A stretch of 64,000 nucleotides of DNA from Pedinophyceae sp. YPF-701. Lineage: Eukaryota; Chlorophyta; Pedinophyceae. The position numbers and the translations under genes are program-made. Position 1 is the stretch's first letter. Each line of letters opens with the position of its first letter. Of this stretch, positions 1 to 64,000 are shown piece by piece. The stretch lies in NCBI GenBank assembly GCA_916048055.1, contig CAJZHL010000031.1, positions 310,001-374,000 of the forward strand. The letters are read 5' to 3'. A model generated the notes under the pieces. It was not told where the DNA came from. It ran no database searches and saw nothing but the letters and a program-made list of their open reading frames with translations.

Positions 1-820
1 GATTCTGGCCGCGAAGCCTGCGCGCGCAGGCCCTCAACGCCCGCGCACGTGTCGTTGCTGGCACAGTGCTTCTACCGTGGCCGCGGCCCCCGCCGCCACC
101 GCCCCGCTGCCGCTTCGGCGCAGCCGCTGCCAGCGTACAGGAGGATCCCGGCGGCGCAGGCGACGAGTCGGAACGCCAGCACCGCGCCCTCGAACCATCC
201 GCGTTGCATCGCGGATGAGGACACCACAGCAGTAGGACACCAGTGCCGGTGAGGGGGGTGATGCGGCAAGCTCTTGCGCCGCTGAGCTGGACCACCTGGG
301 GCGCGCTCGGGGGTGCCGCGCCGCGCGTCGCTGTGCTCGCGAGGCAGCGGTGACAGGGTGAGTCACGGCGCAAGTTCGGGTTGGGAGCGCCGAAGTCGGA
401 CGATCGCGACGGAAATACACGTGGTGAGACGCCGCCGACGATAGCACGAACGCCCTGTCTCGGTAGAATGCGATTTTCACATCGAGCGTCGCCCGCACGT
501 GGCTGGGTAAGCCTGGGGGGGTGCGGCCGGCGCGATTGCCTGGCAATGCCACGCGCTCGGAGCCGTCGGACGAACTAGCTGGATGCACCTCGCGCGTGAG
601 GAAGCCCGATCCGGCACACGAGGGCCACGTCGCGGCCCGTACGCGCGCGCTCAGCCCGCCCGCAGTGAGTGAGTGAGTGAGCCCGCCCTCGTCCTCGAGG
701 CCTGCGCGCTTCAGAACGGCGTCTGCCCGGCGCCGGTCCCACACACGATGAAGTACTAGACCTGCGGCAGCGGCAGGCTCTCGCGCGGAGCAGGGGCGCG
801 GGCGGCGGCGAGGTTCGACA
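1..820. other. Region before first gene, no supported gene
   Basis: Open frames on both strands here are GC-driven and resemble nothing I recognise. The only structure seen is a short tetranucleotide tract, four tandem AGTG units at about 664-681. The stretch probably holds the 5' flank and promoter of the B3-domain gene that starts at 821, but no motif can be named. Confidence 0.4.
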
Positions 821-3800
821 ATGACAGAGGAGGGCGCGCTCGGAGCGGGGGCGTCGCGGCCCGGGACCTCCGACGCAGGGAGGAACACGTCGCCGAGCGT
901 GCTCCGCGAGCACGTCAACGGCGTGACTGTTTCAGCTCCTGGCGCTCCGTGTCCGCCCCCGCCCAGCACCGCGGGCCAGCTTGACGGCGCGGGAGGCAGC
1001 CCCGCGCAGCCGGGCGACGGACCGACGCCCAGCCGCGAAGATGAGCCCGTGAGGTACCCCGACGCGGGCCTCCTGGCCGCGTACGACGCCGCGGTGCGCG
1101 CCGGCGCGTCGTCTGGTGCTCTGCAATTCAACGCGTTTGTGCGGGACGCTCTGTGGGCGTCCGAATCGACGCGGGACCAGGCCGGACGCCCCGCGGTGCT
1201 GCTCACGCCTGATATTGCGTGCGCTGGCGCACAGCCAGCTCCTCAGGGGCCCGGCCTCCAGGACGTGAGGGCCGCAATGAAGGCATCCTTCGAGGCGCTC
1301 GCTGCAGCCGCGCACAGCGCGCCCGCAATCGCCCGACGCAGCGGAGCGGGATCCACGGCTGTCGAGGCGTCCGGTGCGCCCGACCAAGGCGGCGTCGCCG
1401 CTCGTGCCGCGCCGGGCAACGCAGCGAGAGACCAGGACAGCAGCAGGGCGCGCCCAGCGGTGGCGCTCGTGGACATTTCGGGCTGCAAGGTTCCGATGCA
1501 GGGCTTCCGTGAGCTCGAGATCGCGGCGGCCGCGTCGAACGTCGACGTCCGGGCCCTGGCCTGCCGCGGCGTGGCCTCGGGCGGCGCGTTGAAATTCCTC
1601 CTCGCCCCGCCCGCGGATGCCGTGACGTTGCGCCCCGACTGGCCGGGCGTGCTCCGCAATCTCAGCCTGCTCGACCTCACGGGCGGCAAGCACGTCCTCG
1701 CGTCGACCCAGGCCGTCCTCCAGCTGCTGCAGGCACGCCCCGCGCACGCAACGACCGCCCCGCACCGCGCTCCCGAGCCTCTCGCACTCGCCCGCGACCA
1801 CGCTCCGATCTCCCGCCCGCGTCCTCGCGCCCCCGAGCCCCACCATCGCGTCCCAGGTGTTTGTGTGTGTGCAGGGCGTTGGCGGAGGACCGATGCGCCC
1901 GCTGGAGCTCCGTCTGGCCGACACCGGCGTCGACTGGGCCGAGCTGCTCCTCCCGAGCGCCCCCGGGCCCCACCGCGGCGCCCAGGGCCTCGCCGGGGCC
2001 ATGAGCAGACTCACGTACAGCCTGCACGCTCTCCAGATCGGCCCCCTCGCGCCGAGGGCGGCGGCGGCGAGCAGCGCGGACGCCGCCGTGCTCGACAGGC
2101 TCCTGGACGCGCTGTCGCCCCTCGAGGCCCTCCGCGTGCTGTCCCTGGCCCGACTGAGTCAGCATGCCGTGTCAGGGCTGCACCAGCGCGCACGGGCGCG
2201 GAGGCTGACGCTCGGGAGCTGCTTCGACGCATTCGACGGGGACCAGGTGCCCTTTCCTGCGCGCCTCGAGACCGCGGAGAGCGCGCGGATCGGCACCCTG
2301 CACAACGTCGTGCGCGCAGATGACAGCGGAGCGGAGGAGACGCCGCGGACGCCCGGCGCCGAGGCCGACGCGGTGCTGCAACAGGCAGTGGAGCGGTACG
2401 CGCACCTGCAGGCGCATCCGGAGCTGCGGCCGCCTCCGCCTCGCGCGCCGACGCCGCCGCCGACGCCGCCGCCAGCGCAGCCCCCGCCTGCGAGGGCTGT
2501 GCCTGCGCCGGCGCGGGCGGCATCGCCCAGACAGGAGCCGTGCGTGGTGCGGCGCGTCTTGCGCGCGGGAGACGCGCAGGAGACGTCGCCTGACGCCATG
2601 TTGGCGCTGGTGCAGGAGCTCGAAGACTCCCCCCCCGCTGACACCCCCTCCGTCGTGCCGGGCAGCCCGCGGGGCCTGAACCCCCCGGCGTTCCGTCGGC
2701 TTGGTCCCCAGCGCGACTCTCCGCCGCGGCACCGCGGTCGCGAGGCACCCCCGGCGCGTGATGCGTCGCCGGCACCACCTGCGGCGGACGCCAGCAGCGA
2801 CGGCGACAGCGTTGGTATGGCTGCGGCGCCTGACAGCCCGGACATGGCGCTGGTAGACGAGCTGACGGACCGGCGCCTGCGGGGCGGCGTCGGCGCGCAG
2901 GGCGACAGCGGCGACGTGCGTGACGTGCCGGCGGGCGGGACAATCCACGACAGCGCGCTGCCGACGCAGCCCCCCGGGACGCCCGTGCAGGCGTCGCAGG
3001 CGCCCGTGCGGTCCGAGCGCGCGACGCGCGTCCACGGCGCGGCGGCGCCGCAGGGGATCCGCGCGGACGTGGGGGGTGTCGACGCAGAAGACCCCCTCCT
3101 GTGTTTGGCCGACCTGCTTGTCGCCGAGGCGTGCGCGATGGACGACGAGGGGTCTGGGGACTCGCACGCGATGACGATCGAGGATCAGGAGGCGCAGCTG
3201 CGGTCGAACCTCGATCTGCAGATGCGGCAGCTCACGGCGCGGCGGCGCGAGGCCGACCGCATCCGGCGGCTCGAAGCCGACAACGCCAACCTCCGGCTGC
3301 AGCTCGCGAGCCGCAACGACCGCGAGGCGCGCGCCGCCGCGATCCACGCACCGCACGCTCCGTTCCACCGCGGCGGGGCACCGGCCAGCGGCGGCGCACC
3401 CTCCGCGCCGTTCCTCACCCTGGGGCCGGACGGGCGGCCTCTCGCGGCCCCGCAGCGGCCGGCCACGGCGTCTGTGGTGAACGCCGACGTGTTCCGGCTC
3501 GGCAGGATGCTTCGCGAGCTGCAGGGCGTGCAGTTGCGCATGCAGGCGCGCGCCCACCAGCAGGTGCTGGTCGGCGCGACGCCGACGCCGGCGAGCGCCG
3601 CGGCGCCCGGACGCGCGGCGTACGAGCGCTTCGCGGACGTGGTGGGCTGGGCGATCGACGGGGCGGGTCCGGGGCCGGAGCGCGACCGTTTGGTGCGATT
3701 GCGGGACGACGTGGCGACGTGGCAGCGGCGCGTGGGGGAGCTCGCGGACCCGTCGGTGCCGCGGCGGGCGGCGCAGATGGGGCCGGAGGGGTTTGCGCGG

Positions 3801-6800
3801 ATCATGGACGCGCAGCGCGGGCTGCGCGGCGCCCCGGCGGCGAGCGGCGGCGGCGGCGGTGGCGGCGCGCGGCCCGCGTCGCAGCGCGAGCGGCGACTGC
3901 AGCGGTCGCGCGAGCAGCTGCGGGCGGGAGGTGGCGCTGCGCGATCTACGCCGGCGCTCGGCGCGCAGACGGCGCGGAACCAGCGCGAGATTGGCCGGCT
4001 GTTTGCGGAGGAGGAGGACGGGCGCGACGACACAGACAACATGAGGATGCCCCCGCCGCCGCCGCGGGCTCCCGCGGCGCGCGCGGGGCGCGGCACTCGC
4101 GCCCTGACGTTCGCGCAGGTGTTTGCGGGCGCGGGAGCGGCGGAGCGCGCGCACCGCGCGGGGGCGAGGTCACAGGGCGCGCGGCAGCGTGGCAGGGGCG
4201 CGGGGGCGGGCCGTGGCGGCGGTGGCGGTGGCGGACCCTCGATGGGCGGCGAGGGGGGTCTGGCGGACTCATTGCAGCGGCGGGAGGCGCGGGAGGCGCG
4301 GGAGGCCGGCCGTGCGCTGGGGATGGATGACGGAGGAGGGGTGCAGCGCAGGCGGCGGGGGGGTCCGCCCGTGCGGGTGGAGCGCCGGGACGGCGAGCGG
4401 CGCGCGGTGGATCGAAGCTCGCCTGGGCGTGTCGTGGCCTTCGAGGACGGCGGCGGCGGTTTCGGGGAGGAGGGGGGGTTTGGCGATGACTCAGGAGGAG
4501 GGTATAACTCATCGAGCTCGGACGACGGGTCGGACCTGGAGGACTTCGTGGTCGAGGACGGCCCCGTCACGATGGTCGACCGCGCGCGCGGGCAGCGGTA
4601 CCAGATCGACCCGGACACCGGCCGCCGCGTGCGCACTGACCCCACCAACACCCCCCCCGCCGCTCACGAGGGCGACCGCTCCGGCAGCGAGTCGGACCGC
4701 AGCGAGCGAGCCCGCGCGGGGCACGAGCCCAGCGGCCCCCGTGCGGCGCCGCGCCGGTTCGACCCCCAGCGCGTGGAGCGGAACCCGTACGTGCGCAACG
4801 ACGACACGCACGCGGACGTGCGCGGGGCGCCCTGCGACCCCGAGAAGGAGAGGGCCGCGACCGCGCGGTGCTCGGAGTGGATCCGGAGCCCGGACGGCCG
4901 GGAGCAGCTCGGGCACGGGCGGCGGCAGTACACGATCAAGACGCTCACGGAACATATGGTTTCGAGGTCTTACAAGATGGCGCTGCCGAGGTCGTTCGGC
5001 GACGCGTTCGGCCACGACGCGCGCTCCACGCGGATCGCGCTGCAGCAGATGGTCCGCGACGACGCGACGGGCGAGTGGGTCGTCAGCGGCAGCTGGCAGG
5101 TGGTGTGGCTCAACGCCACCGACGAGCGCGGGCGCTCCGAGTACGCGCTCTCCGGCGGGTGGCTCTACGTCGCGCGCGACGCGTTCCTCTGCCGCGGCGA
5201 CCGCGTCGTCTACGAGCGCTTCAGCGACGACCTCGTGCGCATCTACGTGTTCCGCGCGGACCCCTCCCGCGAGGAGATCGCCATCGACCAGCTGGCGCGC
5301 GGGAGACAGTGGCACTTCCTCGCCCCGCACGCGCCCGCGGCGCCGCCCGCGCGCTCCGACGGGGCGGGGCCCTCGGAGACGGCGGGCGTCGCAGGCGGGG
5401 AGCGCGGCGGGGGCCAGGAACCGCGCGCACCAGTGCTGGCGGTGTCGTCGGATGAGGACGACGACGAGCCGCGGAGGGTCGCGCAGGAGCAGAACGACGC
5501 GGGTCGGGACGAGGACGCGGGCGCGGGCGCGGACGATGGTCTGGAGGATCGGTTTCGGCAGAACCAGCACTTGCGGCGGGAGCTGGGGGGTTGGGACGTG
5601 TTCGATTCGCGGACGCGGCGATACGGGGAGGACGACCCGCGCGTGGCGCTCGGGCAGCAGGGGCGTGGCATGTACGGGCTGGACCTGACGCTGCGGCGCG
5701 AGGAGCGGCGGCAGCGGCGCGCGGAGGGCGGGTATGCGCGGCGGGGCTACGGCGAGATGGCGCGGGGCGGGGGCTCGGACGACGAGGATGACGACGAGTA
5801 TCACGGCGCGGAGGACTTCGGGCTCGCGCCGCACGTGCACGAGGCGGCAGGGGCGGCGCCGGCCGGGGGCGGCGGGGCGGAGAGCAGCAGTGACAGCGAC
5901 GACGGCGTGGTGCTGCGGCAGCGGGTGCAGCAGCGGATTCGGCGGACCGTGGGCCAGCGCTCGCGCCGGCAGCGCGAAGCGATCCTGCTCAGCTCGGACG
6001 ACGACGGCAACGACGACGACGACGACGAAGAAGCGGGCGGGCACGATGGCGCAGGCGGCGACAGCGACGGCGGAGGCGACTCTGGCGGCAGCAGCGGCGA
6101 CTCGGGCCCGCGGGGGCGCCGCGAGGACCTCGCGCCCCTGCCGGACAACGTGGTGGACACGCAGGACCTGCTGCAGGCCATCACGGTGCTGGTGCAGGCG
6201 TTCGCGTGCTCTAGCACGGGGGCCGGGGGCGGGCGGTGCTCGTGCGGCGCGTGCACGGCGTGGCGGCGGCGCGCGGCGCAGATCCGCAGCAACCACGGGC
6301 AGGGGGCGTACCTGGGCGACAAGTGGCGCGACCGCAAGCCGCCCAACCTGCGCCACCAGATCTCCAAGACGTTCGTCGACGACCTGCCGTTCAAGCGCGC
6401 CTGCGACCTCGCCGTCGACCTCGGCGTGCCGGACATCCTGCTCCCGACGATGCAGCGCATGTACGCCCCCGCCTGCCACCACACATCAGCCTCGCGCGTC
6501 ACCGCCGCCGCCCGCACTGCGCCCCACGCGCCCGGCAGCGCTCCCTCACTGCTTCCGGCGTGTCGTTCCGCGCAGGTTGCTCGAGTCGGCGCAGGCGCGC
6601 GACGTGGTGTTCGCGATCCAGTCGTACAACAACAACAGGCTGTCCGAGCAGCAGGTGCGCGCGTCGATGACGCCCGCGGAGCAGGTGCACCACGACAGGT
6701 ACGCGTCGCTCTGGGCGCACGCGTGGGACCAGCTTCCGGAGATAGCGTCGCAGGAGGGCCTCCTGGCCGAGGCGCAACAGCAGCAGCAGCAGCAGCGCCT

Positions 6801-7500
6801 CGCTGCGAGGGCGGGCGACGCGGAGCACGACCAGGTGATGCACGTGGACTCAGACAGCGACGACGCCGACGGTGCTAGGGACGACGGCGACGACGGCGAC
6901 GGCGACATGGTGCCTGTAGCCTTGCGCACGGAGGGCGCGCAGGCGGACCGTCCGGACGAGCCAGCGCCTGTGTTGGAGACTGTCGATGATGAGGTGGGCC
7001 TGGCGCAGGCGGAGCAGGACGGCGAAATGCCCGTGGACGTGCCTGCTACGGACACGCGCGCTAACACCCCCCCGGAGGTCGGTGAGACCGCTGCTGGCAG
7101 CCCGCAGGCGCCGCTGCCTGCTGTCGAGGAACGCCCAGACGAGGGCGACCGCGGCGCGGAGCCAGCGCCGAAGCGGCAGCGGCGCGGCGCTGGGCCAACC
7201 GCCGCACACTCCCCCGGGAGCATGGATGCGCCCCCCGCACCACGCGAGCGTTCGGGGGACGTCGACGACGACCGGGGCGGCGTGCTGTCGGCGCCGAGCG
7301 GCGGCGGGTCCCCACACTCGGAGTCTCCCGGCACGCAGGGCGACGGGGAGGGTCCTGGGGTGGGGGACGCGGGTGGTCGGAGGCGGCGGCGGGCTGCGAT
7401 GGCGGCGGACTTGCGCATGGCCGGGGTGCCGGAGAGGTGGGTGCGGCAGGACGCGCGGGTGCGTGGGCGGCTGGGCGAGGACCAGGGGGAAAGGGAGTGA
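821..7500 (+). CDS. Giant B3-domain DNA-binding protein
   Basis: Predicted protein of about 2140 residues from three exons: 821-1732, 1875-6460 and 6576-7500. The second intron is GT-AG; the first appears to be GC-AG. Residues about 1338-1432 match the plant B3 DNA-binding fold: a basic LPRSF start, a central W, then GGWLYV, a GD turn (CRGDRVVY) and a final strand ending VFR. The N-terminal 450 residues contain leucine-rich segments of loose LRR type (LSLLDL, LRVLSLARL). The rest is low complexity, Pro/Arg/Gly-rich with acidic runs. A C-terminal conserved-looking patch has a CSCGAC cluster and is split by intron 2. A short poly-Gln lies near 6775-6797. It is probably a nuclear transcription or chromatin factor. 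The B3 call is strong; the target and pathway are unknown. Confidence 0.75.
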
Positions 7501-8094
7501 CTTGGAGGTGCTAAAATGTCGGTCTGTGTGACATGGGAATTCTATCGCCGGCGGGCGCAGCTGTGCCGTCGCGTACAACAAAAAAACCACATGGCCGATT
7601 GTGTCCGTGGACGCGGCGGGGCCCGCACCTGCACGCCTTAGAGAGAGAACGCGGTTTTTTCTGCCCGCGCAGGTGGGGTGCGGGTCGAACTTGCGATGCC
7701 GGCCGGTCGGGAGACGCAGCATGCCCGCAGACACCGCGTGCCGGCAGCCGGGCGAGCAACCTGTCGCGCCAGTACGTGATGACAACACAACAGGCGGTGC
7801 GAGGCCGCATGTTGTTCTTGTCATGCTGGCATCAAGACAAGAACAACATGCGGCCTCGCACCGCCTGGATGTCTGTCGCGCGGCGAGCAAGCACCGCTCT
7901 CACCCGGCTGCGTTCGGGTGGCCTTCCCGAGGTCGGAAGACACCGAAACGTGGCCTTGGTAGGACGTGCAGGAGTCCGCCACCTGTCCTACCCATCACTC
8001 CACCCGGCACCTCTGCGCCCTCCCGCCGCTCTTTGCCACCGGGAGGCGCCGTCTCCCGCGTAAACCCCACCCGGCAGGCCGTCGCTCAGCAGGC
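7501..8094. other. Intergenic region with a long hairpin
   Basis: The space between the B3-domain gene and the copper transporter holds no gene that I can support. Its notable content is a perfect inverted repeat, listed separately. The remainder probably carries the 3' end of the upstream transcript and the promoter of the transporter. Confidence 0.4.
7791..7867. repeat. Perfect 32-bp inverted repeat with 13-base loop
   Basis: The arm at 7791-7822 is the exact reverse complement of 7836-7867, with the spacer 7823-7835 between them. No mismatch occurs across 32 pairs, and pairing stops abruptly on both sides. No flanking direct repeat is obvious. It could be a small-RNA precursor, a transcription-end hairpin of the B3 gene, or a minimal mobile-element remnant. 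The structure is certain from the bases; the role is inference. Confidence 0.9.
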
Positions 8095-9688
8095 ATGACG
8101 CGCGCAGCCCGCCTGTTGGCGGTGCTGGGCTTGGCCCTCCTGGGAGCGGCCAGCGCGCGCCCCCACGGGCGCCATGTCCTGCAGATGGACGGCCACGCGC
8201 ACGACGACACCGGTATGGGCGACGGGCACATGCACATGGGCGGCGAGGCGCGCGACCTGTCGCACGAGTGCTACTCGAAGCCCTCGGACACAGCTTGCCG
8301 ATCCTTCTCCCCGACGGAGTCCGAGATCGCCGCGGACCTCAGCGCGCTGTGCACGGACCCCGAGACGTCGATGCCTTGGATGATCGGCTGCGGGCTGAAA
8401 AGCCAGTGCGACTCCGGCGCCGCGAGTGGCCCCTACTGCGCCCCTTTCAGCCTGCTGGCGAACCTCTGCTACGACATGCCGGGGATGACCGGCTGCGAGC
8501 GCTTCCGTGCGCTGTGCTCGGACCCGCGGAGCGTCGTCTCGGCGTGCACGACGCACCCCGCGCTCCCGAGGGTCCTCACCACGAAAGAGACACAGGAGGC
8601 GATTCTCGAGATGTGCGACGACCACGGAATGCCCGGATGCGAGGACTGCACTGGCATGATGGCGCAGTGCCCCAACACGCTCAGCACCATCAGCCAGCTG
8701 TGCCTGGGGATGCCTGGCATGGCAAACTGCCAGCCCTTCCAGGCGATGTGCTCGCAGGTCCGCAGCCCGCCCCACGAACACCGCAGCGCCCTTCCCGCCC
8801 CACATTCACACCAAAGACCACGCCACGTCCGTCACCACCTCGCAAGACGCCCCCTATGGCGCCCCTAGCGCGCAAGCGGTTGCAAGGGGCACGCAACCGC
8901 CTCCGGCCGCTCCCGCCCCGCAGGCGTCGTCCGCGTTCCCGTCCGTGTGCGGCACCGAGCGCTCGTCGGCCCTCCCGCCCATGCGGATGTACTTCCACGC
9001 CTCGCTCCGCGACATCGTCCTGTTCCGGTCGTGGGTCCCCAGCAGCGGCGGGACGTACGCCGCCACGTGCTTCGCCATCCTCGCCACGGGCGTGATCATC
9101 CAGCTGCTGCGCGCCTCGCGCGTGTGGCTCGAGCTGCGGTGGAAGCGCGACCGCGTGTCCGCGTGGCGCGCCCTCGACGGCAAGACCACCAACCTGATGG
9201 GCAACGGCTGCGGGTGCAACTCCTCGGGCTCCCCGCGCACGAACGCGACGCCCCAGCGCAGCCGCATCATCAGCACGACGCAGCTCCGGCAGAACGCGAT
9301 CCGCGCCGGCATCGCAGGTGCGTGCGGCGGCCCGCTCCCCCACCCGCGCCCGCGCCACCTGTCACTGCGCTGTTTGAAAGCCCGCCGCGCCTGACGCCTG
9401 GCGCCTGGCGCCCGTCGCGCCGCCGACCGCGCGTTGCTCCGCCCGGCCCTGTCCGCAGCCGCGGTGGTGGCGCTGGACCTCGCGATGATGCTCGTGGCCA
9501 TGACGTTCAACGTCGGGCTCTTCCTGTGCGTGGTGGGCGGGTACGCGCTGGGCGTACTGCTGTGCTCGCACCTGAACGACGACCTCGTGATGGTCACGCC
9601 CGGCCCGAACCACACGGGCAACGGCGACGTCGTCACCACGGACCCACGCACCGCCGCGTGCGACGGCTGCGGCTGCTGCGACTGCTGA
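8095..9688 (+). CDS. CTR/COPT-type copper transporter
   Basis: High-affinity Cu(I) uptake channel of the Ctr (SLC31/COPT) family, expected to trimerise in the plasma membrane or a vesicle membrane. Three exons, 8095-8757, 8924-9317 and 9459-9688, join in phase to give 428 residues. A signal peptide covers about 1-22, followed by a His/Met-rich stretch (HMHMGG). The long ectodomain carries Cys-Met motifs such as CYDMPGMTGC and CLGMPGMANC, the pattern described for Chlamydomonas CTR1/CTR2. An MRMYFH segment precedes TM1. TM2 holds the MLVAM (M-X3-M) selectivity motif and TM3 holds GYALG (GxxxG). The C-terminus is a Cys cluster (CDGCGCCDC) in the place of the usual HCH. At about 430 residues it is much longer than the human protein because of the ectodomain. 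Confidence 0.92.
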
Positions 9689-10284
9689 GCACCCACGGGC
9701 AGCGCCGGAGCGCGGGCTGCGGCGGTTCGGCCCGGGGGCAGACAGTCTCCAATGTTTACATCGTGACTTGTGCAGACCTTGATATCTTGTAATCGCATTG
9801 CCTGATGGATGGATGATGGCTGCCGCCGCCCTGGGGACGCTCGATGTGCGCGTACGCGCGCGGGCGCCGCCGCAACCGCTGCGCACGTGTCGTCTCGCGG
9901 GCGCCCCTTGACAGCTCTCAAAGTGACTGTGCTGTGCTGCTGACATCGCCCCCATGGCGCGAACCTGCGCCGTACTTGCGTGTTCGATGCCTTGTGACAC
10001 CCCGCGCGCGCGGCCGAGGACGCATGGTCGCGCGCGGGGGTCTGTCGCAACATGCGTCAGGGCAACACCCCCCCTGTGGCGCTCACGGGTGCGACACAGG
10101 CCCGCGTCGCTCCTGGACCCGCACAGAAGCGGCAGGCACCTCGTGCAGCCGTGCGGTCCCTGGCGCCACGTCCCTCGCACCCCGACGACGCACCGTCGCT
10201 GTTGCCACGCAAGCTCTGGGGTCGTGAGGTCGCACCGTCGCCGCGCGGCGCTGTCCGGGCGTCCCGCGGGGCGCATCGCCGAGG
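9689..10284. other. Intergenic, nothing recognised
   Basis: I see no supported gene between the copper transporter and the CWC21-like gene. The short open frames here lack conserved motifs. The region presumably contains the terminator of one gene and the promoter of the next, which point the same way. Confidence 0.4.
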
Positions 10285-11995
10285 ATGTACAATGGTGTGG
10301 GTTTGCAGTCGGCCCGCGGGTCGGGGACGTCCGGGTACGTCCAGACGAACAAGTTCAACCTCCGGCGGCACCAGACGCACCACCAGGTGGCCGAGGGGAG
10401 CAAGGTGGACCGCCTCGCGCGGAAGCCGAACCAGGACATCCTCGACCATAACAGGAAGAGGGCGATAGAGGTGAAGCTGTTCGAGCTGCGCGAGTCCCTG
10501 GAGGAGCAGGGCGTGGACGAGGAGGTGAGCGCTGGACCTCCACGACGGTCGCCGCGCCGTGCTGCGAGGCTGGCGAGGCCCGAACGGGCGGCTCCGCGGC
10601 GGATGTGTCAGATTCTTGCTGCCTTTCCAGTGCGCGGCCCTGTCCGCGCGTCCGTGCGCCGGCCAGAGACGCAGAGTGGCTGCTGTGCAACTTGTGGCGC
10701 GAACTCTCTGTGGGGCCGCTTGCGGAGTCCCTCGGCCGCCGTCCGACTTGTACATGGCCGTGATATCGAGCCGGCGCGGGCCATCACGTGAGGGGCCCGC
10801 TGCGCGCGGTGCGTAGCCTGAAAGAGCACTCTCAACGTCGTCGCGCGGTGTCGCCGCTGCGCGGGTGCAGGAGATCGAGCGGGAGGTCGCGGAGATGCGA
10901 AAGACGATGGAGGAGGAGATGGCCAGGGAGCAGGCGCAGCAGGAGGAGGCCACGCGCCGCGAGGAGACGCACGCTGTCGCAGCACGCAAAGAGCGGCAAA
11001 TGGAGGTGCGTGCCGCGGCGCACCCGGCCACCCCCGCGCCGTTTCATTGCGCACGCTAACTCCATGAACCTTTTGCGGCTCGAGCTCCGCGTTTGCTTGA
11101 TCGGGCGGGAGGCGCGGCAGCCCACAGCTGTGCGTTGCGGAGGGCTGCAGGGCTTGAAGTCGGCCCTCGGGCTCGGCGACGTCAAGGAGGGCGAGGCGTT
11201 CGACCAGGACCTCCAGGAGCAGCGGCGGCGCGAGCGCATCGAGGCGCGCGAGCGCGAGGTCGAGGAGAGACGGTGCGTGGCTGCGCTGCGTGCACGCGCT
11301 AGCTCGCGCGACGCTCGCGGCTGCGCCGGCGCAGGGAGCGACCCCTTCGCGTCGCGCGGCGGGGCCATGCCCGCCTCCTGCGGCACGGCAGGCGTGTCCC
11401 CCGAGCGGGCGCCGTCGCCAGCACGCGCGACTTATCACAACTGCACGCTCACGCTCGCCGCAGGCGCGCTGAGGAGGAGGCTCGCCGGCGGGCGAGGAAG
11501 GAGAAGAAGCGCGAGGAGAAGCGGCTTCGCAAGGAGGCCAAGCGCGCCAAGCGGGAGGCCAAGCGCGCCAAGCGCGCCGACCGCAAGCGCAGCCCCTCAC
11601 CGTCCTCCTCCGACTCCGGCCGCTCGCGGTCCCGGTCCCGGTCCCGGTCCCGGTCGCCCGCCTCACGGTCGCCGTCGCCTGCGCCAAGCCGCAGCCCCAG
11701 GCGGCGCGCCGACAGATCCCCGTCGCGCTCTCCATCAGCGTCGCCAGCGCGCTCGCCGCGGCCCGCTTCGCCCCCGGAACGGTCGCGCTCGCGGTCGCGC
11801 TCGCGGTCGTGGTCCGAGCAGGATATCCTCGCGCGGATTCCGTCGCCGCTGCCGGCGGACGAGCTGCGGGATCGGGGCCGGTGGGGGGACGGCGGCGGCG
11901 CGGCGCAGGACGGTGGGTGGCGCGGGGGGGCGCGGGGGAGAGGCCCGCCGCGGCGGCGCGAGCGCGGGCCGAGCCCGAGGTATCGCGAGCGATGA
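10285..11995 (+). CDS. CWC21: CWC21/SRRM2-like splicing factor with RS tail
   Basis: Spliceosome-associated protein of the Cwc21/SRm300 family, which in yeast and human contacts the catalytic core near Prp8 and Snu114. Four exons, 10285-10524, 10871-11005, 11151-11272 and 11464-11995, join in phase to give 342 residues. The first exon encodes the family hallmark: MYNGVGL at the start, then GSGTSGYVQ and a cwf21-type helix around HNRKRAIEVK to EEQG. Exons 2-3 form charged coiled coil. The last exon encodes Lys/Arg/Glu-rich helix followed by a true RS region (SRSRSR repeats, about 11620-11820) and a Gly/Arg tail. The last exon opens no ATG frame of its own, so it is easy to miss. The 3' neighbour is convergent, 359 bases away. 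Confidence 0.9.
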
Positions 11996-12354
11996 CGGGC
12001 TGGGTCTCGCCGGCGCCGGCCGTCACTTTCGGCATAGTGTCCTAATTTGACATACAGACAGGGTGTGTTACGTGTTGCGAGCACGTGAGGCTGCTGGGCG
12101 ACGGGCGCGCGCGGGAGGCCGCCGGCGCGGTGTGAGGCGGCGCCGTGGCGCACGTGCGTTCGACTCAGGTCGCGTCAGGGTTCTATTACGGTGTCAGTCG
12201 TCCGGGAGCCCGGACACGTGTTCTACCTAGGCTGCCGCAGCGCGCACGCGGCGCACCACGTCTCACCTCCCAGGGCCAGCTACAAGCAACCCGCCAGCCG
12301 CTTCCGCCACCGCCACGGCCACCCACGCCCCTCAACCGGCGCCCGCCGCGCGAA
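11996..12354. other. Convergent intergenic spacer
   Basis: This spacer lies between two convergent genes, the CWC21-like gene and cystathionine gamma-synthase. It should contain both 3' ends. No gene and no clear polyadenylation motif were identified. Confidence 0.4.
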
Positions 12355-14553
12355 TCAGATCGAGTCCAGCGCCTGGACGAAGTCCGCCCAGACGTCGTCG
12401 AAGTCCTCCACGCCGCACGAGTAGCGCACCATCGAGTCCTTGATGCCCAGCTTCGCGCGCCCCTCCGCGCCCTGGTCCCAGTACGAGATGATGGCCGGCT
12501 GCTCGATCAGCGACTCGACGCCGCCGAGCGAGGGCGCGATGTACGGCAGCTTGCACGCGTCGATGAAGTTCGACGTACGCTTCAGGTCGCCGTCCACCTC
12601 GAACGTCACCACGCCGCCAAACCCCTGCGACGCGACCACAATGTCCGGTGGGAGGGGGGGGTCAGCGTCAATCCGCGGCGGCGCGAGGGGGTGTCGGCGA
12701 AGGGGCCGCCGCAGCACGAGACCACGGTGGACACTCGAGACTGCGCGACGCGGGGGGTCTATCTGCGGCGGCGCAGCGCCCGGCAAAGGCGCGCAAGGCC
12801 ACGAGCCGGGCGCACGGCGGCGACGGCGGCGCCGGCCGCGAGCTCGCCGGGCGCGAGGGGGCGCGGGGGACGCACGTGCATCTGCTGCTTGGCGATCTCG
12901 TGGTCCGGATGGCTGGGGAGCCCCGGGTACCACACGCGCGCGATCTTGGGGTGCGCCTCGAGGCGCTTGGCGAGCTCGAGCGCGTTCTCGTTGACGTGGC
13001 GCACGCGCAGCCCGAGCGTCTTCATCCCGCGCATGACGAGCCACGCGGCGTGCGGGTCCACGACGCCGCCCAGGACCCCCTGCATGGCGCGCACCGCCTG
13101 CACGAGCTCGCGCTTGCCGGCGATGGCGCCGGCGAGGACGTCGTTGTGCCCGCCGAGGTACTTGGTGACGCTGTGGATGACGAGGTCCGCGCCGAGGTCC
13201 ACCGCGCGCTGGTTGATCGGCGTCGCGAAGGTGGAGTCGATGCACGACACGCACCCGTGCTCCTTGCACAGCGCTGCGACGCGGCGGGCGAACACACAGC
13301 ACGGGCGTGAGCGCGCGGGGGCGCAGGGGCTGCGGCGGAGGGCCGGCGCAGACGGCGTGCGCGACGGGCGAGGGGGAGCGCGGAGAGCAGCTGGGGGAGT
13401 GCGTGCCGTGCAGGGCGGCGGGGGCGCGGGGGGCGTACCGGAGATGCGCGGGACGTCGACGCAGCGCAGGTAGGGGTTGGTGGGGGACTCGGAGAAGTAG
13501 AGCGACACGTCGTGGTCCTTGAGCGCCTGTTCGAGCGCGTCGTAGTCCGAGGGGTCGATCACGGTCGCAGACACGCCCATGCGGGGCAGGACGGTCTGGA
13601 TGAACTGCCTCGTGCGCCGGTAGCAGTCTGCGCGGGCGCGGGGGCGCGTGGGCGGCGCGAGCGGTCGGAAGCGGGCCGGGGGCTGGTGGCGGTTGCGCCA
13701 GCCGTCGGCGCGCGTGCGCTCGCGGGCCGCGGGAGGCCGGGCGGTGCGGCGAGAGGCGGGGGGAGGGGCCGGGGGGCGCGTGTGGATGCGGGGCGGTGGC
13801 TCGCGGGGCGTGCGCGGGCGCGGAGGTGGCACGGAAGCAGCGAGAGGCTGAGGCGGGGGCGCCACGCGCTCGCGCTGGGGACGCGGGGCGGCGCGGGCGG
13901 GCGGCTGCGAGGTGCCGCATGGGTCGATGGCGCGCGGGGGCGCCCGGGGCGTGGCGGGCCGCGGCGGGCGCGCACGGCGCGCAGGCGGCCGACCTGGCCT
14001 GCAGAGGCGCTCCGTCCGCACCTGTGGTCGTGACGATGTGCCCCCCGGGCGGCACGAGCGCCAGCATCATCGTGGTCGACGAGTTCATGCCGGAGGCGGA
14101 CAGCAGGGCGTCCTCCGCGCCCTCGAGAGCGCGAATCTTCTCCTCGCAAGCCCGCGTGGTTGGGTTGCCGTAGCGCCCGTACTCGAACGAGCCGTAGGAG
14201 CCCTCCTGGTACGCGATGAGCTCGTCGCTGTCCCTAAACGTGAACGTGGAGGTCTGCACGATCGGCGTGGTGAGCGAGTCGGACACCCGCGGCCGCCCGT
14301 CGCGCTCGCCCGCGTGCACCGCCGCGGTGGACGAGTGCATGCTATTGGCGTTCGCCAGCTCGTCGAACGTCGCGCCGCTCCCGGCGGAGTACCCCGCGTC
14401 GCCGCCGGAGGAGGCGTGCGCGCGCCGCGCCTGGTGCGCCAGGCGCGCCCGGGCCGGGCGGGGGGCGGCGGCCAGGCGCGCCCAGGGGCGCCTGAGGGCC
14501 GCGGGGGCGAGCTGGGGGCTGCTCAGGCCATCGCGCAGCGCGGACATCACCAT
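12355..14553 (-). CDS. CGS1: Cystathionine gamma-synthase, plastid type
   Basis: PLP enzyme that condenses O-phosphohomoserine (the plant substrate) with cysteine to give cystathionine, the committed step of methionine synthesis, expected in the plastid. Four exons on the minus strand, 14022-14553, 13439-13627, 12876-13273 and 12355-12624, give 462 residues with all phases matching. Residues about 1-65 are Arg/Ala-rich and transit-peptide-like. The core follows plant CGS closely: YGRYGNPTTR, GGHIVTTTD, FSESPTNPYLRCVD, the PLP lysine in HSVTKYLGGHNDV (about residue 278), YPGLPSHPDH, GFGGVVTFEVDGD, and the ending VEDFDD...QALDSI. I chose the start at 14553; the frame stays open upstream. Cystathionine beta- and gamma-lyases are related, but the end sequence favours the synthase. 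Confidence 0.93.
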   Translation of the reverse strand: MVMSALRDGLSSPQLAPAALRRPWARLAAAPRPARARLAHQARRAHASSGGDAGYSAGSGATFDELANANSMHSSTAAVHAGERDGRPRVSDSLTTPIVQTSTFTFRDSDELIAYQEGSYGSFEYGRYGNPTTRACEEKIRALEGAEDALLSASGMNSSTTMMLALVPPGGHIVTTTGADGAPLQARSAACAPCAPAAARHAPGAPARHRPMRHLAAARPRRPASPARARGAPASASRCFRATSAPAHAPRATAPHPHAPPGPSPRLSPHRPASRGPRAHARRRLAQPPPAPGPLPTARAAHAPPRPRRLLPAHEAVHPDRPAPHGRVCDRDRPLGLRRARTGAQGPRRVALLLRVPHQPLPALRRRPAHLRYAPRAPAALHGTHSPSCSPRSPSPVAHAVCAGPPPQPLRPRALTPVLCVRPPRRSAVQGARVRVVHRLHLRDADQPARGGPRRGPRHPQRHQVPRRAQRRPRRRHRRQARARAGGARHAGGPGRRRGPARRVARHARDEDARAARAPRQRERARARQAPRGAPQDRARVVPGAPQPSGPRDRQAADARASPAPPRARRARGRRRRRRRAPGSWPCAPLPGAAPPQIDPPRRAVSSVHRGLVLRRPLRRHPLAPPRIDADPPLPPDIVVASQGFGGVVTFEVDGDLKRTSNFIDACKLPYIAPSLGGVESLIEQPAIISYWDQGAEGRAKLGIKDSMVRYSCGVEDFDDVWADFVQALDSI

Positions 14554-15295
14554 CTGGAGTGCGCGCGTGGGGGCAGGGGCGCCGGTGCAGACGGCGCTGG
14601 TGCGGGTGAGGCCGTGGAAGGGAACGGAGTTGCGCTGCCGTCGAGCTCTCACTCGATTGCCCAAGGGCCTCGGGCAGTGCGTTCGACAAGGTGAGAATGT
14701 TTTACGCCGGCGCGCCCGCGGGCCGCCGCCCCTCGAGCCCGGACGCACCGCTCCGGACGGCCCCCCCCAACGACCCGTCGTACACCTCACACTGGCCGCA
14801 CCCGGACGCCCGCGGACGTTGCCGCGGCGCGCGCCCAGCGCCGGCGAGTATCCGCACGCGAACCCCGCGACGTCCTCTGTGTCATCAACAGCACCTAGTC
14901 CCGTCGTGTGTGTGTGTGGTACCTCTGCACTGTGCCTCCTCCCCCGCACCGTGCCCGGTCGCTCCGCGGCGCAATCAGCGCCTTGAGAGGGCGCAGCAGG
15001 AGTGGGACACGGCGGTGTCCGCACGGTATCGCGGCCGCGGGAACACCGACGTCGGTGTCCGGGGCACCTGGCGCTGCGCATATTGCGCCCCGCAGCCCGA
15101 CGCGCGCGATATACCGCAGCGCTCGACCCGAGGTTTTGAGTTCCGGATAGTCCGCGAGGTCCCGGTGCTGCCGTCTGCCCTCGCAACGGCCTGGGCGCTC
15201 GGAGCAGGCAGTGCGTTGGTGGCGCGCTGCATGCGCGTTGGGGGGCCGCTGGAGAGGCAGTGAGGCGCGCCGCCGGGCGCGGTGGGTGAGGCGCG
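14554..15295. other. Divergent promoter region
   Basis: This region separates the 5' ends of two genes that point away from each other, cystathionine gamma-synthase (-) and the FG-GAP protein (+). It should therefore hold both promoters. A short GT dinucleotide run lies near 14905-14919. No gene was recognised. Confidence 0.45.
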
Positions 15296-18200
15296 ATGTT
15301 GCTGCGCAGGGACTTCTTCGCCATCGTGCTCTCCATCGTCACGGTGTACATCTCGCTGCAAGGCGACGGCGTGGTGTCCTTCCGGCCGGCGTGGTTCCAC
15401 CCGCTCGAAGACCTCTCCCGCGTCATCCTCGAGCTCGGTGAGCCCACACGCCAGCCGCGCAGCGCCCGTCGCAGATGGCTGCCCCCACGCGGCGCCTCGG
15501 TGGCGCCCCCTGCAGCGCCGGTCCTGCTGCCCAGCATTGCTCGGCGCGCCCCCGGACGACTCGTTGCTGCGCGTCGCCGCGCTCAAAGCAGCGGCGGTGA
15601 CGCGCGAAGCGCCTACGCGTCCGCGCAGAGGGGGCCGGGGAGGCGCTGCCACGGCCCGTGTCTGCGGACCTGAACGGTGATGGCTACTACGAGCTCGTGG
15701 TGGCCACGCACGACAACAAACTCCAAGTCATCAACCCCAAGCCAGCGTCCAGAGGACCCAAGGGCGGCTACGCGCCCGTGGAGGTCCTCAAGGAGATCGA
15801 AATCGAAGCGCGACCCGGCCTCTCCGCCAAGGACCCCGCGTTCAGGTGCGCCCGCCGCCCCCCCACGCCCCGCACGGCCGCCACCTCTGCACCTCAGACT
15901 GAAGGGCCCCGTCCAGGCGCCAGCGCCGCCCGCTGCGCCCGCCCCCGGCCGGCCCGGACCACTCCTGACGCCGCTTCGTGTGCTGCGTGCGCAGGCCGGT
16001 GACGATCGCGACGGGCTACATCGACCCCCCCAGCGAGGACCTCGTGCGCGCGCTCCGCAAGCAGGTCGTGGTGGTCGTCACGGCGGGGTACAAGGTCCTG
16101 TGCTACGACCACAACCTGAGGCTGTTGTGGACGCACGAGATCGCGCGGTACCTCCCGCGGAACGCGCGGTTCCGGGAGGCGGCCGCGGTGATCTCGGAGC
16201 AGCGCATCCGCGGCACCGACAAGACGGACCGAGGCAGCATCGTCATCGCAGGTGCGACGCGGCGACCGCGACGACGGTGTGCGCCGGTGGTCGCGCTGCG
16301 TGGCCGCTGGCGGCGTGGCGCGCAGGGGGGCGTGGCGCGTCCGTGGTGTTCGTGCGTGGCGTGGCGTCGCGGGCGCTGACGTGGCGCGTTTGTCGTTTCT
16401 GGAACGCGCAGCGAGCCTGGAGCTGGGCGCGGTGGGGGACGACAGCGCGACGGGCGGCGGCGGCGACGCGCTGAACGTCGAGCTCATGCGCGAGCAGATC
16501 GAGAAGAACGCGGCGGGGGCGGCCGGGCTCGGGGGCGCGAATCGCCGCCGCGGGCGCGCGCCCCTGCAGCTGAGCGCCGACAAGCTGCGCGGGGGCGGTT
16601 CCGGCGCCGCGAACGGCGAGGCCGGGGACGACAAGGTCTGGGGCGTCGACGCCGGCGCGGACGTGGACGACGACACGCAGCGGCTCGGCGCGGACACCTC
16701 CCGTCAGACTGCGTTCTACGCCTTCGAGGGGGGCAAGGGGGTGTTCCGATGGTCCCGGGACAGCGTGGACTACCACAGGTACGGCACGGTGCCCGCGCGC
16801 AACGGCGCGTGCCCAGAGCGGTGCTCGCGGCAGCCCGTGACGAGCGCGGCACCTTCAAATAGCGAATCATGGTTGCGGCGCGCGCGGCTTGCAGGGATGT
16901 CCCCGCGGCGGCCTGACCTTGCCGCTCGCGCGCGGGTTTACCTGTTCCTGCAGGATCACGGAGGGTCGCGGGGCGTCCGCGGACATGCTGGAGCCGCAGC
17001 AGAACTACAAGCTGACAGCGGAGGCACTCGTGGACACCACGGTCGACCAGGACTGCTCGTCGTACCGCGAGTCGCTGCTGATCCACGCCCTGCCGCACCG
17101 CTGGACGGGCCTCTACGACACGCAGCTGCACCTGGCGCACTTCGTGAAGCACAAGCACCGCACGGGGCAGAAGGGGAAGCAGAAGGTCGCCGAGGTCGGG
17201 GCGCGGGCGACGGCGCGCGCCGGAGCGACGGGCGGAGGCTCGGACGCCGGTAGCCTCGCCGGTGCGGTGGTCGCCGGCGCCGTGGACGGCCTAGCGGAGG
17301 CGATTGCGGGCGGCGAGAGGGGCTTGCCGCGCAAGGACGCCGCGGGGGCGCAGAGCGCGCAGGCGGACGACGCGACGCCGAACGCGATCGTCGCGCACCT
17401 CAGGGACGGCGTCGTCGTGCTGGACTTCGCGTCGGGCCGCCCGATGTGCTCCTTGCAGATGGAGCGCAACCAAGTGCACGTCGACCTCAACTCGGACGGC
17501 GTCGTGGACCACGTGGCGGCCGTGCCGGGCAAGCGGCACCAGACGGATCTTCTCCCGCCGGGGCACCGCGGGATGCGCGGGTGCTGGGCGGTGGTGACGT
17601 CGGGCATCGCGCAGGAGCTGCCGCTGTTCAACGGGACGATATGCCGGCACGGGAGCATCGGGGGGCCGCGGAACCAGCACAACGTCGTCCTCGTGAACGA
17701 CCCCACGCGGGATGCCGTCGAGGTGAGCCCCCGCGGCCGGCGCCAACAATGCTCGCAACGCCCACACGCTTTGCGCGCGAATCACCGAACGCGCCGTGGA
17801 CGCTGCGATGCATCGCAGCACGAGGCAGAGCGCGTGCATGCCGCACGTGCCTGGCACGTGACTCACGCCGTGCCCCGGCGCCGTCACTCTGTCGCTCGCA
17901 GGTCGCAGCGCCAACGGTGCTACCGCTGCCGAGGCAGGCGTGGCGCGACGACTCGGCGCCGTCGATCGCGGTCTTCCTCACCAGCCGCGGGGAGATCATG
18001 GCGTACGACACCGCGGGCCGCGAGTCCTTCCACGTGTTCACGTCCGTCGCGTGGGACAACGACCCTGGGATGCAGGACTCCCACCGCATCCGGCCGACGC
18101 TCTCGGCCTTCCCGCTCGTGCGCCACTCGACGCAGTTCGTCGTCGTGGCCGCCGGCGCGCACACCGCGTCGGTCGTCTCCGCGACAGGTACGGCGCCCCG

Positions 18201-18575
18201 ACACGAGCGAGCGACCGCAATCGTGGCCGTTGCGGAGCCGCGCCGCCGCGTGTGTGCTCAGCAGCTGATGTAGAGCATGCTGAGCTTGATTCTCGTCGGT
18301 TTCGGTGCGTCGCAGGGCACGTGCTGCAAAACATCGACCTACCGGCGGTTCCCGTGCAGCCGCTCGTGGCGATCGACTTTGACGGGAACGGGCTGTCTGA
18401 CCTGCTGTTGATGACGCAGGACGGGCTGTACGCGCTGGCGCAGGTGCCGACGCCCGGCGGCCTGCCGTTCCAGGCGCTGGTGGCGTGTCTGATGGTCGCG
18501 ATGGTGGCGGTGTTCTGGCAGAACCAGGGCGGCAGCGGGGGGGGGCGGCTGCGGTCGACGGAGCGGGCCGACTGA
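15296..18575 (+). CDS. FG-GAP repeat membrane protein, plant type
   Basis: Homologue of the plant FG-GAP repeat protein typified by Arabidopsis At3g51050, whose function is poorly known. Seven exons, 15296-15437, 15629-15845, 15995-16251, 16412-16778, 16954-17722, 17902-18187 and 18316-18575, all join in phase to give 765 residues. An N-terminal membrane anchor (RDFFAIVLSIVTVYISLQ) is followed by SFRPAWFH, as in the plant protein. Beta-propeller blades carry Ca-binding FG-GAP/VCBS-like loops: ADLNGDGYYELVVAT, DLNSDGVVDHVAA and DFDGNGLSDLLL. A second hydrophobic segment (ALVACLMVAMVAVFW) sits near the C-terminus. The bulk probably faces the secretory lumen or the cell exterior. One disordered Gly/Ala-rich insert lies in exon 4. 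Homology rests on remembered motifs and is strong at the N-terminus. Confidence 0.88.
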
Positions 18576-18963
18576 GCGACAAGGCTGCGCCTGTGAGCCA
18601 GCTGCCCAGAGCGTGCGCGAACGTGCCTCGCCGGGCGACACCGTGCTGGTGTCTGCGTGGAACAGTTCGAGGGCGTACGCGCTGACGCAGAGGGCCGTGC
18701 GGGCCTACGCCGATGACCCAGCGCTTCTTCGTGACACGAACGTGCTCCTGCGACGCCCCGGATGCTGCGGCGGAGCCCAACTGCACAGCGACCATGCATG
18801 CCTGCTTGATAGACCGCCGCACGTGCTGGCCCTCACACCCGCGAGCAGCTCTCTACCGCCGCGGAACCCCAGCAACCGCGACCAGATCTGGCCACCGGCC
18901 GCGCAGCCCAGCCCGTCAGCGCTCCACCCACCCCCCACACACCCCCAGCGCACGTGCGAGCCC
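18576..18963. other. Convergent intergenic spacer
   Basis: This spacer separates the stop codons of the FG-GAP gene (+) and O-acetylserine (thiol) lyase (-). Nothing coding was recognised. It should contain the two transcript ends. Confidence 0.4.
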
Positions 18964-19300
18964 TCACTTCGACGGCACGAACCACTCCCGCCCGGCGATG
19001 TCGACGAACTTGATGCGCTCGTCTACGCCCAGCTTCGCGCACTCCTCCCGCACCTCGGCGAACAGCGCCGTCGACAGGTAGCGCTCCCCAAACGAGGGAA
19101 TGACCACGACGATCAGCTTGCCCGCCGCCTCGGGGCGCTCCGCGATGCGCTTCGCGGCCTCGACCGCCGCGCCGGACGAGATCCCGCAGAACACCCCCTC
19201 CTCCGCCGCCAGCCGCCGCGCCATGGCCAGCGCCGCCTGCGAGTCCACCTGGACCACCTCGTCGTAGACGTTCGTGTTCAGCACGCCCGGGACGAACCCC

Positions 19301-19332
<32 letters not shown>

Positions 19333-20509
19333 GGAGCCCCCCGAGAGCACGGGCGACTCGACGGGCTCCACGGCGACGATCTTCACCCCGGGGGACTGCT
19401 CCTTCAAGTACTCCCCCGCGCCGGTGATCGTGCCGCCCGTGCCGACGCCCGCGACGAGGTACGCGACCTGCCCCGCGGTGTCCCGCCAGATCTCGGGCCC
19501 CGTCGTCGCGTAGTGGATGTTGCGGTTCGCCACGTTCTCAAACTGCTGCAGAATGTGCGAGTTCGGGGTCTTCGCGGCGAGCTGCTTGGCCTTGTCGACC
19601 GCGCCCTTCATGCCCTTCGCGGGGTCCGTCAGGACGAGCTCGGCGCCGAACGCGCGGAACAGGATGCGCCGCTCGACGGACATGGACGCGGGCATCGTCA
19701 GAATCAGCCTGCAGCGCGGACGGGCGGGCGAGCTCGCTGATTCCACTCCGCTGCCCGCAGGCTGCTGTCCTGGGGACAAGGCAGACGCCGGAGCGAGGCG
19801 TGCGGTCGCGACGCCACAGCGGGAGCTGCGCTACCGGTGCCAGGGGGTACGCGGCGGCGCGCGAGGCTGGGTGGATGTAAACCGGGACGCCGCGGTGGGG
19901 GTGGGCACGGGGCGCACTTGTAGCCCTTGGCGGCCGCGACCCAGGCGAGTCCGATCCCGGTGTTCCCGGACGTGGGCTCGATGAGCGTGGTGGTGCCGGG
20001 CGTGATGAGGCCCGCCTCCTCGGCCTCCTCAATCATGTTGACGCCGATGCGGTCCTTGACGCTGCACGCCGGCTCCATCATCTCCAGCTTCGCGGCGATG
20101 CGCCCGCCCGCCCCGGGAGCGATCTGCGTGAAGTGCACCCATGGGGAGGCACGTGGGAACGGTGCGGGGCGCTGGGGCCGCGCGGGCGACGGAGCCGCGT
20201 GGGCTAGTATCGCTGGGGTGTGGTGATGGGGGCGGATCTCGCATGGACCGCGTGGGGGCGCTGTGCGGTGGTGGTGTGGCCTGTGTGACCTGGGCTGGCG
20301 CGCACCTTGTCCAGGAAGGCCATGGGGGTGTCGCCGATGAGCTCCGTGACGCTGTCAGCGATCTTCTTGCTGTTCTTGGTCACGCGCTGGCCGGCGCGGC
20401 ACTGCACCGCCCGCCGCGGCCCGCTCCTGGCCACACCAGCGCGGCACGACACAGCGCCCGCAGGGGCGCGAACGGCCTGCATGGCGCCTTCTGCGGTCGC
20501 AACAGGCAT
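18964..20509 (-). CDS. OASTL: O-acetylserine (thiol) lyase (cysteine synthase), plastid-like
   Basis: PLP enzyme that makes cysteine from O-acetylserine and sulfide. Three minus-strand exons, 20306-20509, 19918-20123 and 18964-19708, give 384 residues with matching phases. An Ala/Arg-rich leader of about 45 residues, consistent with plastid targeting, precedes the conserved start [15 protein letters not shown]. Signatures in order are the PLP lysine in [10 protein letters not shown] (about residue 91), the substrate loop PTSGNTGIG, the [13 protein letters not shown] junction, the phosphate loop [10 protein letters not shown], and GISSGAA with the PLP-ring serine. The length fits plastid OASTL (near 390) rather than the cytosolic form (near 322). 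The start at 20509 is a choice; the frame stays open upstream and a nearby Met at 20482 is also possible. Its product feeds the cystathionine gamma-synthase 4 kb away. Confidence 0.93.
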
Positions 20510-21175
20510 GTCCGGGTATGTGTGCACGTGCTCGGTGCCGCACGCGGCGGCGTCGCTGCCTCCGCTGCGCGTGCGGGGCCCCTGTTGCAGTGACGGGAGG
20601 TGGTAGGGCGGCGCGGGAGGTTGTGCGAAACACGGCCCGCGGCGCGAGGCAGCTTCGGCCCGTTTCCAGCGGTATGCTGCAAGTTCCCGCCAGCAGAGGG
20701 GCCTCGCGCGTCGAGGCAGCTCGCGGGGCGTCGGCGGCAAGAGGCGGTTGCGCTGGCCCGTCGCCGCCCCGCCGCTCCTGCGCGCCCGAGCGCCTAACAC
20801 CCCCCCATCTCGCAGCCATCCACCAGGCACGGCCCGTTCATGCCACGAGGCACCTTTCTCATACTTTCTAGACTCACCTGTCGCTGTAAACGTCCACACA
20901 CACACACACGCGTACTGCGACTCGTTGCCGGCGAACCCTCTTCCTCCCTCGGACACTCGCTCTGCGCACTCCCTGGCCGCGTCGGCGGGCGGCCCCTCGT
21001 TGCCCCGCTGAGCACCGCAGCGCCTGAGGCGGCCTCCAACCCACCCGCCGAGCGCGCGCGGCCAGGTATGACCCCGGAGCCAGGACAGGCGCCACATAGG
21101 GCCCTGCGGCGCCAGCGTCCTCGCACTCCGCGCTGCACTGACTGTGCCAAGCTCGCCCAGGGGCTCAGATCCGCG
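20510..21175. other. Divergent promoter region with CA tract
   Basis: Shared 5' flank of O-acetylserine (thiol) lyase (-) and ERV1 (+). A CA dinucleotide run lies at about 20895-20909. No gene was recognised. Confidence 0.45.
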
Positions 21176-22267
21176 ATGCACGGCCCGCTTATGCCGATTC
21201 CCCCACCACGCAACCTTCAGCAGCCAAGCTCAGGGTCTAGACGCCCGTCCAGGTAAGGATATAGCGCCGCCTAGCTTCGCACGAAAGCACAGGACGGACG
21301 TCCGCGAGACTCGCGACCTGTTGTTGCGCTGTGCACGTCCTGGAAGGGCACAATCCTTCCTCCTACACAATCCCGCCTGCCGCAGCTGTTGCTGGCTTTT
21401 TCTGCGCATGTGCGATGCCTGTGATGATACGAACAGCACTGGTCCTGGATCTCGCTGGCAGAATATAGCCTCCCATCCCGTGCTTCCGAGTGCAGGCGCT
21501 CAGCCAGGCACGAGGCGTTTGGGAGCGCCGCGGCGCTCGCCACGCCCGCGATAGCGGCCATCGACCCCGCGTCGAACCCTATCACGGCTGTCGCGGACAG
21601 AATTCTGCGGACCCTGGGCCTGACCGGCGCGCGCGAGCTCGCCGACCCCGAGGGCGCAGTGCTGGGCGTCGCGCCCCCCGGCAGCCTCCGCGGCGGCTAC
21701 TCCCAGGCGCCCGTCACCAAGTCCGAGATCGGGCGCGCCACCTGGACCTTCCTCCACTCGGTCGCCGCCGACTTCCCAGGTCCGCAGCAATTCGACCAGA
21801 CACAACCCTGCTCCTGTTTACGCACATTCTGCGTCGCAAACGCCGCCGAACGAAACGGACGCCGCGCGCCCATACAGCCGCGTGGCGGGCGAGCTCCCGC
21901 GCCGTGCCGCGGAGCTCGAGGGCCTGAACTTGGAGCATCACCACGAGGCATCGTGTTTTTTGTGTTGCTGCGCGCAGAGCGGCCCAGTGCGCGGGACAAG
22001 CGCGACGCGCGGTGCCTGATGGACCTCCTGACGCGGCGGTACCCGTGCGAGGAGTGCCGGAAGCACTTCGCGGAGATCATCCGGTCAAACCCCCCCCGGG
22101 TAGAATCTGGAAAGGATTTTCGCATGTGGATGTGCCACGTGCACAACATCGTGAACCGCAGCATCGGGAAGCCCGCGTTCAACTGCGACATGGTCGCGCA
22201 CCGCTGGGGCGAGGTGGACTGCGAGGGCTCCCTCTGCAACGTTGGCCAGGCCGGCGGAGGGCGGTAG
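21176..22267 (+). CDS. ERV1: ERV1/ALR FAD-linked sulfhydryl oxidase
   Basis: Sulfhydryl oxidase of the mitochondrial intermembrane space that reoxidises Mia40 and passes electrons to cytochrome c. Three exons, 21176-21252, 21496-21779 and 21978-22267, give 216 residues; the first exon ends in a textbook AG/GTAAGG donor and matches phase. The FAD domain shows VTKSEIGRATWTFLHS, the active-site pair YPCEEC (about residues 144 and 147), NPPRVES and the FAD-binding run MWMCHVHNIVNRSIGKPAFNC. The shuttle cysteines are C-terminal (CEGSLC, CX4C, about 202-207), the arrangement known for plant ERV1 and not the N-terminal CXXC of yeast and animals. The start could be the ATG at 21176 or at 21191. Confidence 0.92.
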
Positions 22268-22626
22268 CGCCGCCGTCGCTGTCGCCCCGCGCCCCCGCGG
22301 CGCCGGCACGGGTGGATCGGACCACCCGGCAGCTCATGAGGCGACCGAGCGTCGCGCTGCGTCCTGGCGGCGCCCGGACGCGCCACAACGCAACCACTTG
22401 TACTCGCAGTTTTGCCTTGACCTGCACAGCGGATTGTGACGTGTTTCGCGCGCGCGGCAGTGTCACCAGAGACCGCGAGGCTGTCGCCTGATCTCTCGTG
22501 CCACGGCTTGGCCCTTCGGACTACCCCGCTGCTGCCCGTCTCATGCAACCGCGCATGGTTGCGCCGCTTAGATCCCCCCCTTCGTTTCAGGCGACGGACT
22601 CAAGCCGGTGCGTGAGGCGCTGCGTC
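22268..22626. other. Convergent intergenic spacer
   Basis: This spacer lies between the stop codons of ERV1 (+) and MAEA (-). No coding signal was seen; both transcript ends should lie here. Confidence 0.4.
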
Positions 22627-24687
22627 TCACATGATGTAGGCCCTGCGCATGTCGGCGACGGGGAAGGACTCCCCGCTCACGGGGCACACCATGTGCCCCG
22701 CGTTCTTGCTGGCGACCAGGCCCACGGCGCGCTCCGAGTACACGGCGCCGTTCGGGAGCACCATCGGCGGGTTGTGCTCGTCCATCGGCTCCCGCGTCAG
22801 CGCGCACACCTGCAGCGAACCAGCGGCGCAACACCGTGGGGGGCGGCGTCCTCGCGGAGGTACATGCGCAGCGCAGCCTGCAATGCGCGCACGCCGCAAC
22901 GGGCGAGCACAGCGGCGACGGAAACGATCGGCATCCGACGAAGCCGCGCTCGTGCGGGCCCGAACGGCGGGCAACAACGACGACTCGCAGCAGGTGCTGC
23001 CCACCACGGGCCGTCGTCAGTCGCACCAGTTTCGAGTGCACGTGTTTCGCCCAGGGCAGCTCCTTCGCGAGCTCCTGGAACGCCGGGAGGTGCAGCGGGT
23101 CCTCCTTGCTCGTCTCGGTCCCGTAGGACGCCGGCGTCTTGAGCGCCGACAGCCCCGCCTGGAGGTGAATGGCCAGCAGGGACTTGGACGGGAGCGAGTT
23201 CAGGCGGTACACGTCGCCGAGGAAGATCTCCACGAGGTCGTCCCACCGGTCCGGGTGGAACAGGTGCGCGTACCGCGCGCACTTCGTCGCCGGCCCAAAC
23301 GCGATGGCCGCCACCGCCCGCTGCAGCGCCGGGAGGCTGTCCTTCGCGGCCGGCGCGAGATACTGCCGAGCGTACTGCGCAGCACGTGTGGGGGGCCGGG
23401 AACCGTGTCGCGCCGTGGCGTCGGGGGCCCGAGGGGTCGAGGGGGGGGTGTTGGGTTGTTTGGATTGTACCTTGAGCGCGTCGGTGGGGCGCTCCTGTCG
23501 CACGAGTTCGATATACTCCTGGACGCGGAGGAGGAACTCGAGCGTGGACTTGATCTTTTTGAGGCGCGAGCGGTTCTCGCGGCACCACGCCAGCGCGGGT
23601 CCGCAGCTGTGCTGCTGCAGGGAGCGCGCCACCTCCTGGGCGCCGCGGAACACGTGCGAGTCCACGAGATCCGTGATCCCGCACTCCTCCGCGAGCTTGT
23701 CCGCGCTGTCGAGCCGGCCTGCGCAAGCACACACCACGCGTGGACGTGCGGCTGGGACGCGCGCGAGGGCCGTCCCGGGCGGTCACGGGCTCGCGCAGCA
23801 GCAGGGCGAGGAAGTGCTCGTTGCGTGCGACGTCGCGCGCGCTCTGCACGCGGAGGTTCACGCGCCGCACGCGGCCGGTGTGCGTGTGTTCTAGCGCGTG
23901 TCTGCACCTGTCCGCAGCATGTGGTCGACGATGATGCGGTCGATGCGTCGCCGCGTCCACGGCAGCGTCTCGTCCTTCTCCGGCGACCCCAGCTCCCCGA
24001 GGTGCTGCGCGCGGGCGGGCCGCAGCGACCGTCGTAAAGAAAAGACAAGACATCTCAGGAGACATTTAACCCTCAACGTCGGTTTCGGCATCCAATTCGC
24101 ACGCAGTGCCACGGGGCGGCTATCGGGGGGGCTGTCGAGCTCGGCGGTGAGCCGTGCAACGAGATGACCGCGTCGAATGGCCAGGCGCGACTGAAAGCAA
24201 TCGACGCCCCGGTGTTGCTGCGGAGTCGCGGCGCAAGTACCTGGATCCGCGCACGCAGGCGGTGGATATCGTCGCGTTCGAGCGCTGCTATCCGCTCGAG
24301 CTTCTCCTTGGCTCCCAGGACTATCTTCTCCATCTCGTTCAGGCTGGCAAGCTGGGCCAGCGTCTGATCCTCCTGCGGCGACTGCGAGGACGCGAAGCGG
24401 CGAGCGGCCTGGTCAGTGTCAGGATATTCAGGCGCCGAGCGGTTCGGATCGCTGGGGGGTCGAACGCCGCGTGCTGGCGCGGCGTGACTTGGCGCAGGTG
24501 GTTGAGAGCTGCGAACCTCCTCGAACTCCTTCGCTAGACGCTGCGCCTTCTCGCTGAGCTGTGACGTGTCGTCCATGATCGACTTGCGATCTCGGATGTT
24601 CCGTTTCAAGGAGTCTAGCGGCACCTGCGGGCGTGCGAGGCACGCAGGTGGCCCGTGGGGCCTGAAACGCGGCGAACTATGTTTCAT
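22627..24687 (-). CDS. MAEA: MAEA/GID9 subunit of the GID/CTLH ubiquitin ligase
   Basis: RING-like subunit that pairs with RMD5 in the GID/CTLH E3 ligase, which degrades metabolic enzymes in yeast and regulatory proteins elsewhere. Five minus-strand exons, 24241-24687, 23908-24004, 23471-23718, 23027-23374 and 22627-22809, give 440 residues with every phase matching. The N-terminus has VPLDSLKRNIRDRKS and a coiled coil to RARIQHL. A LisH-like motif (TRRRIDRIIVDHMLRTG) and a CTLH region (DLVDSHVFRGAQEV, then LAWCRENRSRLKK and VQEYIELVRQ) follow. The degenerate RING contains VCALTREPMDEHNPPMVLPNG and VCPVSGESF. The protein ends ADMRRAYIM, almost exactly like human MAEA (EKVYIM). Confidence 0.93.
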
Positions 24688-25246
24688 TCGCGGGTTGGGC
24701 TACACGATCGCGGAGATACTGTGTCCAGAGATGACCGCGATGTGCTCAGCGCGACGCTGGTGCCGAGAGCAAGCTGGAACGTGCGGGGCAAGAGCTGGCC
24801 GGACTACCGCACGCTTTTGCTCGACTACCTGCAGCAGCGGCGTCTCTATTGCTTCGTGCTTGTTCGACATCTCTGTACCCTTCCTACGAGAGGCCCGGGA
24901 GGCCGGTGTCCGCAACGTGCGCCAGCTTCTATCGCTGTCTTGGTTGCTACGTCAAGCAAGGGAGAGGAAACGTGACGTTCGCGGCGTTCCTGGCCTCCAA
25001 CTCACGCCCGCTTCTGCAGCAACCATCCCGGCAGCCAGGCCTTTGTCGACGCGGCTCCGGGCGGGCTGCGCGCACTCGAACGCATGTCAGACCAAGCAAC
25101 AGTCAGCCCGACATGCTGGACCCTGGGGCACGCGGCCCCTCGCACTCCCGAATTTCATCCTAGGATCTCGGATAAGCGGCGCGTCCGGAGGCGACGCGTC
25201 CCGGCCCACTGGGAGCGCGGATCGTCACATCTTAATTGCCGTCGCA
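24688..25246. other. Gap at the left edge of the accessory island
   Basis: Nothing conserved was recognised upstream of MAEA. The open frames on the plus strand overlap MAEA exon 1 and run into nonconserved sequence. The minus-strand repeat-family array begins just to the right. Confidence 0.4.
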
Positions 25247-26044
25247 CTAGTACGCGTTGTTCTGGATGTTGGCCGCCGGACGTGCCGGCGGCATGCGGCA
25301 CAAGCCGAAGCACCCCCTGCGCTCCCGGGTCTCGGCCACGGGCTCCGCGGCCGGCTTTGCTGGAGCCGCGGCGACGCCCTCAGGCTGCGCGACCTCGACG
25401 TCGACCTCGACCCCCGCGTCAGCCACCTCCTCCATCTCCCTGGTGACCGTCGTCGCGTCCGACACCTCGCTCACCATGGCCGCCTGGCTGGCAGCCCGAC
25501 GCAGGTCCACGAGCTCCCTCACGAGCTTCGCGGCGTGTGCGTGGTTGACCTTGCAGGCCATGTTCGGACCTCCCCGGAGCCGCTTCTTGCCCGGGAAACC
25601 CGCACCGGGACCCTCTGGGTGCAGGCGCCCTTGCTTGATGCGGTCGTCGCGGTTCGCCTGGACCTCCTCCACGATCAGGTCCCAGATGGCGTCGCTCGCG
25701 GCGCTGGGCAGCTCGCGCAACCACGCCGGGCGGATGTTCATGTCGAACTCAGCGCGGTTCGGGCGCCCTGGGGCTCGCGCAGCCGCAACAGCGCGCTTCC
25801 GGTCCTTCGGGTGGATGGCCGCCAGGAGGGCTGCAGCGAGGAGACGCTGCTGGGCAGGGTCGCCCCGCGCGGGCTCCGTGGCGGTCTCGTTCGCCGAAGC
25901 TCCTGCGGAATCATGCCGTTCATTCCTACGTGAGCGTCTGGAGCGCGCGCTGGAGGCTCCGATGGCCCGACGTCGGCGCTGCCGCCCGTCACGCCACGAG
26001 CACGATGGGTGGGGCACAGCGACGGCAGGTCGTCGTGCGAGCAT
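25247..26044 (-). CDS. Repeat-family protein A, one unit
   Basis: I do not recognise this protein from any named family. It belongs to a group of related genes in this window. About 265 residues follow from the ATG at 26044; the frame is open further upstream. After a basic, probably disordered leader, one unit runs from LLAAALLAAIHPKDRKRAV through WLRELPSA and a tryptophan (IWDLI). It reaches the signature LHPEGPGAGFPGK, then GGPNM and a conserved Asn (VNHAHAAKL). The C-terminal part is Glu/Val/Ala-rich and ends with RRGCFGLCR and a Tyr. No membrane segment was seen. The start is uncertain and a 5' exon is possible. The function is unknown. Confidence 0.65.
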   Translation of the reverse strand: MLARRPAVAVPHPSCSWRDGRQRRRRAIGASSARSRRSRRNERHDSAGASANETATEPARGDPAQQRLLAAALLAAIHPKDRKRAVAAARAPGRPNRAEFDMNIRPAWLRELPSAASDAIWDLIVEEVQANRDDRIKQGRLHPEGPGAGFPGKKRLRGGPNMACKVNHAHAAKLVRELVDLRRAASQAAMVSEVSDATTVTREMEEVADAGVEVDVEVAQPEGVAAAPAKPAAEPVAETRERRGCFGLCRMPPARPAANIQNNAY

Positions 26045-26813
26045 GACTCGCAACGCGCGCCGCGCACGAGCGAGGTGAGTGCAGCAGCATGCCGCTGCCG
26101 GCCACCGAGCAAGCAATGCGGGACGCACCGGCGGAAGTCATCACCGCCTGGTCTGTGAGTGCAACTCCGACGGGACGGCGAATGTGGCGCAGAAGGACAG
26201 ATGCACGAACAACGGACGTGTAGCTCAGGGGCGAACTATGCGTCGGTGGCCAGCGCATGCCGCAGCAGCGCCACATGAGGCCCCGCCGCGCGTGCAACCA
26301 CGGGGGGCCCTGGCACGACACGTCCGAGGGCCCTGAGAAGAGGAAGGGTCGCACGGGGCTGTGCACGCGATCTGGGGCCATCGTCATGGACCCCGAGGAT
26401 GCACCATGCGAATTCGGTCCACGGGCGACGCGACAGCTCGAAGCCCTGGGCGCGGGTGCGGCGCACGTGCGGGATGTGGTGGCACAGGTGGCGTGCAGGG
26501 ACGACGCGCGCCGAGCGGCTGCTTGCGCGTGGAACGCGTCCGGACGGGCGGCTACGGCCCCGGTATAGCTGGCGCTAGGTGCGCGCTCTGTTTCTTGGAA
26601 TGCAGCGATGAGTCGAGAGCGGAACAGTCAACAGTTGACGCGGCGTGCAGTTGTTGGTCGTGCGTGGGCAGAGGTGGCGTAGACCCACACCGCGACCACG
26701 CAAGATCACAACGCTGCGGTGCATGCCGCCGGTGAGCGCGGAGCACGCGTCGCTGTCGTCGACAGCCTTGGGCTGGTTCAGAAGTCACCCGACAGCAGCC
26801 CCAAACGATTACA
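26045..26813. other. Intergenic within the island, nothing recognised
   Basis: This stretch lies between repeat-family members A and B. No conserved motif or gene was found on either strand; open frames are short and compositional. Confidence 0.4.
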
Positions 26814-28157
26814 TCACTCCGTGCTATCCGAGGCGTCAGATGACTTTCCCCGCGCGCGCGAAACCGGCTGAGTCGGCGCCTCCGACGGTTCTGCCTGCGA
26901 GCTAGCTTCCCGCGCCGGCGTCCGGAACGAGTCCTCGCGCAACGCATGCTGCATTGCAGCCTGCTGCATTGCAGCACGTTGAATGGAACCATCAACGCTA
27001 TCGTGGCCCAGATTCCTCGCGTCCAACCCGCCCTCGTGCAGCGCCGCACCGCGCCGCGGTGTTGCGCGCGAGCCCTGCTCGCTCTCATCTGCCGACCCGG
27101 ACGACGACATCTCGCCTCGCAATGCGTCAGCCTGCGCTGCAGGGGCTCTGGCCTCCGAAATCTGTGCTCCGCCAGCCTGGTCCTCGCGAAGGTTCGCTGC
27201 GCTCTGTCGCAGGACCGCCTCGGCCGCCTCGCGCGTCGCTCGGAGCTGTTCCCGCACTCTCTGCAGCACGGCACGCAGCTCGCCGGCCTCGCGCTCGGTA
27301 CGCCTGCGCGGCTCGGCGATGCGCTCCAGCAGCCTCGCCGCGTGAGCTCTGTTCTGCGGCAACCTCATGTCCGGTCCGCCGTCGTCCCGAAGACGTCCCT
27401 CTTGCGGGAATCCTGGCTGCGCCCCTCCTGGATGCAAATCTGCGCTGCTGAAAGCATCGAGGCGTCCCTCCTTCGCCAACGCCCGAAGCATGGTCCACAC
27501 CTCGTCCTTCGCGACCGAGCTGGCGCGCCGGAGCCATTCTGGCTGCGCCGCGTCGAACGTTGCCCGGTCCCCCGCTTCCGCCGCGCGAGCGAACGTGATG
27601 CGCTTGGGCTCGTTGATCGCTGCAAGCACCGCCGCAACGTCCTCGCGACCGGCCGCAAGCGCCCGCAGGCGATCGATCTCAGCGTCGCGTTCACCCAGCG
27701 TCGTCTCCAGGTGGCAGATGTGCCCGCTGCGTTCGGACAGCGTCGTCAGCAGGCCTTGGTTCTCGGCCTCGCGCTCGGCCAGCATCGCCTGCATGCGGGC
27801 TATCTCCGCCGCCACGATCTCGTTCACTAGCCGCGCCGCGTACGCCTTGTTGTCAGGGTCGTTCATGGCAGGGCCACCCTCTCCGCGAACGCGACCGGGG
27901 AACCCCGCCATCGCGCCGCTGGGGTGCGCGGTCCCATCGACCACGTCCTTGCCGTGTCCGTCGCTCACCAGCGCGCGCAGCACGGCCCACACCTCGCCAC
28001 GTGCCGCGTCGGGTGCGTGACGCAACCAGGTGGGGAGGACGGGCTCGAACGACGCGCGGTCGTCCGCCTCGGCGGCGCGCACAGCACGGCGACGGTCGCC
28101 GCGGTCCACGGCGTGCAGCAGGGCGTGCGCGGCATCGCGCTTCTGGGCCTCGTAGTC
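26814..28157 (-). CDS. Repeat-family protein B, two units
   Basis: This is an unrecognised protein with two family units. The unbroken frame reaches 28157, where a CAG acceptor precedes GAC TAC GAG. A start upstream of it is needed: one option is a small exon at 28217-28258 followed by a 59-base intron, in phase. Unit 1 ends in TAHPSGAMAGFPGRVRGEGG-PAM and unit 2 in LHPGGAQPGFPQ and DDGGPDM. Between them lies a linker with ERDAEIDRLRALAAGREDVA. After the units come a coiled coil and a Gln/Ser-rich tail with a short AAMQ duplication. Unit 1 DNA is nearly the same as that of member E (see the repeat entries). The function is unknown, and there is no signal peptide or clear membrane segment. Confidence 0.68.
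   Translation of the reverse strand, partial: DYEAQKRDAAHALLHAVDRGDRRRAVRAAEADDRASFEPVLPTWLRHAPDAARGEVWAVLRALVSDGHGKDVVDGTAHPSGAMAGFPGRVRGEGGPAMNDPDNKAYAARLVNEIVAAEIARMQAMLAEREAENQGLLTTLSERSGHICHLETTLGERDAEIDRLRALAAGREDVAAVLAAINEPKRITFARAAEAGDRATFDAAQPEWLRRASSVAKDEVWTMLRALAKEGRLDAFSSADLHPGGAQPGFPQEGRLRDDGGPDMRLPQNRAHAARLLERIAEPRRRTEREAGELRAVLQRVREQLRATREAAEAVLRQSAANLREDQAGGAQISEARAPAAQADALRGEMSSSGSADESEQGSRATPRRGAALHEGGLDARNLGHDSVDGSIQRAAMQQAAMQHALREDSFRTPAREASSQAEPSEAPTQPVSRARGKSSDASDSTE
27816..28064 (-). repeat. Duplicated segment, copy 1 (member B)
   Basis: These 249 bases align without a gap to 40154-40402. By hand count there are 12 mismatches, about 95% identity. The segment encodes most of unit 1 of the repeat family in both genes. 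Such identity is far above that between the other units, so recent duplication or gene conversion is likely. Confidence 0.88.
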
Positions 28158-28258
28158 CTGCGGAGGAAGCGAGGGAGCGTGAGGGGGCGGTGGGGGTTTC
28201 AGGTCTCAAACGGCACGTCGATGGATATCAGGCGGATAAACATGGTTTTAAGGTTCAT

Positions 28259-29252
28259 AATGGCGTGTTGGAGTCTTTGTCTGGACACTGGAGGCGCAGC
28301 GCCGCACGCCCAATCCTGAGATGAAGATGTTCAGTGCACACGCCAGGAGCGCAATTATCGCCGCCGTTCGCGATCTGGACGACATGTGTATATACGAAAT
28401 TATCGTGTGCGTGCATCAGTGGCGAGGCATCGCGTGTGCTGCGGCGGAAGCAACTCACCATTGGCGTGCCAAGCAGCGCGCTCGGGCTCGATCAGCAGCA
28501 AAGGACGGGGACTTTGATGCACGAAACACGCAACTTCAAGCTATGTCGGTCCCATGAATGTCAGGCTCGCATCGCTGCCGCGCCTGTTGACCCCCTGCCG
28601 CGCACGTCAATCAGGGGGGACGCGCTTGACGCAGGTGGCGCGTCAGGGCCCTTGTGCGACGACGAGTGCATCCCAGCGCCCTTGCGTCGCATCTTCATCT
28701 GTACGCTGCTCGATTCGTGGAAGTTCGGAGCATGGCGAGGCGTGGATCCGCGTCACGTGCGGAGCTGAGCAGTGCACCCGCGGCGCCGTCATTGCCGGCT
28801 CTTGGTCAACGGCCCGAGCCACTCGAGGCCTGCTACTTCGAGGGGCGCGCGCGCAGCGGACGGGCATGCTGGTGGCTTGCTCGTCGTGAGCCGACGTCGA
28901 CCGCGTCGTCGGGCGAACGCAGATCGACAGTTTGCTACGTCAGCGATGCACGCTCGTGGCGCACTCGGGCTCGCAGCGCGGTGACGCCGCGCATCCAGCC
29001 GCCAGCCGACGCGGCAACGAGCGCTCGTCGGCCACCCCGTGTGCGCCGCGCGCTGGCCACCGTTCGTCGAGGCCGTTCTGAGCACCGAGCGCTCAACGGC
29101 GGCCCTGCCTGAACAAAAACGCCTCGTCTTGGACCCCGTGTTTGCTGCGGTTGGTGCGCGCGAATCAGACACGACACCATCGGTTCCTTAATCGTCACAT
29201 CGAACCCCTGCCTCGCTCAACGGGTGGTCGTTTCGGCATGGTGCAAGCGGCG
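28259..29252. other. Intergenic within the island, nothing recognised
   Basis: This is the spacer between repeat-family members B and C. Short stretches near 28210-28260 and 28330-28400 look less GC-rich than the surroundings. I found no gene, RNA or repeat that I could support. Confidence 0.4.
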
Positions 29253-30434
29253 TTACTTGAAGCGCGCGAGGACCTGCTTCGTGGCCCCCGCGGCGTGGCT
29301 GGCCGCCGCGCTGACGACGGCCCTCGTGGCCTTTGCGGTGCCCGCCACCCAGCTCGGGCTCGCAGCCGTGAGGCCGAACTGGTCGGCCAGGACCAGCGTG
29401 GCGAGGAGGGTGAGCAGCAAGGCCAGGACCAGGGGGAGCAGCGCCGGGGAGCCGGACTGCGCGCTCTGCTCCTTGGAGGTGGCGGTGTCGTTCCCGTCGA
29501 AGTCGAGCTTCTTGGCCGTTGACGTAGTCTTGTCAATCTCCGCCGTGAAGTCGTTGCGGCACTTCGGGCACGACACCTTCACGGTGCTCGTTCCCGAGCT
29601 GGCAGGCTTGATGGGCGCGTCCGTCGGCGTGCTGGGCGACCTCGGCGGAGCCGGCTGCTTGTCCGCCATGTCCTTGAGCAGCTCTGCGATGTGGTTCGTG
29701 TTCTCCGTCTTCCTCATGTCCGGGCCCCCATCGTTACGGCCCTTGGTGACGTCGAAGCCCGCGCTCGGGTTGCCCGGGGGCAGCGCCGTGCAGGCGACGT
29801 ACGCGTCCGCGTGGCCCTCCTCGACGAACGCGCGCAGCATGTACAAGATCTGCCCGCGCGTGTAGGCGTTTGAGGGCTCGTGCAGGTACTTGATCGTTGC
29901 GAGAGCACGCTCGAAGTCCTGCGCCGTCCCGACGCTGTCGATGAGCTTCTTCCGGTGATCCGTCCTCGGCGCAGTCAGCACCGCCGCCAGCTCCTCGCGC
30001 CCCGCAGCCAACACGCGCAGCCGCTCGACCTCCTTCTGCGCCGCCTCCAGCGCCGCGTCGCGCTTGTCCAGGTGCGCCTTCACGATGGCGTCCACGAGCG
30101 TCGCCGCGTGCCTCGTGTTCTCTGGCTCCTTCATGTCAGGCCCGCCGTCCTTGCGACTGGCTTTCGGGAACCCGGCGCCGGGGCCCTCGGGGTGCACGTC
30201 CGAGCCCGCGACCACGTTCTCGGCGCCCCCGGCCTTACTGACGAGCTCGCGGAGACGGTCCCAGACCGCGTCGCGGGCGACCGTCGGGGCATCGGACAGC
30301 CACTGGTGCAGGTCGGTGTCGAATCCGGCCCTGTCGCCCTTCTTGGCGAACTCAACGGCGGCCTTGCGCTGCGGCTTGTCGACAGCGAGGAGTAGGGCGG
30401 CGGCGGCCGCCTCGTGGCCCTGGATCGGGGACAT
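29253..30434 (-). CDS. Repeat-family protein C, two units and a membrane anchor
   Basis: This is a 393-residue member of the unrecognised family. The ATG at 30434 opens directly onto unit 1 (HEAAAAALLLAVD), which ends HPEGPGAGFPK and DGGPDMKEPENTRHAA. Unit 2 follows a linker with VERLRVLAAGREELAAVL; its signature is weaker (LPPGNPSAGFDV, DGGPDMRKTENTNH). After that come a Pro/Ser linker, a single CPKC pair near residue 288, and a strongly hydrophobic run of about 22 residues (PALLPLVLALLLTLLATLVL, about 330-351). A 40-residue amphipathic tail ends the protein. This suggests a tail-anchored protein with the units in the cytosol, which is inference. A CAG at 30420-30422 marks a possible splice acceptor as in the other members. 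Confidence 0.7.
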   Translation of the reverse strand: MSPIQGHEAAAAALLLAVDKPQRKAAVEFAKKGDRAGFDTDLHQWLSDAPTVARDAVWDRLRELVSKAGGAENVVAGSDVHPEGPGAGFPKASRKDGGPDMKEPENTRHAATLVDAIVKAHLDKRDAALEAAQKEVERLRVLAAGREELAAVLTAPRTDHRKKLIDSVGTAQDFERALATIKYLHEPSNAYTRGQILYMLRAFVEEGHADAYVACTALPPGNPSAGFDVTKGRNDGGPDMRKTENTNHIAELLKDMADKQPAPPRSPSTPTDAPIKPASSGTSTVKVSCPKCRNDFTAEIDKTTSTAKKLDFDGNDTATSKEQSAQSGSPALLPLVLALLLTLLATLVLADQFGLTAASPSWVAGTAKATRAVVSAAASHAAGATKQVLARFK

Positions 30435-31556
30435 CGGAGGATCCTGCGCGCGTCGGAGGGCGCGGTGGCGGTGGAGGAGACGCGTCGCAATGGAGGACGT
30501 CCCTGGGATTTTCTTGCGCCAATTCTAATCTTGTCGCGCAGTGTCAACACTGAAGTACGCGATTACGCAAGACATAATTCGAGACATGCCGTCACTGTCC
30601 CGTGCCGCGGGAAGGTCATCGAACAGACAAGGCTCGTGCTCCGCGGGCGTCGCGACGTCGCGAGACGATGTGCGCCACGTAGAACCCATGCTTCGATATA
30701 GAACCGTCGAGGAGTCGCGCCGCAAATGCTGTGTCGGCATTACGCGGTGCGCTTGGGGCGGAAGGGCTAATCACCTTGTGCTTGCAAGCAACGCGTCGTG
30801 GAGGGTGCACGGGGCCGTGGATTGACAGAGAGGTAGTGCAAGATCACCGGAAGGGAGCAGTGCGGCCCGCGCAGCGCGAGGGCGGGCCATGAGCCCCCGC
30901 CGCACCGCCTGGGAGACCCCCACCCACCCATGCGTGCCCTTGGACGACGATCACGTTTTCATGACCTCTGACCCGGGCGACAGGACTTCGTGCGGCGCGT
31001 GCAGGACGCATACTGGTGTCTGATGCATCGCCACGCGAATGATCTCGCTGCTCCGATGCCTTGTGGCGCGAGACTTTGTCATGCGAGCGCGCGGTCGCGT
31101 GCACTGTGAGCCCTGAGCATGTTGTTGTGTGCGCGGGCCGGGCTGGACGGGCGTGAGGGCCGGGCTGGACGTCGCCGCGCCGCGCGGTCCGGCGTCAGCG
31201 AAAGTCGCGTCCGCCAGCGCCGCGTGGAACGCTCCGGAACCCCGGAGAGGCATCGCGAGGGGCAGCAGAGAAGTGGTGGTGAGGAGACGCGCGCGTGGCG
31301 CCCGGGGACGCGCGGGCCGCGGGGAACGAGTCGCTCGCGTAGCTCCGCACGGTCGAGCCCCGGCGGGCGCTCGTCGTCGTCGCGCACCATGGGCGTCGCG
31401 ATCGCGACCCCCCGGTGCGTCGCGGTGCACTTGACGGGTTTCGGGCACCCGGACGGCGGCGGAATGTCTGAACACATGGTTGGGTCACAGTGCCGCGTGG
31501 TACCAATGTGCTGGCCAGGCAGCGTGATGTTCGCGGCGCTTACAACGTGAACGCGT
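30435..31556. other. Intergenic within the island, nothing recognised
   Basis: This spacer of about 1.1 kb separates members C and D. Open frames on both strands are mutual shadows without conserved motifs. A patch near 30525-30600 is less GC-rich. I see no gene or RNA here that can be supported. Confidence 0.4.
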
Positions 31557-32873
31557 TCACGCCGTTGCGTTGTTCCCGTACGGGTGGGGACGAGTGTCCC
31601 TGATGGGAGCCCCCGCATTTCCGTCCTGGCCGGTCTTATATTTGCCCGTGCTGGTCTGCGAATAGGCGGGATTCATCTGGGCCGGCGACGCAGGCGGAGT
31701 AGGGAGCACCTTGTCGAGCACCGAGCGCGCCATCCCGACCACGCGGTCAAGCTCGTTCGCGCGCTTGCGGTGCGAGTCGGCATCCGCAAGCGCGTCCTCC
31801 TTCTCGATGTTGAGCTTGGCCATCATCTTGCGAACAGTTTCGAGCTCGCGCTCGGCCGCCTCAGCACGCTCACGCTCACGCTTCGCCTCCGCCTGCGCAT
31901 CGTCGCGCGCCTTCAGTGCCTCCTGCGCCTCGGCGCGCGCGTCCTCCAGCTTCTGCTGCACGTCGGCCACCAGAGCGTCGTGCTGCTGCGCGCCCTGCGC
32001 GTCGGCGATGTTGCTGATGAGCTGCTCCACGTGCTCCTTGTTCTCCTTGAACCGCATGTCAGGGCCCTGACGGTACTTGCGCCAGTGGACGTGCCCCTCG
32101 TCGTCGCCGAAGCCCGCGCCCTCCCCCTCCGGGTGCAGCGTCCCGTCGATGAACGCCTGCTCGTTGCCGCTCTCGGCGACGGAGCGCAGCATGAGCCACA
32201 CCTCGTTGCGCACCGACGTCGGAGCCTTGCGCAGCCAGCTGGGCAGGTTCGACTCCTCGAAGCCCGTGCGGTCGTTGTTGCGCGCGAACGCGACGAACGC
32301 GACGCGCTGCTGCGGGCGCGTCGCGGCCAGCAGCGCCGCCACGTCCTCGCGGTCCGCGGCGAGGGCGCGCAGGCGGCTGATCTCGGTCGTGCGCTTCTGG
32401 ATCTCGGCCGCGCGGTCGCTCAGGTACGCGTCGACGATCCTGTCGAACAGCGTCACCGCATACGCCTTGTTGAGCGACTTCTCCATGTTCGGGCCCCCGT
32501 CGTTGCGCTGATGGCCCGGGAAGCCGGCGCGCGGGGCATCGCGGTGCAGGGCCGGCCCGGCCTTGATGACGTCGTCGCGCTTGCCGGCCAGGAGCGAGTC
32601 GAGGAGCAGCTGCCACACCTCGCCGCGCACAAGCCTGGGCGCGGAATTCAGCCACTGCGGCAGACACCTCTCGAAGGCGTCCAGGTTGTTGTCCTCGGCG
32701 GCCTTGACCGCATTCCTGCGATCCGTCTCGCCGAGCGCGACCAGCAGGGCGGCCGCAGCCTCGTGCCGCTGCCTCACGTACTCCTGCACAGCAACACGTT
32801 GTGGGGATGACTGTTGCGCTTCCGGGGCTCTCCGCTGCGACGGTGGCGTCACGAGGCACCTCGTCTCGCTCAT
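31557..32873 (-). CDS. Repeat-family protein D, two units and coiled coil
   Basis: This is a 438-residue member from the ATG at 32873. Unit 1 (RQRHEAAAALLVALGETDRR to LNKAYAVTLFDRIV) has the signature PRAGFPGHQRNDGGPNM, with HRDAP in place of HPxG. Unit 2 has LHPEGEGAGFGDDEG and an insertion before RQGPDM. The linker holds EISRLRALAADREDVAALLA, shared with B, C and E. Then a long Lys/Glu/Ala-rich coiled coil (about 290-380) and a Pro/Thr/Asn-rich tail follow. A CAG before GAG TAC (near 32784) may be a splice acceptor, in which case the first 29 residues would not be coding. No membrane segment was seen. The function is unknown. Confidence 0.7.
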   Translation of the reverse strand: MSETRCLVTPPSQRRAPEAQQSSPQRVAVQEYVRQRHEAAAALLVALGETDRRNAVKAAEDNNLDAFERCLPQWLNSAPRLVRGEVWQLLLDSLLAGKRDDVIKAGPALHRDAPRAGFPGHQRNDGGPNMEKSLNKAYAVTLFDRIVDAYLSDRAAEIQKRTTEISRLRALAADREDVAALLAATRPQQRVAFVAFARNNDRTGFEESNLPSWLRKAPTSVRNEVWLMLRSVAESGNEQAFIDGTLHPEGEGAGFGDDEGHVHWRKYRQGPDMRFKENKEHVEQLISNIADAQGAQQHDALVADVQQKLEDARAEAQEALKARDDAQAEAKRERERAEAAERELETVRKMMAKLNIEKEDALADADSHRKRANELDRVVGMARSVLDKVLPTPPASPAQMNPAYSQTSTGKYKTGQDGNAGAPIRDTRPHPYGNNATA

Positions 32874-34169
32874 CGGAGACGATCAAGCGCGTCCAGATAC
32901 GAAAAATCGGGGACGAGTCGCGTCATGGGTCTGCGCCGCGGACAGTAGTTGTGGGGCACCGGAGGGCTATCCATCGCAATGTGGGGCAATGCGGGGCAGA
33001 CGGCTGCGACATTTTGCCTCGTTGATATGTCCATACATGATTGCGTGCGATGCGATACGAAATCGTCGGGGAAAAGGCACGACGGGCCCGCGCCGCGCAG
33101 TGGCGTTCGCGCCCCCTTGTCAGAGCAAGGTCGTCCTCCGCGAGTGAACGAGGGCTGTCGGATGAAGCAGGCGATGAAAGTCGCATATGTCGTATCAACT
33201 GCGTCGTGTAGTGCCGAGAGATCGGCCCATCGGCGGGTGTGGCGCCGCAGTGCGGTGGATGGGCTCACCATTGCGTGCGGTGGTGGTGTGCGCTTCAGGG
33301 AAGTGCGATGAGGTTGCTTGAGGAGCTCGATCGACGAACGGCGTGACGGTGCACTGACGAGGGCGAGGGTGCCGCCGCTGCATCGCGCCTGCCCCTCTTG
33401 AGCCCCTACCGGCCCCAGTCAACACACTCCAACTGTCCCCCCCTCACGTTTTTTGACCTTGCACTCCCTGCGCCCGTGCGCTCGGTGCGACGAGTCCTAG
33501 GCGCCCTCGATTGGCGCGCGCGTCGTCGCACGGTCCATGCTACCTCCTGCGATGCCTTGTGCCGCGGGACACCGTCGCCCCGACGCGCAGAGGCGGGATT
33601 TGGACACCACCACACCATCTACCGTTGCGGGCCCGCGCTCGGGGCGCGGGACGACCCGTTGGCCGCCCCGAACCCACGTCTCGCGTCGTCTTGCTGGCCG
33701 GAGTCGGCAAGGGCGGGAACTCGACGCTGTCGTGAAAAGAGCGACAATTTGACATGTCGCGGTCGCACACGCAAACAACGCGCACGTCCCCGGAAGAGCA
33801 CCTCACCTGGCGCTCTACGCCGGGCCTGCGCGGCCGGGCTCGCTTCGCACGGCTGCGGGGAATGCGAGGCTGGCTCGTCAGCCGGACATGCTCGAAACTT
33901 GTCGCCAACGAAACTTGTCTTGGAATTGTTCCGTCACAAGTAGAGGTGTGTGTTTCTGACTTCAAGCATTCCCGCCCTCCGCCCTGGGCCCCTGCAGCCC
34001 GCTCTGATAGCAACGGCCGCCACTGCGCCGTCGCCCACCTCAACGCGTGCCCCGCGGGCAGGTTGCCGTCCACGCACCACCGGTTGGCGTCCACACCTCT
34101 CGCCCCTCCCCACGTTGCTTCGCTGCTCGCTCGGGCACCCGCGCCGCCGCCGCCGTCACCATCGCGTCG
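32874..34169. other. Intergenic within the island, nothing recognised
   Basis: Nothing conserved was found across this stretch of about 1.3 kb. Overlapping frames near 33400-34100 on both strands look compositional. The left part may hold the promoter of member D and the right part grades into the decayed family copy. Confidence 0.4.
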
Positions 34170-35200
34170 TCACTGCCTGCGGTGTCCGCGGATCGCGCCG
34201 GCGAGGGCTGCAGCGCCTCGGGTTGCCCCTGACGACGTGGATCTGCACCGCCAACGTCTCCCGACCACGTTCCGCCCCCACGCGGTCCCGCACGGCCTGG
34301 TCGCGCCCGCGCTCGGCTGCAGCGGCCCGTGAACGCGCGGCTGCCGCGTCCTCGCGCGCCGTCTGGGCGTCGCGCCCCGCCTCAAAGGGGGGCGCGCACG
34401 TTCGCAGGGTCTTCCAGCGCGCTGGCTGCACAAACATCGTGCGAGGGCTCGCGCGCCGCCGCGATGTGCCGCGTCAGCATATCTGTGCGATCCATGTTGC
34501 TCCTTGTCTGCATGTCCGGCCCGCCGTCCTGCTGGCACGCCCGATGAGGTCTGCCGCTTGCGCTGTCGCCAGCGGGGAAGCCCGCCCGCAGGGTGCAGCG
34601 TCCCGCCGTCGACGACTGCCTCGCTCCGGTCTTCGGCGACAAGCCCGGGCACCAGCTCCCACGTCTCGCCGCGTGCAGCGACATCGCACGTTCAGAGCCA
34701 CGCGAGCGCGGACGCCTCGAAGTCAGCGCCGCTGCCGGACCGCGCTGCCTGGACTGCTGCTCTCCAGCTATCCAGATCCACCGCAAGCACGGGAGCTGAT
34801 GCAGACCGGCGACGCTCGGCCCGGCGCCACTGCAACCCCATAAAAAGATCAAACGAGTAATTTGTATGTTTCATGACTGGCACGAACAAGACCAGAATGC
34901 CCTGGGAGGGCACGAGGACAGTCTCTAGGTGTGTGGTGCGTAACATTGCGGACGCCGCGTGGCAGCAAGGGCGTCGCTCGTCGATGTATGCTGCGATGTG
35001 TGCGGGGCGCTCACGATGACCTCGCGCAGGCGGGCGGTCTCGGCCTTGCTGAGGCGCGACCGCGATCTCGTCCATTAGCTGGCCCGCCTGCTCGGCGTTC
35101 CTGGCGTCCGTCACGTACGTCATGTTGGTGCCGACAGTCCAACAGAGCGGGCAGTCCCCCGGGACGGTCCAGGACGGTCCCGGACCTCCGGTTCGTGCAG
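34170..35200 (-). pseudogene. Decayed repeat-family copy F
   Basis: Fragments of the family unit lie here in several minus-strand frames. Near 35050-35130 a piece reads TYVTDARNAEQAGQLMDEI, the end of a unit after GGPxM. Near 34692-34790 another reads VDLDSWRAAVQAARSG...FEASALAWL and then meets a stop where the other members continue. In a shifted frame near 34480-34590 the signature reads RAGFPAGD and DGGPDMQTRSNMD. Further down (34230-34400), a third frame gives an Ala/Arg/Glu coiled coil like that of member D. An AT-richer insert sits near 34850-34900. At least two frame changes and one stop argue for a pseudogene. The alternative, a gene with several small introns, is less likely. Boundaries are approximate. 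Confidence 0.6.
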
Positions 35201-35370
35201 CAGTTCATGTGGACGCGGCGACACAGTCCTTCCGCACATAGGCCATCCAGCTGAGCGGATCGAGGCGCTCGGTCGGGGCGTGTGCGGGCGTTGTCGAGGC
35301 TCGCAGGAGCTCTCCAGCTGTTCCTGGGAAAACCGATTTCTCGGGTCGCTCGCTTGACCGCACCGCGAAA

Positions 35371-38300
35371 ATGCCGGTCTCGGTCGCAGACTACATCGCG
35401 AAGTGCTCGCGCGCGGGCGTCAAGCCCCTTGACTCCTTCACCGCTGCGCTGTACGCGCCCCCCCATCACCTCCAGCGTGCACGAACGGCCCCTCTCGAGA
35501 CCTCCCCGATGATTTCACACATCGACGCACTGAAACACATCGTATAATCGATGACAGAGCAGTGCGTTCGCCGGGAATGCCCACTTGAGCCGCGATGGGT
35601 GCCAGCGGCCCGTGGGCAACAATGACGCGCACGCTGGGCATGGTGATGCCGTCCGCATGCAGCGCTCGAAACGCGTCGACCCCCCTCTCATCCCCCCGCA
35701 GGCTTGGTCGCACGTCTTCATGCCACATCACCGGTCCGGGCGCTCTGTGCAGCCCTGAGGAGTCCCGGGAGGCCGCCCGGTCGCTCACGGTTGTTGCTGA
35801 AGTGCTGCCGTCATGCGAGTTCTCCGCCGTGCGCGTGGAGGGAATCGCCGTCGAGGCCGCCGTGCTCCTCAAGCTGGTGTCAGCGGTCGCGTCCTGCCCC
35901 TCGACGACCACCGTCGGGCTCACGCGGTGCCTTGCTGAGGGTGCGGGCGGGCTCGCCTCCGCTCTGCAGCCGCTCGCGGACTGCGCGCACCTCGAGGAGC
36001 TCACTCTCGCGGAGTGCGACATCGACGACGCGACCGCCACGTCGGTCGTGGCGAACGGCAGCCTGCTGCGCGGGCGCTCCGCACTCAAGACGCTCGACCT
36101 CTCCGGGAACATGATTTCTCAATCGGGCGCCCAATCCATAGTGCGAAGACTCATGTCCGAGGGCGCCCTGCGCCTCACGGGCTTCGCGCTCGCCAAACTC
36201 GACCTCCGCGGCAACCCCCTCGGGCCCGACGGCGAGGCCGCGTGCAAGAAACTCGCCCAGGTCGTCAAACGCACCGCGGTGTTCTTCGGCGACGACGGCA
36301 CCCCAGCGGCGGGCTGGGCCCAACAACCGGCACCCTGCGCAACGCCCCCCGCGCCCGCCCTGTCCTCGGCGTCGCGGATCCCTCGGCCGACCCCCACGGC
36401 CACGCCCGCGGCGTCCACGGCCGCCGGTGCCAGCGCGCAGCCCCCCGCGCCCCCTGCGTCGGATGCCAACACCGCGCCGCGGCGGCCCGCGGCGCTCGCG
36501 CACGCCGGGGGCTCCCTCGTCAACAGGCTGGTGCAGATGGACGACTTCGACCTGGGCACGCCGCAGGGCGATGCGAACAAGTCCGGCCTCCTGGGCGACG
36601 ACCCCGACAACAGCGCGTACCTGGTGCCGTTCGTGCCGTCGCCGACGCGCGTCGAGGCGGTCTGCGGCAAGCCGGGGGCCGCGAGCGAGGTGTCCTTGAA
36701 GGCGACGTGGTGGCCGCAGCAGCAGCCCGCGCTGCCGTCGCCCGTCGGGTTCCCGGGGCAGTCTGACGGCGACGCCGAGTCAGGGCCCGGCTTGCTCGGC
36801 GCGGACGGGGCCGGGAGCGGCCTGGGAGTTGCGTCTGAGGACGCAGGGAACGGAGAGCCGGAGCGGCGGGAGAGTGCAGGCGCGGCGCCGGTGGAGGCGG
36901 CACCTGAAGTGCCGCCAGCTCTCTCGCCCGCTGTCGACACGCCCGCTGAGGGTGCGGTCGGGCGGTCGTTCCAGGGAGACGAAGCAGGATTAGAGGTGGT
37001 GGAGGCGCTGTCGCCGCCGGCCGCGAGCACTCCTTCCCGGAGCAACTGCACGGCGGAGAAGCAGGGGGGGTCTCGTGGCACTCCCCCCCCCGTCGTGTCC
37101 GTGCCGTCCGCGAGGCAGTCACCAGGCGAGCTGGAGATCATCCCCACGCCGCGGTCCGCGTCGCCGCCGCCGGTCGTGGACGCGCCGTCCTCGTCGGGCG
37201 CCAGGCCTGACAACAGGCACGTCATTTTGAACACCCCCGGAGGACCGGCGGCGCTCGCGGGCGACGCGCCGACGCCGGAGAGCGCGATTGCGCTGCTGCG
37301 CCAACAGATCAAGCAGCTGCGCGACGCAGCTACGCCCGACCCAGCGGTCGTCGCCCGAGCAGCGCGCGGCGACGTCAGCCCAGCAGGGGCGCCGGCGGCC
37401 TTCGAGCTCCCGGACGGCCTGCCGTCGCTGGAGGTCAAGGTCGACCGGGCGGCCGTCGCGCTGGTCTCGGCGGACCGTGCGTCCAGCGGCGGGTGCGTGC
37501 CACGCCCATTCCGGAATCATACCCCCTCCTCCCTCCTTGTTCGCCTTGCTTTGCAGCCCGTTGCTGCGCCCACGGGAACATGTCAGTGTTTCGCTCTGAC
37601 CGCAGGCGCTCGTCGAAGCGGTCCTTCGACGCCGTGGAGTCCCCCGTTGCACCGCTGTCGTCGGGCTCCCGCAGCGCTGGGGGTCGTTCCGCGCGACCGT
37701 CCGACGGAAGCGAGATGCCGCGCAAGGCGATGCGCTTCGAGACCTCGCAGGACGGCACGGCGCACGATCCCGTCGCGGACAGCGAGGTCGCAGCCCGCGC
37801 GACACCTTCATGCTCCCTTGCGTCGCCCGAGGTCTGCCAGTCGCCGCCCGTGGCCGCCGCGGCGGCGCAGGACGCGAGTTCGCCACAGCAGCAGGCCGCG
37901 TCGCCGCGGGGCAAGGCGCCGAAGACGCAGGTGCTGCACGAGCGGACCAACTCCGGCATCGACACGTTCCCGTCCCCGAAAGCGGAGGCCCGCGGCGTCA
38001 ACTTGTACAGGTCCGCCCACCACGCCTGCTGACAGCGCGTACGCGCGTCTCTGCAGCGTCGCATCCACCAGCAACTGCTGTTGACCAGCAACTCGAGCAT
38101 GGGCAACCAGGGTGCTGTTGGGTCGGACACGGGGGGGGGAGTCCCCGCCTCCTTGGGCTCCGCCACTCAGGATGCTTTGGGCACAAATCCTTTGAACGCG
38201 CTACCGCGCCGTGCAGTGACGAGTACCTGGACCGGCTGATGAGCGACGACCAGCGCGCGTTTGCGGGGCGGGGGGGGGGACTGCGGAACTCCCTCGGGAG

Positions 38301-38400
38301 CGCGGGCCAGCCGCGGCCCAAGGCGACGCCCTCGCGGCTCCCAAAGCCCAAGCTGCGCCCCGAGGACAAGCACTGGCTCGAGTGGGACGGGAAGGTTTGA
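35371..38400 (+). CDS. LRR protein with disordered C-terminal half
   Basis: This is a leucine-rich-repeat protein of unknown partner. I propose four exons, 35371-35450, 35702-37492, 37606-38010 and 38217-38400, giving 819 residues with all phases matching. The first exon (MPVSVADYIAKC, then DSFTAAL) is short and resembles the segment that precedes the LRRs in the B3-domain gene. An alternative start without it is the ATG at 35595. RI-like LRRs follow: LEELTLAECDIDD, LKTLDLSGNMIS and LAKLDLRGNPLGPDG. The next 450 residues are Pro/Ala/Ser/Glu-rich. Later exons carry basic segments with likely nuclear signals (RRSSKRSFD, PRKAMRFE) and end KPKLRPEDKHWLEWDGKV. It interrupts the minus-strand repeat-family array on the opposite strand. 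Confidence 0.72.
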
Positions 38401-39067
38401 TGCAGTGTGTGCCAGACACTCAACAGCATCACAATGTGGTGCTGCGTCGTTGAGGACACAGCGGCAACGACCGCCAGCTCCGAGAGTGCCCCGAGGGCGG
38501 CCACGTGTGATCGCTCGGCCCGCCGCATGCGTCCACGTGATGTGTGCTAGGTGCGCATGCGCAGCAACGGACGGATTCACGGTCGCGCGGGAAGGACGGG
38601 AGCTACGTCGCTTGCACCAGGGGCGCCTGCGTCGCAACATCCACTTGCATACAGGGGCGAGTGCATAGCGGCGCGAACGTGAGGTGCCGCGGGGGAGATG
38701 TTTTTCACGTTGGCCTGTCATGGATGGATTCGTGGGGCTGACGGAGGGACGGACTCTCGACCACGCCAGCTTGGGCGCTAACCTGCAGATTCGGAGCACG
38801 CTGCGGCACTCGTCGCGGAGGTTCTCGACACGCCGAGCGGGGAACGGACGATGACGTCGACGTCGACATGAGACACGGGTGACGTGCACGTGTACGCTGC
38901 AGCCAGGACGACGCACGGGGCTGTGAGAAGGGAGATCACACGTGGTCTGACTCAGACGCGGGGGCCTGACGACGGCCACCGCTTCACAAGCGCCCTGCCA
39001 CGTGTCGTTATTGACTCGGGAATATGACGCCAGTAGTCCCCGGCCTTGGGAAGGCCTGCGGCTCAGT
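38401..39067. other. Convergent intergenic spacer, nothing recognised
   Basis: This spacer lies between the LRR gene (+) and repeat-family member E (-). The long minus-strand frame that crosses it (38167-39549) is a shadow without conserved motifs. No gene or RNA could be supported. Confidence 0.4.
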
Positions 39068-40495
39068 TCATCCCGTGTGACAGAAGCCCACGAGGCGGAA
39101 CAACGTGTTGAACCAAGACCTGAAGAGCGTCCGGGGAACAAGACCCTGCTCTTGATCCCCGTTCTTGCGGTAGTCTCCCCCATGAGCGGTCTTCTGCGCA
39201 ACCGCCTGCGTGGTGCCCTTGTCAGAGGGCCCGGTCCTGCCGTACGAGACTGTGCCCGAGGGGGATGTCGTGCCGCCACGCTGCGGCGTCTGCGGTGCGT
39301 GCGAGACCTGTTCGTTGTCATCGGTCGACTCCGCACGCGAGACCTGCGCGTGCGACGCCGCGCTCTCCGCCGCCGTGACCTGCGCCTGTAGCTCCTGCAC
39401 GCGCAGCAGCGCAGTCGCGCGCTCGCTCTGCACTGCCTCGGCACGAGCTGGCTCCGCAGCAGCCTCAATTTTCGCTGCCTCCAACTGAGACTGCAGCGTC
39501 TCGACCTCGCTGTGCAGCGTTTCGACCTCGCTCGCGACGGCCTCAGCACGTGCCCGCTGCTCTTCAGCCTCCCGACGCGCAGCCTCGATCTCTGCGGCGG
39601 AATTCCCCGCCTCCTGCACTTGAATCTGAACTTGAAGTTGCGGCTCCTGGGGCTGAAGCTCGTTCAGCGCCTGAATCTGCTGACGCAGCTGCTGAACTTC
39701 AAGCCTCGGCTCGGTGAAATTGCCCAACAACGTCGACAGGTGCTGCCTGTTCGGGGCGTGTCTCATGTCTGGTCCGCCGTCGAGTCGGCATACGCCGGGA
39801 AAACCGGCCCTCGCACCATCTGGATGCAGGTGGCTGTGCTCAAAGAAGTCGATGCGCCCTTCCATCGCCATCGCGCGCAGCATAATCCACATGTCGTCCT
39901 GTACGGCGATGCTGGCATTTTGGAGGACTGGCAACTCCGCGTTGAATCTGCTGCGGTCGTTCGCCTCCACCGCTCCGACGATAGAGCGGCGTGATCCGCT
40001 GCTGATTGCAGCGAGCACCGGCGCCAAGTCCTCGCGACCAGCCGAGAGTGCCCGCAGGCGCTCAATCTCCGCGTCGCGCTGAGTCAGTGTGGCCTGCAGT
40101 TGCGCGGCCTGCTCCAGGCGCTCCGCGTCGCGCTCGGCCAGGAGCGACGACACGATCTCGTTCACCAGCCGCGCCGCGTACGCCTTGTTGTCAGGGTCGT
40201 TCATTGCAGGGCCACCCTCTTCGCGCACGCGACCGGGGAACCCCGCCATCGCGCCGCCGGGGTGCGCGGTCCCATCTACCACGTCCTTGCCGTGTCCGTC
40301 GCTCACCAGCGCGCGCAGCACGGCCCACGCCTCGCCACGTGCCACGTCAGGTGCGTGACGCAACCAGCTGGGCAGGGCGGGCTCGAACGACGCGCGGTCG
40401 TCATCCTGAGCAGCGCCGACGGCGCGATGGCGCTCGGTGGCGTTGAGGGCGAGGAGGAGAGACAGCGCGGCTTCGCGCCTCTGGGCCTGGTAGTC
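39068..40495 (-). CDS. Repeat-family protein E, two units and coiled coil
   Basis: This is an unrecognised protein of the island family. The frame is clear from 40495, where a CAG acceptor precedes GAC TAC CAG, down to the stop at 39068. It stays open further upstream (HLRQRHESQDYQ), so the true start is uncertain. Unit 1 (AALSLLLALNATERHRAV, then LPSWLRHAPDVARGE) ends TAHPGGAMAGFPGRVREEGG-PAM. Unit 2 is more divergent, with LPVLQNASIAV in place of LPxWLRxAP. It ends LHPDGARAGFPGV and DGGPDMRHAPNRQH. The linker has EIERLRALSAGREDLA. A Gln-rich segment and a long Glu/Ala coiled coil follow. The C-terminus RTLFRSWFNTLFRLVGF is amphipathic and aromatic, perhaps membrane-associating. Confidence 0.68.
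   Translation of the reverse strand, partial: DYQAQRREAALSLLLALNATERHRAVGAAQDDDRASFEPALPSWLRHAPDVARGEAWAVLRALVSDGHGKDVVDGTAHPGGAMAGFPGRVREEGGPAMNDPDNKAYAARLVNEIVSSLLAERDAERLEQAAQLQATLTQRDAEIERLRALSAGREDLAPVLAAISSGSRRSIVGAVEANDRSRFNAELPVLQNASIAVQDDMWIMLRAMAMEGRIDFFEHSHLHPDGARAGFPGVCRLDGGPDMRHAPNRQHLSTLLGNFTEPRLEVQQLRQQIQALNELQPQEPQLQVQIQVQEAGNSAAEIEAARREAEEQRARAEAVASEVETLHSEVETLQSQLEAAKIEAAAEPARAEAVQSERATALLRVQELQAQVTAAESAASHAQVSRAESTDDNEQVSHAPQTPQRGGTTSPSGTVSYGRTGPSDKGTTQAVAQKTAHGGDYRKNGDQEQGLVPRTLFRSWFNTLFRLVGFCHTG
40154..40402 (-). repeat. Duplicated segment, copy 2 (member E)
   Basis: This is the partner of 27816-28064: the same 249-base length, no gaps and 12 mismatches by hand count. 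Most differences are silent or conservative (for example Ser to Gly in HPxGAM). Outside the segment the two genes differ strongly. Confidence 0.88.
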
Positions 40496-41848
40496 CTGCG
40501 ATTCATGGCGTTGACGGAGGTGTTTCGAGTGTGTGCAAAGGAGTGAGAGTGAGTGCCTGCGCGCGGCGGGGCGTCATGTGCAGCCGCATTGCGTGCCGAG
40601 GGATCGATAACGGTCGGTCATAGTCTGCGATGTAGCTCGCAATAGCGTCGGACCTGCTACGCTGCGCGGAAACGATGTGCCGCGCGGTTCAATGTGCAGC
40701 GTAGCACACCTCTCATGTCGGCACGAATTACGGCGTGTCACGCAATGGAGGATGAACGTGTCGTCGCGAGGGGCCTCCAACATCATGCATCATGGTAATG
40801 AGCGGTACACGAGGGGCTGTAGCGCCGCATCGTGTGCAAACGAGGAGGATGTGTGGGAGAGACAGCATTACCATTGAACGCTTCGGTTCGCGCAGTGAAC
40901 AATCTCCTTCGCAAACGACGTCCTGTCAGCGACCGTCGACGTATGAAAGTGGCGCATCCATGGCGCCCACGCGCCTGCCGAGCCCCGAACGGACCCAAGA
41001 GGGCGGGGGACACTGGCAAGGGAATGACCATGCGTCAGGTGCGGAGCAGCGCTCGAAAGGAGCGCCCCGCCGCCTCGGCGCGCGAACACGCAGCTTCCTC
41101 TTCGTCCCGCATGCTGTTGCGGTGCCGATGGACTGTGCGAACCGGAATTGCTGTCGCGTGCGCCCTGCGCTGCGCAAGGCACGCAGCCATCGTCACCGGC
41201 TCGGCATGTCAGCAGCGCGCGCAGCTACTGGCTCGCCCGTGCATGCGTGCGTGATGACGGCGGCGCTCGCACGGGCGTCGCCGTCAGTCAGGGCCCGCCG
41301 CGCCGTCCCGCGACGGCATCGACATGACGCGCAGTCATTCAACGCCGCGCGGTCGGGCACCCCGGTCGCTCCGAACCGCAAGCGCCGTCGTGCGCGTTCC
41401 CATCGGCCGCCGACATGTACGAGCGAGCGCACCGGCGTCTTGAGGTGGTCACGTGAGGGGAGCTGCAGGGGAGCGTGGGCGCCCGCGGGGGCGTGCGCGT
41501 CGTTCCCGCAAGGAAACCGTGTTGACCGCACGCGCTCCGCAAAGACTACGGCACGCAGGGGCGGCCCAGTGCGTGATTCGTGCCGCTCCTGGGCCCGCGT
41601 CCCACCTCAGTTTTCGAGTCGCACTGGCGCCAACGCGGCCGCTCCGGGCCCTGTTGGGCCCGCGCGGCGCGGCGCGCGGGCACTCTCACCGCTCGCGTCG
41701 AGCTGCGCGACTGCTTCGCGTCCAAGAAGCCCGAACGGCGCGGGCACCGTCGCTGAAGCTTCAGCACAGCCCCTGAACCGGCCTCTGAGGGGACAGCGGG
41801 GCACCAGCAGGGGCGCGGCGCGTCAGGGGGGAAGGCATAGTGGTAGTG
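40496..41848. other. Region before IFT74, no supported gene
   Basis: This stretch of about 1.35 kb should contain the 5' end of member E (-) and the promoter of IFT74 (+). A long plus-strand frame crosses it (from 40792) and runs into IFT74 exon 2, but the part before 42382 lacks conserved motifs. The true IFT74 N-terminus lies in another frame. No other gene was recognised. Confidence 0.45.
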
Positions 41849-44399
41849 ATGGACCGTCCGGGGTCCAGAGGCGGATACGGGTCCGCAGTGCTGCGTCCGG
41901 GGTCCCGTGGTGGCGCTGGCATGCCTGGTGGTGCGACAACGGCCCCTGCGCGTCGCCCGGGCACGCCACACACGCTTGTCTCGCCGCACAACCTCGAGAT
42001 CTTCGCAGGTTTGACGCCGTTCGCGCCGCGTTTGTCCCATGCAGGCTTCGCGCTCGTGCCACCCGGCTCGGCGATGCCCGCGCAGGGCGGCATCGGGGCG
42101 CGGCCAGGGTCCAGCGCGATGCGGCCAGGCACGGGCAAGATGCGCCCCCCGTCCGGGCAGAGCGGCGCCGTGGCCGCGCCCCGCAACGTCGTGGACCGCC
42201 CGGTGACCCAGCAGGGCGTCGCTGGCATGAGACTCGCCACCTCCTCCGGAGGCCGCCAGGTCCGCACACGCGCCGCTCCGTCGCCGCAAGCACGCATCAT
42301 GCCCCGGACATCCCCTGCGGCGAGTCCCAGGCGCGCGTGTCGCGTTCCGAGCCGCGTGCGAGCTGCGTTGGTCCCGCGCAGGTTTTGGACCGCAACTACT
42401 TCCTGTCTGAGCTGCGGGCGCGGCTGAAGGAGATCGCGGAGGCGAACCAGGACATGATGAAGAAGTCCGAGGACCTCCAGGCGAGCGCGCCGCAGTTCTC
42501 GCGCCTCCAGAAGCGGCACGCGGAGCTGGAGCGCCAGGTGGGCAAGCTGCGGGGGGCGCTGGCCGACATGAACCGCGTCGTCGAGGACCAGGGCGCCATG
42601 AGCGCGGAGGACATCCTCCAGGAGCTCCCCACGCTGCAGCAGCGCAACAAGATGGACGAGCGGCGCCTGCAGGAGACGATCATGGCGCGCAACGCGCTGG
42701 AGAGCCAGGTCCACGAGGGCGAGGCGAACCTGCAGGCGCAGCAGCGCGCGATGCAGTCCCGCATCATGGAGCTCCCGCAGTCGGCCCGGCAGCAGTACGT
42801 CGACCTCGAGGGCGAGGAGAAGCTCCTGGGGGCGGAGCTGCAGCGCCTGCAGGCGCGCTTGGCCGCGGTGGACGAGAGCACGGCCGCGGCGCGGCAGGAC
42901 CTGCAGGGGAACCCGCTGAAGGAGAAGAGCCTGGCGCTGCAGGAGGAGCTGCGGGACCTGACGGACAAGTGCTTTGACGCCGAGAGCGAGATCGCGCGGC
43001 TGAAGGCGCCCGTGGACGAGCAGAAGGGGGCGCTCATGGGGAAGATCCGCGACACGAACAAGGACACCGCGCGCACGGAGCAGCAGGTGCGCCGGGGCGG
43101 CGCGGCGGCACGTGGCGGTGCCGCTGTGTGGGGGGGACCCGACCGCGTGTGGGCGATGCCGTGGTTGCGCCGCTCGGTGCTCCGGGGCGTGCTAGTTGCG
43201 CCGTGGTAGCGCGGCTCTGCGCGCCGCTCCGCCGTGCGTGCGTCGTTGTTCGCGCGCGTATCTGGTGCGGGGCGCCGCGAGACATGTTTCGGTGTCTTGC
43301 GTCGCGTCGCTGCAGATCAAGGAGGCGCTGTCGCACATCAGGACGCTCGAGGAGCAGATCGGGAAGGTCGGCGGCGGCAAGGCGGCTGCGGCGATCCCGG
43401 CGCCCGTCCCGTCGGCGCACATGGACCCCGAGGAGCTGCATGCGCGCCTGGAGGAGCTGACTCAGCAGGAGTACGAGATCGGCGCGTTCTTCGAGACGCT
43501 GCCCACGGAGCGCGAGCGTGCTCTCCGCGAGATGCACACGCGCCAGGAAACCATCATGGTGCGCGCGCAACGATCCCTGACGGCGGCCCCGCGCAACCGC
43601 CCGGGGCGACGCCAGGGCACGCCCGCGGCCCCGCGCTCCAGCTCGCCTCCCACTGCCACGCAGACCGCGTCCTCGCACAGACGCGGCAAGCGCGCCGCGC
43701 GTCGCGCCGCCACGTGTGCGCCATCGCCTGACGCACGGGCATGCGCGCCCGGCCCGTCTGCCGCAGGGGTCGCTCGAGGCGATGTCGCGCATGCAGCAGA
43801 CGCTCCAGGGCGGCTCGCTGCCGTCCGCGAAGGAGTTCCAGGAGCTCCAGGACGAGCTCGAGCAGCGCCGGGCGCAGATGGAGACGGCCCAGGAAGCGCG
43901 GGGGCGTCTCCGGGGGGTGTTGGCCGCGCAGGAGGCGGACCTGTCGCGCATGACGAACATGGAGGAGAAGCTCAACGGCGAGATCGCCAAGTGTCGCGAG
44001 AGCATCGAGGAGCTGCAGCGGAAGCTGCGCGCGCTGCCGTCGGTGGACCAGGCGCGCGCGGTGTCCCGCGAGAAGGGCGCGCTGCTCGAGCAGCAGCGCG
44101 CGGCGTTCGGCGACGCGGAGGCGCTGACGGCGCAGGGCGCGGGGGAGCGGTGGGCCAAGCACGAGGCGCGCTTGGAGCAGCTCGAGAAGAGCCCCGGGCA
44201 CCAAGACCTGAGGAAGCTGGAGGAGAAGCTGCGCGCGGTGGAGCGGCGGAACGAGGAGACGCGGCTGAAGGTGCGGAAGCAGCGCGCGGACTTCGAGTTC
44301 AGCAAGGACGTGCAGGCCATCAGCAGCAAGGTGGCGAACCTGAACGAGGCGGTCAAGGTGTACGCGAAAGAGCACCAGCACGCCGCAGCGGCGTACTGA
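41849..44399 (+). CDS. IFT74: Intraflagellar transport protein IFT74
   Basis: Core IFT-B subunit that pairs with IFT81 to carry tubulin and other cargo along cilia. Four exons, 41849-42259, 42382-43086, 43316-43558 and 43767-44399, all phase 0, give 663 residues. The basic N-terminus (RPGSRGG repeats) and the diagnostic RPVTQQGVAGM, then VLDRNYFLSELR at the exon 1/2 junction, match human and Chlamydomonas IFT74. The rest is coiled coil, ending with the C-terminal SREKGALLEQQRAAF and WAKHEARLEQLE region. A GT at about 41930 and an AG at about 42041 would allow one more in-phase intron in exon 1 (removing ATTAPARRPG to RLSHA); sequence alone does not decide. Its presence implies a ciliated organism. 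Confidence 0.93.
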
Positions 44400-45311
44400 G
44401 CGCGCGTGGGCGGGCGGGCGCTGCTGGGCGGCCCGGGGGGGTTTGCTGGGGGTGTGTGATGTGATGCAGGGGTTTAAATGCGGGAGCGGGGGGGGGCCTG
44501 GTGCGGCCGTGGTGCTCGGCGTGCTGGGTTGGAGCGTGCGGGGGTCCCGGGGCGCGGGTGTGCTGCCGAGGGGGTCCGGGGGGGTGGGACGGCCGCGTGT
44601 CAGACACATGGTGGGTGTAACGGGCGACAAGGGGCGCAGTGGCGGTGCGCTGCCCGCAGCAGCACGGGCGCTTGGCCGCCGGTTCGGAAACGGTCGCGGG
44701 AAGGGACCCAGAGTCGTATATTCCAGCGCTGGGAGGGGCCAGCAGCCTGGGCGGGAAAAAACCCGGGCCACGAGCTGCCCAGCGCGAACACCGGTGCGTC
44801 CAGCGACCGTCAGGGATCACACCAACTGCCTGTTCGTGAAATCCCGCGTGTCTTTGCGCGGGTTCTCGGGCCGACGAGCCGCGTAGGGACGGAGAACGTG
44901 TGCTGAGAAAGCACGCGAGCCCCCCGCCTGGTAGCACGGCAAACCACGTCCCCAGACTGGCTCTGCGCACTGACAGCAACGATCCCCTCGTGTCTGGGTG
45001 ATGTGCGCTCGCTCATCGCCCTGATGCGCTGCGCGGAGAGAGGGCGCCATTGAGTTCCTGCAGGAGCTCTCCGCGGCCCATGATCGTCGCGCGCTGCCGC
45101 TCAGTAGCGCCACTCCCTCCGAAATACCTGCAGCTGAGCTCTCGCGAAAGATCCGCGCGTGACAGGCGCGGCTCTGGGCGTCAGCCGAGGTATTTTGCAC
45201 TGAGTGCAGAAACACCTGCGACGGCGATGTACTGAGCCGCGAGCCGTCGTTTAGGTCCCGCGAGGTCGTCGTGCACGATCTAATCCGGCGGCGGGAGCCC
45301 TCACGGTAGCC
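44400..45311. other. Intergenic, nothing recognised
   Basis: The roughly 900 bases between IFT74 and the next plus-strand gene hold only overlapping nonconserved frames. A G-rich tract follows the IFT74 stop (about 44400-44600). No RNA gene or repeat could be supported. Confidence 0.4.
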
Positions 45312-48300
45312 ATGGGAGGCCCGGCGCGCCCACGGTCGCGGAGCAAGTCCCTGAAGGACGATTCCCGCGGGTCGGACACCGGGGAGGACGCGGGGAGGGG
45401 GCCGCCGAGCAGGGGCGCTCAGAGGTCGGGCGGGGACGCGAAGACGGATGCCGGGAGCAAGAAGCGTCCACGCAAGGCGGAGGAGGCGAAGGCAACAGAC
45501 CAGGTGTGTGGCGCCTCGCACACGTGCCGTCGCGCAGAAGCGGGGTCCCTGGCATCCCCGGCGATGCTATGGCAGCACTCCGTGCCGTGCGTGAGTCGTT
45601 CACGCGTATTTCGCGGCCTGCAACGCGTGTCAGGTCCCGACCTGCTTTTCCTCGTTGCAATCGGCTCCACCCGCTTGCGCCCGCCCACGGCCAGAGCAGC
45701 CGGCCGCGTCGCCCCCCCGAGCACCGACACTTCGTTTCTGCCACCACGGCGCCGAGTCCGCGGCGCCAGACACCGGTAGACGTCTCGCACCCCACCCTCA
45801 CTCGTGCGCCGCGGCCTCCGCTCCACACGCAGTCCGCGCAGGGGAACCGCCCGAAGCGGAGCCGCAAGCAGGTCGAGCACTTCGATCCAGGGAAGGTCCT
45901 CGCGCAGCCGCAGTACGCCACGGGATTGAGGATGAGCAAGGCCCGCAAATCGGATGCAGCGTCTCCCCGCGTCGACGCGCGGCCAGCACCTGCGCCCGCG
46001 GGCGGCGTGAAGCAGGCAGCCGCTGCCGCCAAGCCGCACGTGCCGGACAGCGACGACGACGAGGTGCACCGCAACGCCGGCCTCGGACACTCCCCGCAGC
46101 CGCCCCCGCACGAGCCCGCACCGTTGGCGGCGCAGCAGACCGCGCCGCCCGAGGCGGGCGCGAAGGAGCCGGCCGCGAAGGCCCGGCGCAAGAGCGTGCC
46201 GTCGTCCAGCGTTGACACGGGCGGCGACGCGCGCATCGCGTCGTCGGCGGGGGCGCCAGCTGAGGCGGGGCGCAAGGCCGTGCGCGGCAGGGGTCGGGGC
46301 GGCGCGGAGAAGAGGCCCGGCGCGGCGTCGCGGAGGGGCCGCGGAGGGCGCCGGGCTGCGGCGCCGGCGCAGCGCGATCCGGCCGCGAAGCCGACGCGCG
46401 CCTCCCTGGCACGGCAGGCGTCAGGGCAGCAAGCGCAGCAGCAGGGGCAGGGGGGCGCGTCGCGGGAGGCGCGTGGGAGCGACGGGGACGCCAACGGCAG
46501 TGCGCCTGCGCGCGGCGCGTCCAGCAAGGAGGACGCGGGGGAGTCGGAGGAGGAGGAGGAGCGGGCGACCTTGCCGCCCGTGCAGCGTCCACGCGGGGCG
46601 GCGGAGGTGGCGGCGCGGGCGGGGCCGGCGCTGACGGCGAGCGAGAGCGAGGGTGCGAGCGAGGAGGAGAGCGAGAGCGCCCCGGAGAGCACGTCCGGGA
46701 GCGAGAGCTGGAGGGACGAAGGGTCGCGGCGGGGCGGTCGTGGGGGCGCTGCGAGCAGCGCGCGCGGGTCGAGCGAGGTGGCCAAGCGCAGGGCGACACA
46801 GGCACGCCGGGCGAGTGGCGCGGCCGCGGGCGCCGCGGCGAAGGGGGGTGTTTCGTCGCCTGACAGCAACGAGGATGCCGACGCAGTCGTGGCTACGCGC
46901 GGGAAGGGGGCCGTCAAGGTGAGCCAGCACGGCGCAGCGCACGCGCATCGCGCAGCGCAAACAGCGCCACGCGCACTACATGTCCGCCGACGCCAGCGCC
47001 GCGTGTATGTGTGCACTACAGCAGGTCTGATGCAACGCGTACCAGCTCACGGACCCCCCCATCGCATCGCCCGTGCAGGCAATTCCCGGATCTCCGTCTT
47101 CGTCCGGCAGCGAGCAGCCCGTGCGCGCCCCGCACCCGCCAGCGGCCCGTCCGCAGAGCAGCCCAGCGCTTGACATTAGCACCACCCCAACCGACCACGG
47201 AGCGGCGTCGCCGAGCCCTGCGCCCTCGCACCCCGCCCGGACAGCGGCGTCCGAGCGCGACGCGCCCGCCGCGGCGCCCAAACCCGCCGCAGAGCCCGCT
47301 GCCGCGATGGAGGTGTGCCTCGTCGACGTTGTGCCACAACAGGTGCCACTGGCCCCGCCCGCGGGTCCGAGCGCGGCCAACGGCACGAGGCCGGGTCTGA
47401 GCGCCGCGGGCGACGGCGGCGCGAAGCGGACGGACGCCGCGGCGCTGCCACCGCAGGGGAACCCCCCTCCCGCAGGTGGCGCGGCGCCGCCGAGGACAGC
47501 GGCGCCGCGTCCCGCGCAGGGCACGCCAGCGGCCGCCCCCGCGAACATGCCGGCGCGTCCGGCGCCCGCGCCAGCCGCGCCGACTGCGTCTGCGCAGAAA
47601 CAAGACCTCGGGGGCAAGCCACCTGCAACAGCAGCGGAGCGCCGGACGTCGGACACGGGCACACCTGCGCCGGGCGCGCCGCGGCCAGCGACTGCCGAGC
47701 GCCAGGCTCCTCGCCCGGCGGCCAGGCCGCCGCAGAGCACTCCGCCCGCGGCCGCACCCCGCCCGCCGGCCAAGTTCAAACTCCAAGGGATGCTGTCTGC
47801 GATCAAGGGCGGGAGCGAGACGGTGCGCGGCGGCCCGACGAAGGCGACCGCGGCGCCGCCTGCGAGGCCCGCCATGCCCCCGCGTCCACAGGCGCGCCCA
47901 GCAGCGCCTGCACCTGCGCCCAAGGCCCCCAGCGGCGTGACGGTGACGGAGGAGGAGCGCAAGGCGCTCAACCACCTCAAGGTGAAGGTGAAGGAGAAGC
48001 GGAAGAGCGCGGCGGCGCCGGGGTCCGGCGCCGGCGAGGCGGGCCCGGCGGCACCAGCGCCGGTCGCGCCGCCCAAGAGGTGGACGCGGGAGGACCCGCA
48101 GCCGCTGCTCGACGCGGACGACAACAGCCTCGCGTACCACACCGGGAACCTGGTCAGCTACCTGTGGGGGTTCGCGGCGAAGGACTCGCGCGCGCGCCAG
48201 CAGTCGACGAAATCCGCCCTCGACTCCTGCATCACCCATGCCGAACAAAAGTGCGCCCCCGCCGAGCCTAGCTTGCACATGCTTGCCACGGCCACGCGCG

Positions 48301-49914
48301 GGAGCGTGCTGCTGCGCCGCGGCAGCGTGGTGGCGTTCTCCGCCCCCGTCGCTTGCGTGCCAACATGCCTGGCCCCGCCGTCCGTCCGCAGGGGCTTCGT
48401 CGACAAGGCGATGGACACGATCGTCGCGGCGATGGACGACAAGCCGCGCGAGATGGGCGAGAGCTGGAACAAGCAGCGCCACCTGATGGACTTCGTGCCC
48501 AGCCTGCTGGCGTCGGCCGCCGTGCGCGGCCCGGGCTCCTGCGCCGCGCAGCTCCTCCCGGACGCCATCATGCGGACGTGGCCGAAGATCCTCGACGCGG
48601 CCCTGCGCCGCGAGATCCCCGCCGCCGCGGAGCGCATGCGGAAGGTGTGCAAGTCGCTGTTAGGGGACCTGCACCGGCGGGCCGCGAACGGGGACGACGC
48701 GATGCGGGAGGCGCTCAGGGCGCAGCTGGAGCGCATGGCCGAGATCGCGGAGCGCAAGGTCCCCGCGCAGACCATCCAGCGGAGCGCGGGCGCGTGCCGG
48801 ATGTACCGCGGACCCATGGTCGGCGGGGGGGAGTTGGAACAATACGCCCCCGTCCCGCAGCTGTTCACCCAGATGACCTCGCGCGACATGGTCGAGACCA
48901 TGCGCCGCCACGGATACACCCTGCGCGAGGGCGTGCTCCCCATCGAGGAGCTTCTGTCGCCGCCCGACGGCACCACCGCGCCCTGCTGGCGGCCCGGCCC
49001 CTGCGCCGGGGACATCGAACACGGCGACCTGCGCACTCCGTGGCCAAGCGGCTTCATCTTGCAGCCGCAGGACGCGGCGGACACCCGCGAGATCCCCGGA
49101 CGCTCGCCCGACAGCTCCCCGTGGACGGCGATGCGCGCCAAGAGCCCCGCGCCGGAGGCGGGGCCGGCGGGCGACGCGGGCGGGCGGCGGGCGGAGAAGG
49201 AGCCGAAGAGCGACGCTCGGCGGCGGGTGACGATCGAGAAGGAGGAGGTTCGGCACGGGGCGCCGCGCGCGCGGGGGGAGTCTCCCAGGAGGGGCCGGGG
49301 GGGCGGGGACGGGGAGCGGCCGCGGCCGGGTGGTCGCCGCCGCGGATCGTCACGGTGCGGCCGGCGGACAGGGCGGGGCGGGGCCGCTGCCGCCGCCGCC
49401 GCCCCTGCCACGGCCGCCTGGGCCCCCGCGCGAGCCCGACGCCCGGCGCAGTCGGTCGCCGGAGCTGTCCGACGGCGAGATCAGGCCTTCGCACCGCGAC
49501 CGTGAGCGCGAGCGCGAGCGCGATCGCGAGCGCGAGCGCGAGCGTGAGCATTCGAGGCACCGGGACGACCGGGGCCGCCGCGACCGGGACGACCGGCCCC
49601 GCGATGGGCGGCGGCGGGAGGGAAGGGACCATGGGCGGGACCGGGACGGCAGGCGGGGGCACCGCGGAGAGGGAGGCCACCGGCGGCATGGCGGCGGAGA
49701 CCGGCGGGACCGGCGGCGCGGCGAGGGCGACCGGCGGCGGGAATGGCGCGACGGCGGCGGCGGCGAGGAGGCAGTTGGTTCGCAGCAGGCGGGCAACGGC
49801 AGGTGGCGGGGGGGCGGGGCGGGGGGGCGGGAGTTCTTCGACGGGCCGCACGGAGGCGACGGCGGACGCGGAGATAGGTCCGGGGGCGGATCGGGGCGGG
49901 ACAAGCGGCACTGA
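45312..49914 (+). CDS. Disordered nuclear protein with CID-like region and RE/RD tail
   Basis: Predicted 1288 residues from five exons: 45312-45503, 45842-46918, 47079-48250, 48392-49354 and 49452-49914. Residues 1-420 are basic and low complexity with likely nuclear signals (KKRPRK, RPKRSRKQVEHFDPGK). Ala/Pro-rich sequence follows. Residues about 756-910 form an ordered helical region (DDNSLAYHTGNLVSYLWGF, LMDFVPSLLASAAV, IMRTWPKILDAALRREI). It resembles the RNA polymerase II CTD-interacting (CID/RPR) fold of SCAF and plant HUA2-like proteins; this is a tentative reading. A GYTLREGVLPIEELL patch comes next. The last exon encodes RSRSPELSDGEIRP-type sequence and RERERDRE/RDDRGRRD repeats. No PWWP domain was seen. 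It is likely involved in co-transcriptional RNA processing. If the last intron is not used, the frame stops at 49505. Confidence 0.6.
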
Positions 49915-50435
49915 CGGGGGTTGAGACCGGGGGGCGGTCTGACTGTGAGCCGCTTCGCTGGTGGTGCAGTGCGTGGCGTTCTCTCGGATGCCGACGTAAC
50001 GAGTGGTTCGTGGTTCAGGGAGCAGGGCAGGCGGGTTCCCGTACGCACGTGCATGGCGTATGTATGCCAGGGGCCCGCAGCACCAGCACGCGACGCGACC
50101 GGCTGCGCTGCCCCGCGCACACGACGTCATCGGTTTACACGTCACGTGCCTCGCGTCGTCGCAGCGTGATCATCCCGTGGGCTAGGGTAAGGACGACTTG
50201 AACAAATGCAGTCTACAGAGGGTGCGCTGCAGTCGAGTGCGCATATGTCGACCAGCGGAGCGATGGGTGGAATGCGAGGTGGTGGGGTCCCGAACGAAGG
50301 ACGCGCCACGAGGGAAAAACGGAGCGAGGCGGCCGGGAATTCGGCAGGGGGAGACTATTGTACTGGTGTCAGTGAGGGCTTCTTCAGGGGGTTGCGGAGG
50401 CCGATAATTGCGCCGGAGCTGCCGACGCATTCGTG
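49915..50435. other. Convergent intergenic spacer
   Basis: This spacer lies between the disordered nuclear protein (+) and the EF-hand protein (-). Both 3' ends should lie here. No gene was recognised. Confidence 0.4.
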
Positions 50436-53048
50436 TCAAGAATGTGTGCCCCCGACCTCGTTCTCCTGAGTCGTGTTCGACCCCCCCCCGCCGTGTCTGC
50501 CAGACGGCGGCCCGTCCCCCTCGCCGTGCTTCCCCGCCGCGGCATGCTCGCCCGTCTCGCCGCTGCTCCGCAGCTCCACAGCCCTCCCCGCGTCTGGCCG
50601 CTCGTCCCACGCCCCACTGTCCAGCCCCGCCCGGCTCCCGCCAGCCTGCGCCACCTCGCCACTTTCATTCGGGTCCCCCGGAGGCGCGCCCTGCAGGCCG
50701 ACGACGGGGCTCGTCAGCTGCGACAGCCGCGGCACCCGCTTCCTCGACGACCCGCCCTCCTCGCCCCCAGGCCCCTCGCGCACCAACATGTTTTCCGTCA
50801 GGTTGGTGCGACTCGAGTCAGGCCCCTGCAAGCCCGACACCGCCCCGCTCGCCCGCCGCCGCGCCGTCTCTCCCGCCGCCCCCCCAGCCTCTCTCCGGTA
50901 CTCCACCGCCCCGCCCCCGCTCGACGCCACCAGCGACGGCGAGCCGCGCCCGTTCCCGGACCCCGACACCAGCGCCACGCGGCCCGTCGTCTCCCTCCGC
51001 CCGTCGCCACTGTCGCTGTGCTCCATCTCCGACACCGGGCGCACCGCGTCTCTGTTCGCGCTCCCACTCATCCGCGACGCGAGGTCCGCTGCCTGCTCGC
51101 CCAGCGTCCGCGGAGTCGACTCTATGCACACGACCTTGCCGGGGCGCGCCCGCGGCCGCGACGGCAGCGTGGAGGCCCTCTCCGACAGGTGCGAGCCGCG
51201 GATTTCCGCGAGCTCGGCCTCTGCGCGCTTCGCGGCCGCCTCGGCACGCTCCACCGCCGACAGGTGCTCGATCGCGCTGCCGGGGAGCTGCGGGCGCACG
51301 TCTTCGCGGTTGAGGCCGAAGCCGCACGACGAGGCGTCGAGCGACCCGCGCCGCACCATCCAGGCCTGGCTGTGTCGCGGGAGCTGTCCTACCGAGCGCG
51401 GCTTGGCGGTGGAGTCGCCGCCGTGGCCGGTGCGGCCGTTGATCTCTCGCCGCATCTCGAGCTCGTCGAGGCGCGCCTCCTCCATCAGCGCGACCATCAC
51501 GCCCCGCTGCGAGGCAGGCGGCACGTGGCGGCACGTTGCAGCGGGGCGCGCTGTCGCACGCAGCGTCGGGCACGAAGCGCCGTGCGCAGGCGGAGACGGG
51601 GAGCGGCGGAGGTGCAGGGGCGGGCGTTGTGCGCGGGCCGGGCTGGGCAGCGCACCGCGTCCTGGTTGCGCACTTTGGCGTCAACAACGAACGTCACGAA
51701 TTCGTCCCACGACAGGCCTCCGGACCCGTCCAGATCGACGAGCTGGAAGAACAGCTGCAGGTCCTCCTCCGGTATCGGCTCCCCCAGCTGCGACATGACC
51801 ATCTGCGGTGCAAGGCGGGCGGTGCACGCGCATGACGCTCACGGCGGGGCACGGCCGGGCGACACGCGGCGGAACAGCGTGCTGGCGCGCGGGCCGTGCT
51901 TGCGGCGGAGCGACGCCCCGCGAGCCGCTCTCCGTGCGAGCAAGGACGTCTCCCGCGCCGCAGGCACGGGCCGGGCACGGCACGCAGGCCATTCGCGGGC
52001 CGCGGCGCGGCGAGGCGGCGTGGGGAGGGCCCGCCGGGCAGCGCGGCGCACCCGGAGCTCCTCCATGGAGATGAAGCCGCTCTCGTCGTCGTCCAGCACC
52101 GCCCAGGCGCGCGCGGCGATCTCTGCCTCGAAGTTGGAGTCCATGACGGAAAACCTGTCCCACAGCACCACCAGCTCCGGATACGTGATGCGGATTTTCT
52201 GCAACTCGCTCTCCTCGCAGCCCTCACCGCCGCCCGCGCCCCCCCTGAGGGGCAGCACGCGCAACGGCGTCGTCACCACCTTGCTCACCTTCCCGGGCAG
52301 CCCCGTCGGCCCCTCGAGGTGCCATCCCATGTCCGTGGCGAAGCTCTGCAGCGGTGCGGCGATGAACGGCGCGGTGAGCGCGCGAAAGCCCGCCCCAGAC
52401 CCGCGGGGCGGCCCATTGGCGCGGGAAAGGCACGCAGTCAACTGGGGCCGCTGCACCGCGGTGCCGCGGCCCGCGGGCCCGCGAGCGACAGGGGAGACGC
52501 ACCGTTGCACCGCTGTCCGTGATGTTGCATCCCGAGCCGCGCAGCACCACGAGGGCGTCTCGGAGTGTGATCGTGGACTGGGCGGGGCTGAGGAAGAGCC
52601 GAAACTTCGTCTCCAGATCCACCAGGACCTCCGCGTCGTACTTCTCGGCGACCGCGTGAGGCACCTGCGGCGCGAGGGCGGCACGCACGCTCGTTCGGAC
52701 GCGCCGGGCCGCAGTCGGCCCTCGGCTGGCATGAGGGGCAGCGTCAGCGCCGCGCCGCGACGCAGGGCCGGCGCGAGACCCTCGTCGGGGGCGACGGCTC
52801 GCGCAGGCGGCACGGACAGGCCGCGCACGCCGCAGCCTCGCGCGGCGGGCGCTCGGCGCGCGCGCGCGCAGCCTGCCCGTCGCTTGCTGTCCATGCATGG
52901 CTGGGCGCGAGAGCAGCGGCGCCTCGAGCGTGCTTGGGTCGCGCAGGGCGTCGCCGCGTACGCTTACCTCTCTGAGGTACACTCGTATGCGCGTCGGTGC
53001 GGCGCGGGGCTTCAAGCGCGCGCAGCACTTGAGAATCAGGTCGCTCAT
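50436..53048 (-). CDS. EF-hand calcium-binding protein with long disordered tail
   Basis: Five minus-strand exons, 52968-53048, 52503-52664, 52052-52345, 51674-51802 and 50436-51506, all phase 0, give 578 residues. The first donor is GTAAGC. Two canonical EF loops are visible: DDDESGFISMEE (about residues 166-177) and DLDGSGGLSWDE (about 202-213), each with acidic 1, 3 and 12 positions and the Gly at 6. An upstream helical segment (ETKFRLFLSPAQSTITLRDAL) looks like a degenerate EF-hand. The last exon encodes about 355 residues of charged, Gly/Ser/Arg-rich sequence with an Ala/Glu helix (VERAEAAAKRAEAELAEI). It probably acts as a calcium sensor; the partner is unknown. No kinase, channel or membrane segment was seen. 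Confidence 0.78.
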
Positions 53049-53695
53049 TTCGCTCCCGTCATCGCACGCCCCGTTCTCATCTCATGCGCCGAGGGACCGT
53101 GTCCGGCCGCGGCGGGTGCGACGCACAGACCCTGCTCAGGTGTCTCCCGGGCCACAACGGCCCGGATTCTCCCGCAGCGCTGTCCGGGAGGGGAATGTGG
53201 GTCGCTGCGAGTGAAATGCGTCCCGCGAGAAGGCCTCGGGGTGTGTACGGCGACCCTCGCTCGAGAACGAGGTCGAAAAATACGCCTGGCCCGCGTTCTC
53301 GCGCCTCCGTGACCGCAGTGGTGTCTGTGCGCCAAAGCACGAGCTCGCTCTCGCGTGCGAACGTCCACGGGCGGAAACACGCCTTCCTACGCTAGCGCCG
53401 GCGAGCTGTGTACAAATGCGCCTCCCGCGCGGGGCGCGGCCCCTTCTACGATGGCCGCGGGGGCACCTGAGCAAGGCCTCGTGCTCGCTCTCCCCCTCGG
53501 GTGGCATTTCCGCGCGCGGGCCAGACGGCCAGAACCAGTGCCGCGCGAACCCCCCCGCCGACCCCTCACCTTCGCCGTGCGCGCGAGACACCTCGCCGTC
53601 GACGCTCGGGGCCGGCCGCTACACCCTTTTTGCCTCCTGCATTCCAGGAAGGGCGCCCGGGCACCAGTTGCGCCGCCGCCGCCCACCGCATCAGC
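53049..53695. other. Divergent promoter region
   Basis: Shared 5' flank of the EF-hand gene (-) and the CZIB gene (+). No coding sequence or clear element was recognised. Confidence 0.42.
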
Positions 53696-54587
53696 ATGCC
53701 CGTGCACGTCCTGTACCTGAAGTGCGACCTTGAGAACGTGCGCGAGGTGCGGTTCGACCCTGCGCACCGCTGGTGTTTGGACATAAAGAACCCGCTCGGG
53801 GAGGACGTGCGGAAGGAGGTGTGGGTCAGCGCCGCCGGTACGTCCCTTCGAGTCGATGAAGGGGCCGTGAGGGCCCACACCGGGCGTTTCTGGTCACGGG
53901 GAGCGGCGTGCGGGCGTCGGTTGCTGGCAGCGGGGGGCAGGGCGTCACTGCAGCGTCCTGGTGAGCTCATTCCCTGAAAGACTCATTCGCCTCGAATGTT
54001 CATGCAGAGGAGCATGATTTGGACGGGAGCCGTGGGACGGCGAATTTCGTGATGAAGTGGGACAAGGCCAGCAAGAAGCAGTGCTACGCGTGCGTCCAAC
54101 AGGCGCGCAACTCCCGGCGCGGTCCCGAAATCCAGCCGAACGACCGGGTCCCTCATCAGTGCATGCGTCTCGCGGCCGCAGCTCCCGATCTGTCGGTCTT
54201 TGCGCGCGCTGGTCGCGCGGCCTGAGGCGCGTTGTGGCGGTGTCGCGGCGCAGGTGAAGAACGTGACGCGTCCGATCACGGAGGACGACAGCGGGTCGTG
54301 GGTCCCGGTGGTGGCCTTCGAGTGCCGCGGCCTCGACCCCATCGCCTTCCACCCAACGGTGCGACCACCCCCCCACCACGCGTGCGCACCCAGCGCACGG
54401 CCGCGGCGGCGCTCCGGCCCACAGACGCCCCGCGTTCCGCCCGCAGAACGGCGCGACGATCGTGGCGTCGAGCGGGGCGGCCTACGAGGACTGCGACATT
54501 TCGGACGACTGGTGCGAGGTCGATGAGAAGACGGGGGAGTGTTCCACGGTGATGAACATCGAGGCCAAGTTCGAGCTGCACCGGTGA
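53696..54587 (+). CDS. CZIB: CZIB/UPF0587 CXXC zinc-binding protein
   Basis: Small eukaryotic protein of the UPF0587/C1orf123 family, reported to bind zinc through two CXXC pairs; the biological role is unclear. Four exons, 53696-53837, 54008-54093, 54254-54358 and 54447-54587, give 157 residues (human 160) with all phases matching. Family marks are DLENVREVRF at the start, DGSRGTANFV, TEDDSGSW, FECRGLDPIAFHP and DISDDW...DEKTGEC. The second metal pair is present as CYAC, spanning the exon 2 end; this fixed the choice of donor at 54094 over 54090. The first pair, expected in the strand after RWCLDIK, reads NPLG and has no cysteines. A four-cysteine zinc site therefore cannot form as in the human protein. 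Confidence 0.85.
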
Positions 54588-54966
54588 CGGCGCCGCGCTG
54601 CCCTGCGCCCCGGCGGCCGCGGTCGGGCTCGTGGGAACCCGCAGCTCGGGTTGTGTGAGGCAGCACATGGTGATGCAGGGCGGTGACCCGCAGGGTCGGG
54701 CGGTGCGGTCGTGTGCTTGCGGGTGGCGTGGCATGGGGGTGCAGGCGGTCGTTGGGGTTGAATTTCACGGCCTGGCGCTCATCGGGGAGGGGACCGGGGG
54801 TTGGAAGGCGTGGAGTGGCGACTCAGGATGCGGACGGCTGACGCGGGCTTCGTCGGGGGCACGGCGGGTGGTCAGCGGCTCAGTTGAGGGCCACGTGCGT
54901 CTGGGGCGCTGCCGCTGAGCCGCACTGGTGGTGCTGGTAGGTTGGCGCGCGCTGCGCGTGAGAGCT
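54588..54966. other. Intergenic, nothing recognised
   Basis: Short spacer between two plus-strand genes. I see no coding or structural feature here. Confidence 0.4.
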
Positions 54967-56362
54967 ATGGTGCGTGGGAGGGGCAGGGCGCTGGCGACGA
55001 CGGGGAAGCAGGGACAGGAGAATGACAGAGTAGTGGAGAGCGATGCCGCGCGGCCTGCGCGGGCGCTCGACGCCGCGGGCGCGGTTGCGGCGGTTGCACA
55101 AGGAAGTGGCGCCACCGCGGCCCGCCGGGTCGGTCTTGGCGGGGACGACGCCCGCGGCGGGGCGCGCAGGGATGTCAGGATGGCGGTTGCGGACGTGAGG
55201 GGCGCGAATGCCCTCGCAACACGACGGGGTGAAGACGGACCGTCCGGGCAGGCAAGAGTCGTCGGCCGGCCGAACAGGGGCTCCGCGAAGGGGGCCCTCG
55301 CGATGGACCAGGAGCTCTCGTCGGAGAGGATCGTGGTCAACATGGCCACGGCCATGGGGGCCTCGGAGCAGGAAGCGGCTGTCCTGGTGAGCCACCAGGG
55401 GTTGCTTCCTTCCTCACGCCGTGGCGCGCATTCCGCGCCGATCGACGCCAGCAGTCCGGCGTACAGGGCCATGCGTGCGGGGTATGCGCCTGGTCTCTCG
55501 CTGTCGTGTCTTCGACCTGCTTGCTGCAAGTAAGTTGCTGCGTCGCATCACGTTGCAGGCGAAGCTCCCGCAGAAGCAGCGGACGGCTGCGATGGGGCTC
55601 GTGCGCGACCGCAAGAACCGCATGGAGTGCGTCGCGATGCTCAAGGTGCGCCTCATCGCGTGCAGGGAGCGCCTCACCCGTCGCAACAACAGCCGACCGT
55701 TGTCGTCAACAGCGGACCGCCAGGACTCGCTCCGCTGCGCCCCGCTTCAGCACGGGGGCGCTTCGCAGCGCACATATGCATGCACGTGCGGCAACAATGC
55801 CTGCGCGAGCACGTGTGCGCTGTGTTTCCTCATCCTTGCAAAGATCGCCACGTCGCTTGCGCAGGACGTCGCGGCTTCCTACGGACTCGAGCTCGAGATT
55901 ACCGGAGATCCGCAAGCTCCCGGCGGCCCGAAGGACGCACCGACGTACCGGCACCCGATCGTGGCCAGGCTCGGCGATGCTGGGAGCGACAGAGTGGTGC
56001 ACGCGGCGCGCGCGGGCGGCGACGAGCCAGCGGTGCCGCGGGCGGCCGAGCGGAAGGTCTCCGCAGCCGCAAGAACGACCGGAGCGGGGAAGCCGAGCGC
56101 GGCGCTGGCAGAGGTGAAGGGGGGGGTGTCTAAGAAAAAGACGGCAGACACCCTCCGGGGGGTGGTGCGGACCGTGCAGGCGGGGGGCGGCGGAGGGTAC
56201 GCGGCGCATGCAGGGGGGTACCGCGGCCGGGGGACGGCTGTGGCGAAGCGCGTCGTCGAGGCGAGCGGCGAGGCTGCACAGACAGGATACGCTAGGGTGC
56301 ATGGCAAACAGACGAGGGTCGTCGGGCTGCTGGGCTCGGCACTGCGCGGCGCACGAGACTAG
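54967..56362 (+). CDS. Unrecognised basic protein
   Basis: I cannot place this protein. Three exons, 54967-55386, 55559-55645 and 55865-56362, join in phase to give 334 residues from the ATG at 54967. Residues 1-120 are Ala/Arg/Gly-rich and probably disordered. A short helical core spans the exon junctions: MDQELSSERIVVNMATAMGA, then LPQKQRTAAMGLVRDRKNRM and DVAASYGLELEI. The C-terminal 150 residues are Lys/Gly/Ala-rich (VSKKKTADTLRGVV). No signal peptide or membrane segment was seen. The in-phase junctions and the core suggest a real gene, but family and function are unknown. The convergent ASCC3 stop is only 129 bases away. Confidence 0.5.
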
Positions 56363-56491
56363 TCGGCGCTCGCTACGCGTGCGGCAGGCGCGGGCAGGAC
56401 GCGTGAGACATAAAGTCAGCGCGAGATAGATACCAGGAGTGCAATGTCTGGCAGCGAATCAAACAGGCAAGGCGTGTCGGGAAGCGTGCTC

Positions 56492-59400
56492 TCACACGCC
56501 CCACAGCTCGTCGACGTCGTCGTCGTCGTCCCGGTCGCCCGCAGAGCCCCCTCCAGCGCCGCCGTCTGCCTTCGTTGCGTCACCGAAGCGTATCTGTACC
56601 CCACAAGGTGGCTCGTCCGCGTACTCGTCGCCCGGACCCTTGCCTTTCCCGCGACACGGCGCGTCGCCCGCTGCTCGCGCGTCCTCGTCGCCGTCACGCG
56701 CCGGCTGCCGCCGCCCCCGCGGCGCCCGCTGCGCCTTGGCTGCTGGCAAGGCGTCGGCGAACGACACTTCGACCTCCTGGTCCAGCCCGAGCAGGCAGTC
56801 GGAGACGAGGTACAGCGTGGCATGGTCCAGCGCGTGTCCGGACCCGCCGGCGCGCGGGCACGTCAGCTTGAACGTCCCCTTCTGCCCAAACGACACGCGC
56901 CGCATTGCCAGCAGCTCCCGGCCCTCAGCGTCGCCCAGCACGAGCCACCAGCCCTCGTCCTTGACCTTCGGGAACCGCGGCGTGTACGCCCGCGGCGGCG
57001 CGTTGCGCGGGCTCTTGCCCCACGCGCGCTCCAGCGCCACGCACACCTCCCACTCCCCCGCGGGGACTGCCGCAACAGACCCCCCCGCCTTCGCCGCCGC
57101 GGCCTTTGCGACCGCCGCAGACACGTCGCCGGGCACGCCGTCCTCGTCCTCAATCTCGCCCGCCCCCACGTGCTCTCGGACCTCGACGCTGACGTCAACC
57201 AAGGGGAGTCTCCCACACACCCCCATGACATCGCGCGCGCCCTTGGGGCCCAGAGCGTCCTTCAGCGCCGCCTCCACCGCGCCTCCGCCCTTGCCGTCCT
57301 TCTCGGTCGCGGCCACGGCCTCGACGAGCTGCGGCAGGACCCCGAACCCGCGCTGCGCCAGCTGCGCCGCCTCGCGCGGCGTCACGAGAGGGAGCTGAGT
57401 CAGGGAGGAGTCGTCGAGCCAGCGCGCCTGGACGACGGACTGGACGAGCGCCATGCACGACAGCGCGGTGTCGAGCCACCCGGCGTCCGCCGAGTAGTCG
57501 ATCATTGCTTGCAGGATTCGGATGGAGTTGTCCAACACGGCCTTGCTGTCGGTGACGTAGTCGGAGATGGGCAGGGGGATGCGGCCCATGTGCGCCTGGA
57601 GCAGCAGCGACGCCTTGGCGTGCGGGTCGTCGGCGGACCGCGCCGGGATCGGGAACCGCACTTCGTCGGAGAGGTCCATGTTGTGTCGGTCCTCGTTGTG
57701 CCGGACGGGCAGCTCGTCGTACTCCGACGCCGCGCACAGGGCGTCGAGGACCTCGGCGATGCCCATGCCCGGGCCCATGACCTCGGAGAAGGTCGCCATG
57801 GTGGTGTATTGTAGGTAGTACAGCGAGGCGATCTTTCCTGGTGTCAGGGGGGTAATAGCCCCCCCCTCCTCGACGGGCGCGACGGTCAGGCACCCCGCGG
57901 ACTCGAGATCGATCAGGGTGTCCTCGATGAGCTCCGAAAGGAGCGTGTTCACTGCGAGGGGATGGGGCACGTGCGCTGAGGGTTTGACGTGCACCACGGA
58001 CCTCCCTTCATGGCACCGCACGAGGCGCGCGCAGCCGCGGCGCACCTGATTCGGGCTGCACGTCCTCGAGGTCATAGTACGACGGGTTCTGGAGCAGCCT
58101 GCGGAAGAAGAACGTCCACGTCAGGTAGTCCACGGCGTCCTGACGCGACCGGACAGTCCCCCCCACGATCTCGGCGTTCATGTGGTCGGACAGCTGGTCC
58201 GGGAGGCTGGACTCGACAGGGAACGGCTCGTACAGGAACTTCTTGTAGAAGGACTTTTTCGGCTCGTGCACCATGATGACCGCCACGCCGTGCCGGTCGT
58301 ACTGGGGGCGCCCAGCACGCCCCATCATCTGCAGGACGTCCGTGATCGGGTAGTCGACGTACCGCTTCGACGGCGCGTCGTAGTACTCCGTGCCCTTGAT
58401 GATCACCAGGTGCGCGGGCGTGTTGACGCCCCACGCCAGCGTGGACGTCGCCACCAGCACCTGGATGCTGCCCTCCACGAACAGCTTCTCGACTATCTTG
58501 CGGTCGATCTCGGCGAGGCCGGCGTGGTGGAGGCCGATGCCGAACTGCAGCGTGTGCTGCAGGCTCGCGTCGCGGACCTGGGCCACCAGCGCGGCGATCT
58601 CGTCGTCGTCGGTGTGCAGGAACGTGCGCGGACGGTTGTCCGCGGCGGCGTACGCGATCAGGTCGAGCGCCGTGAGGCGCGTCTGGCGCCGGGACGACAC
58701 GAACACCAGCACGGGCTTCTCCGGGGAGTGCGTGCGGATGGCGGCGTACGCCGGCTTGTTCATGGTGGCCATGCGCGGGCAGTAGAACTTCCCTGGGTAT
58801 CCCTGGATGTGCGCCTCGAGGGGCACGGGGCGCACCGAGGGCTTGAAGTTGAAGAGGCCCTCGTCGGGGACGCCCATCCAGCTCGACAGGTCGTGGGCGT
58901 TGGCGAGGGCCGTCGAAAGCCCGACCATGCGAACTGCAGGCAGGAGTGGCGTTGCGAACGAGAGGCTGGGGTCTTCGCGAGCAGGCGGGGGCTGCAAGCG
59001 GACAGCGCGGGCACGCACAGCTCGCGTCGCGTGGGTCGCGGGGACCGACGACCCGCAGCGCCCCGCACGATCACGTGGTGGTGGTTCGCACCTCCCTTCC
59101 CAGTCTGCGCCGCGATGTACCGCATGCGCGACACGATCACCTCGATGGTCGGCCCCCGGTCCGCCCCCAGCAGGTGAATCTCGTCGATCACCAGCAGCCC
59201 GACCCGCTTGACGTACGCGCGCGTCTGCCAGTTGCGCGAAATACCGTCCCACTTCTCCGGCGTCGCGATGATGATGTCCGCCGCGAGCAGCGCACGCAGG
59301 TCCGGCGTGTAGTCGCCCGTCAGCTCCACCATCGACTTCCCCAGCCGCGCGCACAGGCCCCCCTCGCGCGCGCCCCAGTCCGACAGCCGCTCCCGCACCA

Positions 59401-62400
59401 GCGCCTTCAGCGGCGCGATGTAAATGACCTTCATGTCCGGGTGCGCGCGGAACAGGCGCAGCATCGCCAGCTCCGCCATGACCGTCTTCCCGGACCCCGT
59501 CGGCGCGCCCATCAGCACGTTTTCGTCCGTGTGGTACAGCACGTGGAAGCACTGCGTCTGCACGGGGTTGAAGTGCGTGAAGCGCCGCTCGTACATCGCC
59601 TCGAAGGCAGGCTCGCCGAGGGCCGACCGCGGGAGCGGGTCCAGGTCGAGGAGCTCCGTGTGCGGCGGGTAGCGTTCGGGGAGGATGAGCTGGTCGAACT
59701 TCATCTCGTAGAAGGCCTCGGCGTGCAGCCAGGAGTCGCTGATGGCGCGGACGTAGTACTGGGAGGGCAGGGGCTCAAAGATGGGGATGGTGAAGGCGAC
59801 CGTGTGCTGCCCCTCGCTCGCCATGCGCTTGCTGAGCTGCCAGAGCTCCGTGTGATACAAGTGCTCGTTCTCCGAGTCTTCGACCCATATCAGCCAGCGC
59901 TGGCTCTGCCCGTGGTAGCGCTCCTTCCACCGGAAGGTCGGCGTGACCTTGAGCACCACGCGCAGGACCGTCCGCGTGATCGGCTGGATCTGGCAGTCGA
60001 GCTCCAGCGCCGGAAAGCTCTCCACGCACTCGCGAACTTGCTGCCCCGCCTTCTGGAACCGCATCAGCCGCCCGATCTCCGCCGCGTCCATGTCCCACAG
60101 CCGCTCGAGCGACAGCCGCTTGTCCTCGACCTTGTTCATCACCTCGAACGTCAGCGCGCCGTCGAACTGCCGCAGAGGGTGCTGCGACGGCCACAGGCGC
60201 CGCTCGAAGGCCTTGCACAGCGTCAAGAGCGTCTCCGACATCCCCGGCCACCCGCGGCGCAGGCAGATCTCAAACAGCGCGCGCGCGATGCGCGGCGCGT
60301 TCTGCGCGACGTAGTTCTGGTCGGCCGTGAGCGAGAAGCTCTCGATGCGCGCCCGAGAGATGTAGCTCTGCATCAACGCGTTGACCTTGCCCTGCCGGTT
60401 CTCGACGCCGCCGCGGACGTCGCACTCGGCCCACTCCCGCTGGATCGAGTCGAGCTCTTGCAGCTCCTCCTCGCGCACCGCGATGTTCTCGAACTCCGAC
60501 GCGCCCGACATGAGAGCCAGGATCGACTCGATAGACATGTTCTTCCGGAGCTGCTCGTTGAAGAGGACGATCGTCGAGTGCTGGATGTAGAAGTGCGAGG
60601 CGACGCGGCCGAGCTCCGTCACGTACAGCAGACCTGCGCCGCACGGGAGGTGGAAACGTCGGCACCAACACATGCGCCGCCATGCAGGGCCCGGTTGCTT
60701 CCGCGGGGTGTGCGCGCACCGGACCGCTCGTCGAAGCGCGCCATCTTGCACTTCTCGAGCTCCCTGGCCGCCTTGGTGACCAGCTTGCGCCTGTACTGCT
60801 CCAGCGTGGGGTCCGTCTGCAGCTCCAGCCACCCGATGCCGTACGCCAGCGGATTCTTCATCATGCGCACGTACATGTACGAGTAGCTGAGCCACGTCGC
60901 CGCCTCCTTGACGCTCGTGACGGTCCCGAGCACGATCTCCGCGTTCAGGTTGTCCACGAGCCCCTTTTCGAACTGGCTCTCGATCGGCACCTGCGCAGTC
61001 AGCATGGCCAGGTACTTCGGGAGCTTGTCGTGCGTCGTGAGGATGACGCCGAGGCCGGGGATCTTGTACTGCGGGCGCCCCGCGCGCCCGAAGATCTGCT
61101 GCACGTCCAGCACGCCCACGTCCTTGAAGCACCCGCGCGCGGCGTCGTACAGCTGCGTGCCCTTGATGATGACTGTGGCCGCGGGGAGGTTGATGCCCCA
61201 CGCGAGCGTCGCCGTGCAGCACAGCACCTTGATCATCCCGCGCGCGAAGAGCTTCTCCACGAGGTTCCGGTCGGACCGCAGCATCCCCGCGTGGTGCATT
61301 CCGAACCCACTGCTGAAGATCTCCTGGAGCTCGCGGTTGCGGCTCTTCTTGACCTCGCGCGCCAGGATCTCGTACGCCTCCGTGCGCTCCTCGGGCACGA
61401 AGAGGTCGAGGTGCCCGCGCGCCTGCGCGATCTCCGCGAGCGCCCGCGCCGTCTTGCCCGTGTCCTTGCGCGAGTGCACAAACACCATCGCCTGATGGCC
61501 CTGCCGGAGGGTCTCGACGCACTTGTCGTACGCGAGCTCGTTCATGAGCTGCTTCTGCGCCATGACGTTCGTCTCGGTCACGCCGAGGTAGTGCGTTTCC
61601 AGCGGCACGGGGCGGTACGACTGGTCGAAGAAAAACAACCCCCCCGTGTGGTTGACGCCCAGGAACGTCGCCACGTCCTTGTAGTTCGGGAGCGTCGCCG
61701 ACAGCCCGACGATGCGGATCATCGACTGCGACGCCTCCACCAGCCGCAGCGTCCGCGCCACCAGCGTCTCGATCACCGGTCCGCGGTCGTCGTTCAACAG
61801 GTGCACCTCGTCGATGATTAGCAGCTTCACCGCGGCGGTCACCGCGGCGTCCCCGCCCTTGCGTGTGATCACGTCCCACTTCTCCGGCGTCGTCACGATC
61901 ATCTGCGTCTCTGCCATCTCCTTTTGCGTCAGCTGCATGTCCCCCGTCAGCTCGCGGACCACGAGCCCGAGGCCCTGGAGGCGCTTCGAGAACGCCGCCG
62001 TGACCTCCCCGGCGAGGGCCTTCATGGGCGCGACGTACACCACCTTGAACGCGCCGCGCTGCACCACGCCGTTGACCATGTTCTGCGCCACCTCGTGCAG
62101 CACCGTCAACATCGCGATGTTGGTCTTCCCGGCGCCCGTGGGCGCGCACACGAGCATGTTCTGGTTCGTCGTGTACGCCGTCGAGAAGATCCGCGACTGG
62201 ATGCGGTTCAGGGTCTTGTATCCCTCGAACGCCGTCTGCGCCCACTCGTCCAGCTCCGAGATCGGCACCAGCCGCTCCCCGGGCTGCATCTCCCCCGTGG
62301 GCGTCGCTGGAACCCGCACCTGCACCGCACCGCACCCCCGCATCCGCGTGAGACACCACGCAGCGCCAAGACAACGCAACGACGCAACCAACACTCCCAC

Positions 62401-63788
62401 ACGTCCGTGGCCCGCACCTCCTGGTACCCCTTGAAGTTCTTCCGCACCGTGCCCGCCGGCAGCGCCCCCGCCGTGTGCCCCCCCGGCCCCCCCTCGCCCA
62501 CCGCCTGCCGCTCCGCCACCCTGGCGTCCGCCTCGGCCTGTTCCCTCTCGACCTCCTCGTCCACCAACTGCTGCAGCCCAACCTGCTGCAGCCACTCCAG
62601 GTCGCCCGCGACCGCCCCCGCCCCCTTCCTCCGGTCCCGCCGCAGCGCCTTCTCCCGCTCCTTCATCTTCCCCGTCGCCACAGAGAAGCCGCGTGCGAAC
62701 ACCGGCATCTGTGCCTGCGCAGACTGCGTCTCGCTCTCCCGCGCCTCGCGGACGCGGTACTGCAGGAGCGCGCGCAGCGGTTCGAACTTCGCGAGCAGCT
62801 CGCCGATGAGCTCGAACCCGCCCTCGCCCAGCAGGTCGAAGAGCTCCGCAGCGGCGGCGTCGGCCGTGGTGGCTGTGAGGAGCGCGCGGCACGTGGCCTG
62901 CGTCATCGCGTCGACGGAGCTCATGACGGGGCTCTGGCACACGGTGACCGCGCGCTCGCACCAGTCCATGAGCTCGCCGAGCTTGACAGAGCCCCAGGGG
63001 TGTTTGTCGGCGTCCTCGTCCGACCAGTCGCTGTCCGACGAGGCCCCCGCATCCGCGAGGTCGCGGGCCGCGCGCTCGCCCTCCTCCGCCTCTGCCGCGC
63101 GCGCTTCGCGCCGCAGCTCGTCCGCGAGTCCCCCCTGCCGCCCGGACCCCCTGGGACCCCCAAAACAGCCTCCAGTAGATCCCCGCCTGCGCCCGCCGCC
63201 GCGAGGTCGACGTCGCACATGCCGAGCACCGCGGACACCGGGTCGCCCTGCGGCCTGCGCGGCGGCACGAAGAGCAGGTCGTCCCCCAGACACGGCGCCG
63301 CGGCACCAGCGGCAAACTCCCCCGCCTGCGCACGTGCGCGTGCGTCGCCGTTCGCGACCTCGGCGTCGGTGCCGACGAGCTGGAGCTGCCAGTGCATGAG
63401 CGTCGCGACGGCGTCGACGGCCGCGGGGAGGGCGCTCTCGTCCACGTGGGGGACGCCGTGCGCGGCCAGGGCCTGCTTGTGGCGTGCCAGGGACGCGCCG
63501 CGGAAGCGGTCGACGTCCGGCGGGCCCGCCGAGGACAGGGCCGACCATACAGCGGGCGCTGTGTCCTGCGGAGCGGGCGGCGGGGAGTTGGTGTGGGTGC
63601 AGACACGGAAGGGGGGTGACGCGAGGTGGGCGGGGTGAGGGCGTTCGTGCCTGAACTTCGTTGGGGTCGGCTTCGATTCGAGCGAGGCGGCCCACGCAGC
63701 GAATGAACCCGTCGTATGCGTCGCGGGCGGCCTTGGGAGCGCGGTTCCAGTCGCCCAGGATGGAGTGTGCGAGCGCTGAGCGCTTCAC
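56492..63788 (-). CDS. ASCC3: ASCC3, double-cassette Ski2-like helicase
   Basis: Large helicase of the ASC-1/RQT complex, known in animals and yeast (Slh1) for splitting collided ribosomes and for alkylation repair. Seven minus-strand exons, 63657-63788, 63230-63565, 62418-63134, 60720-62319, 59092-60633, 58046-58933 and 56492-57951, give 2224 residues (human 2202) with matching phases. Cassette 1 has PTGAGKT (about 455), DEVH (about 565), [11 protein letters not shown] and a Sec63 domain ([13 protein letters not shown], then GGVENRQGK). Cassette 2 has PTGSGKT (about 1305), DEIH (about 1413) and [15 protein letters not shown]. Its Sec63 domain shows [35 protein letters not shown] and SDCLLGLDQ. 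These details favour ASCC3 over Brr2. The C-terminus ends in an acidic DDDDD stretch. The junction at 63230/63134 changes frame through a 95-base intron in a G-rich stretch. Confidence 0.93.
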
Positions 63789-64000
63789 GGCGGCGCCCGG
63801 GGACCGCTTCCGCGCTTCTGCAATGCAGCGTCAGGTATGATCATCGTCATGTCGACGAAATCGCCGTATCAATGGCAGAGGGTTCGTGCGCGGCGACTCG
63901 GCCGCTAGGTAGTGAACACGAGGCGCTCGCAGTCGGTGGCGAGACACATGCAGGCAGTCAGCAATCGCGAATGATCCACTATCGACAGGAGCAGATTCCG
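63789..64000. other. Right edge, 5' flank of ASCC3
   Basis: These 212 bases precede the ASCC3 start on the minus strand and probably include its promoter. Nothing else was recognised before the window ends. Confidence 0.4.

Follow-up and report, generated by a model that had tools for sequence, protein, structure and literature searches.

A family of proteins sharing a predicted all-α unit, apparently restricted to one pedinophyte alga

Introduction

A group of genes of no recognised kind lies between conserved neighbours in a 64,000-nucleotide stretch of DNA (the window) from Pedinophyceae sp. YPF-701. The question raised by this locus is whether these genes form a true protein family, whether the unit they share is new, and what the proteins might do. 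The alga has been renamed Akinorimonas japonica, according to PMC12574857. The window is positions 310,001-374,000 of contig C31 of its 27.9 Mb genome, which is assembled in 32 contigs. An earlier note, made from the sequence of the window, had proposed five intact genes and one decayed copy built on a common unit.

The gene array and its members

The features of the array are presented in Table 1. A profile constructed from seven seed units detected nine intact units, each of about 105-125 residues, in five minus-strand genes of the 64-kb window, and about nine had been claimed. The full frames of the five genes were matched with E-values from 2.4e-47 to 9.8e-102 by a profile with seeds from the same genes. 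Since the seed units were taken from the window genes, holding out each gene in turn is the fair test. Leave-one-gene-out profiles recovered all eight intact genes, five in the window and three dispersed, with E-values from 5.8e-16 to 5.7e-42 (2.6e-28 for gene A). The best other frame among the 1528 six-frame targets of the control, from which the three pieces of the decayed copy were left out, had an E-value of 0.028. The profile search and the held-out recovery bear out the five intact genes, and the profile search also the decayed copy. The family is well supported; its mechanism is something that we infer.

Table 1. Features of the array and its surroundings (positions in the window)
Feature	Position	Strand	Description
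Erv1/Alr and CTLH genes	left of array
Gene A	25247..26128 (frame 25250-26137)	-	one unit, ~25493-25855, from profile; 5' end provisional
Gene A, C-terminal tail		-	ends RRGCFGLCRM...
Gene B, exon 2	26814..28157 (frame 26817-28205)	-	units ~27795-28154 and ~27303-27656, then charged tail
Gene B, start ATG and inferred intron	ATG 28459-28461; intron 28158-28458 (301 nt)	-	GTGAGT...CAG
Conversion-like patch	gene B unit 1, 27798..28076; gene F, 40136-40414	-	91% identical; ~12 kb apart
Gene C, 393 aa	29253..30434 (frame 29256-30524)	-	units ~30060-30416 and ~29658-30008
Gene C, transmembrane-like hydrophobic segment	~29385-29441	-	short tail beyond
Gene D, exon 2	31557..32783 (frame 31560-32882)	-	units ~32412-32777 and ~31995-32360, then coiled-coil-like tail
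Gene D, start ATG and inferred intron	ATG 33269-33271; intron 32784-33268 (485 nt)	-	GTGAGC...CAG
Decayed copy	34451..34823	-	single unit, in three pieces, with an in-frame stop and a shift of frame
LRR ORF	35595-38084	+	between decayed copy and gene F; Pfam LRR_6, E 1.3e-06; long low-complexity tail
Gene F, exon 2	39068..40495 (frame 39071-40573)	-	units ~40130-40492 and ~39698-40045
Gene F, downstream of units	amphipathic C-terminal helix ~39080-39130	-	coiled coil, disordered stretch, then the helix
Gene F, start ATG and inferred intron	ATG 40872-40874; intron 40496-40871 (376 nt)	-	GTAATG...CAG
IFT74	right of array
DEAD/Sec63 helicase	farther right than IFT74

The order of motifs given in the earlier note and its RLRALxAGRE linker are found as written in the unit alignment, and conserved neighbour genes flank the array on both sides as described. 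The array was also said to occupy one strand. This is correct for the family genes, all of which are on the minus strand, but the run is broken by the plus-strand LRR ORF. Two units per protein, said to be the rule for most members, are present in four of the five window genes but only in four of the eight known genome-wide.

For the genome as a whole, seven protein queries and one consensus-like unit query converged on at least 12 intact units in at least eight intact genes, together with the one decayed copy; these counts are lower bounds. The three dispersed members are single-unit genes, one each on contigs C1, C6 and C14, and are called by those names here. Two members correspond to public protein records. 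P0001, an unnamed protein of 346 residues from YPF-701, consists of a start Met followed by the 345 residues of the C6 member, letter for letter; it contains a single unit and no domain is assigned to it. P0002 is identical to gene C over 393 residues. Several weak genome matches were left out of the family: C12 (E 0.884, in a stretch with no unit match better than E 4.7), C3 (E 0.686), C28 (E 0.507), and the next matches of the consensus-like unit query, on C14 (E 0.099) and C1 (E 1.67).

Gene structure

In five of the eight genes (B, D, F, C1 and C6) an ATG followed immediately by GTRA is located 304-488 nt upstream of exon 2, and exon 2 starts after CAG. The intervening sequences contain stops in all frames and have a GC content of 0.57-0.69. 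Those of C1 and C6 are alike (68% over 221 nt), while the remaining introns have no long shared match. Over the whole window the motif ATGGTGAG shows no significant enrichment, with three occurrences found against 1.07 expected and nine of 100 shuffles reaching three. The case for the intron therefore rests on the position upstream of exon 2, the recurrence in five of eight genes, and P0001. Gene F was counted by the looser pattern ATGGTRA. Since P0001 has Met joined directly to exon 2, it supports the splice after the start codon for C6, and the same splice is the presumed arrangement in B, D, F and C1. In A, C and C14, the 1.2 kb of upstream sequence yielded no site of this kind; gene C has its own ATG, at which P0002 begins. 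The third occurrence of ATGGTGAG, at 25470-25477 on the minus strand, lies inside gene A right after its unit and was taken as chance.

Conservation and selection

Eleven columns of the alignment are identical in at least 11 of the 12 units, and the ten non-Met columns among them are encoded by two to four codons each. Conserved residues with varied synonymous codons indicate that the protein is constrained, the residues being kept while the codons turn over. At the level of the sequences compared, this shows purifying selection on the key residues of the unit. The earlier note had named a lack of such selection as an argument against the family; the codon turnover at the conserved columns reveals its presence. 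The NG86 dN/dS values, obtained for the 11 of 66 unit pairs with identity above 0.40, range from 0.37 to 0.90; they are not low, and are near saturation. They are too saturated to decide the matter, and the codon variety was used instead.

It is important to consider whether these frames could be artefacts, that is, long open frames arising in a genome of about 70% GC and not genes. The window does contain 187 ORFs of at least 150 residues, many of them overlapping and on both strands. However, held-out profiles recover the members across four contigs, synonymous codons turn over at the conserved residues, and P0001 is identical to the C6 gene as inferred. In addition, GC at third codon positions of the family genes (0.77-0.93) differs from that at second positions (0.45-0.59) and from that of the introns. 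An artefact is scarcely credible on these grounds.

Duplication history

When the 12 units are placed in a tree, second units cluster with the dispersed single units at 94% support, and B1, F1 and D1 form another cluster at 87%; other deep nodes are weak. This grouping suggests that B, C, D and F descend from a gene with two units, and the dispersed copies from a unit of the second type.

Genes B and F share a patch of unusual similarity. Nucleotides 81-360 of exon 2 are 91% identical, compared with 69% ahead of the patch and 65-68% past it after alignment. The synonymous difference is 0.10-0.11 in two 40-codon blocks inside the patch and 0.38-0.82 in the others. Gene conversion would give this pattern, although the 90% identity of B and F in the first 30 nt of exon 2 fits less well with one clean tract. 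An ungapped identity of 37% just past the patch was discarded, because an insertion puts the two sequences out of register there; the aligned value is 0.65-0.68.

Search for relatives

None of the eight intact proteins reaches a cut-off in Pfam. When the 12 units were scanned alone, no family reached its cut-off either, and three families matched one unit each (best E 0.055). The result with NCBIfam was similar: no family reached its cut-off, three families matched one of the 12 units each (best E 0.0021), and the matches of the full proteins were far below cut-off, many of them in coiled-coil stretches. No accepted relative was found in PHROGs or in PADLOC, where the best match (JetC2, E 0.0002) and the others fall inside coiled-coil stretches. 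PDB sequences and viral and prokaryote contigs yielded no relative. There was also none beyond YPF-701 among the matches listed from 5.8 billion proteins, in a search that needs shared five-residue words. Neither NB-ARC nor LRR was matched at E 1 or better in any of the eight members, and the LRR ORF of the array is a separate frame on the opposite strand.

Predicted structure and tails

The AlphaFold model of the unit, calculated with the 12-row alignment, is a single confident all-α fold (pLDDT 95.7, pTM 0.88). Comparison of the model with PDB and viral structures gave no clear structural match. PDB chain 2r6a_C, which we take to be the helicase-binding domain of DnaG primase, was matched in structure only with the 475-residue model and is absent among the matches listed for the unit alone; the PDB sequence searches gave no match of the family to it.

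The earlier description of an undescribed family whose unit corresponds to no known domain is supported by these searches, with no accepted relative in the sequence libraries and no clear structural match. Within the limits of the databases searched, the unit appears new as a sequence family, while its presumed way of working is ordinary. The family is apparently restricted to the lineage of the pedinophyte A. japonica YPF-701. The unit might nevertheless belong to a known family of helical domains, such as helical-bundle interaction domains, and have diverged too far to be reached by profiles or the PDB, in which case it would be only locally new. This is a substantial possibility, although we lean against it.

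The full-length model of gene F (mean pLDDT 75.2) consists of a head, a continuous helix (101-151), a second head, two long helices (247-280 and 284-376), a disordered part and a C-terminal helix. The latter is amphipathic, with a moment of 0.59. Heptad enrichment in the tails was reached by none of 300 shuffles in D, F and C6 each and by one of 300 in C1, so that coiled-coil-like stretches occur in at least four genes (D, F, C1 and C6). The enrichment is weak in the tail of A (11 of 300) and not significant in that of B (159 of 300), and the tails of C and C14 have no Pro-free stretch of 42 residues.

A strongly hydrophobic stretch of 19 residues is located near the C-terminus in two of the eight genes, C (mean hydropathy 2.77) and C6 (3.18); only the most hydrophobic stretch of each protein was computed. 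No membrane-like tail was found in B, D and C1. Since gene C has no Pro-free tail stretch of that length, C6 is the only one of the two that also has a coiled-coil tail. The tails of C and C6 are alike, with a score reached by seven of 2000 block shuffles, and their match in the genome search had an E-value of only 0.199. Gene C also contains a single CxxC pair (VSCPKCRND) ahead of the hydrophobic segment, with a weak zinc-ribbon match (E 0.16).

The RRxAV basic patch, presented in the earlier note as a general trait, was not confirmed: a single Arg, in helix 2 of the unit, is invariant, and the net charge per unit varies from -6 to +10. This bears on the possibility that the proteins bind DNA or RNA through the conserved Arg and Arg-rich helices, the coiled coils serving for dimerisation. 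The invariant Arg and the basic units of gene A (+10) and C14 (+6) are in line with such a role. However, seven of the 12 units are net negative and two are neutral, no DNA-binding Pfam family is matched at cut-off, and the hydrophobic, membrane-like segment of C and C6 is unfit for a nuclear role. Nucleic-acid binding was rejected on the unit charges, and we regard it as improbable.

Possible function

We propose, tentatively and with a confidence somewhat short of even, that the orphan all-α domain is a protein-binding head, often carried on coiled-coil stalks and in some members attached to membranes. The unit would be a rigid head for a protein or other ligand, with a binding face shaped by the conserved HPxGxxAGFP...GGPxM...N stretch. 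Pairing of the coiled coils would join the heads in multivalent stalks. Some members may be placed on intracellular membranes by their tails, through the hydrophobic helix in C and C6 and the amphipathic helix in F. The proteins would then act as adaptors or tethers, and the set in the array may have diversified by duplication, loss, tail divergence and gene conversion. Alternatively, the conserved Arg, His and Asn could form a ligand site.

The same array could also be read as a fast-evolving recognition or defence family, with heads for variable targets (a pathogen or mating type) and diversity generated by duplication, decay and gene conversion. The tandem array with its decayed copy and LRR ORF, the conversion-like patch of B and F, the divergent tails and the failure to find a relative elsewhere are compatible with this. 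On the other side, only eight intact genes were found and no immune domain reaches a cut-off, the PADLOC matches being those in coiled-coil stretches. In addition, relaxed constraint also yields fast divergence of paralogues. Such a role seems unlikely.

Significance

Should the unit prove to be confined to pedinophytes and its fold to be unlike any known one, it would exemplify a stable domain that arose or survived in a single algal class. Its duplication history can still be followed, from a likely ancestor with two units to the single-unit copies elsewhere in the genome, with conversion and decay, and it would offer a ready case for testing the birth and recruitment of orphan domains. As a functional discovery the result is modest, since little-studied algae commonly contain orphan families and the role is one that we infer. 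A bolder picture, to which we give little credence, combines a fold of its own, arisen or surviving only in pedinophytes, with multivalent and partly membrane-tethered recognition heads whose specificity would be shifted by gene conversion in the array. Green dinoflagellates are described as having obtained their plastids from pedinophytes. For this reason the family could have a part in the recognition of partners or enemies by these algae.

Comparison with known tethers

The protein-binding-head proposal may be compared with golgin-like and tail-anchored coiled-coil tethers. There is no sequence or fold match to these, and the hydrophobic segment is present in only two of the eight members. 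Past this segment there are 43 residues in C and 51 in C6, which is longer than usual for tail-anchored proteins. Gene C has the hydrophobic segment together with two heads but differs in being without a coiled-coil tail. In the C6 protein a head, a coiled-coil-like stretch and a C-terminal hydrophobic segment occur together, an arrangement that would resemble these tethers.
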